Assembly: GCA_004376295.1 (NCBI GenBank)
Contig: SOJZ01000031.1
Span: 76,624 to 140,623 of the forward strand
Length of the DNA: 64,000 nucleotides
Direction of reading: 5' to 3'
DNA from: Candidatus Bathyarchaeota archaeon
GTDB taxonomy: Archaea; Thermoproteota; Bathyarchaeia; Bathyarchaeales; Bathyarchaeaceae
Part shown: positions 1-64,000 of the stretch, piece by piece
How the letters are laid out: each line of letters starts with the position of its first letter
Position numbering within the stretch: the stretch's first letter is position 1
The notes under the pieces: generated by a model
Database searches by the model: none
Seen by the model: only the letters and a program-made list of their open reading frames with translations
Told to the model about the DNA's origin: nothing
Made by a program: the position numbers and the translations under genes

Positions 1-726
1 TATAATGTTGTTGAATTGAATTAGCTTTTGTTTCATTTCTTTGCCACATCTATGGTTCAGGTGCCAGTCTTCCCCATCGCTTAGCCAAGGTCTGTCTTTT
101 CTCAAAGAACGCTTGCCAATTTCAAATTTCTCTGCGGTAGGTATAGGTATTATGACTTGGGGTTGAAAGAGTAGATCTTCTCCATTCTTGAAGAGAGAGA
201 CTTCGATTACTTTTATGTCAATTCTATGTTCCCGCAACCATAGAGCTACTGAGCCTAATTTCTCTTTCAGTTTGCTTCCGACAATGATTATTCTTTGCTC
301 TTGATTTAGGTCAGGCACCTCATCGATGCCTGCTGATGAACAAAAATCTTCAAACTTTTCATTGAAATTGAACTCAGCTTCACCTTTCTCCGTAAAATAG
401 TTCTTTGCTTGATTTTCTAAGCTATTGTATTCCCATCTTGAAATATAGGAGGCATATCTTAAAGATTGAATGTCTACAGGGTCTTTTATTCGACCTTTCT
501 TTAGTTCGATTATAACTGTGTTACCATTTGTATCCAGAGCAAGCAAGTCAATTTGGTCTTTTACTTCTGAAATTTGCACTTGTCTGCCAATTATCAGCAA
601 ATTCTCTCCCAAGATAGAAGGATCGTTTTCCACCCAATCCTCCAGATCAGCTTCTAGCATTCCCTCTTGCTTTAACCTTGTCTGGTCTATCTTCTCAAGT
701 TGTTTGCCTTTGATTTTGTATAACAC
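1..726 (-). CDS. NucS/DUF91-like nuclease-fold protein (partial, cut by window edge)
   Basis: Reading the minus strand from 726 gives an open frame that runs off the left edge of the window. It starts (after an in-frame TGA) with a GTG codon followed by LYKIKGKQLEKIDQ, then a helical segment with DLEDWVENDPSILGENL, then QIDLLALD and VIIELKKGRIKDP. The D...ELK pair is the PD-(D/E)xK-type signature of the NucS C-terminal / DUF91 family, which cleaves branched or mismatched DNA in NucS itself. The remaining visible part (about 130 residues) is a second region rich in charged residues ending in HRCGKEMKQKL. No in-frame ATG is available, so GTG at 726 is the most likely start. It is the first of several nuclease-like genes in this island. 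Family membership is fairly sure; the actual substrate is unknown. Confidence 0.72.
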   Translation of the reverse strand, partial: MLYKIKGKQLEKIDQTRLKQEGMLEADLEDWVENDPSILGENLLIIGRQVQISEVKDQIDLLALDTNGNTVIIELKKGRIKDPVDIQSLRYASYISRWEYNSLENQAKNYFTEKGEAEFNFNEKFEDFCSSAGIDEVPDLNQEQRIIIVGSKLKEKLGSVALWLREHRIDIKVIEVSLFKNGEDLLFQPQVIIPIPTAEKFEIGKRSLRKDRPWLSDGEDWHLNHRCGKEMKQKLIQFNNII

Positions 727-779
727 ATACTGACTTTTAGTGAGGTCGGCATAAATCTCTTTTGCAATTCATAAGTAAT

Positions 780-872
780 TTATATCTTGACTTTAGGCTC
801 TGGACTATTCTGTTCTATGAAAACCTTGTTTACTGGAACTCTATTCCAATGACCACAATTAGAACATTTCAT
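780..872 (-). pseudogene. Zinc-ribbon fragment, 30 codons
   Basis: A 30-residue minus-strand frame begins MKCSNCGHWNRVPVNKV and ends SPEPKVKI. It has one CxxC knuckle (C3, C6) and stops without a second pair. A different frame just upstream reads PYCGAKLKESQK then a stop, which looks like the tail of another zinc ribbon, so the locus may be frameshifted. It resembles the N-terminal half of small archaeal zinc-ribbon proteins; the matching C-terminal half (KCGKIIAEPKELIRI type) is found as separate fragments at about 4.1, 4.8 and 5.05 kb. It is probably a remnant rather than a working gene. Confidence 0.4.
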
Positions 873-932
873 TTTTGAGATTCCTTTAGCTTTGCTCCAC
901 AATAAGGACTACTATCTTATAGTAGTGATTCC

Positions 933-1028
933 ATGTTTCTAAATATGTGCCAGTTAAGAACAGGTCAGAAAACTTGTAGAAGATGCCCTGCTAGATTTTA
1001 CTGTCAAGTTAAGAAAAGAAAGAAATAA
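933..1028 (+). CDS. Small Cys-rich protein, putative (31 aa)
   Basis: A short plus-strand frame starting at ATG 933 reads MFLNMCQLRTGQKTCRRCPA and continues RFYCQVKKRKK before TAA. Cysteines at residues 6, 15, 18 and 24 with a basic tail suggest a small metal-binding peptide. A second in-frame ATG lies four codons on. No clear ribosome binding site is seen. It could equally be a chance frame in a gene-poor stretch or a decayed zinc-finger remnant like its neighbours. Confidence 0.3.
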   Translation: MFLNMCQLRTGQKTCRRCPARFYCQVKKRKK

Positions 1029-1124
1029 ACTTAATTGGAGGACAAGGGAGGAAGGGATCTCACCCTTGACTGAATCTTCCTCAACCATACATTAGTAGCC
1101 GATAACCTATACTATATGTTTTCA

Positions 1125-1211
1125 TTTCAAGTTGCATTAATAATTTAAGGAGAAATGTTCCATCTGGTGCATTGTTTCAACTTGTACTAAAGATTTGAGA
1201 AAGAAAGTTCT
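1125..1211 (+). repeat. Upstream element, two diverged units (copy 1)
   Basis: The segment 1169-1211 matches 2676-2718 at 37 of 43 positions. The shared core contains TCAACTTGTA, AAAGATTT and AGAAAG. A third, more diverged unit lies at 1125-1160. The element ends 37 bp before the start codon of the membrane nuclease gene, and its second copy ends 33 bp before the HEPN gene, which points to a promoter or operator used by both. Confidence 0.6.
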
Positions 1212-1248
1212 AGATTTTATGTTAGACTAGGAATAGCGATGTTATTGT

Positions 1249-1785
1249 ATGCATTCCTGCGAAGAATTAAATATCGATCTAAACGATAATGTTGTAATAA
1301 TGATTGCTTCTGTTATTGCTTTGGCATTTGTTCTTGGAGTGATAGTGTTTTTCCTATGGATTTGCATACATGCATCAAAGTATTCAAAACCAAAACGAGA
1401 ATATGGAATAAAATCAGTAACCGCAAGAGGAGAAGAAGTAAGAAGTCTTGCAGAAAGGAGAATTGCAGATTACTTCATGAGAAACAACATTGATTATGTT
1501 TACGAAAAAGACGCAATAGCTAAAGGTTTATTTTTCGATTCTAAAATTAGTACTCCTGATTTCTACTTACCTGATTATGATGTGTATGTTGAATATTGGG
1601 GACTAGTGGATGCTGATGATAACTGGACTAGAGAACGATATACTAGAAGCATGAAACGAAAAATGGCTATCTACTACCGAAATAACATCAAATTCATTTC
1701 CTTATATCCAAGAAATTTAGAGAACCTAGATTGGATATTCAGAAGAAAATTCAAAAAAGTTACAGGCTTTGAACTCCCTAACTAG
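1249..1785 (+). CDS. Membrane-anchored PD-(D/E)xK-like nuclease
   Basis: The 178-residue product has one hydrophobic helix at about residues 16-40, then a basic linker and a soluble domain. The domain shows ERRIADYF (E69 onward), a CxxE-free strand, then TPDFYLPDY (P103-D104) and VYVEYWG (E115), followed by a Y/K-rich helix with KRKMAIYY. This order (helix with E, PDF, EYWG, then Lys) is the pattern of PD-(D/E)xK nuclease domains related to those attached to some helicases. A transmembrane anchor on such a domain is unusual. ATG 1249 fits the hydrophobic N-terminus. The gene sits next to a convergent PD-(D/E)xK gene and carries the same upstream element as the HEPN gene. Catalytic activity is inferred from motifs only. 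Confidence 0.6.
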   Translation: MHSCEELNIDLNDNVVIMIASVIALAFVLGVIVFFLWICIHASKYSKPKREYGIKSVTARGEEVRSLAERRIADYFMRNNIDYVYEKDAIAKGLFFDSKISTPDFYLPDYDVYVEYWGLVDADDNWTRERYTRSMKRKMAIYYRNNIKFISLYPRNLENLDWIFRRKFKKVTGFELPN

Positions 1786-1788
1786 TGT

Positions 1789-1796
1789 GCATGCAT
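1789..1796. repeat. GCATGCAT palindrome copy
   Basis: A copy of the intergenic TGCATGCA-type palindrome placed exactly between two convergent genes. Confidence 0.7.
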
Positions 1797-2587
1797 CAAA
1801 TATTTACAACCTCGACTTGCTTAGCATAGCCTCCTCTCTTGAGTTTCTTTTTGAAATCATTGACTATACCAGAACTTGTATCAAAGAAGACTACAATGAT
1901 ATTATTGAGAAATTGTAGATACGTATCTATCTGACCATAGAGCCTATTGATCTCATTCTGATCTGGTCTATATTTAGCTTCAATACCAATCTTCCCAACT
2001 ACAGCATCAACCCTAGCACCTTTACCCAATGATTGTTCCATTTCAATACTAGGGAATGCATGAGAGAGATATCCTGTTAGTGCAGTGGTGTACAACTTTT
2101 CTTTCCGTTTTCCACTGATCTTAGTTGATCTTCTTTTAAAACTCTTGATTTCGCCTAATACCGAATTCAGTGTTATTCGTTCTTCAGTGATCTTTCTTCT
2201 GGTGATTTTTCTTTCGGTTACTCTTGGAAGAGTTTTGGTCTTGATCGTGTCTAGAATATCCTCATCATCAATTAGAGCTTTTTTAAGGTCTCTGAATAGT
2301 CCTTTATCTATAGTTCCAGAACACATAAAGAATCCTTTATCATTTTCATCAAATCTATTTTTTTCATAGATTTTACTATAGTCTTTCAGAAACTCACGAA
2401 TGTTCTGAGTATCACTATCTCCCTCAACATAGTAGATGTATATTGCCTCAACCCACTGATATCTACCCCTAACCCTTCCCCTCTCTTTTTCCATGTAAAT
2501 TCTTTTACCATGTTTCAGAGTTCTTCTTTGACTAATTTTGAATCCTTTTTTCTTGTATTTTGCTAGTTCATTATCAAGTGCACTCAT
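1796..2587 (-). CDS. PD-(D/E)xK restriction-endonuclease-like protein
   Basis: About 263 residues when started at the ATG at 2587 (MSALDNELAKYKKKG); longer starts up to 2614 exist but add a poor N-terminus. The first half is basic and rich in charged strands. The C-terminal domain has a helix, then ARVDAVVGKIGIEAKYRP: D194, E203 and K205 make a D...ExK active-site pattern, followed by a helix with YGQIDTYLQF and the strand IIVVFFD. That is the layout of Mrr/Holliday-resolvase-type nucleases. It is convergent with the membrane nuclease. The N-terminal part is not recognised. The role is likely DNA cleavage in defence or a selfish element; this is inferred. Confidence 0.6.
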   Translation of the reverse strand: MSALDNELAKYKKKGFKISQRRTLKHGKRIYMEKERGRVRGRYQWVEAIYIYYVEGDSDTQNIREFLKDYSKIYEKNRFDENDKGFFMCSGTIDKGLFRDLKKALIDDEDILDTIKTKTLPRVTERKITRRKITEERITLNSVLGEIKSFKRRSTKISGKRKEKLYTTALTGYLSHAFPSIEMEQSLGKGARVDAVVGKIGIEAKYRPDQNEINRLYGQIDTYLQFLNNIIVVFFDTSSGIVNDFKKKLKRGGYAKQVEVVNI

Positions 2588-2675
2588 AATCGTCACCATT
2601 AAACAGTCGTGCAATTTGGTTTAAATGTTTAACTATAAAGGAATACTTGAATATACAATTCTCTTTTTGTTGATT

Positions 2676-2718
2676 GCACTGTCTCAACTTGTATTAAAGA
2701 TTTAAGAAAGTAACTTCT
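2676..2718 (+). repeat. Upstream element (copy 2)
   Basis: Matches 1169-1211 at 37 of 43 positions, with the six differences scattered. It lies 33 bp before the HEPN gene start, at nearly the same distance as the first copy from its gene. Confidence 0.6.
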
Positions 2719-2751
2719 ATACAACATGAACGAAATTGTTGTGAGCGAACT

Positions 2752-3597
2752 ATGTTATTCCGATACATTGCACTTCTGGACAATTTTGATTCTGATGTAG
2801 ATGAATTGGATCTTGGTTATGAGAACAGAACTCTCAAAATTAGAAAGATTCCCCGAAAAGAAATCGAGGAATTCCTCTCACGTATAAAATCATTCGATCC
2901 ATTATGGTTTGAGACTGCTCTCTTACTTGGTGAGAAGATGTATTGGATGGACTACCATTATGAAGTGGATGATTCAAGAGAGGCTATGGTAGCAGTATCC
3001 AACGCTGTAATTGAAGAGAAGGAAAAAATAGTTTTGGCTTTAAGACTATTTAAGGGAGGGAGTCTCCGCACAGTTTCCGATGCTAAAAAAGGGAAATATG
3101 TCGGACTAGTTATTACACCTTTCAAAGGGCTCGGAGGCATCAAAAGAACTTACTTTTTGAGCGGATCTAAGGCTGCAATGTTGAGAGATTTTCTTGAAGA
3201 ATTTTCCCACATCGCATGGAAGGCAAAGAAATCCAAGACTTCTTTGGGGATAGCATTAGGTAGGTTTACAGACGGGTATGAGCGTTTGAAACCAGAAGAC
3301 AAGATGATAGATTATGTGATTGGATTAGAGGCTCTCTATTTGCATGGAGAAGGAATGGGTGAATTTGGCTACAAAATGGCACATAGAGCTTCTGTTCTGC
3401 TTGCAGATGATAAGAAAGAACGAATACCGCTCTTTCAGAAAATAAAGGAAGCCTACAAGCTAAGAAGCAAAATCGTGCATGGTGGAAAATATGCACTATC
3501 AACAGAGGATGTCTGGCTTATTGAAGACGTGCTCAGAGACTCCATCAAAAAGTTCCTGAAAACTCCCAAACTCGATTGGGTAAACTTAATCTTCTAA
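2752..3597 (+). CDS. HEPN-domain protein (Apea-like)
   Basis: The 281-residue product ends in an all-helical domain with the motif KLRSKIVHGG: R238 and H243 form the Rx4H signature of HEPN ribonucleases. Upstream of it, residues 183-215 (EDKMIDYVIGLEALYL) match the first helices of Apea-like HEPN proteins, in which a conserved acidic/aromatic helix precedes the Rx4H helix. The N-terminal ~150 residues are mixed alpha/beta and not recognised. HEPN domains of this sort act as RNases in abortive infection and toxin-antitoxin systems, but some are inactive regulators. No adjacent nucleotidyltransferase antitoxin is visible. The ATG start places it just after the shared upstream element. Confidence 0.68.
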   Translation: MLFRYIALLDNFDSDVDELDLGYENRTLKIRKIPRKEIEEFLSRIKSFDPLWFETALLLGEKMYWMDYHYEVDDSREAMVAVSNAVIEEKEKIVLALRLFKGGSLRTVSDAKKGKYVGLVITPFKGLGGIKRTYFLSGSKAAMLRDFLEEFSHIAWKAKKSKTSLGIALGRFTDGYERLKPEDKMIDYVIGLEALYLHGEGMGEFGYKMAHRASVLLADDKKERIPLFQKIKEAYKLRSKIVHGGKYALSTEDVWLIEDVLRDSIKKFLKTPKLDWVNLIF

Positions 3598-3670
3598 TCT
3601 GTATCCGCAAATTCCATTTTTTGTGATAAGAGTAAGAGGTCATCGTAGTTACCCTTACCATGTTCTCTTT

Positions 3671-3680
3671 ATGCATGCAT
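3671..3680. repeat. ATGCATGCAT palindrome copy
   Basis: Intergenic copy of the palindrome, between the convergent HEPN and HNH genes. Confidence 0.7.
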
Positions 3681-3720
3681 GTAAGCCCCTACCCATTTCA
3701 TTCTATTCTTCCCTGATATT

Positions 3721-4044
3721 TTAATGACAATCTTTGCAAAGTATCCTGTTACGAGTTAAACGTTTGAAGTCTGTATACCTAGCCCCTTTAGCTCCTAGTT
3801 TAGGATCATGGTGAAGTATAGCTTCTTTGTAAGAGATTTCCTTTCTGCAACTCGCACATCGTTCACCTTGTTCCATGAACAAGAACTTCTTATAACGATG
3901 ATACGGTGTCATCTGATAAAGCAAATTTAGCCTATCTTCTCCCATTTTTAGTGCAAGGATCATATCATTTTTCTCAAATACTATTTCGTCAGTTTTCTCA
4001 TCATAAGAAATTCTTAAGCCATTAACCGTTGTTCGACTTTTCAT
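3721..4044 (-). CDS. HNH-like endonuclease, small
   Basis: 107 residues. The N-terminal 55 residues form a short strand-rich region; the C-terminal part has CASC (C63, C66), LHHDPKL (H78-H79-D80) and ILCKDCH (C103, C106). Two CxxC knuckles bracketing a histidine pair is the treble-clef HNH layout, and a terminal CH is common in these domains. The protein ends right after the second knuckle, so it lacks the last helix of longer HNH enzymes and may be minimal or slightly truncated. A good start at ATG 4044 follows AGGAGAAG. A zinc-ribbon remnant lies directly upstream. Confidence 0.55.
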   Translation of the reverse strand: MKSRTTVNGLRISYDEKTDEIVFEKNDMILALKMGEDRLNLLYQMTPYHRYKKFLFMEQGERCASCRKEISYKEAILHHDPKLGAKGARYTDFKRLTRNRILCKDCH

Positions 4045-4068
4045 CTCTCTTTCTTCTCCTAAACAACT

Positions 4069-4176
4069 AAATCGTTTTACGAATTCTAATTAGTTCTTTT
4101 GGTTCTGCTATTATCTTACCACATTTCTTACATTTATTAAATGAGCATTTTGCACATAAGGGCGACCTAAAAGTTC
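4069..4176 (-). pseudogene. Zinc-ribbon C-terminal remnant 1
   Basis: On the minus strand an open stretch without a start codon reads CAKCSFNKCKKCGKIIAEP and ends KELIRIRKTI before a TAG. It holds two CxxC knuckles and lies just upstream of the HNH gene. It has no start because a TAG precedes it in frame. The same ending recurs at 4754-4797 and 5018-5065, each time just upstream of the next minus-strand gene. Confidence 0.45.
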
Positions 4177-4180
4177 TTTT

Positions 4181-4747
4181 CTATGTAGGAACTGATAGAA
4201 TTGCAATGCTAACTATGATTAGAACCCAAAGCAACCAAACCCAGATTTTTCGTCTGAGGTGCTTCCACCAATTCTCATCTTTTACTTTTCCCAGACGGTA
4301 AGTATGAATGTTTATGTTGTAATCTGTTTCTTTTTCCATTTTCCTTAATCGTGAATAATCCAAGGCATTCACTTTCTTTGTGGTCAAATTGAATCCAATC
4401 AGCCAAAGGGAATAAATCGCCAATGAAGCAAAGACTATAGGTAGCTTACTGATAAAATCTGGAAACTGTGCACAAGAACCGAGAAGCAGAAGCGAAGCAG
4501 TAATTAAGACTGTTCCAGCAACAATTGATATACTGTCTCTAGAACGAATACCTTCGCCTATGTACTCATATTGAAACTTAAATAAAGCCTCATTATCTTT
4601 ATACTTTGGAATCTGTTGCTCCTTTTTCTTGCATGCTTCAGAGTCTTCAATTCGGTCTTCATAAATATAATAACTAGAGACTAGAATGCCAAAAATGACT
4701 ATAACATATGGCACGGAACAGATTAGACTCATGTTATGCCACACCAC
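4181..4747 (-). CDS. Multi-pass membrane protein, unknown
   Basis: 188 residues with about four hydrophobic helices: near residues 8-27, 75-92, 102-120 and 167-186. Between helix 3 and 4 there is a conserved-looking cytoplasmic stretch with a TTKKVNALDYSRLRKMEKET pattern. The first loop (28-70) is charged and has a Cys and many Lys/Glu. I do not recognise the family. The architecture recalls small membrane effectors found beside nuclease or nucleotide-sensing genes, but that is only suggestive. Start at ATG 4747 or the ATG five codons later. Confidence 0.5.
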   Translation of the reverse strand: MVWHNMSLICSVPYVIVIFGILVSSYYIYEDRIEDSEACKKKEQQIPKYKDNEALFKFQYEYIGEGIRSRDSISIVAGTVLITASLLLLGSCAQFPDFISKLPIVFASLAIYSLWLIGFNLTTKKVNALDYSRLRKMEKETDYNINIHTYRLGKVKDENWWKHLRRKIWVWLLWVLIIVSIAILSVPT

Positions 4748-4753
4748 TTTATT

Positions 4754-4797
4754 CTAATTAGTCCTTTTGGTTCGACTTTAAGTTTTCCGACTTTTGT
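4754..4797 (-). pseudogene. Zinc-ribbon C-terminal remnant 2
   Basis: The minus strand reads TKVGKLKVEPKGLIRIKW, alignable with the first remnant (KCGKIIAEPKELIRIRK) but with the Cys lost. It lies between the stop of the 67-residue membrane gene and the start of the 188-residue membrane gene. Confidence 0.35.
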
Positions 4798-4798
4798 C

Positions 4799-5002
4799 TT
4801 AGCTTCGCAACCACCTTCTTCTCCATCTCTCAAAATACAATGCTCCAACTCCGAGAACAAAACCTAAGATAATAGCACCATAAATAGAGAGTTTCCAACT
4901 TAATTCAAATTCACCCATGACAAAAATCAAATACTGACTGACAACGACTAGAACAAACCCAACTATGAAGAGAATTAGAAGAAACCAATACCAGAGCCTC
5001 AT
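4799..5002 (-). CDS. Small two-helix membrane protein
   Basis: 67 residues with two hydrophobic helices (about 4-27 and 37-56) and a very basic tail, ERWRRRWLRS. No family recognised. It sits head-to-tail with the other minus-strand genes of the island. A zinc-ribbon remnant lies immediately upstream, ending next to its ATG. Confidence 0.45.
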   Translation of the reverse strand: MRLWYWFLLILFIVGFVLVVVSQYLIFVMGEFELSWKLSIYGAIILGFVLGVGALYFERWRRRWLRS

Positions 5003-5017
5003 TTTCTCTTCACAATT

Positions 5018-5072
5018 TTAATTAGCTATTCTTTTCAGCTATAACTTTTCCGCATTTTTTCAGACTTAGAAG
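5018..5072 (-). pseudogene. Zinc-ribbon C-terminal remnant 3
   Basis: The minus strand reads LSLKKCGKVIAEKNS then a stop, and in the next frame LIKIVKRK. Joined by a frameshift it matches the other two remnants. It directly follows the stop of the PD-(D/E)xK gene at 5074. Confidence 0.38.
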
Positions 5073-5073
5073 C

Positions 5074-5832
5074 CTACAGGGGATAGAACTTTTTATTGCT
5101 TTTACGGATTTTTCTGTTCTCAACTAATTTCTCAAGCGACTCGTAAAATAGTTTCATAGATACTAACTCATTCCGATTAAGAATTTCAAACAATCTGTTC
5201 TTAGTCTTTCCTTTATTGCTCTTCACAAGCCGTAACAATTCTGGAAAGAAGAAAAGTTCCCAATTCTGTTTCTTTTCTGGAAAATAATGTGCATGGTCTT
5301 TATCTTTACCCATTTTTTCTGCAATAGTTGATTTGAAACGATAAAGCGTGTCTATGTGAACTTTCGTGAATATGTTTTCAAATTTTTCAAATTCATCCCT
5401 AAGATTGTAACTTCTGGATTCTTTAACTTCTAATTCGTCAACATATTGAGCATAGAACCAATGACCATGAGGAACTATAACGGTCAAGATTGAGCCTTCC
5501 CAATATTTTTTATACCTATCTATTTTACCTATAACAACATCCGTCTCGATATCCCAGTTTCGAGACTTTACTTCTACTAGCTTGACATCTTTCTCAGTTT
5601 CGTCATAGACTAGTAAATCTGGAGAAGACCTGATTTTTCTTGAAACAGGAGTGTCTTTAGTATCTCCTTTATGAAGTTGAATTTTGATGTATGAAAAAGC
5701 ACTTTCGAAGCCGTAAGGGAAAACCATGTAACCTGAAATATCTAAGACGGTTCTCACTATCTCTTTGAAGTAGTATCCATCCAACAGGTTGTCATAGAAG
5801 TCTGGAATACGTGTCTCGCCTAAACTGGACAT
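5074..5832 (-). CDS. PD-(D/E)xK nuclease-like protein
   Basis: 252 residues. The N-terminal half has a helix (YYFKEIVRTVLD), a strand, then SSPDLLVYDE (P71-D72) and VKLVEVKSRN (E87-K89), a clear PD...ExK active-site pattern, followed by a helix with IDRYKKYW and the strand SILTVIVPHG. This is typical of archaeal Holliday-resolvase/restriction-like folds. The C-terminal third (from about 165) is helical and basic and may bind nucleic acid or act in dimerisation. ATG 5832 is the only sensible start. It is the third PD-(D/E)xK protein in 6 kb. Confidence 0.62.
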   Translation of the reverse strand: MSSLGETRIPDFYDNLLDGYYFKEIVRTVLDISGYMVFPYGFESAFSYIKIQLHKGDTKDTPVSRKIRSSPDLLVYDETEKDVKLVEVKSRNWDIETDVVIGKIDRYKKYWEGSILTVIVPHGHWFYAQYVDELEVKESRSYNLRDEFEKFENIFTKVHIDTLYRFKSTIAEKMGKDKDHAHYFPEKKQNWELFFFPELLRLVKSNKGKTKNRLFEILNRNELVSMKLFYESLEKLVENRKIRKSNKKFYPL

Positions 5833-5975
5833 TTTAAATCAATAATGATAAGGGTAAGTCACTCAAAAACTTGTTGAGACTCTCAGAAAGAGCTTAATCT
5901 TCTATGCGTGTGTTAAGAGAGATTTTTTAAGTTCATACATTAATAGGAGATAGAAGAATCAAGAGGGTTGTATAT

Positions 5976-6344
5976 ATGAAACAATGGCACCAGAATCTTA
6001 TTGGTTCAATTGTTGTGGACATTATTGGAACATGTTTAATATTATGGGGATTTACCATAGAAATACCTGACGCCTACAGAACCTTTTTCGGTATTCCAAC
6101 CTCAGTCAATCCAGAGTATCGTGTTGCCTTCTTACAAATGTTGGCGTTGTTTCTTGTGGGGATTCTGATTTCAGGTGTAGGTCTCGGAATGCTACTCGAA
6201 ACTCATACGATTTACCAGTTAGAAAAGAAGTTAGCTTCTGGGAAAGCTGAACATGCACGCAAGAAATGCTCTAAATGTGGAATGGAGTATTCGGGCAAGG
6301 ACTATGAACATTGCCCTAAATGTGGCACTAAACTGGAATATTAG
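5976..6344 (+). CDS. Membrane protein with C-terminal zinc ribbon
   Basis: 122 residues with two hydrophobic helices (about 9-27 and 51-73) and a C-terminal zinc ribbon with C98, C101, C113 and C116 (CSKCG ... CPKCGTKLEY). The spacing is a normal archaeal zinc ribbon. Such proteins are common in archaea and of unknown function; the ribbon should lie in the cytoplasm. A TATA-like stretch (TTTTTTAAGTTCATACATT) lies about 40-60 bp upstream. The gene ends next to a palindrome copy. Confidence 0.6.
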   Translation: MKQWHQNLIGSIVVDIIGTCLILWGFTIEIPDAYRTFFGIPTSVNPEYRVAFLQMLALFLVGILISGVGLGMLLETHTIYQLEKKLASGKAEHARKKCSKCGMEYSGKDYEHCPKCGTKLEY

Positions 6345-6345
6345 C

Positions 6346-6356
6346 CATGCATGCAT
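6346..6356. repeat. CATGCATGCAT palindrome copy
   Basis: Copy of the palindrome immediately after the stop codon of the membrane zinc-ribbon gene. Confidence 0.7.
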
Positions 6357-6405
6357 TTGAGTAGGCTAAAAGCGGAATATGAGAAAAAAGAGGAAGGTTA
6401 GGGAG

Positions 6406-6663
6406 TTATTTCTTCTTAAGCAAATATACTCCTTTTTCACTTCGATATTTTACTTGTAAGTTCTTAAGTTCTCTAACTTTGATTCTTTGTCTTAGACCAA
6501 TAGCTAACATTGAATCTTTTGTACCTTCATATGTAATCCTTGCACTATCAGTGTCTGCTTCCAAGAAATCATCTATTACTGCATCATACTTTGAGCCTTT
6601 CCTTCCTAGTTTCTTCATCTTTGGTACTTTTTCAGGGATAATTGCGTATTTCTTTTCATGCAT
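6406..6663 (-). CDS. Small basic protein, unknown
   Basis: 85 residues, basic, with EKVPKMKKLGRKGSKYD and a C-terminal basic strand region IKVRELKNLQVKYRSE. No motif is recognised; composition would fit a small nucleic-acid-binding protein or an antitoxin-like regulator. Its only start, ATG 6663, lies inside a CATGCATGCATGC palindrome copy, so the true start or promoter is disturbed by that repeat. Confidence 0.45.
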   Translation of the reverse strand: MHEKKYAIIPEKVPKMKKLGRKGSKYDAVIDDFLEADTDSARITYEGTKDSMLAIGLRQRIKVRELKNLQVKYRSEKGVYLLKKK

Positions 6664-6669
6664 GCATGC
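6657..6669. repeat. CATGCATGCATGC palindrome copy
   Basis: Extended copy overlapping the start codon of the small basic protein. Confidence 0.7.
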
Positions 6670-6901
6670 CAGGTGGCGAGAAAGCTAATTCACTGTGGTT
6701 TCATCTCTAAAGAGAATGTTGATCAGGAGAGACGCGGGGCGTTTTCCTCAGTCGTCAAGAGGCTTCTCAGGTGTGGGCAGGCGTTAATAGAGGCCTTTTT
6801 TGGGGTCTAGAGCAGGGTATGCTGAAGAGAAAGGAGAGTTTTTCCAGCATATCAGGGGAGAAAACGGAGTTGCTCTAAACCTATCCAACGGCCTCCTAAT
6901 G

Positions 6902-8062
6902 CTAAAGTGCCTTAAATGCTTCAAACCAGCGGTTATATTTGGCCACCATATCCACCGAAACGCTTGGCTTTCTTTCTTCCAGAATATGCTTAAAGTCGTC
7001 CATAGATATTGGTCTTGGCTGAGCCCGTTTATCATCTGCTTGACCAGATTCAAAAAGCTCTGCAATAACCTTAAGGTGCGCTGACTGACACACATCACGT
7101 AGGTCGCTTCCAGAAAATCCCTCAGAAAATCTAGCCAGTCCATGCGTGTCTATGTCTGGTCCCAGTTTTAGCTGAGTGGAGTAGAGCTTGAACATTCCCA
7201 AACGCGCAGAATGATCAGGTAAGGGAACCAAAATTCGTTTCTGAAATCTTCTTATGAACGGCCAGTCCAGAGCCCATGGCTTGTTTGTGGCTCCGATTAC
7301 ATACATATGGAGATTTTTACCCTTGTCTACTATACCATCCATCTCTTTAAGGAATTGATTACGCACCCTAGTTTCGCCACCAACCTCGTTTGAGTGCATT
7401 CCGATTAGTGAATCAAGTTCATCGATGAAAACTATAGCGGGACGTCCTTCGTTAGCTGACTTTCTCGCCGAGCCAAAAAGTCTAGCAACATTTTGTTCCG
7501 CTTCCCCCAACCACTTCGACATGATAGACGCGGCGTCCACTGAGATGAACGTTGCATCGATCTCTGTGGCCACAGCCGCAGCTATTAATGTTTTTCCGCA
7601 TCCAGGTGGACCGAACAGAAGGATTCCTCTTGGCCAGCCTAACGGGAACAAGTCTGGCCTCTGAACTGGATAAACGATTGCTTCTTTGATTGCCTTCTTT
7701 GCCGTCTCTAAACCGACAACCTGGCCCCATCTCACATCGAGTTTTTCTTTGAGCACAAGCTCATCGTAGCTTACTTCCTCTCCTTGTGAAGGCGTTGCCG
7801 TTACGCCTGGTTTTCGTTCTCCCCGTGGCTCCATAGGCCCAACACCTTGCAGAGCCTTTACTCTTTCTTGATATGCCATTGCTCGTTGAATGTAGACTTT
7901 GTTCAAGTTGTAGTCAGGGTATAGCTGAGCAAGTTTTAGGAGGGTTTCAATGGCCTTCTGATACATAGTGATAGCCATTCCTTTGGCACCCTGTTTATCA
8001 AGGCGGATGGCTTCAACTGCATAGTTCTTCGCTGCTTTTTCAAGTTCTTGAGATGCACTCAT
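6902..8062 (-). CDS. cdvC: Vps4-family AAA ATPase CdvC
   Basis: 386 residues. Residues 1-75 form a MIT-type three-helix domain that in this family binds the tail of ESCRT-III proteins. The AAA core has Walker A GPPGCGKT (151-158), Walker B IVFIDELD (about 208-215) and the arginine-finger region, followed by a small helical domain and a C-terminal helix (NRWFEAFKAL), all as in Vps4/CdvC. It would disassemble ESCRT-III filaments during cell division at the membrane. It is the last gene of a minus-strand cluster, 6 bp after cdvB. About 230 bp of non-coding DNA follow it. Confidence 0.93.
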   Translation of the reverse strand: MSASQELEKAAKNYAVEAIRLDKQGAKGMAITMYQKAIETLLKLAQLYPDYNLNKVYIQRAMAYQERVKALQGVGPMEPRGERKPGVTATPSQGEEVSYDELVLKEKLDVRWGQVVGLETAKKAIKEAIVYPVQRPDLFPLGWPRGILLFGPPGCGKTLIAAAVATEIDATFISVDAASIMSKWLGEAEQNVARLFGSARKSANEGRPAIVFIDELDSLIGMHSNEVGGETRVRNQFLKEMDGIVDKGKNLHMYVIGATNKPWALDWPFIRRFQKRILVPLPDHSARLGMFKLYSTQLKLGPDIDTHGLARFSEGFSGSDLRDVCQSAHLKVIAELFESGQADDKRAQPRPISMDDFKHILEERKPSVSVDMVAKYNRWFEAFKAL

Positions 8063-8068
8063 AATTGA

Positions 8069-8935
8069 TCACTGTTCAACCCTTATCTTTCTCTGCGCGC
8101 CCAGATTTTCTAGGGCCTTCTCCACATCTTCAGATGAGACATTCAATTCTAGCGCGCATTGATTAACACCAATTTGACCTTCATGTCTCTTAATATAACC
8201 CAGCAGTGCGTCCTCCAGCGATGATGAGCTCTGGATTGTGAATGAGACACGTTTCATTTCCACATACGTTTGAGGGTCTTTTTCTCTATAAACTTCTGAA
8301 CAGCCAGTGGTAAGCGCGACCATTTGTTTTGGACTCTCTACAGGTTCAATTTTCTCCGTGACTGTGACAGAGATGGGCGGTTCAGGAAGCTTCTCCTTTA
8401 ACCTTTGCTCAAGAAGCGTGGAGACTTCTTCAAGTATTTTCTCACCACCAGGAGTCTTTACTTCGAGTGGCATGGTCAGATGCGGGGAACCGATGCTGGT
8501 TATAGCAAGAGTCTCACTGATAGCATCGTTCACCTTTCCCAGTTCAGATGAAACATCAGGCATTATTCCATCAATACATTTTGTCACATTTTCAAGAACT
8601 TTAAGCACAGGCTTTAGGTCCACCATTATGATGTTCAATTCTTTGATGGTTTCAAGTCTTAGAATGACTCGTTCTGTGACTAGCTCGGTTTGCACAACGA
8701 TAGTAATCAGTTTTCTAACTTCAGCAGATTCGTTAGCAAAAATGATTGCCCGCTCTTGATTTTGATGTTTGATCGCCATAGTGCATTTTGCAAATAACAT
8801 TCTGTCCCTTTGACGTAGTCTAAAACTTACTTTTTCCAGTCTGACCTGTTGAATCTTCAGTTCTCGCATTGCCTGACGAATACGATCTTCAAGTGGAGGG
8901 GTGCGAAAAATCTTCTTAAACACCGTCCCACCCAT
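8069..8935 (-). CDS. cdvB: ESCRT-III-like division protein CdvB
   Basis: 288 residues. The first ~190 residues are helical with the Snf7/ESCRT-III core (PLEDRIRQAMRELKIQQVRL and following helices). A linker rich in Pro and Glu carries PEPPISVTV, a possible MIT-interacting motif, and the C-terminal 55 residues (LLGYIKRHEGQIGVNQCALE onward) form a winged-helix domain that in CdvB binds CdvA. It forms the constricting filament in archaeal ESCRT division. Spacing to cdvA (17 bp) and cdvC (6 bp) indicates one operon. Confidence 0.92.
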   Translation of the reverse strand: MGGTVFKKIFRTPPLEDRIRQAMRELKIQQVRLEKVSFRLRQRDRMLFAKCTMAIKHQNQERAIIFANESAEVRKLITIVVQTELVTERVILRLETIKELNIIMVDLKPVLKVLENVTKCIDGIMPDVSSELGKVNDAISETLAITSIGSPHLTMPLEVKTPGGEKILEEVSTLLEQRLKEKLPEPPISVTVTEKIEPVESPKQMVALTTGCSEVYREKDPQTYVEMKRVSFTIQSSSSLEDALLGYIKRHEGQIGVNQCALELNVSSEDVEKALENLGAQRKIRVEQ

Positions 8936-8952
8936 CCTGTCTGCGTCGGATT

Positions 8953-9678
8953 TTAAGAACTCGGCTTCACGTGAACTACAACTGGTGGTTCAGGAAGAGT
9001 TGAAGCCTGAGGAGCTGGAGCTTCTTTTTCCGTCTCCTTTTCTACCGAAGTTATAGATGTATCTCCAAGAACTATATTGGATAGTTTGTTTCTCATTGCG
9101 TCAAGATCCGTCTTTTCAGCATTGACATGTTTCAAACCTCGCTGTATCATACCCATAGCCGTTTGATACGATTCGTCATCAATTCTGCTAATTTCACGTT
9201 CAATTTCCAGGTTTACTAAAGCTGAGTGAAGATCGTTAACCTGCTGAGTACACTTCCCGATCTGTTTGTCTATGTCATCTATGGTGGCTTGCGCATCCGC
9301 TTTCAGCTGATTCAACGCGCCTTCAAAGCTTTTATGGATATCATTAAACATTTCCGTTGAAACCCGTTTCTTTTCTGAGAGTTCTTTCAACGCTTGATCT
9401 TTTCGCCAGATTAACGGTATCTCATCGCAGAGTGTCTTCACCTTCAATTTAACAGAGGGCAAGATTATGATGTTGCTACCATTTACTCTAAACTGAGTGT
9501 TTGGGTAGCGAAGAAATTCTCCGTCTCCATGCTCGACAAAAACTGTGTTAATGCGTCCATCTGGGCTAACCATAAATGATGCGATTCGCCCAATTTGGCG
9601 TCCATATTCGTCGCTAACAGTCTTGCCGACAAATAGAAAGGGGTTGGAAGAAGGCTTTGGCATAACTTCATCTTCCAT
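8953..9678 (-). CDS. cdvA: Division protein CdvA
   Basis: 241 residues. The N-terminal ~75 residues form a PRC-barrel domain (VGKTVSDEYGRQIGRIASF), the middle (about 85-200) is a long coiled coil, and the Pro-rich tail ends PPVVVHVKPSS, like the CdvB-binding tail of CdvA. CdvA polymerises on membrane and DNA and recruits CdvB. Start at ATG 9678, or MPKPSSN five codons later. It is located between two cdvB-type genes. Confidence 0.9.
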   Translation of the reverse strand: MEDEVMPKPSSNPFLFVGKTVSDEYGRQIGRIASFMVSPDGRINTVFVEHGDGEFLRYPNTQFRVNGSNIIILPSVKLKVKTLCDEIPLIWRKDQALKELSEKKRVSTEMFNDIHKSFEGALNQLKADAQATIDDIDKQIGKCTQQVNDLHSALVNLEIEREISRIDDESYQTAMGMIQRGLKHVNAEKTDLDAMRNKLSNIVLGDTSITSVEKETEKEAPAPQASTLPEPPVVVHVKPSS

Positions 9679-9700
9679 AGCTGTTCATCCATCGATGAGA

Positions 9701-10357
9701 TCATCCGATTTCAGTTGGGGCCTTCTCGCCTATTGCTGGTATACCCGCAGGCAACTCAGGGAACTTTTCTTTGATCTTCTGCTCCGCAACTGTGGCTGCT
9801 TCAGATAAAATCTTCTGTGCATCTTCATTTGTCGCTTCAAAGTCTAGGTTCAGACCTGTAGTCTGGCCAGCGTCTACGATTATCCCGCTGAGCATGTTTC
9901 CAATTTGTCCAAATTCTTTTTCTGCTTCCGGAAAGATATTGGCCATCCCTGTTTGAATGCTGCGTAGCACGCCTACTGCTGGAGCAAGCGTGGTGACTAT
10001 GTCGCCAAGCTCCGAAACTGTTCTTAACCTAAGGACAATCTGCTCTAAGGCGAGCCTTGCGTGCATTATCATTTTTTCCATTTTGCGTATTTCAGCTAGT
10101 TCGCTAGCGAAGACATTGGCACGTGCCGTGTCATGTTTTGTGTATGCGTCAACGACTCGTTTAAAAATTGATTTGTCACGGTCTGAGAATCGATCGGATG
10201 CTTTGTCTAGTTTTTGAACTTGCATATCGATGCGTCTGATCGCAAAATCAAGACGCGGTTTCAATGGACCTTGAGGGCGGACGGCTTCTTTGATTTTTGT
10301 GGTAAGCGGTGTTTTATTGTATCCTTCTCCCCATCGTTTAACAAATTTGTCTGGCAT
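9701..10357 (-). CDS. Second ESCRT-III-like (CdvB-type) protein
   Basis: 218 residues of the same helical Snf7 type as cdvB, with a matching stretch PLKPRLDFAIRRIDMQVQKL, but without the C-terminal winged helix. This is the architecture of the CdvB1/B2/B3 paralogues, which act in the later constriction step. It ends in IKEKFPELPAGIPAIGEKAP, a possible MIT-binding segment. It is the first gene of the cluster, so the order is cdvB-paralogue, cdvA, cdvB, cdvC. ATG 10357 is preceded by GAGAGGAAA-type Shine-Dalgarno. Confidence 0.87.
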   Translation of the reverse strand: MPDKFVKRWGEGYNKTPLTTKIKEAVRPQGPLKPRLDFAIRRIDMQVQKLDKASDRFSDRDKSIFKRVVDAYTKHDTARANVFASELAEIRKMEKMIMHARLALEQIVLRLRTVSELGDIVTTLAPAVGVLRSIQTGMANIFPEAEKEFGQIGNMLSGIIVDAGQTTGLNLDFEATNEDAQKILSEAATVAEQKIKEKFPELPAGIPAIGEKAPTEIG

Positions 10358-10580
10358 TTTGATTTCCTCTCAAATGAATGGCTCTTTAAACGTATTATTA
10401 CATTATTAATATGTAGAGAACATATGAGTATATCTCTAAGCGTATACCTGGGTTTCCTTTCCGCTTTGAGCTTTAAATCCAATATGAGAATGGAGGCTAG
10501 GCGAATTTGTATTAATAGACAAAATTGTGTAAGTTAGGCTAAAAAGCACGAAATTTAGAATGTTAAACCAAGTGACTAAA

Positions 10581-10796
10581 ATGAGTGAAAGAATAAAAGT
10601 GCTTGGGACCTTTGCCTTGTTGGGTTTCATTGCTGGAATCGCTGCTAACCTTCTCTATCACACGGCTTGGCCTTGGCTGCTAAAGGCTTTTCCAACCATA
10701 CTTCAGGTAGAGTGGATGGTATCCGGGATTGCCGGTGCATTGCTAACTATTATCATGCTAGTACTTTGGGTCTACTTAAGCAGGTCTCAGGAATAA
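10581..10796 (+). CDS. Small two-helix membrane protein
   Basis: 71 residues from ATG 10581 (MSERIKVLG); an upstream ATG at 10560 adds seven residues. Two hydrophobic helices (about 9-30 and 43-64) and little else. It is divergent from the cdv cluster and shares its upstream region. Not recognised; position next to division genes is only suggestive. Confidence 0.5.
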   Translation: MSERIKVLGTFALLGFIAGIAANLLYHTAWPWLLKAFPTILQVEWMVSGIAGALLTIIMLVLWVYLSRSQE

Positions 10797-10954
10797 AATA
10801 AACAGCCTTCCGAATTTCCAACGCTTTTTCTCTCTTTGCAGTAGTGTCAACTTTCATTAAGTTTTATAGCAGTTGAATAACTCCCAAATAATTTTTAATC
10901 CGTCTGCACTCGAGCTTTATGAGAACAGCTACAGAGTGAGGAGCGATCAACAAT

Positions 10955-13864
10955 TTGACAGAAGAAAAAATGCCGATGTATTCCAACGTTTTCGATCTGC
11001 TCGCAAAACCAGTGCGTAATGCTTTAACCCAGTTAGGACTCTCTGAGCCCACCGCACCACAGGTCAAGGCCATCCCACCCATTCTAAAAGAAGAAAATGT
11101 TTTACTAATCGCGCCAACGGGAAGCGGAAAAACCGAGGCAGTTCTTCTCCCTATTCTCTCCAACTTCATTCAGCAACCAGACAAAAAAGGAATATCTATC
11201 ATCTACATTACGCCACTTCGCGCCCTCAACCGTGACATGATACTACGCTTATCCGATTGGGCATTTCACCTTGACATTTCAGCAGAAGTGCGACACGGCG
11301 ACACCGAAATCAAAATCCGCCGAAGACAAGCACTCCACCCACCTAACATGCTTGTAACAACTCCAGAAACTCTGCAGGCTATTCTGCCAGGCTCACGTAT
11401 GCAAAGACATCTCAGCCATGTTCGGTATGTCATTATAGACGAGGTTCACGAGATCGCGGAGGACAAGCGCGGAGTCCAGCTCACAGTTGCATTAGAAAGA
11501 CTAGATGAAATCACCGGAAAAGAGTTTCAAAGAGTCGGTTTATCCGCCACCGTCGGCAACCCCAAAAAAGTAGCAAAATTCATTGCTGGAACAAACCGGC
11601 CCATCAAAGTGATTACTGTGTCTTTGCCAAAGGGTTACCAATATATCGTTGAAAACTCTCTTCCTGCAGATCTAGATTACGATATAGCCCAAAAACTGAG
11701 AACAGCCCCAGAGGCCGCAGCGAGGATAAGAAGAATATTGAACCTAGTGAAAAACCACACTTCCACCCTAATCTTCGTCAACGCTCGAACCAACGCTGAA
11801 ATGCTCGGACACAAATTTAACCAACTCACATCCAACATAGCAGTTCACCATGGATCCTTATCCAGAGAAGAAAGAAGCCTCATTGAAGACGAATTTAAAG
11901 CGAAAATTCTCAAGGCAATTGTATGCACCAGCACTCTGCAACTGGGAATTGACATTGGACACATCGACTTGGTCATTCAATACTTATCCCCGCGCCAAGT
12001 AACCAGCTTGATCCAACGCGTGGGAAGAAGCGGACATAAACTAGATCTCACCTCAAAGGGTGTAATCATCACAGCGTCGTCTGACGATACATTGGAAGCA
12101 GTAGCCGCCGTACAACAGGCCTACAAAGGTTGCTTAGAACCGATTTCTATACATGAAAACGCGTTGGACGTGTTGGCACATCAGATTGCTGGAATATTGC
12201 TAGATCAACGGAGAATAACTGTTAGTCAGGTTTTTGAAATTTTGCGTCGAGCATACCCTTATCGAAATCTCTCTAAAGCTAAACTTTTAGATGTTGTAAA
12301 TTATCTACATAGGTTGAGAGAATTACGGATTGAAGGAAACACGTTGAAGAAGACGCGAAGAACTAGACTGTATTATTACGAGAACCTCTCCATGATCCCT
12401 GACGAAAGACGATATCCCATCATAGACATACTCTCAGACCACCCCATTGGTACCCTCGGTGACGAGTTCATGGCCCTTAGAGCGCGAGTAGGACTCAATT
12501 TCATATGCCGGGGCAAAGTGTGGCGAATCGTCCAGATAGAAGATGAAACAGGTAACGTTTACGTAGTCCCCTCCGAGGACCATATGGCAGCCATCCCCGG
12601 CTGGGACGGCGAAATGCTTCCAGTGCCACTTACCCTCGCTCAGCAAGTAGGCAGACTTCGAAGAGACATTGCCAAAGAGTTGAACCGAGAGAAAAACGTC
12701 AAGGTCGTAGCTGAAAAACTTGCAAAAAAGCTTTCCACTAATGGATCAACATTGCTAAACCCAGTCGAAGAGATTCATGAACATTTAAAGCGGGGCGCTC
12801 CTCTTCCAACTAACAATCACATTCTCATTGAAGCTTTTGACAAATACGTAGTCATCCACGCGTGTTTTGGAGAGGTTGTGAATCGAACTTTAGGTTGTAT
12901 TTTTGACTCTATTCTTTCAGATCATGAGCTTATCATTGGCTGGTGGAACGATGGTTACCGAATTCTGATCGAGATGCCTCGAAAAGCAGAATTTCATGAT
13001 CTTGAAAAGATTCGGTCTCTCCTTTTTGAGTTAACAGAAGAAGAGGTGGAGCAAGCGTTTGACGATTATCTCAAGGCCCGCTTCCCCTTTGCCTCCAAGA
13101 TGAAGTTTGTTGCTGAACGGTTCGGTGCTCTACCTCGTGGAAGAGCCATGGGGCCTAAGAGACTTGCGGAACTACCAAAACGGTTCAAAAAGACGCCGAT
13201 CTATGAAGAGACACTTCGTGAGGCCATGCTGGAAAAGGTGGATCTTCCTTCGGTAAGGCAAATTATGAAGAATGTTAACAAGGGCAAAATTAGAATAAGC
13301 AGCCTGTTTTGTTTAGAAAAACCCACGCCCTTAGGTTATCATATTCTCGCAAAATATTCCGAAATACCCGAGCTTATGGCGCCTGAACGCGTTGTGCTGA
13401 GCAACATTGAACGAATGAAGCGAGCGATTTTGGCGAGAAAAACATCGCTTCTATGTTTTTCTTGTGGTGTTTGCTCGGTGGAAAAACGCATCCGTGAACT
13501 GCCTGAGAAACCGACATGCGAAAGGTGTGGAGCTGGTTTGTTGGCGTCCCTCCGCTTTGGTCAAGATCCAAACGAACTTCGTGGCATTCTCAACCGAAGA
13601 CTGGAGGGAAAAGAGCTGGTTGAGGAGGAGCTGGGACAATTAACTTATGCCAGACGCACAGCAGACCTCGTCCTCAGCCATGGTAGAAGAGCGTTGATTG
13701 CCTTACAAGTCAGAGGAGTTGGACCCGAGACCGCTTTCAGAATACTGGGGAAAATGCACCCTAACGAAGACGACTTTTACATGGATCTTCTGAAAGCCAA
13801 AATTCAATACTTGAAAACACGACCCTACTGGAAGGATAAAGAAAAACGTTTTAAACAAAGGTGA
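10955..13864 (+). CDS. lhr: Lhr-type superfamily 2 helicase
   Basis: 969 residues. Walker A APTGSGKT (53-60), IIDEVHEI (DEVH box) near 158, GLSATVGN (motif III), and the second RecA domain with TLQLGIDIG and RVGRSGHK. A DUF1998-like/winged-helix and Lhr-core region follow, then a zinc knuckle (CFSCGVC ... CERCGAG) and a helix-hairpin-helix-like tail (LQVRGVGPETAFRIL). This is the Lhr family: 3'-5' helicases of DNA repair and replication-fork maintenance. TTG 10955 is the likely start, giving LTEEKMPMY. The tail with Cys cluster and HhH is longer than the minimal Lhr core. Confidence 0.88.
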   Translation: MTEEKMPMYSNVFDLLAKPVRNALTQLGLSEPTAPQVKAIPPILKEENVLLIAPTGSGKTEAVLLPILSNFIQQPDKKGISIIYITPLRALNRDMILRLSDWAFHLDISAEVRHGDTEIKIRRRQALHPPNMLVTTPETLQAILPGSRMQRHLSHVRYVIIDEVHEIAEDKRGVQLTVALERLDEITGKEFQRVGLSATVGNPKKVAKFIAGTNRPIKVITVSLPKGYQYIVENSLPADLDYDIAQKLRTAPEAAARIRRILNLVKNHTSTLIFVNARTNAEMLGHKFNQLTSNIAVHHGSLSREERSLIEDEFKAKILKAIVCTSTLQLGIDIGHIDLVIQYLSPRQVTSLIQRVGRSGHKLDLTSKGVIITASSDDTLEAVAAVQQAYKGCLEPISIHENALDVLAHQIAGILLDQRRITVSQVFEILRRAYPYRNLSKAKLLDVVNYLHRLRELRIEGNTLKKTRRTRLYYYENLSMIPDERRYPIIDILSDHPIGTLGDEFMALRARVGLNFICRGKVWRIVQIEDETGNVYVVPSEDHMAAIPGWDGEMLPVPLTLAQQVGRLRRDIAKELNREKNVKVVAEKLAKKLSTNGSTLLNPVEEIHEHLKRGAPLPTNNHILIEAFDKYVVIHACFGEVVNRTLGCIFDSILSDHELIIGWWNDGYRILIEMPRKAEFHDLEKIRSLLFELTEEEVEQAFDDYLKARFPFASKMKFVAERFGALPRGRAMGPKRLAELPKRFKKTPIYEETLREAMLEKVDLPSVRQIMKNVNKGKIRISSLFCLEKPTPLGYHILAKYSEIPELMAPERVVLSNIERMKRAILARKTSLLCFSCGVCSVEKRIRELPEKPTCERCGAGLLASLRFGQDPNELRGILNRRLEGKELVEEELGQLTYARRTADLVLSHGRRALIALQVRGVGPETAFRILGKMHPNEDDFYMDLLKAKIQYLKTRPYWKDKEKRFKQR

Positions 13865-13906
13865 AAGTCTTTGGCAGTCAAGATGTGATCTGAGGAGGGG
13901 ATTGAG

Positions 13907-14533
13907 ATTTTTGGGACATTTTCTATAGTGGCTAGATGTCCAAAAACACTAGCGCTAGGCGTTTGTGTCTCAACTGCTGCTCCTGCAGTTGGAAGCCGAG
14001 CTCCCCATGTTGAGGCGAGGATCGGTGCCATAGCAACTCAAGCTAAAACCAATGTTCTTTACGGTATAAACGGTTTAAAACTGTTAAAGATGGGTTTCTC
14101 TCCGCAAACAGCTCTGGAAACTATGCTGAAAGAGGACTCTGATCGGGAGTCAAGACAGGTGATTATCATAGATAAAGAAGGAAGAAGCGTCGCGTTCACT
14201 GGCAGGGAAACCAGCGACTGGAAGGGACATTTGATTGGCAAAGATTATGTGGTCGCTGGTAACATGCTTGTTGGAAACAGCGTTATTGATGCGATGGCTG
14301 AGGCGTTTGAAAGCTCAGAAGGAGAGTTATCGGAGAGATTAATGAAAGCTTTAGAGGCTGGACAGGAGGCTGGAGGCGATAAGCGAGGGAAAACGTCTGC
14401 TGCATTACTTGTAGCGCAAAAGGAACATGTGAGAACTCATCCCTTACTTGACTTGAGGGTTGATGAGCATCGGGACCCTGTTAGGGAATTGAGGAGAGTT
14501 TTTGAAATCTATAAAGAATTGGAGACGACGTAA
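13907..14533 (+). CDS. DUF1028 protein (Ntn-hydrolase-like)
   Basis: The conserved start of this family, GTFSIVARCPKTLALGV, is in the frame but begins upstream of the first standard start (GTG 13928, inside TFSIVA). Between the in-frame TGA at 13886 and that GTG there are only ATT codons; GAGGAGGGG sits at 13892-13900, so ATT 13907 (or 13901) is the best start. The rest matches DUF1028: AIATQAKTN, then AFTGRETSDWKGHLIGKDYVVAGNML. The family has an Ntn-hydrolase fold; its reaction is not settled. It lies downstream of lhr in the same direction. Confidence 0.78.
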   Translation: MFGTFSIVARCPKTLALGVCVSTAAPAVGSRAPHVEARIGAIATQAKTNVLYGINGLKLLKMGFSPQTALETMLKEDSDRESRQVIIIDKEGRSVAFTGRETSDWKGHLIGKDYVVAGNMLVGNSVIDAMAEAFESSEGELSERLMKALEAGQEAGGDKRGKTSAALLVAQKEHVRTHPLLDLRVDEHRDPVRELRRVFEIYKELETT

Positions 14534-14587
14534 CAAACACTCGTTTTATGATTCACTGGTCTACTCGTGGATCAAGCTTCTTGGAAA

Positions 14588-15064
14588 CTATTTTATTTCT
14601 CCTATTTGTTTGAAAGAGAAGTCTTTCAGCGTCATGCCTCTTAGTGGGACTAGAAAGTTGTCGATGTCTGTTATGTTTGCAGCCCATCTTGACCTAATGT
14701 CTGACATAAATTGGTCGAAGTCGGTGAAATCTTTGTGTAAAGATACTATGGCGCAATTGAATCCGTGTAATCCCGTGCCTGTTGATGCGAATAGGATTTT
14801 TGGGTTTTCTTTGATTTCTTTTATTCTGGCTTTTATATCAGATTGAGCGATGTTCATGAATGTGAAGGCTGCGATTTCGTATCCAAGTTTTGTTAGGTCA
14901 GGTAAGGCTGTGTAGCCTCGTATGTATCCTTTTTTTTCTAGTTTTTTTCTTGTTCTAGTGATGGTTGGTTGTGATACTTTTAGGATTTTTGCGAGGTCTC
15001 TGTCGCTTCTTTTTGAGTTTTTTATTAGTTCGTATAAGAGTTTTATCATTTTTTCTTTTGGCAT
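14588..15064 (-). CDS. Lrp/AsnC-family transcription regulator
   Basis: 158 residues from MPKEKMIKL at 15064; an upstream ATG at 15085 gives a weaker start. The N-terminal winged helix is clear (SDRDLAKILKVSQPTITRTR as recognition helix region), followed by a RAM-like sensor domain (from about 75). These proteins bind amino acids or other small molecules and act on local or global targets. It is convergent with the DUF1028 gene and separated by about 55 bp. The upstream region is AT-rich with a long T-tract. Confidence 0.82.
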   Translation of the reverse strand: MPKEKMIKLLYELIKNSKRSDRDLAKILKVSQPTITRTRKKLEKKGYIRGYTALPDLTKLGYEIAAFTFMNIAQSDIKARIKEIKENPKILFASTGTGLHGFNCAIVSLHKDFTDFDQFMSDIRSRWAANITDIDNFLVPLRGMTLKDFSFKQIGEIK

Positions 15065-15310
15065 AGCCACGAATTCTTGATTCAAAAATATTTAAATCTT
15101 TTTGCGACTTTTTTGAAGACTTTATTGAATTGATTGATGCAGTGTTATTCTGTGGTTTATTGTTTTCGTTGCGTTTTTTATGTTTTTTGCCACGTTATTT
15201 GCGTATGTCTCTCTCTCATTAGACCCCCCTATAATTTTTTTGTTTCTTCACGAAGCTTGTTTTTCGTTTGTTTTTTGGAAATAAGCTTGAAAATGGTTTA
15301 TCTCACGATA

Positions 15311-15390
15311 GGAATAGATGGGAAAAGATACGAAAAGATAGGAAAAGATGCAAAAAGATGGCAAAAGATGGGAAAAGATGGGAATCGACG
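15311..15390 (+). repeat. Phased 10-bp repeat, eight units
   Basis: Eight consecutive decamers of consensus GGAAAAGATG (variants GGAATAGATG, CGAAAAGATA, CAAAAAGATG, GCAAAAGATG, GGAATCGACG). The period is exactly 10 bp, so each A4 tract falls on the same helical face, which predicts intrinsic curvature. A period of ten is not coding-like. Confidence 0.85.
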
Positions 15391-15439
15391 GGGGCTGTAT
15401 TGGAAGACACGGTTTTCCATTTGATGCTGCAAACGTGTG

Positions 15440-15556
15440 TGCTCCTTAACCGTAGGTTCCCCTACCTAAGGGAGTCCTTTGATAGGTTTGTGTGTGCGGT
15501 GTGGTCTGGTCTATGGTTGGAGAGACAGAGGCGGGTGTAGCCTCGTCTAGGCGGGG
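15440..15556 (+). ncRNA. Structured non-coding candidate upstream of tRNA-Gly
   Basis: GC-rich and hairpin-prone: GTAGG/CCTAC closes a TTCC loop at 15452-15465, and GAGGC (15528-15532) can pair with GCCTC (15540-15544). CCGTAG (15450-15455) can pair with CTAGGCGG (15547-15554) with a two-base bulge. The same four elements recur in order before the initiator tRNA (52073-52126). Could be a real small RNA or a chance similarity. Confidence 0.25.
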
Positions 15557-15594
15557 TGTTCTAGTTGTGTTGTTGATAAAGGTTGAAATTATGG

Positions 15595-15606
15595 TTTTAT
15601 AGTTAA
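15595..15606 (+). promoter_or_regulatory. Box A promoter of tRNA-Gly
   Basis: TTTTATAGTTAA lies about 28 bp before the tRNA 5' end, the usual archaeal TATA distance. Confidence 0.5.
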
Positions 15607-15627
15607 TTCTATAATGTTGTGTTGTGT

Positions 15628-15726
15628 GCGGTCGTAGTCTAGACTGGAACAACTCCAGGGAAAACTTGGTCAGGACCTCGGCCTCCCACGCCGACGACCC
15701 GGGTTCAAATCCCGGCGACCGCACCA
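15628..15726 (+). tRNA. tRNA-Gly (CCC) with D-loop intron
   Basis: Acceptor stem GCGGTCG/CGACCGC, discriminator A and encoded CCA at 15724-15726. The anticodon arm TCGGC-CTCCCAC-GCCGA gives anticodon CCC (Gly, GGG codon). The T arm is CCGGG-TTCAAAT-CCCGG. The D arm is interrupted: after GACTGG the sequence has 22 extra bases (15648-15669) before TCAGGAC. Removing them gives a normal 77-nt tRNA including CCA. Ends of the insert are ambiguous by up to three bases because TGG is repeated at both ends. Confidence 0.9.
15648..15669 (+). other. tRNA-Gly non-canonical intron
   Basis: 22-base insert in the D loop just after the conserved GG. CCAGG at 15655-15659 can pair with CTTGG at 15665-15669, and CTGGA/TCCAG spans the 5' junction, so a bulge-helix type splice structure is possible. 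Archaeal tRNA introns outside the anticodon loop are known mainly in Thermoproteota. Confidence 0.7.
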
Positions 15727-15838
15727 AGAATCTTCTTTCCCGAAAGAAACTTCTATAACACGTATACATGCAGTTTCACTTAAAAGCATAAGTATAATTG
15801 CTTGAAACTACGCCCCCAAATATGAGGAGGCAGAAAAA

Positions 15839-15943
15839 ATGAAAATCAAAGAGTTTCTTGTTAACTTTGTAATAGTGCTTGCTGTAGCCCTTGCACATGC
15901 ATGCATGAGGGTTAGGCAGGTTATCCATGCACGTCCATTTTGA
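15839..15943 (+). pseudogene. Truncated membrane-protein N-terminus
   Basis: After GAGGAGG at 15825-15830, an ATG opens a 34-residue frame MKIKEFLVNFVIVLAVALAH that looks like the beginning of a membrane protein with a first transmembrane helix. The frame then runs into the CATGCATGCATG palindrome (15896-15907) and ends shortly after without the expected rest. It is most likely the 5' end of a broken gene. Confidence 0.45.
15896..15907. repeat. CATGCATGCATG palindrome copy
   Basis: Extended copy placed where the preceding coding frame loses sense. Confidence 0.7.
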
Positions 15944-16253
15944 CCTTTCAGGTTTTCTTTGGAGACCACAATCACATCTTGCGATTCAGGTTTAGGTTTT
16001 TGCGGGTCCTTTTTGAATCGGGAAACTTAGAAAAAACTAGGAGCTTGTGGCAATGTCATACGTACTCTTGTGGATGTTCAGCGAGAAGTTATCCAGCGAG
16101 TTCAGACCAAAAAGGAATAAATCCACAGTTCCATGAGGCAAGTGTGCTATATTTCTACTTCTATCGGATATTTCTTGTCTAGCTCTATGAAGAATAGGTC
16201 GATCTCGTTTAGTATTTGTTCGCTTCATGCATGCATCTCTGTGAAAAAGCAGA
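15944..16253. other. Gene-poor interval with a C-terminal gene fragment
   Basis: No complete gene. On the minus strand 16224-16147 reads SEQILNEIDLFFIELDKKYP and ends IEVEI, plausible as the tail of a lost gene; an in-frame TGA inside the palindrome copy at 16226-16236 precedes it. Confidence 0.4.
16226..16236. repeat. CATGCATGCAT palindrome copy
   Basis: Copy abutting the minus-strand gene fragment. Confidence 0.7.
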
Positions 16254-17108
16254 TTATTTCCTAAAGGCTCGATATATTTCCTTAAGGGCATTGATTATTT
16301 CACGAGCGTGTTCCGGACTAAAAGCATAGATCAACGCCAGAAGTGCTAAAATAATGTTGAATGGCACTATCGGCAAAAGCATTATGTTTTTTTGAGCGAT
16401 AATCAAGGTTGTGAGAGCCGCCAATAGAAACGCAAACGTAACACACGCGGAGATCCTTACGCGGTCAAAGGGGATTCTTCCACTAATACGTTCTAGTGTT
16501 CTAGCCTTCCGCCAGTGCACAGAGAATCCGGTCGGGTCAAGCATCTCAACGCAATAAACCTTAGAGGAATCCTCTATGATATTTAGGGAAGCATTTTCCC
16601 CAAACACGTTTGCACTAAATCGCAGATTTACAGGGTTTGCGATTTTCTCGACAATGATCACTGCCCTTTCGAGCGAACTCCTTACCTCCTCCTCAATAGA
16701 GTCATTGTACGCATACAATCCTTCATCAAGAGTCGAAACATGATACGTTGTTTTGGGCTCAGCAATTATGTTGCAGGTAATGTGCATCCCTACTTGATCT
16801 GGGTTTTTGTAGTGAATGTTTTTCTTAAAAGATCTAGGTTTGCCATCAATCAAAAGCTCTCTGAATGAATAAACATCTTCAGGGTCAATTGTTGGAGAGA
16901 TTCCTTTCAGGCTTTCCGGAATATCAACGGAGCTTGTCTCTCCGCCACATATGGTGCGCTCCCAGAAAAGAGGCTCCCTTTTACTCGAAGGATTATAAAA
17001 TTCGGCCTTCATTTTGTGAGTAATCTTGATTACCTTCACTCCGTGTATTTCTTCAGGTCTAAGACGGTACACAGATGTGCGGTTCTTGATTATGATTTTT
17101 CTTGACAT
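16254..17108 (-). CDS. Membrane-anchored protein, unknown
   Basis: 284 residues. The N-terminal ~215 residues are soluble and strand-rich, with two segments that look like repeats of a beta-sandwich (KITHKMKAEFYNPS and GMHITCNIIAEPKTTYHVST). Two hydrophobic helices follow (about 220-240 and 244-262) and a short basic cytoplasmic tail with EIYRAFRK. No family is recognised. A soluble sensor followed by a two-helix membrane hairpin recalls membrane effectors in defence systems, but there is no partner gene next to it to support that. Start ATG 17108. Confidence 0.5.
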   Translation of the reverse strand: MSRKIIIKNRTSVYRLRPEEIHGVKVIKITHKMKAEFYNPSSKREPLFWERTICGGETSSVDIPESLKGISPTIDPEDVYSFRELLIDGKPRSFKKNIHYKNPDQVGMHITCNIIAEPKTTYHVSTLDEGLYAYNDSIEEEVRSSLERAVIIVEKIANPVNLRFSANVFGENASLNIIEDSSKVYCVEMLDPTGFSVHWRKARTLERISGRIPFDRVRISACVTFAFLLAALTTLIIAQKNIMLLPIVPFNIILALLALIYAFSPEHAREIINALKEIYRAFRK

Positions 17109-17217
17109 TGTAGTCGTTATTAGAGTTGGGCCGCTTTTAAGCCATATTTCTGTTTAGTTAATATGTTGATTTCGAGATTACACGCTTACGGCACAAAAGA
17201 AAGGAAGGGGGAGTTGA

Positions 17218-17361
17218 ATGAGCAAAGCAGTGATTGTCTATGACCGAACTATATGGCTGCCCAATGGACTGGTGATTATCAAAGTTCCGAGGGCTAAGAG
17301 GATTATCAAGAGTTCTTCGACTTTCATCCTTCGCCATCTCCAATACTATATATATCTCTAG
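17218..17361 (+). CDS. Small ORF with ribosome binding site, putative
   Basis: A 47-codon plus-strand frame, MSKAVIVYDRTIWLPNGLV then IIKVPRAKRIIK and a Tyr-rich end. GGAAGGGGGAG sits 5-15 bp before the ATG. The product is basic and otherwise featureless; it may be a fragment of a longer gene. Confidence 0.3.
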   Translation: MSKAVIVYDRTIWLPNGLVIIKVPRAKRIIKSSSTFILRHLQYYIYL

Positions 17362-17423
17362 AGGTTTATATATTTAATACAGTTCTAGAAGAATAAACTA
17401 GAATCTTCATAGATTTTGGTGTT

Positions 17424-17468
17424 TGCATGCATGCATTTTCATCTATGTCGCCAGAAAGCATGCATGCA
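17424..17468. repeat. Two palindrome copies in close succession
   Basis: TGCATGCATGCAT at 17424-17436 and GCATGCATGCA at 17458-17468, 34 bp apart start to start, in a non-coding gap upstream of the EF-Tu domain 2-like gene. Confidence 0.75.
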
Positions 17469-17526
17469 AGCAGCTAGAAAAACATTAAAGCGAAATCAGA
17501 CGCTTAAATGATTGGAGGATTCGAAG

Positions 17527-17793
17527 TTGTCGAGTAGTAGAGAATTGAAAGAGATTGGCATTGTTACTCACTTTTTCGCAAAGATTAGTGTAGCTGTTGT
17601 GGAGCTGAAGGATACTTTGCGTGCAGGTGATAGGATACTTATTCAAGGAGATACATCGGATTTCGAGCAGACCGTAGAGTCAATGCAGATTGAGCATGAG
17701 AATATCGAGAGTGCTGGAGCTGGGCAGAGTATAGGTTTGAAGGTTGATCAGAGAGTTAGAGAAGGAGATAGAGTCTACAGGATTCTTTCGTAG
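17527..17793 (+). CDS. EF-Tu domain 2-like small protein
   Basis: 88 residues from TTG 17527, which follows GGAGG (17514-17518) by eight bases; an earlier TTG at 17512 overlaps that site and is less likely. The sequence IGIVTHFFAKISVAVVELKD, GDRILIQGDTSDF, and IGLKVDQRVREGDRVYRI is the beta-barrel of translation factor domain 2. Stand-alone proteins of this kind are widespread in archaea and often occur with U32 peptidases or tRNA-modifying enzymes; the role is unknown. A palindrome copy follows the stop. Confidence 0.75.
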   Translation: MSSSRELKEIGIVTHFFAKISVAVVELKDTLRAGDRILIQGDTSDFEQTVESMQIEHENIESAGAGQSIGLKVDQRVREGDRVYRILS

Positions 17794-17795
17794 AA

Positions 17796-17954
17796 ATGCA
17801 TGCATACAAAGCTAAGCTCATGGACAAACAGAAGGAAACCTACAACAACTTGATAGCGGAGGATGTTCCTCTTCGAATGATTAGGGTCAGGATTGTTTCC
17901 TTCGATCTCAACAGGTTTTTGGTAAAGGAACACAAGTATGAAAGGTTCTTATAG
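17796..17954 (+). CDS. Small ORF starting in a palindrome copy, putative
   Basis: A 52-codon frame from ATG 17796 reads MHAYKAKLMDKQKETYNNL then IAEDVPLRMIRVRIVSFDLN and ends KYERFL. The composition looks protein-like. The first ATG is part of the ATGCATGCAT palindrome (17796-17805); a second ATG is at 17820. It may be a fragment of a larger gene cut at the palindrome. Confidence 0.33.
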   Translation: MHAYKAKLMDKQKETYNNLIAEDVPLRMIRVRIVSFDLNRFLVKEHKYERFL

Positions 17955-18057
17955 CAAGAAAAATTGTATAGTACTCCATGTTGTCATGTATGCATGTAGG
18001 GAGAAAGCTCTTTCTGGAAGCAGTCCATAATAGACGTTCTGTGAATGCTGCATGCAT
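17796..18057. repeat. Three palindrome copies between two genes
   Basis: ATGCATGCAT (17796-17805), a diverged CATGTATGCATG (17985-17996) and TGCATGCAT (18049-18057), all between the EF-Tu domain 2-like gene and the aminotransferase. Confidence 0.65.
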
Positions 18058-18066
18058 TGAAACTAG

Positions 18067-19254
18067 GTGTATACGTTGACCGAACAGCTTTCCACACGAG
18101 TAAATTCTACAGAGACCTCGCCCATAAGAAAGCTGATAGACATGGTTGATAGGACACCGAACGTTATTGGATTGCACGCTGGCGAGCCTGATTTCGACAC
18201 TCCAATGCACATCAGAGAGGCTGCAAAGAAAGCTCTAGACGAAGGATACACCCATTATGCACATACAGCGGGTCTGCCGGAGCTGAGAGAAGCTATAGCG
18301 GAAAAGTTGCTGAAGGAAAATAACATCAAAGCTGACTCAGAAACCGAGATAACAGTTACGGTAGGTGGTTTTGCAGCTCTGTTCTCAACTTTCCAGGCCG
18401 TGATAAACCCTGGCGACGAAGTTATAGTTACTGAACCATCGTGGCCCTCTTACAAAGGTTTCACAAAATTGTCTGGGGGCATCCTTGTTCCCCTCCAACT
18501 AAAGGCACCCGACTACCCTCTGGACGTGAACTCGTTGACTGAAAGAATCACGGAACACACAAAGATGGTAGTGATTAACAATCCAAACAACCCAACTGGA
18601 GCCGTATACAGTCCAGAACAACTCAGGGATTTGGCATCCCTCGCAAAAAAACACGACTTTTTAGTGCTGGCAGACGAAGTGTATGAAAAGATAGTCTTCG
18701 ACAACACACCACACTACAGCATCGCCAGTTTTACAACCATGAAAGAAAAGACAATCACTGTAAACTCATTTTCAAAAACCTACGCCATGACAGGATGGCG
18801 TGTTGGTTATGTCGTGGCCAACGAGCAAATAACCTCTGGTATCCGCCGCATTCATTCCTACATCGCTTCGTGTGTAAGCCCTGCTTTTCAAAAAGCAGCA
18901 TTGGCCGCCATAACAGCACCTGATGACTGTGTGCAACGAATGGTTAGAGAATATAAGGAACGACGAGACATGACCGTTGAAGCGCTCAACGATATACCAC
19001 TTTTGCAGTGCATAAAGCCCAAAGGAACTTTTTACCTATTCCCCGATGTTCAAGGATTAGGTCTACCTTCTGCGGACCTTGCAGAACAGATATTAAAGAA
19101 GGCAAAGGTGGCTACGATACCTGGTAGTGCTTTTGGATCAAGTGGCGAAGGACATTTGCGAATGGCAATTGCGGTTTCCAAAAAAGATTTACTGGAAGCT
19201 GTGAAGAGAATTGGGAGCTTTGTAAAAGCGTTACCAAGTCGCAGAGGTAAATGA
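18067..19254 (+). CDS. Class I/II PLP aminotransferase (aspartate type)
   Basis: 395 residues. GLHAGEPDFDTP, NNPNNPTGAVY (about 171-181), LADEVYEKIVF and the PLP-lysine motif SFSKTYAMTGWRVGY (K237) identify an aspartate/aromatic aminotransferase of the archaeal 1-gamma type. It transfers the amino group between an amino acid and 2-oxoglutarate. The exact substrate cannot be told. Start GTG 18067 is weak; a TTG nine bases later is equally good. The upstream region is repeat-containing and without a clear operon partner. Confidence 0.88.
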   Translation: MYTLTEQLSTRVNSTETSPIRKLIDMVDRTPNVIGLHAGEPDFDTPMHIREAAKKALDEGYTHYAHTAGLPELREAIAEKLLKENNIKADSETEITVTVGGFAALFSTFQAVINPGDEVIVTEPSWPSYKGFTKLSGGILVPLQLKAPDYPLDVNSLTERITEHTKMVVINNPNNPTGAVYSPEQLRDLASLAKKHDFLVLADEVYEKIVFDNTPHYSIASFTTMKEKTITVNSFSKTYAMTGWRVGYVVANEQITSGIRRIHSYIASCVSPAFQKAALAAITAPDDCVQRMVREYKERRDMTVEALNDIPLLQCIKPKGTFYLFPDVQGLGLPSADLAEQILKKAKVATIPGSAFGSSGEGHLRMAIAVSKKDLLEAVKRIGSFVKALPSRRGK

Positions 19255-19300
19255 CGAAACTCTTGTGTGTGCAGTAAATTGTTACATTTCTATATCATTG

Positions 19301-19309
19301 ATGCATGCA
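19301..19309. repeat. ATGCATGCA palindrome copy
   Basis: Copy between the convergent aminotransferase and zinc-protein genes. Confidence 0.65.
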
Positions 19310-19345
19310 ATAAGACGTTGTTCATACCGAGTGACATTGAAAACG

Positions 19346-19735
19346 TCAAACATACATATGCTCCATCTTCTGTTCTTTTCCCACTGTGAAGGATAAGTAT
19401 TCAAGGCTTACGGGACTGCAGGATATTTGGGTTTCGCACCGTTGGCATCTAATTTTTATTATTATAGGCGTTATCCTCTCCTTTTCACCAGTGAGCCCTG
19501 TTATGGTGGGCGCCGCATAAGTAACTTCAACCAATTCTGCCTTTCCTAACTCAAACGTTCCAGACTTCAAATGGTCAAGGTATGTTATCTTTTGTTTGCA
19601 GCCACAAGCTTCACATGTCAGGGTATGCGGGGTTGCAAGCAGGGGATTGCGGTCAAAAATTCCTTTCCTAGCCATATTCATAATCTTCTCTTTAGGATCA
19701 GGTCGAACAACGCTTGGACCAAGTTTCTTTTTCAT
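19346..19735 (-). CDS. Zinc-knuckle protein, unknown
   Basis: 129 residues with CEACGC (C41, C44) and CQRC (C97, C100), the spacing of a split zinc ribbon around a beta-sheet region. The N-terminus MKKKLGPSVVRPDPKEKI is basic. No family is recognised. A zinc-binding role is likely; whether it binds RNA, DNA or a protein is unknown. It is divergent from nothing close and follows UPF0282 on the same strand. Confidence 0.6.
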   Translation of the reverse strand: MKKKLGPSVVRPDPKEKIMNMARKGIFDRNPLLATPHTLTCEACGCKQKITYLDHLKSGTFELGKAELVEVTYAAPTITGLTGEKERITPIIIKIRCQRCETQISCSPVSLEYLSFTVGKEQKMEHMYV

Positions 19736-19873
19736 TCTACGTAATCCTTGACTTTTCGCACAGATATTGTTTTTCGGTCTTGGCTAATAACCAGACATGA
19801 GTTAATGGATAAAATTAGCTTTTGACTTTTCAGATGTCACCCGTGGCTTCACTGCAACCTCGGAAATATACAA

Positions 19874-20854
19874 TTAAATTGGGGGTCTAACCAGTTTCCT
19901 TTCAGAAAGTGGTAATTTCATCCATTTTTTAAACTCGAGGCTTGGCGGTTCAGTTTCAAACAGTGGTTTTCTGCGAAACTCTAACAAGTTATTTTTTTTC
20001 TCTGTAAATTCAGCAGCCGTAACGACTACATGACCCACTTTTGACGCTGCATCAAAGATTGGTTGAGAAAGTTCTCTCCAACGTTTATCCCGAAGGATGT
20101 GATGCTCCAGAATCGTTAATGGAACGTTCTTAACTATGGTTTCAAGATTTTGCATTCCACGTTGAATGTGGTCTTCTGGCACTCTGAACCCTGCTAAATA
20201 AAGTGGAGGTCCACCTATAATGATCAACTGAGGCCTTTCGCCGAGAATCAGTTTCAACGTTTGGTCATACATGGGACCCTGAACATCAGGAGCAAACAAC
20301 ACTCTCTCATCGCCACATTGAACGGTGGTCATCAAAACCCAGCCTAACGGCGTGTTCTCGGCTCCATGGAAAACGGGCTCAGAAAACTTCACCCTCGTTT
20401 CTCCGAACTCAAACGTTCTGTCGTCTACAACCTCCAGTCTCTCAGCATGCTTGCCACCAGTTTTCTTAAACATCCAGCCTCGACGCCTCTGACTGAAGTT
20501 AATTATAGCTCGATAGTCCTTGGCGAGAACCAGCTTTCCCAAATAGATTTGCCCAGCCATCTCATCAGAAGACCAGTTACAAAACCAGTCCACATATGAA
20601 GGAGTGTGATGATCAAAATGATAATGACTCACCGTGACCACATCCGCCTCTTCCGTAGCCTTCAAAATCCTCTTGCGACATTCAGCCATGGCCTCATACT
20701 CTCTAGGATGCGGAGGGAAACCGAAGCGGCTTGGACCCAAAGAAGCGCCAGCATCCAAAAGGATCTTCACGTCGGGGGTCTCCACGCAGGTGCACATCGA
20801 CCTGACGCCGAGACTCTCCGCAGCCAGCGGAACAACCCTGATTTTTTTAAGCAT
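19874..20854 (-). CDS. UPF0282 metallo-beta-lactamase-fold protein
   Basis: 326 residues. The metal motif SHYHFDHHTP (HxHxDH, about residues 76-85) and later H and D ligands (FHGAENTPLGW; LFAPDVQGP; ILEHHILRD) match the archaeal UPF0282 family of the metallo-beta-lactamase fold. Members are thought to be hydrolases with unknown substrate. ATG 20854 is the start. The gene is on its own transcript on the minus strand. Confidence 0.88.
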   Translation of the reverse strand: MLKKIRVVPLAAESLGVRSMCTCVETPDVKILLDAGASLGPSRFGFPPHPREYEAMAECRKRILKATEEADVVTVSHYHFDHHTPSYVDWFCNWSSDEMAGQIYLGKLVLAKDYRAIINFSQRRRGWMFKKTGGKHAERLEVVDDRTFEFGETRVKFSEPVFHGAENTPLGWVLMTTVQCGDERVLFAPDVQGPMYDQTLKLILGERPQLIIIGGPPLYLAGFRVPEDHIQRGMQNLETIVKNVPLTILEHHILRDKRWRELSQPIFDAASKVGHVVVTAAEFTEKKNNLLEFRRKPLFETEPPSLEFKKWMKLPLSERKLVRPPI

Positions 20855-21203
20855 TCACGCTCAACACACCGTTTCTATCAACTATACGTTTTTATGTAGG
20901 ATTTACATTTAGTTTTGCTCGGTGGGCGATGACGACTCTGGCCCCACTGATTTATGATTGTGATCTTGAGTGCGGGAGCCCACTCTTATTATTAATGGAA
21001 ATGATGTTTCGGAGTACACTTCTTGAGATGACGCCAAGATATAAAGTATGATATGCTCCTTTTTTGTCGAAGCATGTGCTGATCTTTCCTATCTTTAATT
21101 AGGGTGTGCATGTGTGTGCGTGTAATCATTTTCAAGGTTGAGGACCAAATAATCACTTTTCGTGATACGGTAAAGAAATAAGAGATCACTGCTGACATTA
21201 TTA
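20855..21203. other. Intergenic interval with RNA-like and alternating purine-pyrimidine segments
   Basis: No gene. It holds a C/D-box-like hairpin candidate (20922-20983) and a 21-bp run of alternating purine and pyrimidine (21104-21124), both listed as observations. Confidence 0.5.
20922..20983 (+). ncRNA. C/D-box-like small RNA candidate
   Basis: GTGGGC (20922-20927) and GCCCAC (20978-20983) can close a stem. Inside, GCGATGA resembles box C and CTGA (20947-20950) matches box D'. A second CTGA near the 3' end is missing, so it would be an incomplete C/D sRNA. Confidence 0.22.
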
Positions 21204-21578
21204 ATGATTGATATGCCTTGGAATTGGCGACAGCCGGTAACTTGGATTTTGAAAGTTAATCTCATCTTTTTGGTAATTGACCTTTTGTTACTACCATTTT
21301 TATCGTTATTTCTTGGGGTTAGCGTGCTCAGTTTGGTGAAAGCAGGTTTTTTTCCTACGATGCTGCTTCTTAATTGCGGCATTATTTTTTTGGCAGGCGG
21401 ACTGTTAGCAATGTTTTCCTCGATTTTTCCAAGTAAAATCAGGGAATATATCTTTCATTCTGATGAGAAGTGGTCTCAAGAAACACAGAAAAAGAGTGAG
21501 ACAAAGGCTAATTTGTACATCTTGACAGGGATCATTTTGTTTCTAGAATCCCTTGTTTCGACTTATCTGATTCTGTGA
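21204..21578 (+). CDS. Membrane protein, unknown
   Basis: 124 residues with three hydrophobic helices: about 15-38, 44-70 and 105-122, joined by a charged loop (IFPSKIREYIFHSDEKWSQE). No family recognised. It precedes the ABC-transporter locus without sharing its strand. Start ATG 21204; an ATG nine bases on is possible. Confidence 0.5.
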   Translation: MIDMPWNWRQPVTWILKVNLIFLVIDLLLLPFLSLFLGVSVLSLVKAGFFPTMLLLNCGIIFLAGGLLAMFSSIFPSKIREYIFHSDEKWSQETQKKSETKANLYILTGIILFLESLVSTYLIL

Positions 21579-21614
21579 CTACTTGAATACAAAAAAAGGG
21601 TGCGGAAGGCCCAA

Positions 21615-23966
21615 TCAGAGCCTTTTTCTTGCCATATATATAGCGACTACCAATGCAACTGCAATAACTAGCGCCGCAACAGCTACATATGTCATCGTGT
21701 TTACTGAACTCTGCAGTGCGTCTATTTGACTGCCCAACGTATCCAATGTTTCAGAGTTGTCCACTATTAGGTCGTGGAGTGGTGTCAACGCATCGTCAAG
21801 CGAGGATACGTTTATCATCGCAAGATATTTCCATTGAGCAAGCTCTTCTACCGGATATGCCAGACGATCAAAGAGGTAGTAATAGAATGTTCCTGTGCTT
21901 GGGGGCGTTACAGTGAAACTGTACCAACCGTATATGTCTGTGGTTGTTCGATCTATCATTGTGGAGGTTGTGTTGAATGTTGCGTTGTTAGTGGTTTGCA
22001 TCAACCTGAGCTCTCTGTCGGCTGCGACGTTCCCAGTATTTGGATCTGTATAGATTCCTGAAAAGGCGGTTGACATTCCGAGTAAGAATGAAGGAAATGT
22101 CGGCTTAGGAGGTGGACCAGGAACCGCGTAACCTGCCTTCTCCAAGTATTCTTTAGCCTTCGATAGATCGTATGGTCTTGCAGTTATCGAGGCGTTGTAG
22201 AAAGGATATGTTGGTAACCAGTATGTTGTTGCAGGTTGTCCATAGCCTGCCATTAGGTTGTCGATAATGAGTTGTCTTGGAACGGCGTAGTCAATTGCAA
22301 GTCTCACGTACTTGGCTGCTTCTGCAGCTCTCGTTGGATCAGACTGACCCAACGGAGTGTCTATTCCAGTGCCGAAGACTGGGTGTTGATGGTTGTAACC
22401 GACTTCTTGTCTACCTGTGCCTTCATTAAGCAACACCTTGCCCCATGCTGGGTCTATGGTTGGAATGTCCACTTGAATCTGGTATTGAGGATCCAGTATG
22501 TCGACTTGTTCATTCTTCAACGCTGCCAGAGCTGGAGTCTTGTCGGCGATGAATCTAATGTAATAGTCCTCCACTTCGAACAATCCATCGGCTTCCAGAG
22601 CCGTTCTATTCCAATAGTCAGTGAATTTTTCGAGATGGACAAGCTGTGCAACTGGATTGAAGTCTACCCATTTGTAAGGGCCAGTTCCTACAGGTCCAGT
22701 ATATGTAGTTCCGCCTATGTCTATTGATCCGTCACCAGTGTTGAACGGGCTGTCAGTCCAATCTGCGGGGGCCATTTCCCCAAAGATGTGTTTAGGAATG
22801 ATGTTGTTGGCGAAGCCTAAGAGGTATGGGTCAAAGTATCCGTAGGGCTTACCAGGGAGCAATTCAGGAAGCCAGATCTCAATAGTAGTCGCGTTCACCG
22901 CTGTTATGTTGCCTACTCTGGTACCCGTTCCTAAAATTGTTGACGAACTGTCTGCATATGTGAATTTGACATTATCTCCATAGGCCTGTGTGTAGGTTCC
23001 TTGGTGCTGCGTACCTGCGGCGGGGTTCATGAGAGCCCATATAGAGAACACAATATCATCTGCAGTGAAGTCTTCTCCATCATGCCATTTTACACCAGTT
23101 CTACAGGTCCAAGTCCATTTGAAACCATTTTCACTGACCTCCCATTTCGTCAGCAAGTTGGGATCGGTATAGTCGGAAAGATCGGGCTTCACCATAACCA
23201 AACCGCCGAAGATATTTGCAGCTATGATAGTGTCGTACCAGGAGTTAGACAGAGGTGGGATCAATGATTCAATTTCGCCAGTAGAAGCGTAGACTACTGT
23301 GCTTTTGCCTGTAAGCATTTCAGGATTGGGTTGTGCATTGAAGTAAAGCCAACCTTCGCCGCCTGGGCTTGCACCTAACGCCGGGCCTCCCAATTCAGGA
23401 GTAACTGCAGTAGGTGTGCTCGAATAGAAGATTTGAGAGGCTGGCAATTCGTTGTAAAAGATTGTCTGCAACCTCTTCGAAACTTCATCTCGCTCGGTTG
23501 TATTAGCTGTGGTCAGAAATATATCCATGAGGTCATTGGCTTCCGTGTTGTTGAATAGATAGTAGTTATTTCCGGTCGGTGCGAAGCCTTCTTCGCTTCC
23601 GTAATATAATTGACTGGGTTCAGGAATCAATCCTGGTGTCCAACCTACCAACTGAATGTCAAAGCCACCTTCAGCGTAAGGCTTGCCCACATTCGCTTCT
23701 GGAGGTGTGAAAACGCGATCGTAAACGCTTGCCCAGCCCAAATATACTACTCTAGCATCGATTCCTAGCTGTATCAACGAGTTTGCAATTATCTGTCCCC
23801 ACTGGCGCCTCAACATATTTGCATTTCCAGGAGCAATTATTGTAACACTGAATAATGTTTCATCTTGTGCTTTTGCCATGTTTAGTGGTAACACAGTTAA
23901 AGTCAACAGCGTGACCAACGATAGTATTAGCAATACTTTTTTGGAGTTTCCCATAATTTTCACCAT
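21615..23966 (-). CDS. ABC transporter substrate-binding protein, family 5
   Basis: 783 residues. A signal peptide (KKVLLILSLVTLLTLTVLPL, about 9-28) with a basic N-terminus, a family 5 solute-binding domain that begins after the signal (YTDPNLLTKWEVSENG and WHDGEDFTADDIVFS are typical), and a C-terminal transmembrane anchor (about 757-778) with a basic tail KRL. Between about 650 and 720 there is an Ig-like insert typical of archaeal binding proteins. It should bind peptides or similar solutes outside the cell and pass them to the DppBC permease. It is divergent from the permease genes at 24149. Start at ATG 23966 or MGNSKK at 23954. Confidence 0.9.
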   Translation of the reverse strand: MVKIMGNSKKVLLILSLVTLLTLTVLPLNMAKAQDETLFSVTIIAPGNANMLRRQWGQIIANSLIQLGIDARVVYLGWASVYDRVFTPPEANVGKPYAEGGFDIQLVGWTPGLIPEPSQLYYGSEEGFAPTGNNYYLFNNTEANDLMDIFLTTANTTERDEVSKRLQTIFYNELPASQIFYSSTPTAVTPELGGPALGASPGGEGWLYFNAQPNPEMLTGKSTVVYASTGEIESLIPPLSNSWYDTIIAANIFGGLVMVKPDLSDYTDPNLLTKWEVSENGFKWTWTCRTGVKWHDGEDFTADDIVFSIWALMNPAAGTQHQGTYTQAYGDNVKFTYADSSSTILGTGTRVGNITAVNATTIEIWLPELLPGKPYGYFDPYLLGFANNIIPKHIFGEMAPADWTDSPFNTGDGSIDIGGTTYTGPVGTGPYKWVDFNPVAQLVHLEKFTDYWNRTALEADGLFEVEDYYIRFIADKTPALAALKNEQVDILDPQYQIQVDIPTIDPAWGKVLLNEGTGRQEVGYNHQHPVFGTGIDTPLGQSDPTRAAEAAKYVRLAIDYAVPRQLIIDNLMAGYGQPATTYWLPTYPFYNASITARPYDLSKAKEYLEKAGYAVPGPPPKPTFPSFLLGMSTAFSGIYTDPNTGNVAADRELRLMQTTNNATFNTTSTMIDRTTTDIYGWYSFTVTPPSTGTFYYYLFDRLAYPVEELAQWKYLAMINVSSLDDALTPLHDLIVDNSETLDTLGSQIDALQSSVNTMTYVAVAALVIAVALVVAIYMARKRL

Positions 23967-24148
23967 TTTCCTTTTCGCGACTACCCATATTTACGATTTC
24001 TACTTATATAGTTTAAGATATGCTACTTCACAAAAGATATAAACTCAGGTAGCTAAAACTTTCTATAGAACCGAATCAAGTGAGATGGACATTGTTGAGT
24101 TCTGGTAAATCCATTACCAGAAGGTTTTCATCGCTTCTGGGCAGCGCA

Positions 24149-25111
24149 ATGTTCAGATACATTGTTAGACGGCTACTCTACATGATTCCTGTATTCTTAG
24201 GCATCTCCATAATCAGTTTCTTTGTAATGTACGCAGCAGGAGATCCTCTCAACATAATTAGACTCGGAAGACCAAACATAACTCAGGAAACCATAGATGC
24301 ACTAAAAGTGTATTATGGTCTTGACAAGCCGATACCCATACAATATTTGACTTGGCTCACAAACCTACTGCAATTCAACTTCGGAAAGTCTCTGTATGGT
24401 GGCAGACCCGTGAACTTCCTCATAGGAAGCTGGGTTTGGGAAACAGTTAAACTTCAGCTAATCTCAATTCTACTGGCCTTTGCTATATCCATACCCATAG
24501 GAATAAACTCGGCAAAGAAACAATACTCAAAACAAGACATAGCCGTTACATCCATTTCCTTATTTGGAGTTTCAATGCCCACCTTCTGGCTAGGGCTCAT
24601 ATTGATAATAATATTTTCATTTCAGCTAGGATGGCTACCTTCAGCAGGCGCATATGGAGCACCATATCTTTGGTGGGACAATCCAATCTTGGACGAAATA
24701 GCACATCTAATACTACCAGTCACCGTCCTTGTTTACGTCATGTTGGCTCAAAACATTCGCTTAATCCGAGCAAACATGCTCGAAATCTTGAGATCGGACT
24801 ATATTCTTGCAGCTAGAGCAAGCGGATTAAGCGAACGTAAAGTAGTATACAAGTACGCCTTGAGAAACGCCATCGGCCCTGTGATCACATATCTTGGGAT
24901 TTCATTGGGAGCGATAATAGCTGGTGCGCCAATGACGGAATACGTGTTTAACTGGCCAGGTCTTGGCCGTAGATATGTTGATGCCGCCATGAGGTTAGAC
25001 TTCCCTCTCGTGATGGGGATTAACATGATAATAACTGTGATGACTTTGATCGCGACCCTGATAATAGACATATGTTATGTCTACATAAACCCGAGAATAA
25101 GAATCAGGTAG
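24149..25111 (+). CDS. Peptide ABC transporter permease DppB-type
   Basis: 320 residues from ATG 24149 (MFRYIVRRLLYMIPVF), the family's usual N-terminus; an upstream GTG (24080) adds 23 unlikely residues. Six hydrophobic helices and the binding-protein-dependent permease EAA-like loop (ASGLSERKVVYKYALRNAIG, about 253-272). It forms the membrane channel with DppC. First gene of the transporter operon, divergent from the binding protein. Confidence 0.9.
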   Translation: MFRYIVRRLLYMIPVFLGISIISFFVMYAAGDPLNIIRLGRPNITQETIDALKVYYGLDKPIPIQYLTWLTNLLQFNFGKSLYGGRPVNFLIGSWVWETVKLQLISILLAFAISIPIGINSAKKQYSKQDIAVTSISLFGVSMPTFWLGLILIIIFSFQLGWLPSAGAYGAPYLWWDNPILDEIAHLILPVTVLVYVMLAQNIRLIRANMLEILRSDYILAARASGLSERKVVYKYALRNAIGPVITYLGISLGAIIAGAPMTEYVFNWPGLGRRYVDAAMRLDFPLVMGINMIITVMTLIATLIIDICYVYINPRIRIR

Positions 25112-25119
25112 ATAAAGAA

Positions 25120-26133
25120 ATGGCCTCAAACAAAATAGGACAGAAAAAGAAGGGGAAATCCAAGCGAAGGGGTGCCAGCCAGTGGGCTGTAGCTTGGAGA
25201 AGATTTAAAAGAAATAAGGCAGGCATCTTTGGCCTAGTCATTGTAATGGCTGTGTTCTTCGTTGGAATCTTTGGGAGTTTTTTTGCGCCCTACCCAGCTA
25301 GGCCAGATCCACATGCCTATGATCCTTTCTATGATATAGATCCTATTACTGGGATAGGAGATGTCCGTAAACCGCCAAGCTGGATGGATCCTGAAGAACC
25401 AAATAGCTGGAAATACCTCTTTGGAACAACACCTATAGGCACAGATGTCTTCAGTGACATAATTCACGGAACAAAGTATACAGTTTACGTAGGGGTTTTA
25501 GTGACCGTCATCACCATGGCTTTGTCCATCGCTGTTGGAGCCATAGCTGGATTCTACGGACGTTGGGTTGACAATATTCTGATGAGGATCTCTGAAGTGT
25601 TTCTGGTTTTTCCATCCTTGCTGCTTATTCTAGTATTTGTCAGAATATTTACAGTATCAGTAGGGGAACCATTCTTGAACATTCCAATAATTAACATTCA
25701 AATTCCAACAGGCCTCACAATCGTCATAGTGATTCTAGGTTTGTTCAACTGGGCATCAAATGCAAGAATGATACGCGGTGAATTCCTCAGAGTTAGAGAA
25801 CTCGAATTCATAGAAGCTGAAAGAGCGTTAGGAGCTGGTAATATTAGAATCATTTTTAGACATATCCTGCCCAATCTTATGTCGTCTATAATAGTCGTTT
25901 CAAGCCTGACAATTGCCTACGCAATCTTGTTAGAAGCTGCAGTGAGTTTCCTCGGGTTCGGAGACGCAAACACGATAACTTGGGGACAGATTCTTCAAGA
26001 AAACTTCTCAGAGATGAGAATCGTTTGGTGGGCGGAGGTCTTCCCGGGTATAGCCATCTTATTAACAGTATTTGGTTTCAACTTGCTTGGTGACGGCTTA
26101 TCCGATGCTATGAACCCAAGACTCAGAGATTAG
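25120..26133 (+). CDS. Peptide ABC transporter permease DppC-type
   Basis: 337 residues from ATG 25120 (MASNKIGQKKK); the longer open frame overlapping dppB is not needed. A basic N-terminal segment, six hydrophobic helices, and the EAA-like loop (ERALGAGNIRIIFRHILPNL). It lies 8 bp after dppB. The periplasmic-side loop after helix 1 is rather long (about 70 residues), as usual for DppC. Confidence 0.88.
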   Translation: MASNKIGQKKKGKSKRRGASQWAVAWRRFKRNKAGIFGLVIVMAVFFVGIFGSFFAPYPARPDPHAYDPFYDIDPITGIGDVRKPPSWMDPEEPNSWKYLFGTTPIGTDVFSDIIHGTKYTVYVGVLVTVITMALSIAVGAIAGFYGRWVDNILMRISEVFLVFPSLLLILVFVRIFTVSVGEPFLNIPIINIQIPTGLTIVIVILGLFNWASNARMIRGEFLRVRELEFIEAERALGAGNIRIIFRHILPNLMSSIIVVSSLTIAYAILLEAAVSFLGFGDANTITWGQILQENFSEMRIVWWAEVFPGIAILLTVFGFNLLGDGLSDAMNPRLRD

Positions 26134-26138
26134 GGGAG

Positions 26139-26146
26139 TGCATGCA
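26139..26146. repeat. TGCATGCA palindrome copy
   Basis: One of few copies outside the accessory regions, overlapping the first possible start codon of dppD. Confidence 0.6.
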
Positions 26147-26147
26147 A

Positions 26148-27140
26148 ATGGCGGAGACCTTACTGAACATCGAAGGATTGAAAACACACTTCTTTACTGA
26201 AGCGGGAATAGTCAAAGCTGTGGACGGCATCTCTTTCAACTTGAAAAAGGGTGAATCCCTAGGACTCGTAGGTGAATCTGGGTCTGGAAAAACAGTAACA
26301 GCCCTCTCTGTGCTCAGAATAGTTCCAAAACCTGGCAAAATTACGGATGGAAAAATAGAATTCAATGATGAAAATCTTCTCAAAAAGACTGAAAAAGAAA
26401 TGCGGAAAATACGAGGAAGTAAAATTGCCATCATTTTTCAAGACCCTTCATCTTCATTAAATCCTGTATACACTATTGAGACCCAACTCAGGGACGTTAT
26501 AATGGCTCACCAAACCGTATCTAAGACAGAGGTTAGAAAAAAGGCAATCGAAATTCTAGAAGTAGTCGGCCTTCCTGACGCGGAGACTAGAATGCGTGAA
26601 TATCCTCACCAGTTCAGTGGTGGCATGAAACAGCGAGTAGCCATCGCTAGGGCTCTAGCCTGTGAGCCAACACTCTTGTTCGCTGATGAGCCTACGACAA
26701 ACCTAGATGTCACGATTCAAGCGCAGGTACTAAATCTTTTGAATGACCTGAAAAAAAAGTTTGGAATGTCACTTGTGATGATAACGCATGATATGGGCGT
26801 CATAGCCGAAATGACAACTAGGATCGTGGTCCTATATGCTGGCCGCGTATGTGAAATCGCCAAAACTTATGACCTTTTTGAACGTCCTAGACACCCGTAT
26901 ACAGAGGCCTTACTTGCCGCTGTCCCCAGGCTGGATATGAGAAAAACTCTGCGAGTTATTCCCGGCAACATCCCTAATCTCATTGAACCTCCTTCAGGCT
27001 GTCGTTTCCATCCACGTTGCAAATATGCCAAACAGACTTGCAAAGAAGATATTCCTGTCTTGGAGGAGATAGAATCAGGGCATTTTGTTTCCTGCCATGA
27101 ATGGCAAAATATCACGTTGAAGGGGGAAAGAAGTCACTGA
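26148..27140 (+). CDS. Peptide ABC transporter ATPase DppD-type
   Basis: 330 residues from ATG 26148, chosen because GGGGAG lies 10 bases upstream; ATG 26142 is the alternative. Walker A GESGSGKT (42-49), signature FSGGMKQR, Walker B LLFADEPTTNLD and the C-terminal oligopeptide-transporter domain with its Cys residues (CRFHPRCKYAKQTCKE ... FVSCHEW), which bind an iron-sulfur cluster in some members. It powers the DppBC channel. Confidence 0.92.
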   Translation: MAETLLNIEGLKTHFFTEAGIVKAVDGISFNLKKGESLGLVGESGSGKTVTALSVLRIVPKPGKITDGKIEFNDENLLKKTEKEMRKIRGSKIAIIFQDPSSSLNPVYTIETQLRDVIMAHQTVSKTEVRKKAIEILEVVGLPDAETRMREYPHQFSGGMKQRVAIARALACEPTLLFADEPTTNLDVTIQAQVLNLLNDLKKKFGMSLVMITHDMGVIAEMTTRIVVLYAGRVCEIAKTYDLFERPRHPYTEALLAAVPRLDMRKTLRVIPGNIPNLIEPPSGCRFHPRCKYAKQTCKEDIPVLEEIESGHFVSCHEWQNITLKGERSH

Positions 27141-28132
27141 CTGATAGTGATCTTATCGAAGTTAAGAACTTGGTCAAGTATTTCCCAGTGTATTCTAGAG
27201 GCGTCTTGCTTAAGAAACAAGTTGGTATTGTGCACGCCGTGGACAATGTTAGTTTTAATATCAAAAGGAAAGAAACTTTTGGTCTAGTTGGAGAAAGCGG
27301 ATGTGGAAAAACCACGGTTGCCAGGCTAATATTGAACCTAATAAACCCCACATCTGGAGAAGTTTTTTTTGAAGGAGAAAACGTTTTCGAGAAATTTCAA
27401 TCTGCTAGCAAGAAAGAAAAATTGAAATTAAGGAGGAAAATGCAGCTAATTTTCCAAAATCCCTATGGCTCATTGGATCCGCGAATGACGGTTTTCGACA
27501 TTATCTCTGAACCATTTATCATCCATAAACACGTGCCTAAGAGCCAGTGGAAAGAGAAAGTTTACGGGCTTCTTGAGCTCGTGGGACTAGAGGAATATCA
27601 TGCGGAGAGGTACCCTCATGAGTTCAGTGGAGGGCAAAGACAAAGAATATGCATGGCTCGGGCATTAGCCGTTGAACCTGAATTCTTGATTGCTGATGAA
27701 CCTGTTTCTTCGTTGGACGTATCCATCAGAGCTCAGATCCTCAATTTACTGGGAGAACTTCAGGAAAGAATAGGACTTGCCTATCTGTACATATCGCACG
27801 ATTTGAGTTCTGTTAGGCAGATCAGCCATAAGGTTGCAGTCATGTACTTAGGCGAAATAGTTGAACTTGCAGACACCGATGAACTTTTCAAAAAACCTCT
27901 CCATCCCTACACTGAAGCCTTAATTCAAGCTGTTCCAATCCCCGACCCAAAAGCAAGAGCTATGAAAATTGTCCTGCCCGGAGAGGTGCCAAGTCCAATC
28001 AACCCTCCTTCGGGATGCCGCTTCCATCCAAGATGTCCAAAGGCACAAAAAATCTGCAGTGAAAAAGAACCAGTATTCGAAGAGTTAAAGAGCGGTCATT
28101 TTGTAGCTTGCTATTTTCCGCACATGGATTAA
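27101..28132 (+). CDS. Peptide ABC transporter ATPase DppF-type
   Basis: 343 residues. Walker A GESGCGKT, signature FSGGQRQR, Walker B LIADEPVSSLD and the C-terminal Cys-containing segment (CRFHPRCPKAQKICSEKEP). It overlaps dppD by 40 bp if ATG 27101 is used; a start later in the frame (CTG at about 27137, after AAGGGGGAAAG) would make the usual N-terminus LTDSDLIEVKNLVKYFPV. It completes the DppBCDF operon. Confidence 0.9.
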   Translation: MAKYHVEGGKKSLTDSDLIEVKNLVKYFPVYSRGVLLKKQVGIVHAVDNVSFNIKRKETFGLVGESGCGKTTVARLILNLINPTSGEVFFEGENVFEKFQSASKKEKLKLRRKMQLIFQNPYGSLDPRMTVFDIISEPFIIHKHVPKSQWKEKVYGLLELVGLEEYHAERYPHEFSGGQRQRICMARALAVEPEFLIADEPVSSLDVSIRAQILNLLGELQERIGLAYLYISHDLSSVRQISHKVAVMYLGEIVELADTDELFKKPLHPYTEALIQAVPIPDPKARAMKIVLPGEVPSPINPPSGCRFHPRCPKAQKICSEKEPVFEELKSGHFVACYFPHMD

Positions 28133-28252
28133 CACTTGTCATAGAGATTCTAGCAAAACTCCAAAGGATTGAGACAAGGAATCTTTGAACACACAAAAAC
28201 CATAAATTAGTCTATTTATAATGAAGCTTCATTCAAGATAACGGGCTGAACT
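28133..28252. other. Upstream region of orc1/cdc6 (origin candidate)
   Basis: 120 bp of AT-rich DNA with CTCCAAAGGA and the palindrome TGAAGCTTCA. Archaeal origins usually lie beside orc1/cdc6 genes, but no clear pair of origin recognition boxes is visible here. Confidence 0.3.
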
Positions 28253-29458
28253 ATGTATTACCATTCCAGCGTGTTCAAGGATGAAAGCAAACTAGACATC
28301 AACTACGTACCACCTCGCCTTCCCCACAGAAAATTCCAACTCAACCTCTTAAACCAATTCTTCCGCTTCGCCATCGAAAACCCCGGAAAAATGACCCAAC
28401 GCGTACTAATCACCGGAAATGTTGGAACAGGAAAAACAGTTCTTTCCCAGCACTTCGGACTAGACATGGCAAGAGCGGCAAAAAAGAGGGGAATAAACCT
28501 CAACTACATTCACGTCAACTGTCGCGAATGCAAGGGAAGCCTATTCATGATTCTTCAACGAGCCATCTTAAATTTTCATCCGCACTTCCCTAAACGCGGC
28601 TATTCGGCGGAAGAACTTCTACAAACACTTATGCAGATTCTTGATGAACAGAACGCCTACCTCATCTTGGTGATTGACGAGCTAGAAGCACTCATCCAAA
28701 TCGGAGGATCAGACCCTCTTTACAAACTCACCCGCATTCAAGAAGACCGCCTTAAAACTCCCCAAAGATTCTCCCTCATCTGCATCCTCCGCGAACCCGA
28801 ATACCTAGACAGACTCGACCACAGCACAAGAAGCACTCTTCAACGTAACATCATCCACCTAGAAGAATACTCAACATTTCAGCTTCAAGACATACTGAAA
28901 GACCGAGTGGGCCTCGGCTTTAAATACGGAACAGTCTCCACACCAACTCTACACTTCATCGCCGAATTAGCTTCTTCAGAAGGCGGCGACGCACGATACG
29001 GAATTGAACTTCTATGGCGAGCTGGCAAATACGCCGATGCGTCTGGATTGTCAGAAGTTTCACCTGAGTGCGTTCGAAAAGCGGCTGTAGATGTCTACCC
29101 AGTTATACGAAAGAGCGTCATCTTTTCTCTTAGTCTTCATGAAAAATTGTTTCTCCTCGGTATCACAAGATACTTCAAACATTCCGAAGCTGCCTACCTG
29201 TCTATGGGAGCGGCTGAAGACGCTTACGAGGTTGTTTGCGAAGAGTATGATGAAAAGAAGCGGGGTCACACTCAACTTTGGAAATACGTGAAAAAGCTTT
29301 CTGCATTGGGCATAATCAGAACAGAGCTTTCCAGCGTTGGACAACGAGGGAAAACTACGTATATCAGTTTGCCGGGGGTTCCAGCCTCAGACTTAGAACA
29401 AGAGTTGACCAAAATTCTCTCCACAGAGAAAAGACGGAGTAATCCGCATGCCAATTGA
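28253..29458 (+). CDS. cdc6: Orc1/Cdc6-family replication initiator ATPase
   Basis: 401 residues. The N-terminal YVPPRLPHRKFQLNLLNQFF is the Orc1/Cdc6 start motif (DYIPPxLPHRE type). Walker A GNVGTGKT (55-62), Walker B LVIDELEAL (about 138-146), sensor regions, then a C-terminal winged helix (from about 300). It marks or loads MCM at origins. It overlaps the downstream HTH gene by 11 bp. Could also be a diverged paralogue with another role, since the Walker A residue before GK and the sensor 2 arginine cannot be fully judged. Confidence 0.88.
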   Translation: MYYHSSVFKDESKLDINYVPPRLPHRKFQLNLLNQFFRFAIENPGKMTQRVLITGNVGTGKTVLSQHFGLDMARAAKKRGINLNYIHVNCRECKGSLFMILQRAILNFHPHFPKRGYSAEELLQTLMQILDEQNAYLILVIDELEALIQIGGSDPLYKLTRIQEDRLKTPQRFSLICILREPEYLDRLDHSTRSTLQRNIIHLEEYSTFQLQDILKDRVGLGFKYGTVSTPTLHFIAELASSEGGDARYGIELLWRAGKYADASGLSEVSPECVRKAAVDVYPVIRKSVIFSLSLHEKLFLLGITRYFKHSEAAYLSMGAAEDAYEVVCEEYDEKKRGHTQLWKYVKKLSALGIIRTELSSVGQRGKTTYISLPGVPASDLEQELTKILSTEKRRSNPHAN

Positions 29459-29714
29459 AGACATATTCTCCTCGAAAGGACGAGTAAGAATCCTTAGAAT
29501 TCTAGTTGAAATCGAAGAACTAAACATTTCAGAAATCGCTCGACGCGCCGGGCTCAACTATACCACAACAAATCAGCATCTGCAAGCTCTCGAAAATGCT
29601 GGGCTCGTTCGACACAAAAGATTTGGGAGAATTCGCATTTTCCGCTTCAACGAAGAAGATTCTCGAGCAAAACTCATCAAGAAACTCATAGAAAACTGGG
29701 AAACAAACAAATAA
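29448..29714 (+). CDS. ArsR/MarR-like winged-helix protein
   Basis: 88 residues forming one winged helix: NISEIARRAGLNYTTTNQHL (recognition helix) and LENAGLVRHKRFGRIRIFR (wing). It overlaps the end of orc1/cdc6 by 11 bp, so the two are likely cotranscribed. A regulator of the replication gene or of the following moa genes is possible. Confidence 0.8.
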   Translation: MPIEDIFSSKGRVRILRILVEIEELNISEIARRAGLNYTTTNQHLQALENAGLVRHKRFGRIRIFRFNEEDSRAKLIKKLIENWETNK

Positions 29715-29768
29715 ACCTCAATAATCCATGAAATAACTCAGTGAGTAAAATGATTGGTGATTATTCAT

Positions 29769-30212
29769 ATGTCGATGGTTGACGTGACCGCGAAACCAGA
29801 AGTATACCGAGAAGCAACAGCAAGAGGCACTCTCAAACTGAAGTCTGAAACCATAGAATTAATTAAGGAAGGAAAAGTCGAAAAGGGCGATCCTTTCTAT
29901 GCGGCAAAAATCGCAGGAGTGTTAGCAGCGAAAAACACAAGTTCTCTGATTCCATTGTGCCATCCTCTTCCCTTAACCGACGTAAAAGTTGATATAGAAA
30001 TGGTTGACGACTCAAGCGTGCAGGTAGAGGCAACAGTTAAAACGATGGCACAAACCGGGGTTGAGATGGAGGCTCTTGTTGCCGCCTCGGTGGCTTTGTT
30101 GACGATATGGGACATGACAAAACAGTACGAAAAGGACGAGCAGGGCCAATACCCGCACACTCTCATTCAGAATATACGCGTCGTACGTAAGGTGAAGGGA
30201 AAAGGCAGATGA
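29769..30212 (+). CDS. moaC: Cyclic pyranopterin monophosphate synthase MoaC
   Basis: 147 residues from ATG 29769 (MSMVDVTAKP). The conserved LIPLCHPLPLTDVKVD, TGVEMEALVAAS and the final DMTKQYEKDEQGQY match MoaC. It makes cyclic pyranopterin monophosphate from the MoaA product, in molybdopterin cofactor synthesis. Its TGA overlaps the ATG of moaB by four bases (ATGA). Confidence 0.95.
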   Translation: MSMVDVTAKPEVYREATARGTLKLKSETIELIKEGKVEKGDPFYAAKIAGVLAAKNTSSLIPLCHPLPLTDVKVDIEMVDDSSVQVEATVKTMAQTGVEMEALVAASVALLTIWDMTKQYEKDEQGQYPHTLIQNIRVVRKVKGKGR

Positions 30213-30742
30213 GCAAGACATCGATCGGCCATATGGCTACGGCACCGAAGAGTCTAAACTTCGCAGTTGTTATTTGCAGTTCTTCCCGTTATCAAAAGCT
30301 GAAGTCAGGAAAAACCGTTAACGACCCATCTGGAGACCTGATCGTTGAAGCCCTGCTACAGCATGGTCACATCGTTACCTCTCGAACGATAGTACCTGAT
30401 GATCAGTATTTCATCGAACAACGTGTAAGAAAGGCTTTAAGTTCAAACGATGTGGATGCGATTGTAACCTGTGGTGGAACAGGAATCGGTCCAACAGACG
30501 TAACGATTGAGACTGTTCAGCCGCTTTTGGAGAAAGAAATTCACGGCTTTGGTGAGATTTTTCGAGCGCTTGGTTATGAACAGATCGGTTCAGCGGTTAT
30601 TCTTACCCGTGCTTTAGCTGGAGTATCACGGGGAAAAGTTGTTTTTTGTATACCGGGGTCTCCTGATGCGGTTTCTCTTTGTCTTGAAAAGCTTATATTG
30701 CCTGAGGTAGGGCACATCGTCAAGCATGCCCGTGAAAGATAG
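30209..30742 (+). CDS. moaB: Molybdopterin adenylyltransferase-like MoaB
   Basis: 177 residues. TCGGTGIGPTDVTIETVQPL and GSPDAVSLCLEKLILPEVGH are MoaB/MogA signatures. It adenylates molybdopterin before metal insertion. Coupled to moaC by ATGA overlap, 11 bp before moaA. GTG-like starts are not needed. Confidence 0.93.
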   Translation: MSKTSIGHMATAPKSLNFAVVICSSSRYQKLKSGKTVNDPSGDLIVEALLQHGHIVTSRTIVPDDQYFIEQRVRKALSSNDVDAIVTCGGTGIGPTDVTIETVQPLLEKEIHGFGEIFRALGYEQIGSAVILTRALAGVSRGKVVFCIPGSPDAVSLCLEKLILPEVGHIVKHARER

Positions 30743-30753
30743 GAGTGTTCTAG

Positions 30754-31680
30754 ATGATCTGTGACAATTATGGGCGGCCGACACTTAATCTGCGGGTTTC
30801 GGTTAGCCAGAGATGCAACTTGAAGTGTCCATACTGTCACCGTGAAGGAGAAACTGTGTCTCCGTCAACCGAAATGTCGGTGGAAGAAATTATCCGTATT
30901 GTTAGAGTAGCTCTCTCTCTTGGTGTTTCTTCGGTGAAACTGACTGGAGGTGAACCTCTTCTTCGATTAGACATTCTTGAGGTAGTTAAAGGGATAGCTG
31001 AGCTTCGAGGCTTGCAAGATTTATCCATGACCACTAACGGAACTTCTCTAGCTCCTTTAGCAGGGTCGCTTCGTAAATGCGGTTTGAAACGGGTAAACGT
31101 AAACATTCCAACGTTGAACGCTGAAACTTATCGAGAGCTGAACGGCGGAAACTTGAGAGACGCAATAGACGGAGTGAAAGCAGCGGTGAAAGCTGGGCTC
31201 TATCCGGTGAAGTTGAACATGCTTGTTTTGCGCGGTGTTAACGATGGAGAGATTTCTAGGATGATGAAGTTTGCGGAGCAGAGTGAGACGATTCTTCAGC
31301 TTATCGAGTTGGAGCCAATAAATATCAGTTCCGACTACTATCAGCGTTATCATTATCCTTTAGATGAGATTGAAGCAAGGTTAGAAAAGGAAGCATCAGA
31401 GATCAAAACGCGGGAAGACATGCAAAATCGTAGGATGTACTTTCTACCACGAGTGAAGGTTGAAGTAGTTCATCCGATCGAGAACACAGAGTTTTGTATT
31501 CATTGTACAAGGCTTAGGGTGACGAGTGATGGGAAGCTAAAGCCTTGTTTGATGAGGAATGATAATCTTGTGGATTTGTTGACTCCGATGCGGAATGGTG
31601 CTGATGATGAGGCGTTGACTAAGCTTTTCATTGAAGCTGTGAAGAAGCGTGAACCATACTATAAAGTAATGAACAGTTAA
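30754..31680 (+). CDS. moaA: GTP 3',8-cyclase MoaA (radical SAM)
   Basis: 308 residues. Radical SAM cluster motif C21-x3-C25-x2-C28 (CNLKCPYCH) and the C-terminal auxiliary cluster C248, C251 and C265 (FCIHCTRLRVTSDGKLKPC). Both clusters fit MoaA, which turns GTP into the 3',8-cyclo intermediate. The C-terminal double glycine of bacterial MoaA is absent, as in many archaea. ATG 30754; last gene of moaC-moaB-moaA. Confidence 0.94.
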   Translation: MICDNYGRPTLNLRVSVSQRCNLKCPYCHREGETVSPSTEMSVEEIIRIVRVALSLGVSSVKLTGGEPLLRLDILEVVKGIAELRGLQDLSMTTNGTSLAPLAGSLRKCGLKRVNVNIPTLNAETYRELNGGNLRDAIDGVKAAVKAGLYPVKLNMLVLRGVNDGEISRMMKFAEQSETILQLIELEPINISSDYYQRYHYPLDEIEARLEKEASEIKTREDMQNRRMYFLPRVKVEVVHPIENTEFCIHCTRLRVTSDGKLKPCLMRNDNLVDLLTPMRNGADDEALTKLFIEAVKKREPYYKVMNS

Positions 31681-31784
31681 AAGAGCGTGATCTCTCTATT
31701 CTTCGATAGATTTGGAATCCGTATTTTCAATCCGTAGGCTTTTAGTTCAACCGAAAAGACTAGTTAAATTAGGAGTTCTAAAGG

Positions 31785-32228
31785 TTGGGACGGTCAGAAC
31801 TGGATGAAAAGAGCATTGCCAGCAAATTGAAAGGTAATACACTTCGGGTTTACTGGCGTTTGTTAAGGTCTTCAAGTGGTGTAGTGAGGGTTAGGGAGAC
31901 GCAGAGGTCATTGGGTTTTTCGAGTCCAGCGTTGGCTTCGTATCATTTGGAGAAGCTGATGGAACTTGGTTTAGTACGGAAGATTCGGGATGAGTATCAC
32001 CTGATGAGGACGGTCAACATTGGGGTTCTTAAGCAGTTCATGAAAATCGGCACTTTTCTTCTTCCTCGTTGCACCCTGTATGCAACTATGTTTACAACTC
32101 TGCTGATTTTTTATGTTTCGCAGTTTAGGGCAGTTAACTTCTACAGCGTGTTTGCTCTGATCTTTGGGGTTCTTGCTACAGGAATTCTATGGTATGAAGC
32201 TGTCAGGACATGGAGGCAGAGGCCTTAG
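31785..32228 (+). CDS. Membrane-bound winged-helix protein
   Basis: 147 residues starting with TTG 31785. The N-terminal ~80 residues form a MarR-like winged helix (RVRETQRSLGFSSPALASYH, then LEKLMELGLVRKIRDEYHL), followed by two hydrophobic helices (about 94-112 and 117-137). Membrane-bound HTH proteins of this type are common in archaea. The stop codon abuts the stop of the convergent DUF4382 gene with no gap, so the two transcripts must overlap. Confidence 0.68.
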   Translation: MGRSELDEKSIASKLKGNTLRVYWRLLRSSSGVVRVRETQRSLGFSSPALASYHLEKLMELGLVRKIRDEYHLMRTVNIGVLKQFMKIGTFLLPRCTLYATMFTTLLIFYVSQFRAVNFYSVFALIFGVLATGILWYEAVRTWRQRP

Positions 32229-32828
32229 TCATGGAAGGACCGTTGCCTTTAATACTGGCCTAAAGTTTTTGCTTTGGCTGACTGCTACCCAGTCGGCTTG
32301 CATGTCAATGAGAACGGCTGTTGTTCCGCCTATTGCTATTTCAAAGTGTATAATGACTTTGATATGTTCGCTAGGCACATCTAGATCAGGGGTGTCGCCG
32401 TTGGCATAGGTTGCGTTGGCTGTTTTTACGTGCATTTTGATCATAGTGTAGTTTCCTGGAGGGATTTCAGCGATAGAGAGGATCATTGCCAAGTCTTGTA
32501 GTGCCAGTAAATCGAAGTAGACCTCTGTTACGTTATTGACAAAGGCTAGGTTTACCCAGGTTTCGTTGCCGCCTCCCTTTCTGTGGGCTGAGATGCTGTC
32601 AAGGGTTACGTTGAGATGCGTTAGATTGACCGGCGCATCAGTTAACATCACAACCAGCGTACCCGTGTTAGGGGCGGGAGGAGAAGGCGGAGTGAACCAT
32701 GGAAATCTTAGACTGGGCATCGTCAAGCTTGAAACTGCCATGGATGTAATAATGAGAAAGGCTATAAGAACTCCAGCAGTTGCGTACAAACCCATTTTCT
32801 TGCCATTAATTGCCATTCCACTTTTCAT
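32229..32828 (-). CDS. DUF4382 secreted/anchored protein
   Basis: 199 residues. N-terminal hydrophobic helix (about 13-32, LYATAGVLIAFLIITSMAVS), a Pro-rich linker, then GTLVVMLTDAPVNLTHLNVT and PPGNYTMIKMHVKTANATY, which are DUF4382 features. The family is a beta-sandwich found in secreted archaeal and bacterial proteins; function unknown, possibly carbohydrate or surface related. Start ATG 32828 or the second Met five codons on. Confidence 0.75.
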   Translation of the reverse strand: MKSGMAINGKKMGLYATAGVLIAFLIITSMAVSSLTMPSLRFPWFTPPSPPAPNTGTLVVMLTDAPVNLTHLNVTLDSISAHRKGGGNETWVNLAFVNNVTEVYFDLLALQDLAMILSIAEIPPGNYTMIKMHVKTANATYANGDTPDLDVPSEHIKVIIHFEIAIGGTTAVLIDMQADWVAVSQSKNFRPVLKATVLP

Positions 32829-32834
32829 CTCCTT

Positions 32835-32990
32835 TTATTCCAGTTTGCTTCCACACATTGGACACTTACTCAAGTCGATTCCACAGTTAAGACAATACCA
32901 TTCGTCACATTTTCTGCAGTGAAATCTCACGCTGTTTATCGTTGCCTTGCACTTTTGGCATGATCTCTTTGAAATCCTTGAATGAAACAT
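32835..32990 (-). CDS. Small four-knuckle zinc protein
   Basis: 51 residues from ATG 32990, with CxxC pairs at residues 11-14, 25-28, 33-36 and 43-46 (CQKC, CRKC, CLNC, CPMC). This looks like a RING- or double zinc-ribbon-type domain. The open frame continues upstream to 33104 but that part overlaps the operator-like palindromes and has no zinc residues, so a start at 32990 is preferred. It is 6 bp from the DUF4382 gene and could be cotranscribed. Confidence 0.58.
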   Translation of the reverse strand: MFHSRISKRSCQKCKATINSVRFHCRKCDEWYCLNCGIDLSKCPMCGSKLE

Positions 32991-33067
32991 TTTGTGTATA
33001 TACTGATTCGTGGTGAACATGTTTTTCATCGAATATATTAATGGAATCGTGAGATATAATACAATAC

Positions 33068-33098
33068 TTTTGAACAGTCTGTTCAAAACTTTGAACAA
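33068..33098. promoter_or_regulatory. Triple half-site operator candidate
   Basis: TTTTGAACA-GTC-TGTTCAAAA is a perfect 9-bp inverted repeat (33068-33088), and its right half pairs again with TTTGAACA (33090-33097): GTTCAAA-AC-TTTGAAC. Three half-sites in alternating orientation point to a dimeric regulator binding two overlapping sites. It lies between the small zinc protein and htrA. Confidence 0.6.
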
Positions 33099-33269
33099 CA
33101 ACACTTTACATGTGTGTGCAGAAGGCTTGAAATTAACAAAGGATAAGTGATAGAATCCTGATCAAGAATTTCCTCTATTCATATAGGCACCACATCTATC
33201 ATTTCGAAGGCCTTTTCCTAACAAAATTTTTAAAAGTAATGATTTTTCTGTTGTAGATGATAATGGACT

Positions 33270-34430
33270 GTGTTGGTGAAAAAATTGGCGGAAATCTCTT
33301 CTTCAAGCAAATGGATGTACGTATCTTTCGTTCTAATCGCTGCGTTAATTTTTGGCAGCAGCCTCTTTACGTACACATATCTTAATGTTCAAACCCAATT
33401 TTCCACTCTGCAAACGCAACTGCAAGATTTACAACAACAAATTGACATTCTAAACTATGTAAACCAAACTGGCCTCATGCCTTGGCCAAAAATCTACGAT
33501 CAAATCAAATATAGCATAGTGCTTATTCAAACCGAAATTGGCTTAGGCTCAGGCTTTATCTATGACTATGAAGGTCGCATCGTAACCAACTATCATGTAA
33601 TCGAAGGCGCCAACACAATACAGGTTACATTTCTCGATGGAAACATAACCGACGCCAACAGAGTTGGCGAAGATCCATACAGCGACCTAGCCGTTATCAA
33701 AGTCAATCCAGACATTACAAAACTATATCCAGTTGTACTGGGAAACTCCTCCGAACTCATCGTGGGGGAGCCAGTAGCAGCTATAGGAAACCCTTTTGGA
33801 CTAAGCGACACAATAACCGCCGGCATAGTCTCCGCACTAGGGAGAGACTTGGAAGCACCTGGCCACTACCGAATTGTGGACATTATTCAAGTTGACGCTG
33901 CTATAAACCCAGGGAACTCTGGTGGACCCCTAGTTAACCTGGAAGGCCAAGTGGTAGGCGTCAACACAGCTATAATAGCAGAGGAAGATGAAAGAACTTT
34001 CCTTGGCGTAGGATTCGCCATACCCTCTGATACAATAACAAGGGAAATTGACGACCTGATAAATTTCGGCACATACAAACATCCTTGGGTAGGCATTGCT
34101 GGAATTGACGTCAACCTAGCCATCGCGCAATATATCGGCTTAGAAAAACCGCAGGGATTTCTCGTAATCGATGTTGTTCCTGACAGTCCTGCAGAGGATG
34201 CCGGTTTGAGGGGCGGTAATCAAACGGTTGTAATAGGTGGAAGAGAAATTAAAATTGGTGGCGACGTGATCGTGGGAATAGATGGTCTAAATGTTAGAAC
34301 TTTGAACGATTTGGTCGTGTACACAGAGAGAAATAAACGCCCTGGAGATATCGTGAGCTTGGCAATTATCAGAGATGGTCAAGAGATCATCAAGTCGTTT
34401 ACATTGGGAGAACGCCCGCCACCATCGTAA
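33270..34430 (+). CDS. HtrA/DegP-family membrane-anchored serine protease
   Basis: 386 residues from GTG 33270. One N-terminal transmembrane helix (about 16-37), a coiled-coil-like linker (QTQFSTLQTQLQDLQQQ), then a trypsin-like protease domain with catalytic H109 (TNYHVIEG), D139 (YSDLAVIKV) and S217 (GNSGGPL), and a C-terminal PDZ domain (LVIDVVPDSPAEDAG). It would degrade damaged proteins outside the membrane. AAAATTTTTAAAAG upstream is a likely box A. The operator-like palindromes 180 bp upstream may control it. Confidence 0.93.
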   Translation: MLVKKLAEISSSSKWMYVSFVLIAALIFGSSLFTYTYLNVQTQFSTLQTQLQDLQQQIDILNYVNQTGLMPWPKIYDQIKYSIVLIQTEIGLGSGFIYDYEGRIVTNYHVIEGANTIQVTFLDGNITDANRVGEDPYSDLAVIKVNPDITKLYPVVLGNSSELIVGEPVAAIGNPFGLSDTITAGIVSALGRDLEAPGHYRIVDIIQVDAAINPGNSGGPLVNLEGQVVGVNTAIIAEEDERTFLGVGFAIPSDTITREIDDLINFGTYKHPWVGIAGIDVNLAIAQYIGLEKPQGFLVIDVVPDSPAEDAGLRGGNQTVVIGGREIKIGGDVIVGIDGLNVRTLNDLVVYTERNKRPGDIVSLAIIRDGQEIIKSFTLGERPPPS

Positions 34431-34479
34431 GAAACACATTTCTTGCCTTAAACAATCTTTTAAACATTAATCTCTGAAA

Positions 34480-35724
34480 TCACCGTTTCATACCTGTTGT
34501 TTCTGCATGGGTCAGATATTCTATCATAGTATCGTCCAAGTCGAGCCATTTTGCTGTACCCGCTCGCATTTGTGGGTTGTTTTCAAAAATTATTCTTATG
34601 TATGGGAGGATTTCTCTTACGGCTACGATTGAAGAGATGTGGCATTTCCGCTTGATTTTCATTCCTATGGCTGATCGCATCTGGCGTTCCCCTTTAGTTC
34701 GTCCTAACCATCGAATTCTCTGTGGAAATCGGTATGGAATCCAGCCAGATGGTTTAGTTTTTTCACGGGCCATAGCCACTCCTGCCGTCATGAAATCATA
34801 TACGTATCGCATTAATTTCCAGTTTTGCGTTCTACGAATTCTACCTCGATACAAGTCAGCTTGACTCAACGCCTCCATAGCCTTCGCTAAGTCGCTTGGA
34901 TGAGTCAGTTGATACGGCACATTCTCGTAAACCCATTGAAACAACATGTCAGGGTCTACATCAGCGGTATCTACTGCTCGCTTCGCCTCGGCACAACTTC
35001 TTGAATAAAAGATGGTTTTCATTACGCTGAAGATGACTTCTTTTCGGTCGCGACTCGCTAGCCAAGCCACATTTTCATACGTCAATCTGTTGCGCCCTTG
35101 AGCCAAAGCCTGTAAATCGTTCACCGCTGACCTAACGTCGCGTCCAGATCGTTCAGCAATAAATTTAAGAACTCGTTCCTCCGCCTCAATTTTCTCACCA
35201 GCACATACCCTCTTCAAATGCTTCGCCACCTGCAAAATCGTAGGCCTCTTAAACTCGATGAGTAGGCAGTACTTACGAAGCGTGGCAAAACGAGGGTTAT
35301 ACGCATTGTTTGCTATGAGCACAATGGGACACTGGGCATCCTTTGCAACTGTTATAACAGCTCTAATGCCACCTCGATCCGCGGTTCCCGTAACCCCATC
35401 CAACTCATCCAATAGAACCAGCCGGCGACCACCAAACAATGTACCATACTGAGAGGCTAAACCGGCAAAACGCTGAACCATCTCAGCTGTTCGATAGTCA
35501 CTCGCGTTCTTCTCCACCAACTCCATGTTCAAGTCATGGGCTAGAGCCTCTACGCAAACAGTTTTTCCAATGCCTGGAGGCCCGTAAAGAAACGCAGCTC
35601 TCTTCTTGGGAACTCTCTTGCTCCAAGATTCTACCCAACTTTTGAATTTTTCAATTGCCTCTCTGTTTCCAACAACCGTAGATAATGTCCGGGGCTTGTG
35701 CTTCACCGTCCAAGCGGCGTACAC
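34480..35724 (-). CDS. rfcL: Replication factor C large subunit
   Basis: 414 residues. Walker A YGPPGIGKT (47-55), Walker B LLDELDGV, a helical collar region, and a basic C-terminal part, matching archaeal RfcL. The tail does not show an obvious PCNA-binding box. It loads the sliding clamp together with RfcS. Lies 5 bp after rfcS in one minus-strand operon. Confidence 0.93.
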   Translation of the reverse strand: MYAAWTVKHKPRTLSTVVGNREAIEKFKSWVESWSKRVPKKRAAFLYGPPGIGKTVCVEALAHDLNMELVEKNASDYRTAEMVQRFAGLASQYGTLFGGRRLVLLDELDGVTGTADRGGIRAVITVAKDAQCPIVLIANNAYNPRFATLRKYCLLIEFKRPTILQVAKHLKRVCAGEKIEAEERVLKFIAERSGRDVRSAVNDLQALAQGRNRLTYENVAWLASRDRKEVIFSVMKTIFYSRSCAEAKRAVDTADVDPDMLFQWVYENVPYQLTHPSDLAKAMEALSQADLYRGRIRRTQNWKLMRYVYDFMTAGVAMAREKTKPSGWIPYRFPQRIRWLGRTKGERQMRSAIGMKIKRKCHISSIVAVREILPYIRIIFENNPQMRAGTAKWLDLDDTMIEYLTHAETTGMKR

Positions 35725-35729
35725 TCTAG

Positions 35730-36701
35730 CTAAACGCCCCTTTTCATCTCATGACCAGCCTCAGTTAACCGTGCAAGCAAGGCACTCAACTGAACTTCTT
35801 CGTCTGCGCCTTGAATCAAACGAAAGTCAATCTCTCCAATAGCATCTGCAAGCTTAATCTTCCATTTTTCTGGAAGCCCTGAACGGAAAATTTCGATGTG
35901 GATTTGTCTGATGATGTCGATTCCAGCTAGGCCGTATTTTAGAATCATCTCTCTCAGTTTCTCTCTAGAACCTATGAAATCACCCTTCATTGCCAACGTA
36001 ATCATCTCTCGAACGTCTGCTGGGTTGGCTCTACCAATCACCGAATAAATGGTCTCAGCGTCGATGGGTCTACCTAAAGAAGCAGCCGCCTGCAACGTGT
36101 TAGTTGTCTTCCGCAGGTCGCCTCCGCAAACCTCAAAAATAGCGTCTAACCCATCATCTGACATTTTCACGTTTTCTTTCTCGATGATACGCCGCAGATA
36201 GATATCATGATCCTCCCTTGATAAATAAGTAAACCGAAAAGGCGCACAACGAGATTGAATGGGTTCAATAATTTTCCCACTATAATTTGCTATAAGAATA
36301 AATCGGCACGTCCCCGTGAAACGTTCCATGGTACGTCGCAAAGCTTGTTGCGCATCCCTAGTCATGTTATCCGCTTCGTCCAAAATCATAATTTTAAACG
36401 GAATTTCACCAATCGACCTCATCCGAGCGAAAGTCTTCACAGTCTTTCTAACCACGTTTATCCCGCGTTCATCGCTGGCGTTCAACTCCATAAGATGCTC
36501 CTTATAACCGGCACCGTATAGATTGCGAGCTAAACAAAGTGCAGCCGTCGTTTTTCCAGTTCCTGGTGGACCAGCAAAAATGCAGTGTGGAATATTCTTC
36601 GTCTTCACGAAGCTTTCCAGTCGTTCCACGATTTCCTTCTGGTTCACCATTTCACTCAGGGATTGAGGGCGATACTTCTCTGCCCACATCTCATAGCTCA
36701 A
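35730..36701 (-). CDS. rfcS: Replication factor C small subunit
   Basis: 323 residues. N-terminal EKYRPQSLSEMVNQKEIVE, Walker A GPPGTGKT (44-51), Walker B ILDEADNM, and the SRC-type arginine finger PIQSRCAPF. Typical RfcS. Operon rfcS-rfcL, divergent from GINS-mcm-hel308; the 123-bp gap must contain both promoters. Confidence 0.95.
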   Translation of the reverse strand: MSYEMWAEKYRPQSLSEMVNQKEIVERLESFVKTKNIPHCIFAGPPGTGKTTAALCLARNLYGAGYKEHLMELNASDERGINVVRKTVKTFARMRSIGEIPFKIMILDEADNMTRDAQQALRRTMERFTGTCRFILIANYSGKIIEPIQSRCAPFRFTYLSREDHDIYLRRIIEKENVKMSDDGLDAIFEVCGGDLRKTTNTLQAAASLGRPIDAETIYSVIGRANPADVREMITLAMKGDFIGSREKLREMILKYGLAGIDIIRQIHIEIFRSGLPEKWKIKLADAIGEIDFRLIQGADEEVQLSALLARLTEAGHEMKRGV

Positions 36702-36824
36702 CTGTTAGCCTCCATGACGTTATCTATGGAAAAGGCATGTCATAAATGTGTTTGCCCGCTATGATAAAACCTTAAAACCAAGCTAGCCTCTTTCTTTTAG
36801 TTGTTCCTTACTAAGTGAGGTTTA

Positions 36825-37397
36825 ATGTTGTCAGCAAAACCGTCAACGTCCATAAGAGATGCGGATTTTGAGTTTGAAAATACAGAGGTCAGAATCGCCG
36901 TGAACAGAAATTGCCCAAAAATTGAACTTGCAGGCTTGGAAATCGGACCCTTTGAAGAGGGGAAAGAATACGACGTTAGATTCTGGATAGCCCAAGAACT
37001 GGAAAAGGCGGGAATAGCACGTTTTCATGAGGAAGATCTATTGACCGCGGTAAAACTCTACAAAATTCACTGGAAAGAACGCGTTCAATCAGTTAAACAG
37101 ATCGCATTCTTACCTCGAGATTTTTATCCTAAACTTCGACGTTACCTTGCAGACTTGAAAAAGAACGCTGTGAAAAAACCTGAAAAAATGAGAGAATACG
37201 AGAAAGCTGTGAGGCATTCCCGCGATATTATCAACTGCAGATTGAAGAAGCTAGTTTCCCTCGCTTCTGCAAGCGCCGCCCAAACAAACCAGACCATTAA
37301 CAACCTGTCGGTTGAGGAACATAGTATCTACAAACTTCTTCGCAAGAACATCGGGGAGTGGAGAACCAGAATCCTTAAAGAAGGTGCAGAATCTTGA
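36825..37397 (+). CDS. GINS complex subunit (Gins23 type)
   Basis: 190 residues. The small beta-rich B domain comes first (KIELAGLEIGPFEEGKEYDV, about 34-53) and the helical A domain after it, which is the order of Gins23. GINS joins MCM and Cdc45/RecJ in the replicative helicase. It overlaps mcm by four bases, a linkage often seen in archaea. ATG 36825. Confidence 0.82.
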   Translation: MLSAKPSTSIRDADFEFENTEVRIAVNRNCPKIELAGLEIGPFEEGKEYDVRFWIAQELEKAGIARFHEEDLLTAVKLYKIHWKERVQSVKQIAFLPRDFYPKLRRYLADLKKNAVKKPEKMREYEKAVRHSRDIINCRLKKLVSLASASAAQTNQTINNLSVEEHSIYKLLRKNIGEWRTRILKEGAES

Positions 37398-39430
37398 CCG
37401 AGGTCGTAACAGCAGATCCGCAAGAGCGATTTCTAGATTTTCTAAAGTCAGACAAATATCGTGAGCGCATCTCCCGAATGGCCATTGAAGGCATCACTTC
37501 GCTGAGTGTAGATTTCGACGATCTAATGACAACCGATTCAGCACTTGCGGAAAGCATCACCGAGGCACCAGACGAATATCTAGAGCATACAAATCGCGCA
37601 GCGCTTGCACAGCTACAAATCGAAGAACCCGAATACGCTGAAGGAATCGAAACCGTCCATGTCCGATTTAAAGGACTACCAGTAACCACACTACTGCGAA
37701 TGTTAGGATCTGTTCACATAGGAAAACTCGTTATGGTGAGAGGAATTGTTGTACGCGCCACCCCAGCCAAGCCTATGGTCACGCAGGCGGCTTTTCGATG
37801 CAAAAGATGTGGAACCGTCAGCCATGTCCCCCAAACAGGTCCATTTCTGAGGGCTCCAATCGAATGCAGTGACCCAGCATGCAAGAGAAAAGGACCCTTC
37901 GATTTTGTCCAGGAAGAATCCAACTTCATCGATTCTCAAGAAATTCGCATTCAGGAACGACCTGAGAATCTTCCGCCAGGCCATCTTCCGCTCTGGATAG
38001 GCGTCAAATTGTTTGGAAGAGAACTTGTTGACGTAGCCAGACCTGGCGACGACGTCTCGGTTGTGGGGGTTGTGCGTGCAGTCGCTCCTACACTTCCTAA
38101 AGTGGGAAAACTTCGCATGTTTACGTTGCATCTTGACGCTAATTTCGTAGATGTAGTGAGCAAAGAGCCTGAAAAAGTGATTATTTCGCCTGAAGAAGAG
38201 AAGGAAATACTTGAGCTCGCAAAGGACCCGTGGATTCACCGCAAAGTCATTCGATCTATAGCGCCGTCTATCTATGGTTACGAGCACCTCAAAGAAGCCA
38301 TCATGTACCTCCTCTTCGGAGGGGTTGCAAAACGTCTCCCCGACATAACCATACGAGGAGAAATGAACGTTCTCTTTATAGGAGACCCAGGAACCGCTAA
38401 GTCCCAGCTACTGCAGTATGTGGCGAAGATCGCTCCGCGTGGTTTGTACACTTCTGGTCGAGGAACGACGGCTGCAGGCTTGACCGCTGCCGTGCTTCGC
38501 GAGAGGCGAAGTGGCGGAATGACTCTTGAAGCGGGAGCGCTTGTGCTTGCGGATAAGGGCGTCGCATGTATAGATGAGATTGATAAGATGCGTCCTGAAG
38601 ATCGTGTGGCGATACATGAGGCGATGGAGCAACATACTGTTTCGGTTGCGAAGGGTGGTATCGTGGCGACTCTCAACGCTCGAACAGCCATATTAGCTGC
38701 CGCTAATCCAGCTTTGGGAAGATACAACCCCTATCAAACGGTTGCGGAGAACATTTCTCTTCCAGTCACGATTCTTTCGAGGTTTGACCTCATCTTCGTG
38801 TTACGAGACGTGCCGGAAAAGGAACATGACACAAGGATGACTGAGCACATACTCGGTCTTCATAAAACAGGTGCTGTTCCAGTTGAACCCCCTGTACCGC
38901 CTGAGTTGCTTAGAAAATACATCAGCTACACCAAGAACTTGAAGCCTGTGTTAACGTCTGAAGCCTTAGACCGCCTCAAAGATTTCTATCTTATCATGCG
39001 TTCGGCAAGCGAAACTGAAGGAACACCTATCGCGATAACGGCGCGGCAACTTGAATCTCTTGTTAGAGTGGCGGAGGCTAGGGCTCGCATCGCCTACCGG
39101 AAAGAGATTCTCGCTGAGGACGCTGAGGCCGCGGTTGCCATAATGAAAAGGTCCTTAGAGGAGGTTGGAATCGACGTTTCATCTAAGATGTTGGACATCG
39201 ATATTATCATGACTGGCAAGCCTAAGAGTTTACGCGACAAGCTGCAGGTTGTCTTAGGGACGGTGATTGAGATGGAACGGGAAACGGGTATGGTTGAAAA
39301 GTCGGCGCTTCTGGAAAAGCTTGAGACTGAACGTGGAGTAGTAGGTCCAGAGGCGGAGAGGCTCTTGGGACAGTTGCTGAGGGAAGGAACTATATACTCG
39401 CCTAGAGAGGGCTATCTCAAGAAGACCTAG
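37394..39430 (+). CDS. mcm: Replicative minichromosome maintenance helicase MCM
   Basis: 678 residues from TTG 37394. N-terminal domain with zinc ligands C136, C139, C158 and C163, Walker A FIGDPGTAKSQ, Walker B CIDEIDKM, arginine finger SRFDLIF and a C-terminal winged helix (from about 615). All standard for archaeal MCM. Translation is coupled to the upstream GINS gene. Confidence 0.96.
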   Translation: MTEVVTADPQERFLDFLKSDKYRERISRMAIEGITSLSVDFDDLMTTDSALAESITEAPDEYLEHTNRAALAQLQIEEPEYAEGIETVHVRFKGLPVTTLLRMLGSVHIGKLVMVRGIVVRATPAKPMVTQAAFRCKRCGTVSHVPQTGPFLRAPIECSDPACKRKGPFDFVQEESNFIDSQEIRIQERPENLPPGHLPLWIGVKLFGRELVDVARPGDDVSVVGVVRAVAPTLPKVGKLRMFTLHLDANFVDVVSKEPEKVIISPEEEKEILELAKDPWIHRKVIRSIAPSIYGYEHLKEAIMYLLFGGVAKRLPDITIRGEMNVLFIGDPGTAKSQLLQYVAKIAPRGLYTSGRGTTAAGLTAAVLRERRSGGMTLEAGALVLADKGVACIDEIDKMRPEDRVAIHEAMEQHTVSVAKGGIVATLNARTAILAAANPALGRYNPYQTVAENISLPVTILSRFDLIFVLRDVPEKEHDTRMTEHILGLHKTGAVPVEPPVPPELLRKYISYTKNLKPVLTSEALDRLKDFYLIMRSASETEGTPIAITARQLESLVRVAEARARIAYRKEILAEDAEAAVAIMKRSLEEVGIDVSSKMLDIDIIMTGKPKSLRDKLQVVLGTVIEMERETGMVEKSALLEKLETERGVVGPEAERLLGQLLREGTIYSPREGYLKKT

Positions 39431-39450
39431 CTAAGTAAAGGGCGCGGACG

Positions 39451-41682
39451 TTGAAAGTTGAAGACTTATCGATACCAGAATCTGTAAAACAAGTCATAAT
39501 CAACTCGGGAATCACTGAGCTCTACCCTCCACAAGAAGAAGCCATACGAGCTGGGGCCCTAGAAGAAAAAAACCTTATTTTGGCGAGTCCAACCGCGTCG
39601 GGCAAAACGTTGATCGCTGAGTTATGCGCCCTCAAACACATACTAGAAAAAGATGGAAAAATTCTTTACTTGACTCCGTTACGAGCATTAGCCAGCGAAA
39701 AATACGAGGAATTCAAGAAATATACAGTAATTAGGAAAAAGAATGGACGACGAGTCACTGTAGGCATTAGTACAGGAGATTACGACAGTAATGACCGTTG
39801 GCTGGAAAAATTTGACATCATAGTCACAACGAACGAGAAAGCAGATTCACTGCTGAGACACAGAACGCATTGGATGAACGAAATCTCCCTCGTAGTCGCT
39901 GACGAAGTGCACTTGCTAAACGATGCTGAACGTGGACCAACATTGGAGGTGGTGCTCGCCCGTCTCATGCAAATAAATCCCGATGCTCAACTGTTGGCCT
40001 TGAGCGCCACGGTGAAAAACGCAGAGGAAGCTGCTGAATGGTTAAAGGCGGGCTCTATCACAACCGAGTGGAGACCAGTCGTGCTGAAGGAAGGCGTGCT
40101 CTTACAGGATGAGGCACAATTCAAGGATGGAGGCGCTTTCAAGATAGAGAAACCCTCCAAGAATCCAGCTATCAACCTTGCGTTACATATTGTACACTCT
40201 GGCGGACAAGCACTCATCTTTGCAGCTACAAGGAAAAACTCGGTTAGTTTGGCCAAGAAAGCAGCAGCAAGCATGGCAACCCGTCTGTCTAAGCCCATGA
40301 AGCGTTCTTTAACGCGGATTGCAGAACAAATTCTTGCAACGGGTGAACGAACAAGAATAAGTGAACTACTAGCTGAACTCGTCCAGCATGGAACTGCTTT
40401 CCATCACGCAGGATTAGGCGGAAGACACAGAAAAATAATTGAAGATGCCTTCAGAGACGGCAAAATCAAGGTTATAACCGCGACACCTACGTTGGCTTTT
40501 GGAGTAAACCTGCCAGCCAGAATGGTGATCATCCATGATTATCGGCGATATGAAGCTGGGTATGGCTATTACCCTATCAAGGTGTTGGAATATAAGCAGA
40601 TGGCTGGGAGAGCTGGAAGACCCCGTTACGACAAAATGGGTGAAGCTTTGCTGATCGCTAAGACAGAGGATGAACGCGACTATTTGATGGAGAATTACGT
40701 TCTATCCGAGACTGAAAGAATATGGTCGAAGCTGGCTGTGGAGCGAATCCTTCGTTCTCACGTTTTAGCTACGATTGCAGCTGATTTTGCTCGCACCGAG
40801 CAGGGAATCTACGACTTTTTTGACAGAACCTTTTATGCACATCAGTATGGGTCGGATGCCATTAAAGGGGTCATCGTAAAAATTCTGAAGTTTCTTTACG
40901 ATGAAAAAATGATTGAAATTAATGGTGAAAACGTTTCCGCAACGCGGTTTGGACGAAGAGTTTCCGAACTGTATATTGACCCAATTTCTGGAGTCATGAT
41001 TCGAGACGCTCTGTTAAGTCGAGCACCTAAACTAACCGACATCAGCTTCCTCCACATGATTGCACACACGCCTGACATGTCTCCTAGGCTTCGCCCCTAC
41101 TCGAGCGAGATCGAACAACTCGTCTTGTTTGTTGACGAGCATCAAGACGAGTTTATGTTGGAATTGCCTGATAAAGGGGTGGATACAATAGCCTATGAAA
41201 ATTTCTTGGGAGAGGCAAAGCTCGCTTGGGTGCTGGGCGCGTGGATAGAAGAAACAACAGAAGACGATACCATCGGAAAGTTTAGAGTTCAACCCGGCGA
41301 CCTCTATCGACTCATCTCAACTGCACGATGGCTTCTATACGCTTCACATGAATTAGCATCCCTCTTCGGCCACAAAGACCTTCTCCGAAACCTCGCAGGA
41401 CTCACAGAACGTGTAAAAAAGGGCGTGAAAGCGGAATTGCTCCCACTCATCAGGTTAGAGGGAATCGGCAGAGTCCGAGCGCGCATACTTCATGATTCTG
41501 GCCTAAAGACTATTAAGGATATTAAGAGGGCTCCACTCGAAAAGCTAACCAACCTACCATTGATCGGCCCCAAAGTTGCAAAGAAGATCAAGGAACAAGT
41601 AGGCGGATTTGTCAAATCAAAAGAGTGGGAAAAACTGAAAAGAGAGAAAAGTCTGGAGCAACAAGCCCTAACCAAATATTAA
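39451..41682 (+). CDS. hel308: Hel308 DNA repair helicase
   Basis: 743 residues from TTG 39451 (LKVEDLSIPESVKQV). Walker A SPTASGKT (46-53), VADEVHLL, and QMAGRAGRPRYD (motif VI), then ratchet domain and a C-terminal helix-hairpin-helix pair (LIRLEGIGRVRARIL, LTNLPLIGPKVAKKI). Hel308 unwinds lagging strand at stalled forks. The stop codon abuts the stop of the convergent purB without a gap. Confidence 0.94.
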   Translation: MKVEDLSIPESVKQVIINSGITELYPPQEEAIRAGALEEKNLILASPTASGKTLIAELCALKHILEKDGKILYLTPLRALASEKYEEFKKYTVIRKKNGRRVTVGISTGDYDSNDRWLEKFDIIVTTNEKADSLLRHRTHWMNEISLVVADEVHLLNDAERGPTLEVVLARLMQINPDAQLLALSATVKNAEEAAEWLKAGSITTEWRPVVLKEGVLLQDEAQFKDGGAFKIEKPSKNPAINLALHIVHSGGQALIFAATRKNSVSLAKKAAASMATRLSKPMKRSLTRIAEQILATGERTRISELLAELVQHGTAFHHAGLGGRHRKIIEDAFRDGKIKVITATPTLAFGVNLPARMVIIHDYRRYEAGYGYYPIKVLEYKQMAGRAGRPRYDKMGEALLIAKTEDERDYLMENYVLSETERIWSKLAVERILRSHVLATIAADFARTEQGIYDFFDRTFYAHQYGSDAIKGVIVKILKFLYDEKMIEINGENVSATRFGRRVSELYIDPISGVMIRDALLSRAPKLTDISFLHMIAHTPDMSPRLRPYSSEIEQLVLFVDEHQDEFMLELPDKGVDTIAYENFLGEAKLAWVLGAWIEETTEDDTIGKFRVQPGDLYRLISTARWLLYASHELASLFGHKDLLRNLAGLTERVKKGVKAELLPLIRLEGIGRVRARILHDSGLKTIKDIKRAPLEKLTNLPLIGPKVAKKIKEQVGGFVKSKEWEKLKREKSLEQQALTKY

Positions 41683-43050
41683 CTAGTCAACCCCTCGAGC
41701 TTTTCTTTCCTGTTTCGTCTTTTCAACAGCCAGTTCAATCTGTTTCACCGTTGTACCCAAGTAGTTTCTCGGGTCTAACACCTTGTCGATCTCTTTTTCA
41801 CTAAACATGTCTCGCACGGCGTTGTCCTCAAGAAGAACCATCTTGAAGAGACGTTTCTCAACATCACTTTTCATCGCTAACTTTCGAACGAGTTCATGAG
41901 CCTTTTGGCGGCCCATACCCTTCCTTGTTAAGGCGAGCATAACCGCCTCAGACATCATTCGCCCTTGCGTCAACTCCATGTTCCGCAGCATCCTTTCTTC
42001 ATCAACCTCCAATTTTTTCAAAACATTCGTCATCAAAACTAGCATGTAATCAGCGAGAATACAAGCTTGAGGGATTATGAACCGCTCCGCAGAAGATTGC
42101 GTCATGTCTCGCTCATGCCACGTCGGAACATTTTCCAAAGCGGGCACAACAAGACTCCTCATAATCTTAGCCAAACCGCAGACCGTTTCACAAGTTTGTG
42201 GATCATGTTTGTGCGGCATCGTTGAACTGCCCACCTGTCTTTTTCTTTCAAAGAACTCGAATACTTCTCCTATTTCTGTTCGCTGCAACTCTCGAATTTC
42301 GATGGCAATCTTGTCCAGCGTAGATGCAATCACCACGAGAAGGCAGATGAGCTCTGCGAAACGATCCCTTTGCACAATCTGTGTAGAAACCTCTACAGGC
42401 TTGACACCAAGCCTTTTCATAACGAGTTGTTGTATCTCCATCGCGTGTGGACCCAAACCCACCTGAGTTCCAACGGCGCCACTCATCTTCCCAACCAACA
42501 CACGTTTGCTACACTCGTGAAGGCGTTGAATATGCCTCGCAGTTTCTCTCATCCAAACCGCAAACTTAAGCCCAAACGTAATTGGCAACGCATGTTGACC
42601 GTGAGTTCTGCCCATCATCATGGTTTTCTTGTATCGATCCGCTCCATTCATTAGAATAGTCTCAAAATCGTTTAGTTTCTCTTCAATCAGATCTCGGGCT
42701 TCTTTTAGTTGAAGGGCAGTTGCTGTGTCCAAAATATCTGAGCTTGTCGCTCCAAGGTGAACGTAAGCTCCACTTGGCCCGCACGCCTCAGCCAACGCTC
42801 GAACCATCGCCATTACATCATGCCTGATTTCGCTTTCAATCTCCTTCACACGAGTCAGTCTAACGTGTTTTACAAGGGCCATTTTCATAATTTTTTCAGC
42901 ATCTTTTCGTGGGATGTTTCCTACTTCACTGTGTGCCCAGGCTAAGGCTGCCTCCACATCCAGCATCCTTTGAAGCCTGTTCTCTTCATCGAAGATTCTC
43001 CGCATTTGCCGCGTTCCGTACCGGCCAGTATCAATTGGAAGAATAGGCAA
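41683..43050 (-). CDS. purB: Adenylosuccinate lyase
   Basis: 455 residues. GRTHGQHALPITFG and the signature loop VGSSTMPHKHDPQTCE (fumarase/lyase family, catalytic Ser in SSTMPHK). The HDP in place of the more common RNP is a variant. It acts twice in purine synthesis. Minus strand, start ATG 43050, divergent from the AsnB homologue. Confidence 0.93.
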   Translation of the reverse strand: MPILPIDTGRYGTRQMRRIFDEENRLQRMLDVEAALAWAHSEVGNIPRKDAEKIMKMALVKHVRLTRVKEIESEIRHDVMAMVRALAEACGPSGAYVHLGATSSDILDTATALQLKEARDLIEEKLNDFETILMNGADRYKKTMMMGRTHGQHALPITFGLKFAVWMRETARHIQRLHECSKRVLVGKMSGAVGTQVGLGPHAMEIQQLVMKRLGVKPVEVSTQIVQRDRFAELICLLVVIASTLDKIAIEIRELQRTEIGEVFEFFERKRQVGSSTMPHKHDPQTCETVCGLAKIMRSLVVPALENVPTWHERDMTQSSAERFIIPQACILADYMLVLMTNVLKKLEVDEERMLRNMELTQGRMMSEAVMLALTRKGMGRQKAHELVRKLAMKSDVEKRLFKMVLLEDNAVRDMFSEKEIDKVLDPRNYLGTTVKQIELAVEKTKQERKARGVD

Positions 43051-43121
43051 TTTTGTTCTCCTCCGAACGATACATAATAATAGGTTAAAGATTAACTTTT
43101 AACCGTTATCGATGGGGACTT

Positions 43122-44582
43122 TTGATTTTGGGCGCGATTGCAGCTGTCGTGAACAAGAGAGGCGAAAACGCTGTTCCAAGCATAGTTATTATGCTCAGCG
43201 AGTTAACGCATCGAGGCGTTGACGCCCATGGAGTCGCTACACCAAGCTCAACAACCACAGCCAAATCGATTGAAGACATGAAAATCGAAAACCTCAATTC
43301 ACCCGTTGCTTTAGGCCACAACCTTTCCCGCATTTTTTCAAGAGACCGCCCCCAACCACTTCTGAGTGATGACTTCGCCCTCGTGTTTGAAGGCCATTTA
43401 TTCTCCCTCTCCGGCACCTCTGAAGTTGACGAAGTCTTTGAGAAGCTTAAGCTTGATCCCCAAAGAAACGCAGGCCCTATTATCAGGGAACTTGAAGGCT
43501 CATACGCATTCGCTATTGCGTGCCCAGAGAAGGTGATTGCTGGACGAGACATGTTTGGGACAAACTCGCTATATTATGGTGAAGACGAAACAGTCTGTGC
43601 TATAGCGTCGGAGCGTAAAGCTTTGTGGGCGCTTGGAATAGAAAACGTGAAGTCCTTTCCGCCGGGAAACTTAGCTGTAATCAGTACCCATGGCTCCGCC
43701 TTTCAACCAATAAAAACCGTGACACAACCTCCCTCAAAATCCATAAACATGGATACTGCAGCGAAACATCTCCAAAACCTTTTGTTAGAATCAACAAGAA
43801 AGAGGATTTCTGATCTCAAGAAAGTGGCAGTTGCTTTTTCAGGTGGCTTAGACAGTAGCATCATCGCCGTACTCGCTAAAATCTGCGGAATCGACGTTCA
43901 TCTGATTTCGGTGGGGCTGAAAGATCAGGCAGAAGTCGAGTATACAGAGGCAACAGCTGAGAGGCTTGATTTACCTTTCCATCTTGAAACATTCACGGTG
44001 GATGATGTTGAACAGGTTCTTCCAAAGGTTTTGTGGCTGATTGAAGAATCTAACGCAGTGAAGGTCAGCATTGCCATACCGTTTTATTGGACCGCTGAAA
44101 TTGCCTCAAAAATGAGATGCCGTGTTCTCTTGGCCGGGCAGGGAGCTGACGAACTATTCGGAGGTTACCACAGATATCTTGGAGAGTACGCACAATTCGG
44201 CGTCACGGCTGTACAGAACGCCATGTACCACGACGTAGCATCCTCTTACGAGAAAAACTTTCAGAGAGACACTCAGGTTTGCTCCTTTCATAAAGTGGAG
44301 TTGCGACTTCCGTTCGTAGATTGCGAGGTTGTGCAATTCGCGTTGGGTTTGCCCGTAAGCTTGAAAATCAAATCTACAGAAGACCATCTTCGAAAGAGGG
44401 TGCTGCGACAAGTAGCTCAAAACCTTGAACTTCCACAATTCATCGTTAACAAGCCTAAGAAAGCCATTCAATACACAACCGGAGTGAACAAGACTCTTCA
44501 AAGATTAGCGAGAAAGGAAAGTTTAACCTTGCAAGAGTATGTTAAAAGGGTCTTCCGAACAGTATACCCTCTGAGTGTGTAA
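43122..44582 (+). CDS. AsnB-type asparagine synthetase homologue without the N-terminal Cys
   Basis: 486 residues from TTG 43122 (or TTG 43128). The N-terminal domain keeps the class II glutaminase fold (LTHRGVDAHG, GHNLSRI, LEGSYAFAI) but there is no Cys at position 2: the start reads (L)ILGAIAAVVN, where AsnB has MCGI. The FEGHLFS segment also departs from the usual NGEIYN. The synthetase domain is intact: PP-loop FSGGLDSS (239-246), then LLAGQGADELFGGYHRY and VELRLPFVDCEVV. It could use free ammonia or act on another substrate. It shares a short junction with the histone-deacetylase-like gene. Confidence 0.82.
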   Translation: MILGAIAAVVNKRGENAVPSIVIMLSELTHRGVDAHGVATPSSTTTAKSIEDMKIENLNSPVALGHNLSRIFSRDRPQPLLSDDFALVFEGHLFSLSGTSEVDEVFEKLKLDPQRNAGPIIRELEGSYAFAIACPEKVIAGRDMFGTNSLYYGEDETVCAIASERKALWALGIENVKSFPPGNLAVISTHGSAFQPIKTVTQPPSKSINMDTAAKHLQNLLLESTRKRISDLKKVAVAFSGGLDSSIIAVLAKICGIDVHLISVGLKDQAEVEYTEATAERLDLPFHLETFTVDDVEQVLPKVLWLIEESNAVKVSIAIPFYWTAEIASKMRCRVLLAGQGADELFGGYHRYLGEYAQFGVTAVQNAMYHDVASSYEKNFQRDTQVCSFHKVELRLPFVDCEVVQFALGLPVSLKIKSTEDHLRKRVLRQVAQNLELPQFIVNKPKKAIQYTTGVNKTLQRLARKESLTLQEYVKRVFRTVYPLSV

Positions 44583-44583
44583 A

Positions 44584-45645
44584 ATGAAAAAGACAGCCGT
44601 TATTTACACTCCTAAATATCTAAATCATAATCCCGGGCGTAACCATCCCGACTCACCAGAACGCCTCAAGGTAATTATGAAGGAATTGGACCACAGCGGC
44701 CTTTTCAAAACCGAACAGTGTTCGCTCGTTGAACCTGAACCCGCCAGCATAGAAAATCTGAAGCTAGTTCATGAACCCGACCATATCACGCTTGCTAAAC
44801 AGTGTTGCGCGTGTGGCGGAGGTCTTCTCGACATTGGCGACACAGTAGTTTGCCCTGAAAGCTTTGAAGTTGCTCTTTTGGCAGTCGGAGGAGCAATGAA
44901 GGCAACGGACCTTGTCATGACCGGAGAGTTTCAAAACGCCTTCGCCTTTGTTCGACCCCCGGGCCATCACGCTGGTCCATACTACGCTATGGGCTTCTGC
45001 ATCTTCAACAATGTCGCCATAGCCGCCTCGCATCTTCTTCGCGACTTCAACCTTGACCGCATCTTGATCTTAGATATAGATGCTCACCACGGAAACGGAA
45101 CTCAAGAAATCTTCTACGAGACTAGCAAAGTTCTTTACATAAGCTTGCATCAGGACCCCACAATGTTTCCTAGTACAGGCTTCGCAGACGAGGTGGGTAA
45201 AAAGGACGGCCTTGGATACACTGTGAACATTCCGTTTCCTTTTCATGTTGATGACCAGATTTACCTTCAAGCCGTCAATCAGATCGTAGTTCCAATAATC
45301 CAGCAGTATAAACCGCGATTTATTCTTGTTTCTGTCGGCTTTGACACACATTACACGGATCCAGTCGGAGAGTTTTCTCTATCCACCTTCGGCTTTCTCG
45401 AAACCTTTACAAGAGCCTTAGATTTAGCGTCTCAGTTTTCTATGGGAAAGCTTGTGGCAGTTCTTGAAGGTGGATATAGCCTTAACTTTCTTGGAAGGAT
45501 GGCAACTGCGGCGGTGGCGAAGATGGCTGGAGTTTCATATAACATTCAAGATAAACGTCCAGTGGCGAATTCTAGAATAAGGAAAAGGGCCATGAAAACT
45601 ACAGAATATGTAAAGAAGAATCTATCATCGTTTTGGGATTTATGA
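44584..45645 (+). CDS. Histone-deacetylase-fold (AcuC/HDAC) enzyme
   Basis: 353 residues from ATG 44584. The HDAC signature FVRPPGHHAG (H128-H129), zinc ligands D166 and H168 in LILDIDAHHGNG, and VSVGFDTHYTDPVGEF with the third Asp. Archaeal members deacetylate acetylated proteins or polyamines. Just 1 bp after the AsnB-type gene. A GTG at 44575 is a less likely start. Confidence 0.9.
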   Translation: MKKTAVIYTPKYLNHNPGRNHPDSPERLKVIMKELDHSGLFKTEQCSLVEPEPASIENLKLVHEPDHITLAKQCCACGGGLLDIGDTVVCPESFEVALLAVGGAMKATDLVMTGEFQNAFAFVRPPGHHAGPYYAMGFCIFNNVAIAASHLLRDFNLDRILILDIDAHHGNGTQEIFYETSKVLYISLHQDPTMFPSTGFADEVGKKDGLGYTVNIPFPFHVDDQIYLQAVNQIVVPIIQQYKPRFILVSVGFDTHYTDPVGEFSLSTFGFLETFTRALDLASQFSMGKLVAVLEGGYSLNFLGRMATAAVAKMAGVSYNIQDKRPVANSRIRKRAMKTTEYVKKNLSSFWDL

Positions 45646-45730
45646 TTCTCATTTTAGTAAGTATGACGTAAAATAGAAATGGGTTTGACTTGCCACTATT
45701 TTTGGGAATAAATCGAAAAGCGGAGCGATG

Positions 45731-45913
45731 TCACTCGATGATTTCTATGGCACCCTCGGGGCACTGCACCTCGCATGCTCTGCAAACAAGGCATTCATCG
45801 AGGTTCACTACTTTAGATTTCTCATCTTTGATTTCTAATACCTCTACGGGACAAACGTCAACACATGTTCCGCATCCAGTGCATTTTTCTTCATCGATTT
45901 TAATCTCAACCAT
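45731..45913 (-). CDS. Ferredoxin, 2[4Fe-4S]
   Basis: 60 residues. Cys at 11, 14, 17, 21 and at 41, 44, 47, 51 form two classic CxxCxxCxxxC(P) motifs (CTGCGTCVDVCP; CLVCRACEVQCP). A small soluble electron carrier. Stands alone on the minus strand. Confidence 0.95.
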   Translation of the reverse strand: MVEIKIDEEKCTGCGTCVDVCPVEVLEIKDEKSKVVNLDECLVCRACEVQCPEGAIEIIE

Positions 45914-46065
45914 GAAGGATCAAACTCCTTTAAGATTTTATTGAAGTAAACAGTTACAGATAAAAACGTTTTGCCTTTTCGCATAGACTACCATAGAAAA
46001 ACTGTGGCCACAAAAAAGAATGAGGCTATAAAACATTTAACGTCAGTTTAGCAGCTTCCAACAGT

Positions 46066-47880
46066 TTAACTAACCTCTTCTCGAAGCCTCAGGAGAACCC
46101 CGTCAATCGTTGTTTTCGCCCTTTCTCTCCTGCGGTTATATTCTGCAATCTGCGTACGATAGGTTTCTGTGGAGAGTTCTCTATGTCGGTATCGAATTTC
46201 GATTCTTCGAATAGCGGCTTCCGCTCCTTCCAGCTCGGTTTCAGCAGCTTCAATCTGCCTCATCGTATTCGCATATCGCGGACCTGCCTTTCGTATTTTT
46301 TCTCGAAGACCAGCCAAATCCCGAGATAAAACAGAAACACGACTTTCTAATCCTCTTCTCCGCACCTTGTACCGGCGCCTAGAAACCTTTCTCTTCCGCA
46401 CCTGTTGTTCCAACAATTCAAGCTCCCCGAGTATCCTCCTCTTTTCTTTATAAGAATCAAAAAAGCTTTTCAAAACCTCCGTTGGAACAGGAATTATAGG
46501 AGCTGAAGGTGGCTTAGGAGCTCGCCAAAGAAAAACTACAGCGCATACAATGGCAATTAATACTCCCATCCACAACGTTGGACGAAAAGAGGCCCAAAAA
46601 ATAACGTATCTATATGTTAGATCAAAACCAAGGTCGTGGAACGGTGTAACGTTGTAGAAAGTAAAGACTACCGTTTCTTGAAAAACGCCTTTTTCAACGC
46701 TTTGCGGTTTTGGATGACATGCATCCAGCTGAAACTCTGCACCCTCGGGTAGACCTATGGTCACGGTTAAATCGCTTATCTTCCAATCAAAACCTTCAAA
46801 GAAACTGAAAGCCAGAACAAAATCGCGCCAACTATCTTGTCTAATGTAGATTTCCCTGGGAAGTCGGTAACTTACTGTGAACGTTGCAGACATTTTATGA
46901 TCTATGTCTTTATAGATCGTCACGTTTGTGTAACTAGTTGCATTTCCTTTTTCAACATCTACTTCAAGGTCTCCTGACTCATCTCGCGCAGAAACATCGT
47001 AGGCGCCTTGAGGCAGATGCACTACGGGGCGGTAACTTCCGCCTTCATTAGTTAGATAATAGGAATCAAATAAGAGAACGTGACTCCACTCATCTAATAC
47101 TATATCTCGCTTCACTTCATTGACGCTAATCAGATACAAGACGTGGTCAGGAAGCGCATAAAACCTCAACCACGCGTGCTCGTATGAAAAGCTTTCAAGA
47201 GGGCTCTCTGTATGATTTAACATCTGATGTAGATCATGTGTTGTCATGTTGAAAGCGAGTCCATTCTCTTCAAAAGAACTTGTGGTGTAGTTGGCACCGT
47301 ACGGTAAGATAACGGTCACATTGCATGTAGACACGTCTTGAGTTACGCTGGGATACGACGGGAAGTCAACAGTGAAAAAGACTTCTTCTTCACCATTTGC
47401 CGCGAAAACTTCTGAGGAAACAAGGTTTGAGAAAACAAAAACTACGGTGAAATTGTAAGATCCACCATCGCCTATGTCAACACCTAATCCGGGAAAGAGC
47501 ACGTTTACTCCGTAAAAGCCAATTCTACCCAATCCAACGTTAAGTACTACCTCCAATCGTTCATCCGGATTCGAGGCGTCATAAGCGAAGCAATAGACGA
47601 GATTAGACTGGTATTTGAAAGGAAAGCCTATTGAGAAATTCTGGAGCGGTTCTATGTTTTGTCCCTGTTCTGTAGATAGTCTGATTGTGTCGTTGATGAC
47701 GACTAGCCCGCCGTCTTTAATCTGTACCGTATGATCTACTTGAATATCTATAGAGGATAAAGTGTCTGTTTGGGCACTAACCGTTAATATGTTGATGCAT
47801 GATGGTAGGGCTAGTAAGAGGAGAAGGGAAAATGTGAATAGAAGTATTGGCAATGCAGTTCTTTTCAAGTTGGACACCAA
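46066..47880 (-). CDS. Large secreted/membrane protein with cytoplasmic coiled coil
   Basis: 604 residues. Signal peptide (about 7-35), then roughly 400 residues of extracellular beta-rich sequence with many N-glycosylation sequons (NVT, NFT, NAT, NHT), a transmembrane helix (about 430-452, LWMGVLIAIVCAVVFLW), and a basic cytoplasmic coiled coil to the end. The extracellular part has two similar modules (SCNVTVILPYGANYTT and DLTVTIGLPEGAEFQL). The layout and the LPYG/LPEGA segments recall ribophorin I of the oligosaccharyltransferase, but the similarity is faint and I cannot assign it. Alone on its transcript. Confidence 0.6.
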   Translation of the reverse strand: MVSNLKRTALPILLFTFSLLLLLALPSCINILTVSAQTDTLSSIDIQVDHTVQIKDGGLVVINDTIRLSTEQGQNIEPLQNFSIGFPFKYQSNLVYCFAYDASNPDERLEVVLNVGLGRIGFYGVNVLFPGLGVDIGDGGSYNFTVVFVFSNLVSSEVFAANGEEEVFFTVDFPSYPSVTQDVSTCNVTVILPYGANYTTSSFEENGLAFNMTTHDLHQMLNHTESPLESFSYEHAWLRFYALPDHVLYLISVNEVKRDIVLDEWSHVLLFDSYYLTNEGGSYRPVVHLPQGAYDVSARDESGDLEVDVEKGNATSYTNVTIYKDIDHKMSATFTVSYRLPREIYIRQDSWRDFVLAFSFFEGFDWKISDLTVTIGLPEGAEFQLDACHPKPQSVEKGVFQETVVFTFYNVTPFHDLGFDLTYRYVIFWASFRPTLWMGVLIAIVCAVVFLWRAPKPPSAPIIPVPTEVLKSFFDSYKEKRRILGELELLEQQVRKRKVSRRRYKVRRRGLESRVSVLSRDLAGLREKIRKAGPRYANTMRQIEAAETELEGAEAAIRRIEIRYRHRELSTETYRTQIAEYNRRRERAKTTIDGVLLRLREEVS

Positions 47881-48208
47881 GCTAGCCGTTAAGTGTTTTC
47901 ATTTTAGCTTTTCGTACTTATTATTGATCACCTTTATTTACTTTTGTTAGAAATCGGCTAATCTCTTATCTTTTAACTCGACATATTGGTTTACTCTTCG
48001 TGTCAAGCTTGCTCCAATAACTTGTTTGCGGTCAGCCATGTACTGGATCTTAATGTTTTTCCATACTTGAATTATTCTTTTCGTGGTTATTGGTCCAGTA
48101 TGAGAAAGGGGCGAGACACTTTTGCCGCTCGTTAGATAGTAGTGCCTTAAGAGAAAAATTATCTTTCCCAGAACGTTACAGAGTTCTCTTTATCCTTCTA
48201 ATTGCATA
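47881..48208. other. Interval with an open frame lacking a start
   Basis: No annotated-style gene. On the minus strand 48189-47947 is open for 80 codons (RELCNVLGKIIFLLRHYYLT at its start, RRVNQYVELKDKRLADF at its end) between two stops, but the only ATG is near the end (QYMADRKQVIG). It could be a real gene with an unusual start, or a remnant. Confidence 0.4.
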
Positions 48209-48574
48209 TTATCCATTTGGATTGGCTGAGCTTAAAACATGCTTTTTAAGATAGTAGTCTTCTTCTTTCTTTGCTCCGAAGCTTCTTACACCCTTCTCTT
48301 TAAGTTGTTTTCTAAGCCTTTGAGCATACTGGCGACTGATTTCTCTCCTCTTTTCTAAATAGGCGATTATTTCTTTTGCTTGTTGCTCGTTGTCGCATCG
48401 ACGAATGTAATCTATTACGTCTGGTGTGTAGCTGACAAACTTGCTTGAGGATGCTGTTTCTCCAGTTTGGATATCTGATCGAACCGAGTTTATTGCTATC
48501 CTCGATTCCTCAGTGTTCATTTCCTTGGCTAAATGAGGAAACATTTTTCTGAATCGTTCCTTGTCCATCGGCAT
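48209..48574 (-). CDS. DUF2095 archaeal protein
   Basis: 121 residues from ATG 48574 (MPMDKERFRKMFPHLAKEM), the characteristic DUF2095 N-terminus. Remaining sequence is helical with a basic segment (YLEKRREISRQYAQRLRKQL). Function unknown. On the minus strand upstream of the startless frame noted above. Confidence 0.8.
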   Translation of the reverse strand: MPMDKERFRKMFPHLAKEMNTEESRIAINSVRSDIQTGETASSSKFVSYTPDVIDYIRRCDNEQQAKEIIAYLEKRREISRQYAQRLRKQLKEKGVRSFGAKKEEDYYLKKHVLSSANPNG

Positions 48575-48723
48575 CTGAGTGAACACCTTTGTATCATGCG
48601 CTCAATTTGTGTGATTGTCGCTATCTTGGTTGTGTCTATTCAATATTTTCTATGAAATAACGCCTATTTAAGGTCAGTGCAAATATTTCTCCTTGTATTC
48701 TAGCTGGGCATCGGTTGAGTCAG

Positions 48724-49527
48724 CTAAGGTGTTACAAGAATTAAGCGGAGGACACTCCATATGATGTCTCCAAAGAGAAGGGCGACTATTAATCCTGCGG
48801 TGATAAAAACGAGCATGGGTAAACCAGGTGTTATCCACACGTCGTCTTGAAGTTTCCCTTCACGCTTGGCGTTCAATACCCTATCAACAATCTGTTTTCT
48901 GTCCTCATCCTTCGGGAAGACAAGCAATTTTCTTTCGTTTTCTCCATTTTCAGCCGTGCAAACGTCTTCAAGCGGATATAGGTGGTCTATCTTTTCTAGT
49001 TTGGTGAAGTCTACTTTGTAGCCGCAAAGAAGTGTCAGAATCTTCCGGCTAATTGATTCTTTTTCAAATCCTTCAAAGAGTTTTCTTCCAGTTTTGTGCT
49101 TCCAAAGGTAATTACGGGTAAGGGCGTAAAACGCACTTGATGCTGCCAAAAGAACAGCGTTAGAGAACACGGTGATTGGAAAAAGCGAATAACCCAAGCT
49201 TAACAATGGTTGAAGAAGGTTTGTGGGGTAAGAAGGCAAGGCAAGAGATAGACAAATTAGTGCTTTTGCGTCTGCTCCTCCAAAAGCTCCAGTGTAGAAA
49301 AGAGCAACAGATACAACAGAAGTCAATGCGAAAGATAGAACATAGGTATACAGGAGTTGTGGATCAAAGGATATAAAGAACTGCAAAGCGGTCAATGCGA
49401 GGGCTATAGGTGCAAAAACTGCCCATACTCTATTACTCACTTCTCGCGTCTTAAGATCACTCCAAGATGCGTATGCCAAAAAAATGAAACAGATGAGAAC
49501 CCTAAAACCATCGAGCAATTCATTCAT
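48724..49527 (-). CDS. Prepilin peptidase (A24, archaeal PibD/FlaK type)
   Basis: 267 residues from MNELLDGFR (ATG 49527). Catalytic Asp in ASWSDLKTREVSN (D24) and in FGGADAKAL (D86), the two-Asp active site of type IV prepilin peptidases. Six or more hydrophobic helices, with a long soluble insert (about 145-235). It would process the pilin encoded next to it. Confidence 0.85.
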   Translation of the reverse strand: MNELLDGFRVLICFIFLAYASWSDLKTREVSNRVWAVFAPIALALTALQFFISFDPQLLYTYVLSFALTSVVSVALFYTGAFGGADAKALICLSLALPSYPTNLLQPLLSLGYSLFPITVFSNAVLLAASSAFYALTRNYLWKHKTGRKLFEGFEKESISRKILTLLCGYKVDFTKLEKIDHLYPLEDVCTAENGENERKLLVFPKDEDRKQIVDRVLNAKREGKLQDDVWITPGLPMLVFITAGLIVALLFGDIIWSVLRLILVTP

Positions 49528-49705
49528 TTCGGTACCACATAATTTCAATGATATCGGGAATTACATTTAAAAATGAACCGTTTCGCAACAAGCAGAGAAG
49601 ACAGAGTTCTCCTTTTGGCCATTTGCAATTTGTTATAGCCATTGAACAACAAGCAACGAATTTAGCATAAGCACGTGTCAGACACCAGAGAACTTGTTGG
49701 ATTGT

Positions 49706-50143
49706 CTAAGAAGCTGGAGATGTTTTGTGGAACTCGCAATCAACCCCGACTTCCGGATGAATTTTGAAGTAGTATTCTGTATTGAACTCCCATTCGTAGC
49801 TGAGCACGATATTGATTGTTCCATGAGAAACTATGATTTTCGATTCAGGGTCATATATTACATAAGCATCATCTTGCAGGTTAAGATTTGTAGCCGAAGT
49901 GCCGATGTAAACAGAATCAATTTTGCCGTCAGCCGTTCCTTGGTTTGACAAATCGACTGTGATTGTATTTGCCGTACTATTCCAATACGTATTGACTAGT
50001 TGAACATCTTGTCCAGTGACGTTTCCTGTGAAAGTTATAACCCAAGCATAGGTAACGACTATTGCTGCAACCGCGATGACTATTAGCAGAAGCGTTGCAA
50101 GAATAGGCGATATTCCTTTTCTTGACTTTAGCATTTTGAACAA
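49706..50143 (-). CDS. Archaeal type IV pilin-like protein
   Basis: 145 residues. Class III signal: RKGISPILATLLLIVIAVAA, with cleavage expected after the Gly before ISPI. A hydrophobic helix then a beta-rich C-terminal domain (TVDLSNQGTADGKIDSVYIG). This is the archaeal pilin/DUF1628-type pattern. The peptidase gene sits about 160 bp downstream on the same strand. Confidence 0.85.
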   Translation of the reverse strand: MFKMLKSRKGISPILATLLLIVIAVAAIVVTYAWVITFTGNVTGQDVQLVNTYWNSTANTITVDLSNQGTADGKIDSVYIGTSATNLNLQDDAYVIYDPESKIIVSHGTINIVLSYEWEFNTEYYFKIHPEVGVDCEFHKTSPAS

Positions 50144-50343
50144 GGCGGTTTCACCTCTGGCTAACCATTTTCAGAAGCTATGTTATTTAACTTGTATGAA
50201 TCCCGAATATGTATTATATGCAAAAACATGGATTCAAAATCAGAATCTGATTAAAATAATACGGGGTGGAAGACAACTACTCTACTTATAATAAAATAAC
50301 GGACAAAAAAGACTATACATTAACAGAATTTCACCTGTACAAA

Positions 50344-50883
50344 TCAGCCAACGATCTCAAAAATAAGCGGAGGAGAAGAAGTTTTCGCCTCCAATCGGAT
50401 ACCCAACAAACTCTCCAGAAAGCCACCTAACACCTCAGAGTTACTGATAAACGGCGTCTTGATAATAACGTATTTATCCCGTAGATAAAAATCACCGAAA
50501 CCCTGAACACGCAACCGCTTAAACACGTTGGACCATTTTTCTCGATTAGCAGTTTGTATGTTTAAGGTTGCCTCCATAGACATTCTAGCAGCTTCCCCAG
50601 TTTTTTGACCAACCTCCCGCCACTTCTCCTTCGGAACATGCTGAAGCAGTATATTAATGAACTCGACGTTTACGAAGGCAACACGACTGATGCCGCAGTA
50701 ATATTCACCCGGGTATTTCCAGTCGTAGATCATCATGTTGCGGTAGATGTGTAGCATTTTTGATATGAGGGGTTTGATGCCTGGTTCTCTTCCTTCTCGG
50801 ATAAGCGAATCGATGTACTCACGTTCTTCTTCATCTAAGATTATGGTTGTCCTTTTAACCACTTTTTTTCTAGACACCTGCAA
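50344..50883 (-). CDS. Regulator-like protein with ribbon-helix-helix start
   Basis: 179 residues. The first ~45 residues (KRTTIILDEEEREYIDSLIR) resemble a ribbon-helix-helix DNA-binding domain. The C-terminal ~130 residues are alpha/beta with KEKWREVGQKTGEAARM and are not recognised with certainty. Archaeal regulators with a small-molecule-binding domain of unknown type often have this layout. Followed by about 130 bp to the next gene. Confidence 0.55.
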   Translation of the reverse strand: MQVSRKKVVKRTTIILDEEEREYIDSLIREGREPGIKPLISKMLHIYRNMMIYDWKYPGEYYCGISRVAFVNVEFINILLQHVPKEKWREVGQKTGEAARMSMEATLNIQTANREKWSNVFKRLRVQGFGDFYLRDKYVIIKTPFISNSEVLGGFLESLLGIRLEAKTSSPPLIFEIVG

Positions 50884-51016
50884 CTTCTCCTTCTATCTAA
50901 ATTAAACCGTATCATATTGATGTGCCTTTTAGCATATTTTATATGTTTTGTTTCGCAATTGGCAATTGTCTTAACTTTCGCGGTGGTTAGAAAGTTTAGG
51001 TAGAAGCCTTAGATTT

Positions 51017-51229
51017 TTATTCTTTTTTAGTCAGGTGCATAAAGAGGATTATGCCTGCTGTAAAGGAGGCTAGGCCAACGATGGTGAAAAGAACGGGGGG
51101 AATACCTAACCTTTGAAGAATGTACATGAGGTAGGTGGGTCCTCCAAATATAAGTAAAACAGCGAAAATCGTTAATGCCGCCTTAGCAAATCCTTCAGGA
51201 ATCCTCCATCCCTTTCGTACTTTCTTCAT
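51017..51229 (-). CDS. Small two-helix membrane protein
   Basis: 70 residues from ATG 51229 (MKKVRKGWRIPEGFAKA). Two hydrophobic helices (about 15-33 and 44-62), basic N-terminus. Not recognised. Close to PAC2 (41 bp) on the same strand. Confidence 0.5.
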   Translation of the reverse strand: MKKVRKGWRIPEGFAKAALTIFAVLLIFGGPTYLMYILQRLGIPPVLFTIVGLASFTAGIILFMHLTKKE

Positions 51230-51270
51230 ATAACATCCCACATTTAGCAAATCAATGTGTATCGTTGTTC

Positions 51271-51939
51271 TTAATGCTTTCTCCTAAGCCTTTCCAGAGC
51301 ATCCTTTTTTACCTCTGTTCCCAGCGATTTCATGAGCAATTTGAAGACAGAGAATGCTGCTCTTCGATCGGTTTTGAGACCTGTGGTTGCACCTAACAGG
51401 CATATACCTTTGAATCCACGTTTTTTGGCAAGTCCTAACAGGAGGCCAGTGGCACCTACGATTCTTCCCTTTCCGTAGATTACGGCGCCCTTTTCCATCG
51501 TCTCTATGGCAAGCTTTTGAGATGTGGCAGCTACGTAAACTTCTTCAGCAGGACGAGGTGTAGGCGCTCCACCCATCGTCACAATGAATCTACATCCATG
51601 TTTCTCTGCGAAATCCAAGATTTCACCGCATAATTCATAGTGCACCACCACATCTTCGAGGGAAGGCTGTGCGTCTCCGATTAGGATAATGAAGTGTTTT
51701 TTCTCTGTTTGGGCTACGTAAAATTCGTAACGCGGTGGACGGCAGATTCCATGATTGTTTATGATGACGTAGTCGGGGAATGAGGGGGCGTACAGTTCTG
51801 CGAATGGTTTGGCGTGTGCAAACTCGATCAGCAGTTGTGCTGCAATTTTTCCTACGTCTCCGAATCCTGGAAGGCCTTCTACGAACACTGGGTTTTCCAG
51901 CTCTGGTTGAAACAGGTAGCGGAATTGTGGTTTGTCCAT
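51271..51939 (-). CDS. PAC2-family protein (proteasome assembly chaperone-like)
   Basis: 222 residues. NPVFVEGLPGFGDVGKIAAQ and VGATGLLLGLAKKRGFKGIC are PAC2 (formerly DUF75) features. Archaeal members assist proteasome assembly or have unknown roles. ATG 51939. Confidence 0.88.
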   Translation of the reverse strand: MDKPQFRYLFQPELENPVFVEGLPGFGDVGKIAAQLLIEFAHAKPFAELYAPSFPDYVIINNHGICRPPRYEFYVAQTEKKHFIILIGDAQPSLEDVVVHYELCGEILDFAEKHGCRFIVTMGGAPTPRPAEEVYVAATSQKLAIETMEKGAVIYGKGRIVGATGLLLGLAKKRGFKGICLLGATTGLKTDRRAAFSVFKLLMKSLGTEVKKDALERLRRKH

Positions 51940-52022
51940 TTGCGTGCCTCATTGTAAATAAACGTCTGGCATCTATAGATTTTTCGTGTAGTCTTTTAGA
52001 GGACAATGCTGGTGCGTGCTGG

Positions 52023-52037
52023 TATAAAAATATTTAA
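52023..52037 (+). promoter_or_regulatory. Box A promoter before the initiator tRNA
   Basis: TATAAAAATATTTAA, a strong archaeal TATA box. Transcription should start near 52050-52060, upstream of both candidate 5' exons. Confidence 0.6.
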
Positions 52038-52078
52038 GATACTCGTGTGTCACTGTTGAGGGTGCGGGGCAAAACCGT

Positions 52079-52198
52079 AGCGAGAGGCACGTTCAGACAG
52101 ACAAACAGGTATAGCCTCCTATACGGGTGGGGTAGCCAGGTGAACCCGCTGGGCTCATAACCCAGAGATCGGTTGTTCAAATCAACCCCCCGCTACCA
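52079..52198 (+). tRNA. Initiator tRNA-Met (CAT), 5' acceptor strand displaced
   Basis: The body from 52125 is a clear archaeal initiator: D stem GGGT/ACCC, anticodon arm CTGGG-CTCATAA-CCCAG with three G-C pairs next to the loop, T arm GGTTG-TTCAAAT-CAACC, acceptor 3' strand CCCCGCT, discriminator A, encoded CCA. The 5' partner of CCCCGCT should be AGCGGGG, but the bases just before TGGGGT are ATACGGG. AGCG is present at 52079-52082; joining it to GGG at 52125 restores the perfect stem and implies a 42-base intron. A second possibility is GCGGGG at 52064-52069 as the first exon (six of seven pairs). Confidence 0.8.
52083..52124 (+). other. Candidate intron in the initiator tRNA acceptor stem
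   Basis: 42 bases between AGCG and GGG. It contains GAGGC/GCCTC and, alternatively, a GTATAG-CCTC-CTATAC hairpin. No standard bulge-helix-bulge could be drawn with these boundaries, so the exact splice sites are uncertain. Confidence 0.4.
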
Positions 52199-52333
52199 AC
52201 TAAGTATTTTCAGAGACGTCAAATCCTTAGAACTGCACGTACTTTTCCAACGATAAATGAAAGGAAGCTTCCGCGGATCTTCACTTGCTCTGCATCCTCC
52301 GCTTTCTAACACAAACAAAGTCTATTATTGCAA

Positions 52334-52341
52334 GCATGCAT
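52334..52341. repeat. GCATGCAT palindrome copy
   Basis: Isolated copy in the gap downstream of the initiator tRNA. Confidence 0.55.
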
Positions 52342-52408
52342 TAGAGTCTCACTTGCACAACCTCTGAGTCAATCTGATTTGGCCTTGTTCTCATGAAAGA
52401 ATGAGCGG

Positions 52409-53686
52409 TTAGAGGTTTTCTCCCGGTGATAGATCCATCATCGTGAAACCTGAAACCATTTTCGGATAGAAATCCGTGGATTTTTCAGGCATCCTTTCAT
52501 GGTTCTGCGCTATTTTTAAAACCGTTTCTGGAGTTGTTGGATTAATCAAGAATGCTAATTTGGCTTCTCCCTTGTGCACTTTTTCCACAGTGTTCTTTAT
52601 CCATCTTACGTATATTATCTCCTCATCAATTTTCAGTTCACCAGTTCCCATGATTGCTCTGAAGATAACATCCCTCAAGATGGTTACGTCAAGAGAACGA
52701 TACTCATCTGACCAAGCAGCATCCATGAACTGGGAAACAGCTTTTTCACTTTTCAGCAACAAGCCATAAGACCTTTTTCCATCATAAACGCAGAAGGCAT
52801 GCTTCGTCTTGTGGCTTTCCAGAAAACTCCTCAGAGCTTCAGTGTCAGAATCAATTTTTGAGACCGTGAAGAACTCCTTGAACATCTGCAAAGTATCGTC
52901 AATCAGCTCGATTTTTTTTAGAAGACGATGTGTTGGCAAGACAATTAATCCTTCATCTTGTATAGGAACCATGTAACTCATCCGAAAATTGAACGCTGAA
53001 TCTTCCATCCATCCTTCTTGTCCGCGTCTTTCATCCCTGTAGGCAATAGCCGTCTCATATCTATGATGCCCATCAGCAATCACAAACTGCTTGTCTGTAA
53101 CCGTTTCTTGCACCAACTTTATCTTTTCTGGATCGGTCAATTTCCAAATAAGATTTCTAACGTTTAAGGAGTCTCTAACATCTACTAGTGGATCGGTCTT
53201 TGTGATTTTTGCGAAAAGGTTAATGGTTATTTTCTCTGAGTCTGGGTAAAGTAGAAATCCGGTTTCGAGGTTTTTCTGGGTTGCTCGTAGCATGTTTAAT
53301 CGGTCGATTTTCGGTCCTTTATGAGTGATTTCGTGAGGGAGAACTTTGTTTTCCACGTAGGGATGTAGGCGTAAGGCAGCAATGAATCCTGTGCGGGTGT
53401 AGGTTTTTCCCAAGAGTTCGAACTCTTGTTTGTAGACAAAAATTGCGGGTTCCTTGTCTTTTTTCAGTATCCCTTCATTCATCCATCGGCGTATTCGTTG
53501 CTTGGCTATTTCGTATCTGTTTTCTTCCATTGGCAGGGTTAGTCGGCAGTAGTTATACACTGATTTTTTATAGTATTTCCTCTGCATATCAGAGTCAATT
53601 TTGTCGTAGGGTTGAGCGATTAGATTCTCATAGCTGCCTGCCTTCTCAGTGTATCGTACTGCTCTGAATGGCCTAATTTCGACCAT
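52409..53686 (-). CDS. DUF1015 protein
   Basis: 425 residues. Typical DUF1015 features: EIRPFRAVRYTEKAG at the start, KPLP-like stretch, FVIADGHHRYETAIAYRDER and MVPIQDEGLIVLPTHRLL. The HHRYE motif is a conserved, likely catalytic site. Homologues often sit beside serA, as here (10 bp downstream of it on the same strand). The biochemical role is unproven. Confidence 0.88.
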   Translation of the reverse strand: MVEIRPFRAVRYTEKAGSYENLIAQPYDKIDSDMQRKYYKKSVYNYCRLTLPMEENRYEIAKQRIRRWMNEGILKKDKEPAIFVYKQEFELLGKTYTRTGFIAALRLHPYVENKVLPHEITHKGPKIDRLNMLRATQKNLETGFLLYPDSEKITINLFAKITKTDPLVDVRDSLNVRNLIWKLTDPEKIKLVQETVTDKQFVIADGHHRYETAIAYRDERRGQEGWMEDSAFNFRMSYMVPIQDEGLIVLPTHRLLKKIELIDDTLQMFKEFFTVSKIDSDTEALRSFLESHKTKHAFCVYDGKRSYGLLLKSEKAVSQFMDAAWSDEYRSLDVTILRDVIFRAIMGTGELKIDEEIIYVRWIKNTVEKVHKGEAKLAFLINPTTPETVLKIAQNHERMPEKSTDFYPKMVSGFTMMDLSPGENL

Positions 53687-53696
53687 ATAGTTCGGC

Positions 53697-54596
53697 TCAC
53701 TTGAGTTTTTCCAGTTCTTCGATCACTCTTTCAGCTATTTGCACACCAGCCCTCAATTGTGCTTCCTTAGTTTGAGCACCAATATGGGGTGTGGCATGAA
53801 CATTTTCAAGTGTAAGCAGCTTATGTTTTCCAGGTGGTTCTTCTTCAAAAACATCTGTTGCCGCAGCCTTGACTTTGCCTGACACGAGAGCCTGATATAG
53901 CGCTCCTTGGTCAACCACTCCGCCGCGTGAACAGTCAATTATCATGACCCCGTCTTTCATCATGCCGAATTCTCTCGTTGATAGTATATGTCTGGTCCGC
54001 GGAGTTAGCGGAACATGGATTGAGATAAAGTCAGCTTTCGGAAGCATTTCTTCCAGAGAGACAAATCGATCGTAAACTCGGCTTCTCACCACAATTACTT
54101 TCATGCCTAGGGCTAATGCCAGTTTTTCAACGATTTTCGCAATGTTTCCGTAGCCTATTAACCCAAGGGTTTTCCCATGAACTTCTACGCTTTTGAGTTC
54201 CTTCTTTGCCCATTTTCCCTCACGAAGAGTAACAGTTCCTCTGACTATGCCCCTTGTAAGTGCCAGCAAGTGACCAATTGCCAACTCAGCGACACTGATT
54301 GAGGATGCTTGCGGAGTGTTCACCACTGTAATGCCCATTTCTCTGGCTTTTTCTAAATCGATGTTGTCTAAGCCAATGCCTGCGCGTCCAATGACCTTAA
54401 GGTTTTGCGCGTTAACGATTAGGTTGCCTTTGACTTTGGTGGCTGATCGAACGATAAGCGCGTCGTATCCACCTACGATTTTAGGGAGTTCATCTTTAGG
54501 CATGTCCCATGCTTTCGTGACTTTGTAGCCGTTTTCCTCAAGTAGTTTTATGCCTGCGTCAGCGATTTTGTCACAAATTAAGATTTTAAAAGCCAC
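53697..54596 (-). CDS. serA: D-3-phosphoglycerate dehydrogenase (short form)
   Basis: 299 residues. NAD-binding GLIGYGNIAKIVEKLALALG, catalytic VIDCSRGGVVDQ region and ATPHIGAQTKEAQ with the active His. No C-terminal ACT or intervening domain, so feedback control by serine is not expected. It makes 3-phosphohydroxypyruvate in serine synthesis. 5 bp after the aminotransferase. Confidence 0.9.
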   Translation of the reverse strand: MAFKILICDKIADAGIKLLEENGYKVTKAWDMPKDELPKIVGGYDALIVRSATKVKGNLIVNAQNLKVIGRAGIGLDNIDLEKAREMGITVVNTPQASSISVAELAIGHLLALTRGIVRGTVTLREGKWAKKELKSVEVHGKTLGLIGYGNIAKIVEKLALALGMKVIVVRSRVYDRFVSLEEMLPKADFISIHVPLTPRTRHILSTREFGMMKDGVMIIDCSRGGVVDQGALYQALVSGKVKAAATDVFEEEPPGKHKLLTLENVHATPHIGAQTKEAQLRAGVQIAERVIEELEKLK

Positions 54597-54601
54597 TTTT
54601 C

Positions 54602-55678
54602 CTAAAGCCCCCAGATTTCATCAATGTGTCCGAGAACTTCTTTGATTCCCTCAAGATTCCATTCACCCATATGACCGACGCGGAAGGTTTTTTCAGCTAG
54701 TTTGCCATAGCCATTGGAAATCATGAAATGTCTTTCTGCCAGTTTTTCATTCAGTTCTTTCACGTTTTTTCCTAACGTGTTTTTGATACAGGTGACTGTG
54801 ACTGATTCATATCCTGGTTCGGCAAATAATGCGAAATGTTTTTTTGCCCATTTTCGCGTGTATTCTGCCATGGCTTTGTGTCTTTGGTACACGCCTTCAG
54901 GTGTTTCCTCCAGCAATAAATCCATTCGCTTGTCAAGTGCATACAGAAGCGAGATGTTTGGAGTGAATGGTGTCTGATGCTTTCTCTCGTAATAATCGAA
55001 AATGCGAACCAGATTTGTATACATCCCTCGGTGGGGCACTTCCCTAGCCCTTTCTAAGGCTCTATCGCTTACGATTCCGACTGCTAATCCTGGAGGCAGA
55101 GCGAAACACTTTTGCGTTGAAGCAAAAATGACGTCACAGCCGATATCCGACGGCAACAATTTGTCGCCAACCATTCCGGAAATGCTGTCGATGGCAAGCA
55201 TTACGTTGGGATGGTCTTTTTTCATCATTTTTCCAATTTTATAGATTGGATTTCGCACTCCAGTTGACGTTTCGTTATGGCAAATAGTTAGTGTATCATA
55301 TTCTCCTGAACTAAGCTTCTCCGTGATCATATGAGGTTCAACCGCTCTCCCCCACTCTACATCGAGAAAGTCAACGTTTTTACCGCAAGCCTGTACGGCC
55401 TTTCCAAACCTCTCTGAGAAGGCTCCGTTAGTGCAAGCTAGGGCTCTCTCTTTCACAATGCTTCTGCCGACTATGTCGAACCACAGTGTTCCCGAAGACG
55501 TAGTAACAGTGGTTTTGTAGTTGCTGGGTAACTGAAAGAACTTGTTCAATTTCTCAATTATCCCTGTATATAATTCCGTAAACTCTTTGGCGCGATGTCC
55601 AATCAAAAAGCGGTTCTGTTCACGGAGCATTTCTGCACTTACTTCGGTTGGTCCGGGTATCAACAGTCTTTTATGCAT
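54602..55678 (-). CDS. Class V aminotransferase (serine/alanine-glyoxylate type)
   Basis: 358 residues from MHKRLLIPGPTEVSAEML (ATG 55678); the frame extends upstream but that part is not family-like. GPTEVSAEMLREQ, NETSTGVRNPI, and the PLP-lysine motif ASTQKCFALPPG fit the alanine-glyoxylate / serine-pyruvate group. With SerA next to it, phosphoserine or serine/hydroxypyruvate transamination is likely. Confidence 0.88.
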   Translation of the reverse strand: MHKRLLIPGPTEVSAEMLREQNRFLIGHRAKEFTELYTGIIEKLNKFFQLPSNYKTTVTTSSGTLWFDIVGRSIVKERALACTNGAFSERFGKAVQACGKNVDFLDVEWGRAVEPHMITEKLSSGEYDTLTICHNETSTGVRNPIYKIGKMMKKDHPNVMLAIDSISGMVGDKLLPSDIGCDVIFASTQKCFALPPGLAVGIVSDRALERAREVPHRGMYTNLVRIFDYYERKHQTPFTPNISLLYALDKRMDLLLEETPEGVYQRHKAMAEYTRKWAKKHFALFAEPGYESVTVTCIKNTLGKNVKELNEKLAERHFMISNGYGKLAEKTFRVGHMGEWNLEGIKEVLGHIDEIWGL

Positions 55679-55768
55679 TGTCTCCACCTTTGGTGTGAAG
55701 CATTTACAAGAAATATGATATTTAACCATTTAGGCACTTTCATGTTTGATATTTTGACGAAGAAAAAT

Positions 55769-56764
55769 TCAGCTTTGCCTTCGAGTTTTTAGGGCTTCTC
55801 TGTTTACTAGATTGGGCGGAATTTTTCCTTCAAAGAATGCAATAAGGTTTTCGGCAACCATCTCAGCCATTCTGGAACGAGTCTCATGGCTACTGCTTGA
55901 TATATGCGGAGCTAAGACAACGTTGTCAAGTTTGAGTAATGGATTATCTATTGATGTTGGTTCTTGCTCGAAAACGTCGAGGGCGGCGCCAGCAATCCAT
56001 CCTTCTGTTAACGCTTTGTATAGGGCTTTTTCATCCACAACTGGTCCCCTTGAATTGTTTATTAGACAGGCTGTTTCCTTCATCAGCTTCAGCTTTCGCT
56101 CGTCTATCAGATGATAAGTTTTCTCTATTAAAGGAACATGGATACTGACAAAATCAGATTTTTGGAGAAGTGTGTCAAGGTCTGCGAATTCCAATCCTAA
56201 CGTCTTTTCTAAATTGGGTTTCCGTGTCGTGCTATAGTAAAGAGTTCTCATGTCGAAACCTCTCGCTCTCTTCGCCACGGCTGCTCCTATTCTTCCCAAA
56301 CCTACTATTCCCAACGTAGCTCCGTAAACGTCTCTGCCCAGAATCATGGTTGGGTGCCAATCCACCTTCCACTTTCCAGAGCGGATATACTTGTCTGCCT
56401 CCACGACTCTTCGCGCGACAGCCATTAGAAGCACCCATGCAAAATCCGCGGTGGTCTCAGTCAGCACTCCTGGCGTGTTTGTAACGTAGATGCCTCTTTT
56501 CGTTGCTTCCTTTATGTCAATGTTGTCGTATCCAACTGCAAATTGAGCTATTATCTTCAAGTTCGGCGCAACATCAAAAACTTCAGCATCTATTTTATCT
56601 GTTAGAAGTGAGGCTAAGGCGTCTACCTTCGCCACTTTTTGAATGACCACTTTCTTGGGTGGGGGCGCAGAGTCAGCCCAGACTTCTGCGTCGAATCGTT
56701 TCTTAATGATTCGAAGCCCTCTTTCTGGGAGTTCACGCGTAACAAATATTTTATGTTTCTGCAC
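55769..56764 (-). CDS. Hydroxypyruvate/glyoxylate reductase (D-2-hydroxyacid dehydrogenase)
   Basis: 331 residues. [20 protein letters not shown] (NAD site), [17 protein letters not shown], and [19 protein letters not shown] with the active His. It differs from the neighbouring SerA and matches GyaR-type glyoxylate/hydroxypyruvate reductases. It would turn hydroxypyruvate into D-glycerate, the substrate of the kinase across the divergent promoter. Confidence 0.88.
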
Positions 56765-56881
56765 GTCTCATTCCTTCTCTATGGTCTTCTCCAATCTCTT
56801 ATCCCTATTAATTTATTGCACTTACTGATAAAACGTTAAAGGAAAAGAACCATTACGTGAACCATACGTGAGGAGATAGGC

Positions 56882-58261
56882 ATGGTTGAAATCAAAAACA
56901 AAGAAGAACTCATAAACAATTCAAAATCGCCCCTCGACAGAAAAGCTAGAAAACTAGCATTAAACAGCCTTGAAACAGCATTAAAAGCCGCTGATCCCAG
57001 AAGCATCATCAAATCTATGGTCAAGTTGAAAGAAAACCTCCTTACAATTAACAAGCACCCGTTTGATTTGAAGAAATTCAACAACATATTTGTGGTGGGC
57101 GGTGGCAAAGCCAGCGGTTCAATGGCCGAAGCATTGGAGATTATTATGAAAGATCGTATAACCGACGGGACTCTGAATGTTCCTTATGCCAGCGGTCATT
57201 ATAAAGTCCAACGAATCAAACTTCAAGAGGCAAATCACCCGGTTCCAGATGAAGCTGGTGTGAAAGGCACAAGACGCATGCTAGATTTAGTCAGTCAAGC
57301 TGACGAGAACGATCTCATTATCTGTCTGATATCCGGCGGGGGTTCAAGCTTGATGCCTTTACCCCGCGACGAAATATCTCTTCAAGATAAAAAAATAGTT
57401 ACAGAAGCCTTACTCAAATCTGGAGCCCCAATAAATGAAATCAATGCTGTGCGCAAACACATCTCAGACTTTAAGGGTGGGTGGCTAGCGAAAAAGGCGT
57501 ATCCAGCCACAGTCATAAACCTGCTTCTTTCCGATGTGGTGGGTGATCCCCTGGATGCTATAGCCTCAGGACCCACCGTTCCCGACTCTACCACATTTCA
57601 AGATGCCATTAAGGTTCTGAAAAAACATATGTTATGGAACAAGATTCCAGAGTCGGTGAAAAAGGTTCTACTTAACGGCGAGAAAGGATATGCATCAGAG
57701 ACCCCAAAAGCAGACGATGTTGCATTCAAGAAAGTCTATAACTTCATTGTTGGAAACAACCGTTCAGCAAGTCTTGCTGCCTACGACAAGCTTCGTGACG
57801 CAGGGCTCAATACGCTCTTTCTCACTTCATATATGGAAGGTGAAGCCCGACACATGGGGAGAATGTTTGCCGCCATAATCCAGGAGATTGTAGCGTCCGG
57901 AAAACCGATTCCAAAACCTTCTAGCATAGTAGCTGGAGGAGAAACCACTGTAACGGTCGTTGGTAAAGGAGCCGGAGGGCGAAACCAAGAAATCGCGTTA
58001 GGAGCCGCATTGAAGATAGATGGAGTAGAAGGCGCAGTTATCGTGTCGATAAGCACGGACGGAATAGATGGACCAACCGATGCCGCTGGGGCCTTAGTAG
58101 ATGGGAAAACAATACTCCGTTCTCGAGAGTTAGAGTTAAACGCGGAGGAGTTTCTTGCGGACAATGATTCGTATGCTTTTTTCTCTAAGTTAGGCGACCT
58201 CATCTTTACAGGACCAACAGGCACTAATGTTAATGACATCTCGATAATTGTTGTGATATAG
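56882..58261 (+). CDS. Glycerate 2-kinase (MOFRL family)
   Basis: 459 residues. FVVGGGKASGSMAEALE, ICLISGGGSSLMPLPRDEIS, NAVRKHISDFKGGWLAKKA and the C-terminal AGGETTVTVVGKGAGGRNQE are the MOFRL/glycerate kinase II pattern. It makes 2-phosphoglycerate. Divergent from the hydroxypyruvate reductase, sharing a 117-bp promoter region. Confidence 0.93.
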   Translation: MVEIKNKEELINNSKSPLDRKARKLALNSLETALKAADPRSIIKSMVKLKENLLTINKHPFDLKKFNNIFVVGGGKASGSMAEALEIIMKDRITDGTLNVPYASGHYKVQRIKLQEANHPVPDEAGVKGTRRMLDLVSQADENDLIICLISGGGSSLMPLPRDEISLQDKKIVTEALLKSGAPINEINAVRKHISDFKGGWLAKKAYPATVINLLLSDVVGDPLDAIASGPTVPDSTTFQDAIKVLKKHMLWNKIPESVKKVLLNGEKGYASETPKADDVAFKKVYNFIVGNNRSASLAAYDKLRDAGLNTLFLTSYMEGEARHMGRMFAAIIQEIVASGKPIPKPSSIVAGGETTVTVVGKGAGGRNQEIALGAALKIDGVEGAVIVSISTDGIDGPTDAAGALVDGKTILRSRELELNAEEFLADNDSYAFFSKLGDLIFTGPTGTNVNDISIIVVI

Positions 58262-58363
58262 CAACGGAAAGCGTGTCTATGAACAAGTCCTTATAACGCG
58301 TGTGTAAAACAGTAAACGTTATGAGCTTAATAACTATGAAACAGAACTGTGTGAGGTCTGCCC

Positions 58364-59731
58364 TTGGAGAAGAAGTTTGATGTAGTTGTGGTTGGTGCCG
58401 GAACTGGAGGGTGCATGGCCGCGAAAACCGTGGCGGATGCTGGCTTTGAAGTATGTCTAATCGACCGGAAAAGAAGAGAAAGCGTGGGAGACAAAGTTTG
58501 TGGAGACGCCATAGGTAAACATCACTTTGACAACCTTGGATTAAGCTACCCCGTAGGGGAAGAGCTGGAGCGAGAGATGGTTGGAGTTAAGATTTATTCC
58601 CCTGATGTCGAAACTGTTTTCAACGCTGAAGGAGAAGGCCTCTACGGGTTCATGATTAACCGTTACCTATTTGGGCAGAGATTGTTGGAGATCGCAACCG
58701 ACGCCGGAGCGACTTTCATAGAATCAACTCAAGCGTCAAAACCCATAATAAAAGATCACTTTGTCACTGGAGTTCTAACGAAGAATCTGAAAACAGGAGA
58801 AGAGGTCACGTTACCTAGTCAAGTTGTTGTAGAGGCAAGCGGTCTTTCAGCTACTTTACGCACGAAACTTCCTCCTGAAATCGGAATTGACACAACCATC
58901 CACAAAAAAGACATAATTATTTGTTACAGGGAGATTCGCAAACTAAAAGTGCAAATTTCTGACCCAAACTTTTGCGAAATTTATCTTAATCTCCAACTTG
59001 CCCCAGGAGGATATTCTTGGGTTTTTCCGGAAAGCGAGACAAAAGTCAACGTAGGCTTAGGAGTAGTTGCATCAGATGATTCTCCAAACCCAAAAAAACA
59101 GCTTTACAGCTGTATTCTATCCAAGAAGCTATTCAAGGAATCGTCTGTTGTGACGGGTGGTGGAGGTCAGGTTCCGACTCGCAGACCCCTAGACTGCATG
59201 ACTGGAAATGGCATTGCTATCATTGGAGACGCTGCCTGCCAAGTAAACCCCATTCACGGTGGCGGAATGGGACCCTCCATGACAGGAGGAGCAATGGTAG
59301 GAAAAGCAATTGTCGAGGCTATGAGCAATGACGATGTAAGTCGAAGTGGGCTTTGGTCATACAATGTCAACTATATGCAGTCCTACGGGGCTAAACAGGC
59401 GGGTCTTGATGTTTTCCGTCTGTTTCTTCAAGGACTGAGTGACGACGACTTAAACTACGGAATGAAGTATCGTATGATCACTGAGAAGGACCTTCTCAAA
59501 GCAAGCATGGGTGAGGACATGCATGTTAACTTGACCGAAAAAACCATCCGAGTCCTTAGAGGAGTAAGAAAACTCAGTTTGCTAAAGAAGCTAGGCGAAA
59601 CAGCAAGTTTGATGAAGACAATGCGTGAACACTATCGGAACTATCCGACTTCACCTAAAGGCTTCGGCGAATGGAAAAAGAAAACGCGACATTTAGTCCA
59701 AGAAGCGGTCAAAATGCGAGTTGCGTCGTGA
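58364..59731 (+). CDS. Geranylgeranyl reductase-family FAD protein
   Basis: 455 residues from TTG 58364. FAD-binding VVVVGAGTGGCMAAKTVADA near the start, GDKVCGDAIGKHHFDNL, and GDAACQVNPIHGGGMGPSM. This is the geranylgeranyl reductase family that saturates isoprenoid chains of archaeal lipids or quinones. Followed by the Dph6-type gene 2 bp after the stop. Confidence 0.9.
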   Translation: MEKKFDVVVVGAGTGGCMAAKTVADAGFEVCLIDRKRRESVGDKVCGDAIGKHHFDNLGLSYPVGEELEREMVGVKIYSPDVETVFNAEGEGLYGFMINRYLFGQRLLEIATDAGATFIESTQASKPIIKDHFVTGVLTKNLKTGEEVTLPSQVVVEASGLSATLRTKLPPEIGIDTTIHKKDIIICYREIRKLKVQISDPNFCEIYLNLQLAPGGYSWVFPESETKVNVGLGVVASDDSPNPKKQLYSCILSKKLFKESSVVTGGGGQVPTRRPLDCMTGNGIAIIGDAACQVNPIHGGGMGPSMTGGAMVGKAIVEAMSNDDVSRSGLWSYNVNYMQSYGAKQAGLDVFRLFLQGLSDDDLNYGMKYRMITEKDLLKASMGEDMHVNLTEKTIRVLRGVRKLSLLKKLGETASLMKTMREHYRNYPTSPKGFGEWKKKTRHLVQEAVKMRVAS

Positions 59732-59733
59732 TC

Positions 59734-60420
59734 ATGCATGTTGCAGTACTAGTCACAGGCGGCAAAGACTCCGCGCTAGCACTCTACCGCGTTCTGGAAG
59801 AGGGTTATCAAGTAAAACATCTTGTCACCATGCTTCCTCAGAGTGAAGACAGTTGGATGTTTCACTCTCTCAACATTCATTTGGTCGACCTCTTTGCTAA
59901 AGCTGTAGAGGTTCCGTTGGTAACGGCTGAAACCGCTGGAATCAAAGAAACGGAGCTAGAAGATCTCAAAAATCTGCTCGCAACCCTTGACATAGAAGGA
60001 GTTGTGTCCGGGGCAATCTTGTCGCAATATCAGAAGGAGCGAATCGACAAAATCTGCCGAGAACTGAACCTAAAATCTATTGCTCCCCTCTGGCATGAGG
60101 ACCCAAAGCAACTGCTGAAAGAAATCGTTCATCTCAATTTTGATGTCATTATTGTAGGCGTGTACGCGTATGGTTTCGATCAGAGCTGGCTTGGAAGAAA
60201 AATAGACTCAACAACACTAGATGATCTTAATGAATTGAACAAACAGTATCAAATATCTCCAGTTGGTGAGGGTGGCGAATACGAAACTCTAGTTCTTGAT
60301 GCACCGTGTTTTAGGAAAAGAATACAGTTGCTTCAGGTCGAGAAGGTTTGGGAAGATCATAGCGGGTACTTGCTTGTGAAAGAAGCTAAGCTTGTGGAGA
60401 AAGCTGAAAAGATTTATTGA
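59734..60420 (+). CDS. Diphthine-ammonia ligase Dph6-type ATPase
   Basis: 228 residues from ATG 59734 (MHVAVLVTGGKDSALALYRV). The PP-loop VTGGKDSALAL and EGGEYETLVLDAPCF are typical. It adenylates diphthine for the last step of diphthamide on EF-2. Upstream in-frame starts overlap the reductase gene and are not needed. T7 run right after the stop suggests a terminator. Confidence 0.9.
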   Translation: MHVAVLVTGGKDSALALYRVLEEGYQVKHLVTMLPQSEDSWMFHSLNIHLVDLFAKAVEVPLVTAETAGIKETELEDLKNLLATLDIEGVVSGAILSQYQKERIDKICRELNLKSIAPLWHEDPKQLLKEIVHLNFDVIIVGVYAYGFDQSWLGRKIDSTTLDDLNELNKQYQISPVGEGGEYETLVLDAPCFRKRIQLLQVEKVWEDHSGYLLVKEAKLVEKAEKIY

Positions 60421-60429
60421 TTTTTTTAG

Positions 60430-60467
60430 GGTGATATCCCCCGCATTTCCCCCTTTTTTGTCTTTGA
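60430..60467. repeat. Intergenic GATATCCCCCGCA element, copy 1
   Basis: GTGATATCCCCCGCA followed by a C-rich/T-rich run and TTTGTCTTT. The same order is found at 63161-63198 (GAGATATCCCCCGCA, then C-rich, TTTTGTCTTC). Both lie next to gene 3' ends. Confidence 0.65.
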
Positions 60468-60544
60468 GATTTAGAATATGAAGGTTTACGAGTCTTGAAC
60501 TCTTACGTCAAAGTTGAAACTTGCATGTGCAGTTGAAGCATAAT

Positions 60545-61432
60545 CTAAACAAATTCTCCCCTGGCAATCATTACAACTCTTCCACCCACATGCACATCTA
60601 TTTTTCCTTCTTTGCCTTCTGCTTTCAAAAGAAGCAGTGAAGGTCTCCCTATTTCATAGCCTTGTTCAACTCGAATGTTGATTTGGTCTTTTCCAAAATA
60701 GCGGTGTTTCACCAGATACCCAGCCAAGCAACCATTTGCACTTCCGGTAGCCGGATCCTCGGGGACACCATAGTAATCAGCGAAAAATCGGACATTCAAA
60801 TCGTTTTCTTTACTGTATGTTTCAGGACAAAAGATGAGTATTGCTTTGGCCTGTGCATCTTTGATGAACTCAAAGTACTGGTCTCTGGATATTCTAGCTC
60901 GCTTCAAGACATCTAAGGTTTTTAGCGGAACTATGAAGGAAGGAACCCCTGTTGAAACCTCTTGAACGGGAAATTTATCGTCCATCTCTTTCGCATCCAG
61001 GTTCAAAATCCTTGAAATTGGTCCAGCATCGAAGGTCTGACCAAATATCGGTTGCATTTGCTTCATCCACAAAATGTCTACGTTTTCTCCGATGTAACTG
61101 AGCGTAACCGGAATTTGCCCAACCTTCAAATTCAGGACTATTGTATTGATAGGTTCTTTGATGATTTCCTGTTGTATTACGTAGGCAGTCCCTAGTGTTG
61201 GATGGCCAGCAAACGGTAATTCTGTTTTAGGTGTGAAAATGCGGACATCATATCCACCGCTCCGTTTTTCATCTGATAAAATGAAGGTTGTCTCTGAATA
61301 GTTCATCTCCTTGGCAATTCGTTGCATTTCTGCATCCGAAAGTACCTTTGCACCCCTAACAACTGCGAGTTGGTTACCCGCATATCTTTCTTCAGCAAAC
61401 ACATCTACTGTGTAAAAGGTTAGCTTTTCCAT
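60545..61432 (-). CDS. PhzF-family isomerase
   Basis: 295 residues. DVFAEERYAGNQLAVV at the start, catalytic Glu in YSETTFIL (E47), FAGHPTLGTAYVI and EDPATGSANGCLAGYLV are PhzF family signatures. Enzymes of this family act in phenazine and other small-molecule pathways; the substrate here is unknown. Stands alone on the minus strand. Confidence 0.92.
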   Translation of the reverse strand: MEKLTFYTVDVFAEERYAGNQLAVVRGAKVLSDAEMQRIAKEMNYSETTFILSDEKRSGGYDVRIFTPKTELPFAGHPTLGTAYVIQQEIIKEPINTIVLNLKVGQIPVTLSYIGENVDILWMKQMQPIFGQTFDAGPISRILNLDAKEMDDKFPVQEVSTGVPSFIVPLKTLDVLKRARISRDQYFEFIKDAQAKAILIFCPETYSKENDLNVRFFADYYGVPEDPATGSANGCLAGYLVKHRYFGKDQINIRVEQGYEIGRPSLLLLKAEGKEGKIDVHVGGRVVMIARGEFV

Positions 61433-61506
61433 ATTCCATCTCCTTCTCAGACTGGTGATATCTTTTTTAGGTTATATCTATCTTCACACGCGTAACAGCA
61501 AGATAT

Positions 61507-61512
61507 GCATGC
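61507..61512. repeat. GCATGC core with ATATGCATGC
   Basis: Palindrome copy overlapping the first base after, or the stop of, the DUF1385 gene. Confidence 0.5.
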
Positions 61513-62396
61513 TAGGAACCGCTTAATCTGTTTACTTCCTTCACGGCCTCTACTGCAACCTCTATCATATCATCATCTGGCTCTCTCGTTGTCAAGCGTT
61601 GAAATGCTAAGCCCGGCAATGTCAGCGTTCTCATGATTGTAGAGTCTTTGTATCTGTCGCTAAGTTTCAGAAGCTCGTAAGATATGGCTCCGATCACTGG
61701 GATTAGTAGCACTCTGTATGCGAGTCTTGTAGCAAACCCTAAATTTGGCATGATCGAGAACAGCAAGATGCTTACAAACATAACAATGAAGATGAAAGAG
61801 GTGCCACACCGAGGATGCAATCTAGAGAATTTCTTCACATTCGAAACATTCAATGCTACCCCAGCTTCATGTGCGTTGATCGCCTTGTGCTCTGCGCCAT
61901 GATACTGTAGTATTCTCCTGAACTCACCCCACATAGCCACTAATGTTAGGTATAGAAGAAAAATCGCAAGACGCACCATGGCTTCAACAACGTTGAAAAC
62001 TACTCCCGTGAGATTAAACAAAGTAGTCAAGAGAAAAGGTCCTATCATGAAAAGAGAAGCCAACGCCAAAGCCATGGCAATTGCTATCGCAAACTCCTTA
62101 ATGGTGAACTTTTCCTCTTCTTCAAGAATTGCATTTGCAGAGTAATAGAGGCCTTTGACGCCGAGATAGAAGGTTTCAAACAGCCCGATGATGCCTCTTA
62201 GAAACGGTAGTCCAAGGATCCTGTATCTTCCAGATATGGATTTTATCTCCTCTGTGTGTGTCAATATCTCATTGTTTGGTTGTCTAACACACATCACTGC
62301 ATGTGTGCGAGAGCGCATCATCACACCTTCTATCAGAGCTTGTCCACCAAATGCTAGTGATGGCTTCTCTCTTCTTTGGACAAACAACTTCATCAT
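61512..62396 (-). CDS. DUF1385 membrane protein
   Basis: 294 residues. N-terminal GGQALIEGVMMRSR, then hydrophobic helices (about 95-120, 135-160, 205-225, 230-250) and the middle YHGAEHKAINAHEAG motif with the conserved His residues. DUF1385 proteins are common in archaea and Firmicutes; function unknown. ATG 62396, or the next Met. Confidence 0.9.
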   Translation of the reverse strand: MMKLFVQRREKPSLAFGGQALIEGVMMRSRTHAVMCVRQPNNEILTHTEEIKSISGRYRILGLPFLRGIIGLFETFYLGVKGLYYSANAILEEEEKFTIKEFAIAIAMALALASLFMIGPFLLTTLFNLTGVVFNVVEAMVRLAIFLLYLTLVAMWGEFRRILQYHGAEHKAINAHEAGVALNVSNVKKFSRLHPRCGTSFIFIVMFVSILLFSIMPNLGFATRLAYRVLLIPVIGAISYELLKLSDRYKDSTIMRTLTLPGLAFQRLTTREPDDDMIEVAVEAVKEVNRLSGS

Positions 62397-62445
62397 TCAC
62401 AAGAAGATTCTGCTGGTCTTATAATGATTTGTTCCTTTTCGATTA

Positions 62446-62455
62446 CATGCATGCG
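62446..62455. repeat. CATGCATGCG palindrome copy
   Basis: Copy between the two membrane genes, just after the stop side of the upstream one. Confidence 0.6.
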
Positions 62456-62986
62456 CTACGTTAGTGCGATTATGAGGCTCACCTCTATCACAGCTGCTAT
62501 GAGGAATATGCCATAAATTGTAGCTAGGTCTCTCAGGGAAATTGTTCTACTCAATACCTTCCTGATTGTCAGGTATATACCGTATCCCTCAATCATCCCA
62601 ATAGGTGCACTTATTATCACAAACCGGGGAAGCGCTTCAACGTTTATCTCTCCGAAGACGAGGGTGCTTGCACGCAGGATGCTCAGAAAGACGATTAGAA
62701 TTGTGAACACTATGGCAAAGGTTCCAGGATGCTCAAGTACAACATGTTCATATTTCTGCCCTTTGAAGAAGCCTTGAACCACTAAATTGACATAAAAGGT
62801 CATACCCAATAAAATCAGAGATATTGCAGTGACATTATGAATGAAAACCATGAAAAAAGCCAGAAGCTGATTCGAAAATAAAGTACCCAATGTTTGGAAG
62901 AAGATAGCGTTCTCAAAGTAGGAAAGGATCAATAGAATCAGAAAAACTAGACCTAGTAACACCGACCTCTTTTTTCCGTCAAGCAA
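62456..62986 (-). CDS. Five-helix membrane protein, SpoIIM-like
   Basis: 176 residues with five hydrophobic helices (about 9-25, 41-66, 87-107, 122-142, 155-174). FFMVFIHNVTAISLILLGM contains a conserved His-Asn in helix 2 and SAPIGMIEGYGIYLTI resembles the helix-4 motif of stage II sporulation protein M-type membrane proteins of archaea. Assignment is tentative; role unknown. Start ATG 62986. Confidence 0.55.
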   Translation of the reverse strand: MLDGKKRSVLLGLVFLILLILSYFENAIFFQTLGTLFSNQLLAFFMVFIHNVTAISLILLGMTFYVNLVVQGFFKGQKYEHVVLEHPGTFAIVFTILIVFLSILRASTLVFGEINVEALPRFVIISAPIGMIEGYGIYLTIRKVLSRTISLRDLATIYGIFLIAAVIEVSLIIALT

Positions 62987-63085
62987 TAGACAAGCCTCGA
63001 AGAACCGTCGGTAGAAAATTAACGACTTGGAGATAATAATAAATTATGAACTTTAAAAATGGATTCCAAAATCAACTTACAGCTT

Positions 63086-63095
63086 CATGCATGCA
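63086..63095. repeat. CATGCATGCA palindrome copy
   Basis: Copy in the gap before the five-helix membrane gene. Confidence 0.65.
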
Positions 63096-63160
63096 GAAAG
63101 CGAAAATGACCCACGATAAGCTCAAAATCACCTATGATAAACGTATATTGCGAGAGGTGC

Positions 63161-63198
63161 GGAGATATCCCCCGCAAAACCCCTCTTCTTTTGTCTTC
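63161..63198. repeat. Intergenic GATATCCCCCGCA element, copy 2
   Basis: Second copy of the element at 60430-60467, here just past the 3' end of the cupin gene and in the opposite direction relative to it. Confidence 0.65.
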
Positions 63199-63204
63199 GT
63201 GGTA

Positions 63205-63465
63205 TCAACCTAGTTTGTAATGTTTTCTGATTCTCTCCTTGATTTCCCAAGTGCATTTGAGACCCTTTGGAAAGGTAACAAAGTCACCGGCCCCGAATTC
63301 CACATTTCCTTCATCTGTCTTCACGATAGACCTTCCTTCAAGAATCAGGCAAGCTTCCTTTTGATCATACTCCCATGAAAATGTGGAAGGTTCTTTTTCC
63401 CAGGTTGGCCAGCTTTTTGCTCTTCTTTGTTCTTCTTCTGTTGGTTTCTTGACTTCGATCTTCAT
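63205..63465 (-). CDS. Cupin protein (DUF861/EutQ-like)
   Basis: 86 residues from ATG 63465 (MKIEVKKPTEEEQRR); longer starts to 63525 lie in repeat sequence. STFSWEYDQKEACLILEGRS, FGAGDFVTFPKGLKCTW form the small cupin barrel of the DUF861 group, without the full set of metal His. Function unknown. Upstream lies a TGCATGCATGCA copy. Confidence 0.78.
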   Translation of the reverse strand: MKIEVKKPTEEEQRRAKSWPTWEKEPSTFSWEYDQKEACLILEGRSIVKTDEGNVEFGAGDFVTFPKGLKCTWEIKERIRKHYKLG

Positions 63466-63516
63466 TTTCATCAGCATTTGAAAAAAGAACTCGATGTATT
63501 TATAGGTTAGTTTGTG

Positions 63517-63528
63517 TGCATGCATGCA
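63517..63528. repeat. TGCATGCATGCA palindrome copy
   Basis: Extended copy upstream of the cupin gene. Confidence 0.7.
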
Positions 63529-63619
63529 CTAGTTGAAGGAAAGAGAGAAATGACGAATCCACGCTAAACATTGGTTTATGCGGCAGTGTGAAAGGCGTCT
63601 GAGGAGGTAGTGATAGAAT

Positions 63620-64000
63620 TTGCCGACTCGCCGGAGGGTTCAAGACGAGGAAGCAAAGCAGGGTAGAGTCGAATTTAGCTTTCCTCTGCTAATAGTTAGG
63701 ATAAAGACGTTCACGAGGGTGTACGATAGGCTCGGTGCTTTTGGTGCTTCACGCCCAGTCTCGTGGGCAGCTATCATCGGCATGCCAATATTAGCGAGCT
63801 TCGGCCTCTACTTCATATTTAGTAGCCTCTTAACATTACTAACAACACCTGCGGCGAGGGAAATTGGACGTGAGCTTGGTCCTCAGGCCTACGTCCTCCT
63901 TCCCGGGATCAATCCCTATCTCCCTATACTCTACGGCTGGTTAGCCATAATAGCTGCGATAATGGTTCATGAAGGAGCACATGGTGTGATAGCGAGGAGC
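63620..64000 (+). CDS. M50 site-2-type membrane metalloprotease (partial)
   Basis: The plus-strand frame starting at TTG 63620 (LPTRRRVQDEEAKQGRVEF) is open to the window end, 127 codons. GAGGAGGT lies 12 bases before the TTG; an in-frame TAG precedes it. Two hydrophobic helices (about 45-65 and 100-118) and MVHEGAHGVIARS at the edge: HEGAH is the zinc motif HExxH of M50 proteases, inside a membrane helix. The rest, including the second Asp/zinc site, is beyond the window. Confidence 0.85.
   Translation, partial: MPTRRRVQDEEAKQGRVEFSFPLLIVRIKTFTRVYDRLGAFGASRPVSWAAIIGMPILASFGLYFIFSSLLTLLTTPAAREIGRELGPQAYVLLPGINPYLPILYGWLAIIAAIMVHEGAHGVIARS

Follow-up and report, generated by a model that had tools for sequence, protein, structure and literature searches.

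The locus raises the question of how a tRNA acquires its acceptor stem when the 5′ strand of that stem is not contiguous in the gene. The window (the whole 64-kb stretch of DNA analyzed; all coordinates refer to its plus strand) contains one tRNA, the body of which is of the archaeal initiator type with the anticodon CAU (iMet), and which was called at 52122-52198 by both ARAGORN and Rfam. Read contiguously, the sequence does not allow the acceptor stem to close, and the Rfam match is therefore limited to model positions 5-66. The 3′ acceptor strand CCCCGCU (CCCCGCT in DNA; 52188-52194) is directly followed by A73 and CCA (52195-52198). Its 5′ counterpart lies in two parts, AGCG at 52079-52082 and GGGUGGGG, which starts with GGG, from 52125, separated by exactly 42 nt. 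The original prediction had placed a break of this length after AGCG, which was exact. With A1 (52079, in exon 1) facing U72 (52194), the gene shows, in addition to its CAU anticodon, the features of an archaeal initiator. ARAGORN places the 5′ end of this tRNA wrongly (at 52122), because the program cannot see the intron. From the spacing typical of archaeal promoters, a putative TATA-like element preceding the tRNA transcript was assigned to 52023-52036. The genome (1.89 Mb, 99.8% complete) contained one initiator match in all; no second, ordinary initiator tRNA, the finding that had been named as speaking against an interrupted gene, was detected in it. We consider it quite probable that this single-copy iMet of Bathyarchaeota carries a 42-nt bulge-helix-bulge (BHB) intron after position 4, and that a duplicate acceptor strand located in the leader acts as a stand-in, holding the 3′ strand until splicing.

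A BHB could be fitted around both break points, with an outer helix (h) of 3 bp, a central helix (H) of 4 bp, an inner helix (h′) of 5 bp, and two 3-nt bulges; the 4-bp central helix and 3-nt bulges on opposite strands by which a BHB was recognized are, thus, present in the window gene. Read from 5′ to 3′ (slashes mark the cuts), it comprises ACC of h in the leader (52074-52076), GUAG of H, which includes tRNA positions 1-2 (52077-52080), the bulge CG/A with the 5′ splice site (52081-52083), GAGGC of h′ (52084-52088), its complement GCCUC (52114-52118), CUAU of H (52119-52122), the bulge AC/G with the 3′ splice site (52123-52125), and GGU of h (52126-52128), the latter already inside exon 2. 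The motif draws on the leader bases ACCGU and on bases of the real acceptor strand. Both cuts, each after the second base of its bulge, fall exactly at AGCG/intron/GGGU, which delimits exon 1 (AGCG, tRNA positions 1-4, 52079-52082, equal to the AGCGGGG start of intronless orthologues), a 42-nt intron at position 4/5 (52083-52124), and exon 2 (position 5 to the CCA end, 52125-52198, from ARAGORN, Rfam, and the BHB fit). Joining AGCG and GGGU would restore the uninterrupted AGCGGGGU of intronless relatives, leaving the mature tRNA intact. The earlier statement that no regular BHB could be drawn does not hold, as a canonical one fits with cuts at AGCG/GGGU; an intron of atypical structure or a rearranged gene, as had been considered, finds no support, the motif being canonical and the gene order linear. 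Judged by its sequence, this is an archaeal tRNA intron of the ordinary mechanism, with a canonical BHB, at the extreme position 4/5. Two paralogues of the splicing endonuclease are encoded in the genome, one with a catalytic-type His (DHAPY) and one without His at the catalytic position (by our own reading of the residues), a pair that would resemble the heteromeric enzymes accepting noncanonical introns.

Intron, BHB, and their conservation among orthologues were established computationally. Genes of the same arrangement occur in the GTDB collection, in records labeled Candidatus Bathyarchaeota and in one labeled "uncultured archaeon". In the 14 iMet orthologues analyzed, intron length ranged between 17 and 42 nt, and the central helix had its full 4 bp in 11 and 3 bp in three, its first pair being G-C, G.U, or A-U. 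The inner helix was replaced by GACCU/AGGUC in one genome, and one orthologue (L046) had only a relaxed BHB, without an inner helix in this register. Across the 12 distinct iMet sequences, 97% of the BHB cells were paired and nine were compensatory; none of 500 shuffles equaled the covariation score, and controls with slid registers were at most 54% paired. Orthologues devoid of the intron and starting with AGCGGGG were present in the same family. The proposed intron after position 4 was supported by a perfect BHB, by compensatory changes, by intronless AGCGGGG orthologues, and by the lack of a second initiator in the genome. As had been recommended, the locus was also compared with its relatives: related genomes have kept both AGCG and the second motif, GCGGGG, arranged as in the window, a conservation that, at the level of sequence, is not compatible with their placement being due to chance. 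By eye, the initiator tRNA gene L044 (genome G014) appeared to contain four introns (at 4/5, in the anticodon loop, in the variable region, and in the T loop), as did L077 on contig LIHK01000023.1 of Bathyarchaeota BA2; three introns per tRNA gene have been quoted (PMC8450103), so that L044 is apparently one above.

GCGGGG (52064-52069) is situated in the leader and is complementary to CCCCGC of the 3′ strand. As GGCGGGG it was found ∼10 nt upstream of A1 in every initiator gene with the 4/5 intron (UGCGGGG in the window), that is, in all 16 such loci, but not in intronless orthologues. The preceding GGU (52061-52063) could, according to the fold, pair with A73-C74-C75 and lengthen the stand-in stem; the iMet copy often reaches GGUGGCGGGG, which would allow this pairing. 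The original prediction had offered GCGGGG as an alternative exon. Its presence was confirmed and its conservation established; its role as an exon was not, as it is a separate leader element predicted to pair with the 3′ strand.

The combination of intron and leader copy was not limited to iMet. In the same genome, two genes for tRNA-Gln and one for tRNA-Ser were shortened by the tRNA scan like iMet; each has a BHB close to its 5′ end and a copy of its own acceptor strand (AGCCCGG for Gln, GCCGGGA for Ser) in its leader. The central helix is CGGU/GCCG for the Gln intron at 10/11 and CGGG/CCCG for the Ser intron at 8/9, and in iMet, Gln, and Ser genes alike, the real acceptor strand contributes bases to the BHB; the BHB of Gln is relaxed, with almost no outer helix. 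When the Gln 10/11 intron was searched for without requiring a copy, 30 genes in 23 of the 257 genomes of the class were found, all of which also matched the pattern requiring it. Another 14 genes with the Gln intron lie outside the class, again with the leader copy directly upstream; three of these copies deviate from the acceptor strand, two of which (GUCCGG and GCCUGG) pair by wobble, while that of L229 (AUCCGG) is weak. Archaeal amoA was present in 10 of the 13 out-of-class genomes. In L224-L236 and L241 (outside the class, mostly from amoA archaea), the Gln copy is only 1-3 nt away from the real strand. The Ser intron was accompanied by a leader copy in five of five cases, in one via wobble.

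In total, 62 intron loci with a stand-in were collected (16 iMet, five Ser, and 41 Gln, one of them weak). Leader pairing over seven of seven positions was observed for 53 of the 62 intron loci versus none of 68 intronless orthologues (distinct leaders), and over six of seven for nine of 62 versus 10 of 68; the intron loci being related, these counts are not independent events. A 6-mer copy was absent from all 75 leaders of intronless orthologues, compared with 47 positives (Fisher, 6e-35). The association spans three isotypes, 16 genera of the class, and further classes. Of the 32 other tRNAs in the genome of the window, one had a chance 6-mer at −67, and two had a seven-of-seven window only if G.U pairs were counted. 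A second tRNA-His copy (G000:C10:40976-41035, L062) has no 5′ acceptor strand whatsoever; as an intact tRNA-His exists (G000:C23:89445-89517), it is probably a truncated copy. Computationally, intron and stand-in co-occur strictly in the sequences of three tRNA isotypes, the one weak Gln copy notwithstanding. The leaders of two intronless Gln genes, L091 (genome G009) and L101 (genome G007), contain what appear to be decayed copies (taACCCAGaa and AGCCTGaaag), which suggests that the intron was lost first and that the stand-in decayed thereafter.

What the stand-in could be good for may be pictured as follows. As long as the BHB engages the real 5′ strand, GCGGGG of the leader would pair with the 3′ acceptor strand and so preserve the fold of the upper cloverleaf half. 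The 3′ strand would then be unable to capture the real 5′ strand, which would be left free for the BHB. The splicing endonuclease would then cut the BHB and the exons would be ligated to AGCGGGGU. Because the leader bases ACCGU and bases of the acceptor strand form the BHB, splicing of iMet should precede removal of the 5′ end; only thereafter would the real strand displace the stand-in and RNase P remove the leader together with it. Processing order, pairing in vivo, and strand exchange are what we infer here. Most likely, the stand-in serves to occupy the 3′ strand and thereby to give the real strand access to the BHB.

Folding predictions agreed with this notion to different degrees. Pairing between leader copy and 3′ strand had a probability of 0.9-1.0 in every precursor folded. 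When the stand-in was replaced in silico, the average pairing of the central BHB helix dropped in every Gln precursor folded, from 0.10-1.00 to 0.00-0.31 (single examples, from 0.94 to 0.04 and from 1.00 to 0.00); the BHB of Ser was somewhat lowered, and most of those of iMet hardly changed. The BHB came out as the favored fold of Ser precursors, of most Gln precursors, and of some iMet precursors. Folding the leader, which had been proposed as a check, predicted pairing of the copy with the 3′ strand in the window gene but not the BHB, which ViennaRNA placed 4.9 kcal/mol above the minimum (containing CCGUA/UACGG instead). In most precursors spliced in silico, the stand-in stayed paired by secondary-structure energy alone; exchange would therefore have to be driven by tertiary folding, by RNase P, or by a helicase. 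Simple folding models thus support the mechanism for Gln and, less so, for the initiator tRNA.

Other readings of the locus differ in how much of this they retain. That GCGGGG represents the genuine 5′ acceptor strand, and everything up to UGGGG of the D arm an intron, is very improbable, despite the fact that GGCGGGG followed by UGGGGUAGCC likewise gives a near-regular tRNA in most orthologues: no BHB was found at those boundaries, the first base opposite U72 would be G1 (U1 in the window) instead of A1, and intronless orthologues begin with A. The Gln leader copy, moreover, lacks UGG for positions 8-10, which leaves only the proximal copy as exon there, and by analogy also in iMet. For lack of a fitting BHB and because of this analogy, GCGGGG was rejected as an iMet exon. 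Even less credible is a split, permuted, or pseudogene tRNA, which the noncontiguous acceptor strand might evoke; the exon parts are in order on one strand, the gene encodes the only initiator found in the genome, and it is conserved across genera. A split tRNA was rejected as all parts lie in order within 52064-52198 on the same strand, and a permuted one as the 3′ half is not upstream of the 5′ half.

Two further explanations accept the intron and concern the leader copy only. The copy might be a functionless by-product of intron origin through partial tandem duplication. Its near identity to the acceptor strand, and the small effect of its replacement on the iMet splicing structure in simple folding, would fit, yet its pairing is kept, wobble included, while spacers and flanks diverge, intronless orthologues do not have it (two with apparent decayed remnants), and the two copies are both on the 5′ side of the intron rather than flanking it as in a target-site duplication, which was rejected on this ground. 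A mere by-product is, thus, unlikely. A serious contender, if somewhat short of an even chance, is that the copy acts mainly on end processing, either as a false acceptor stem for trimming by tRNase Z or by holding off RNase P until the intron has been spliced out. This explanation shares ground with the stand-in mechanism and is compatible with it, the difference being which step matters. It is in line with the frequent extension of the iMet copy toward A73-C74-C75, with the slowing of bacterial RNase P by leader pairing with the 3′ RCCA (PMC9433436), and with the normal trimming of ends ahead of intron removal in M. kandleri (PMC3695527); the extension over the 3′ end is, however, inconstant.

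Returning to the stand-in as occupant of the 3′ strand, it would, if true, explain how an intron can reside inside the acceptor strand, where splicing motif and cloverleaf are in competition for shared bases. The order of processing would, by this prediction, be fixed and the reverse of that reported for Methanopyrus (PMC3695527). The stand-in also provides a rule for annotation, as a duplicated acceptor strand upstream flags tRNAs shortened by scanners. With reasonable though limited confidence, archaeal pre-tRNAs in which an intron falls between positions 4 and 11 may be regarded as a group with an obligatory leader stand-in, which would hold the 3′ strand until splicing and so enforce splicing ahead of 5′-end maturation; the group would comprise iMet, Gln, and Ser and extend beyond a single class of the phylum, amoA archaea included. 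The tRNA-Gln cases in the latter may allow testing in lineages with cultured members.

In the open-licence literature searched, no description of a second acceptor strand in the leader was found. That BHB introns occur at noncanonical positions is well known (PMC4090602, PMC8450103, PMC3218864); positions 20/21, 22/23, 25/26, 29/30, 30/31, 45/46, 53/54, 56/57, 59/60 "etc." have been listed (PMC4090602), and acceptor-stem introns were mentioned in general terms (PMC12397907). The introns described here share with those of Thermoproteales, Thaumarchaeota, and Caldiarchaeum the motif, the cut behind the second base of either bulge, a splicing endonuclease of the heteromeric type, and the occurrence of several introns per gene, but differ in the position 4/5 inside the acceptor strand, the contribution of leader bases to the BHB, and the dedicated leader copy. 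In split (trans-spliced) archaeal tRNAs, leader sequences also pair to set up the BHB; here, there is one transcript, and the presumed pairing partner of the leader is the 3′ acceptor strand of the mature tRNA, not a second transcript. The permuted tRNAs of Thermofilum pendens (iMet and Tyr) likewise include an odd iMet gene shortened by scanners, which in the present case comes about without permutation. Finally, leader bases pair at the 3′ end also in bacterial precursors, but whereas the bacterial interaction with the 3′ RCCA adds a few pairs to the acceptor stem, here a whole strand is replaced.
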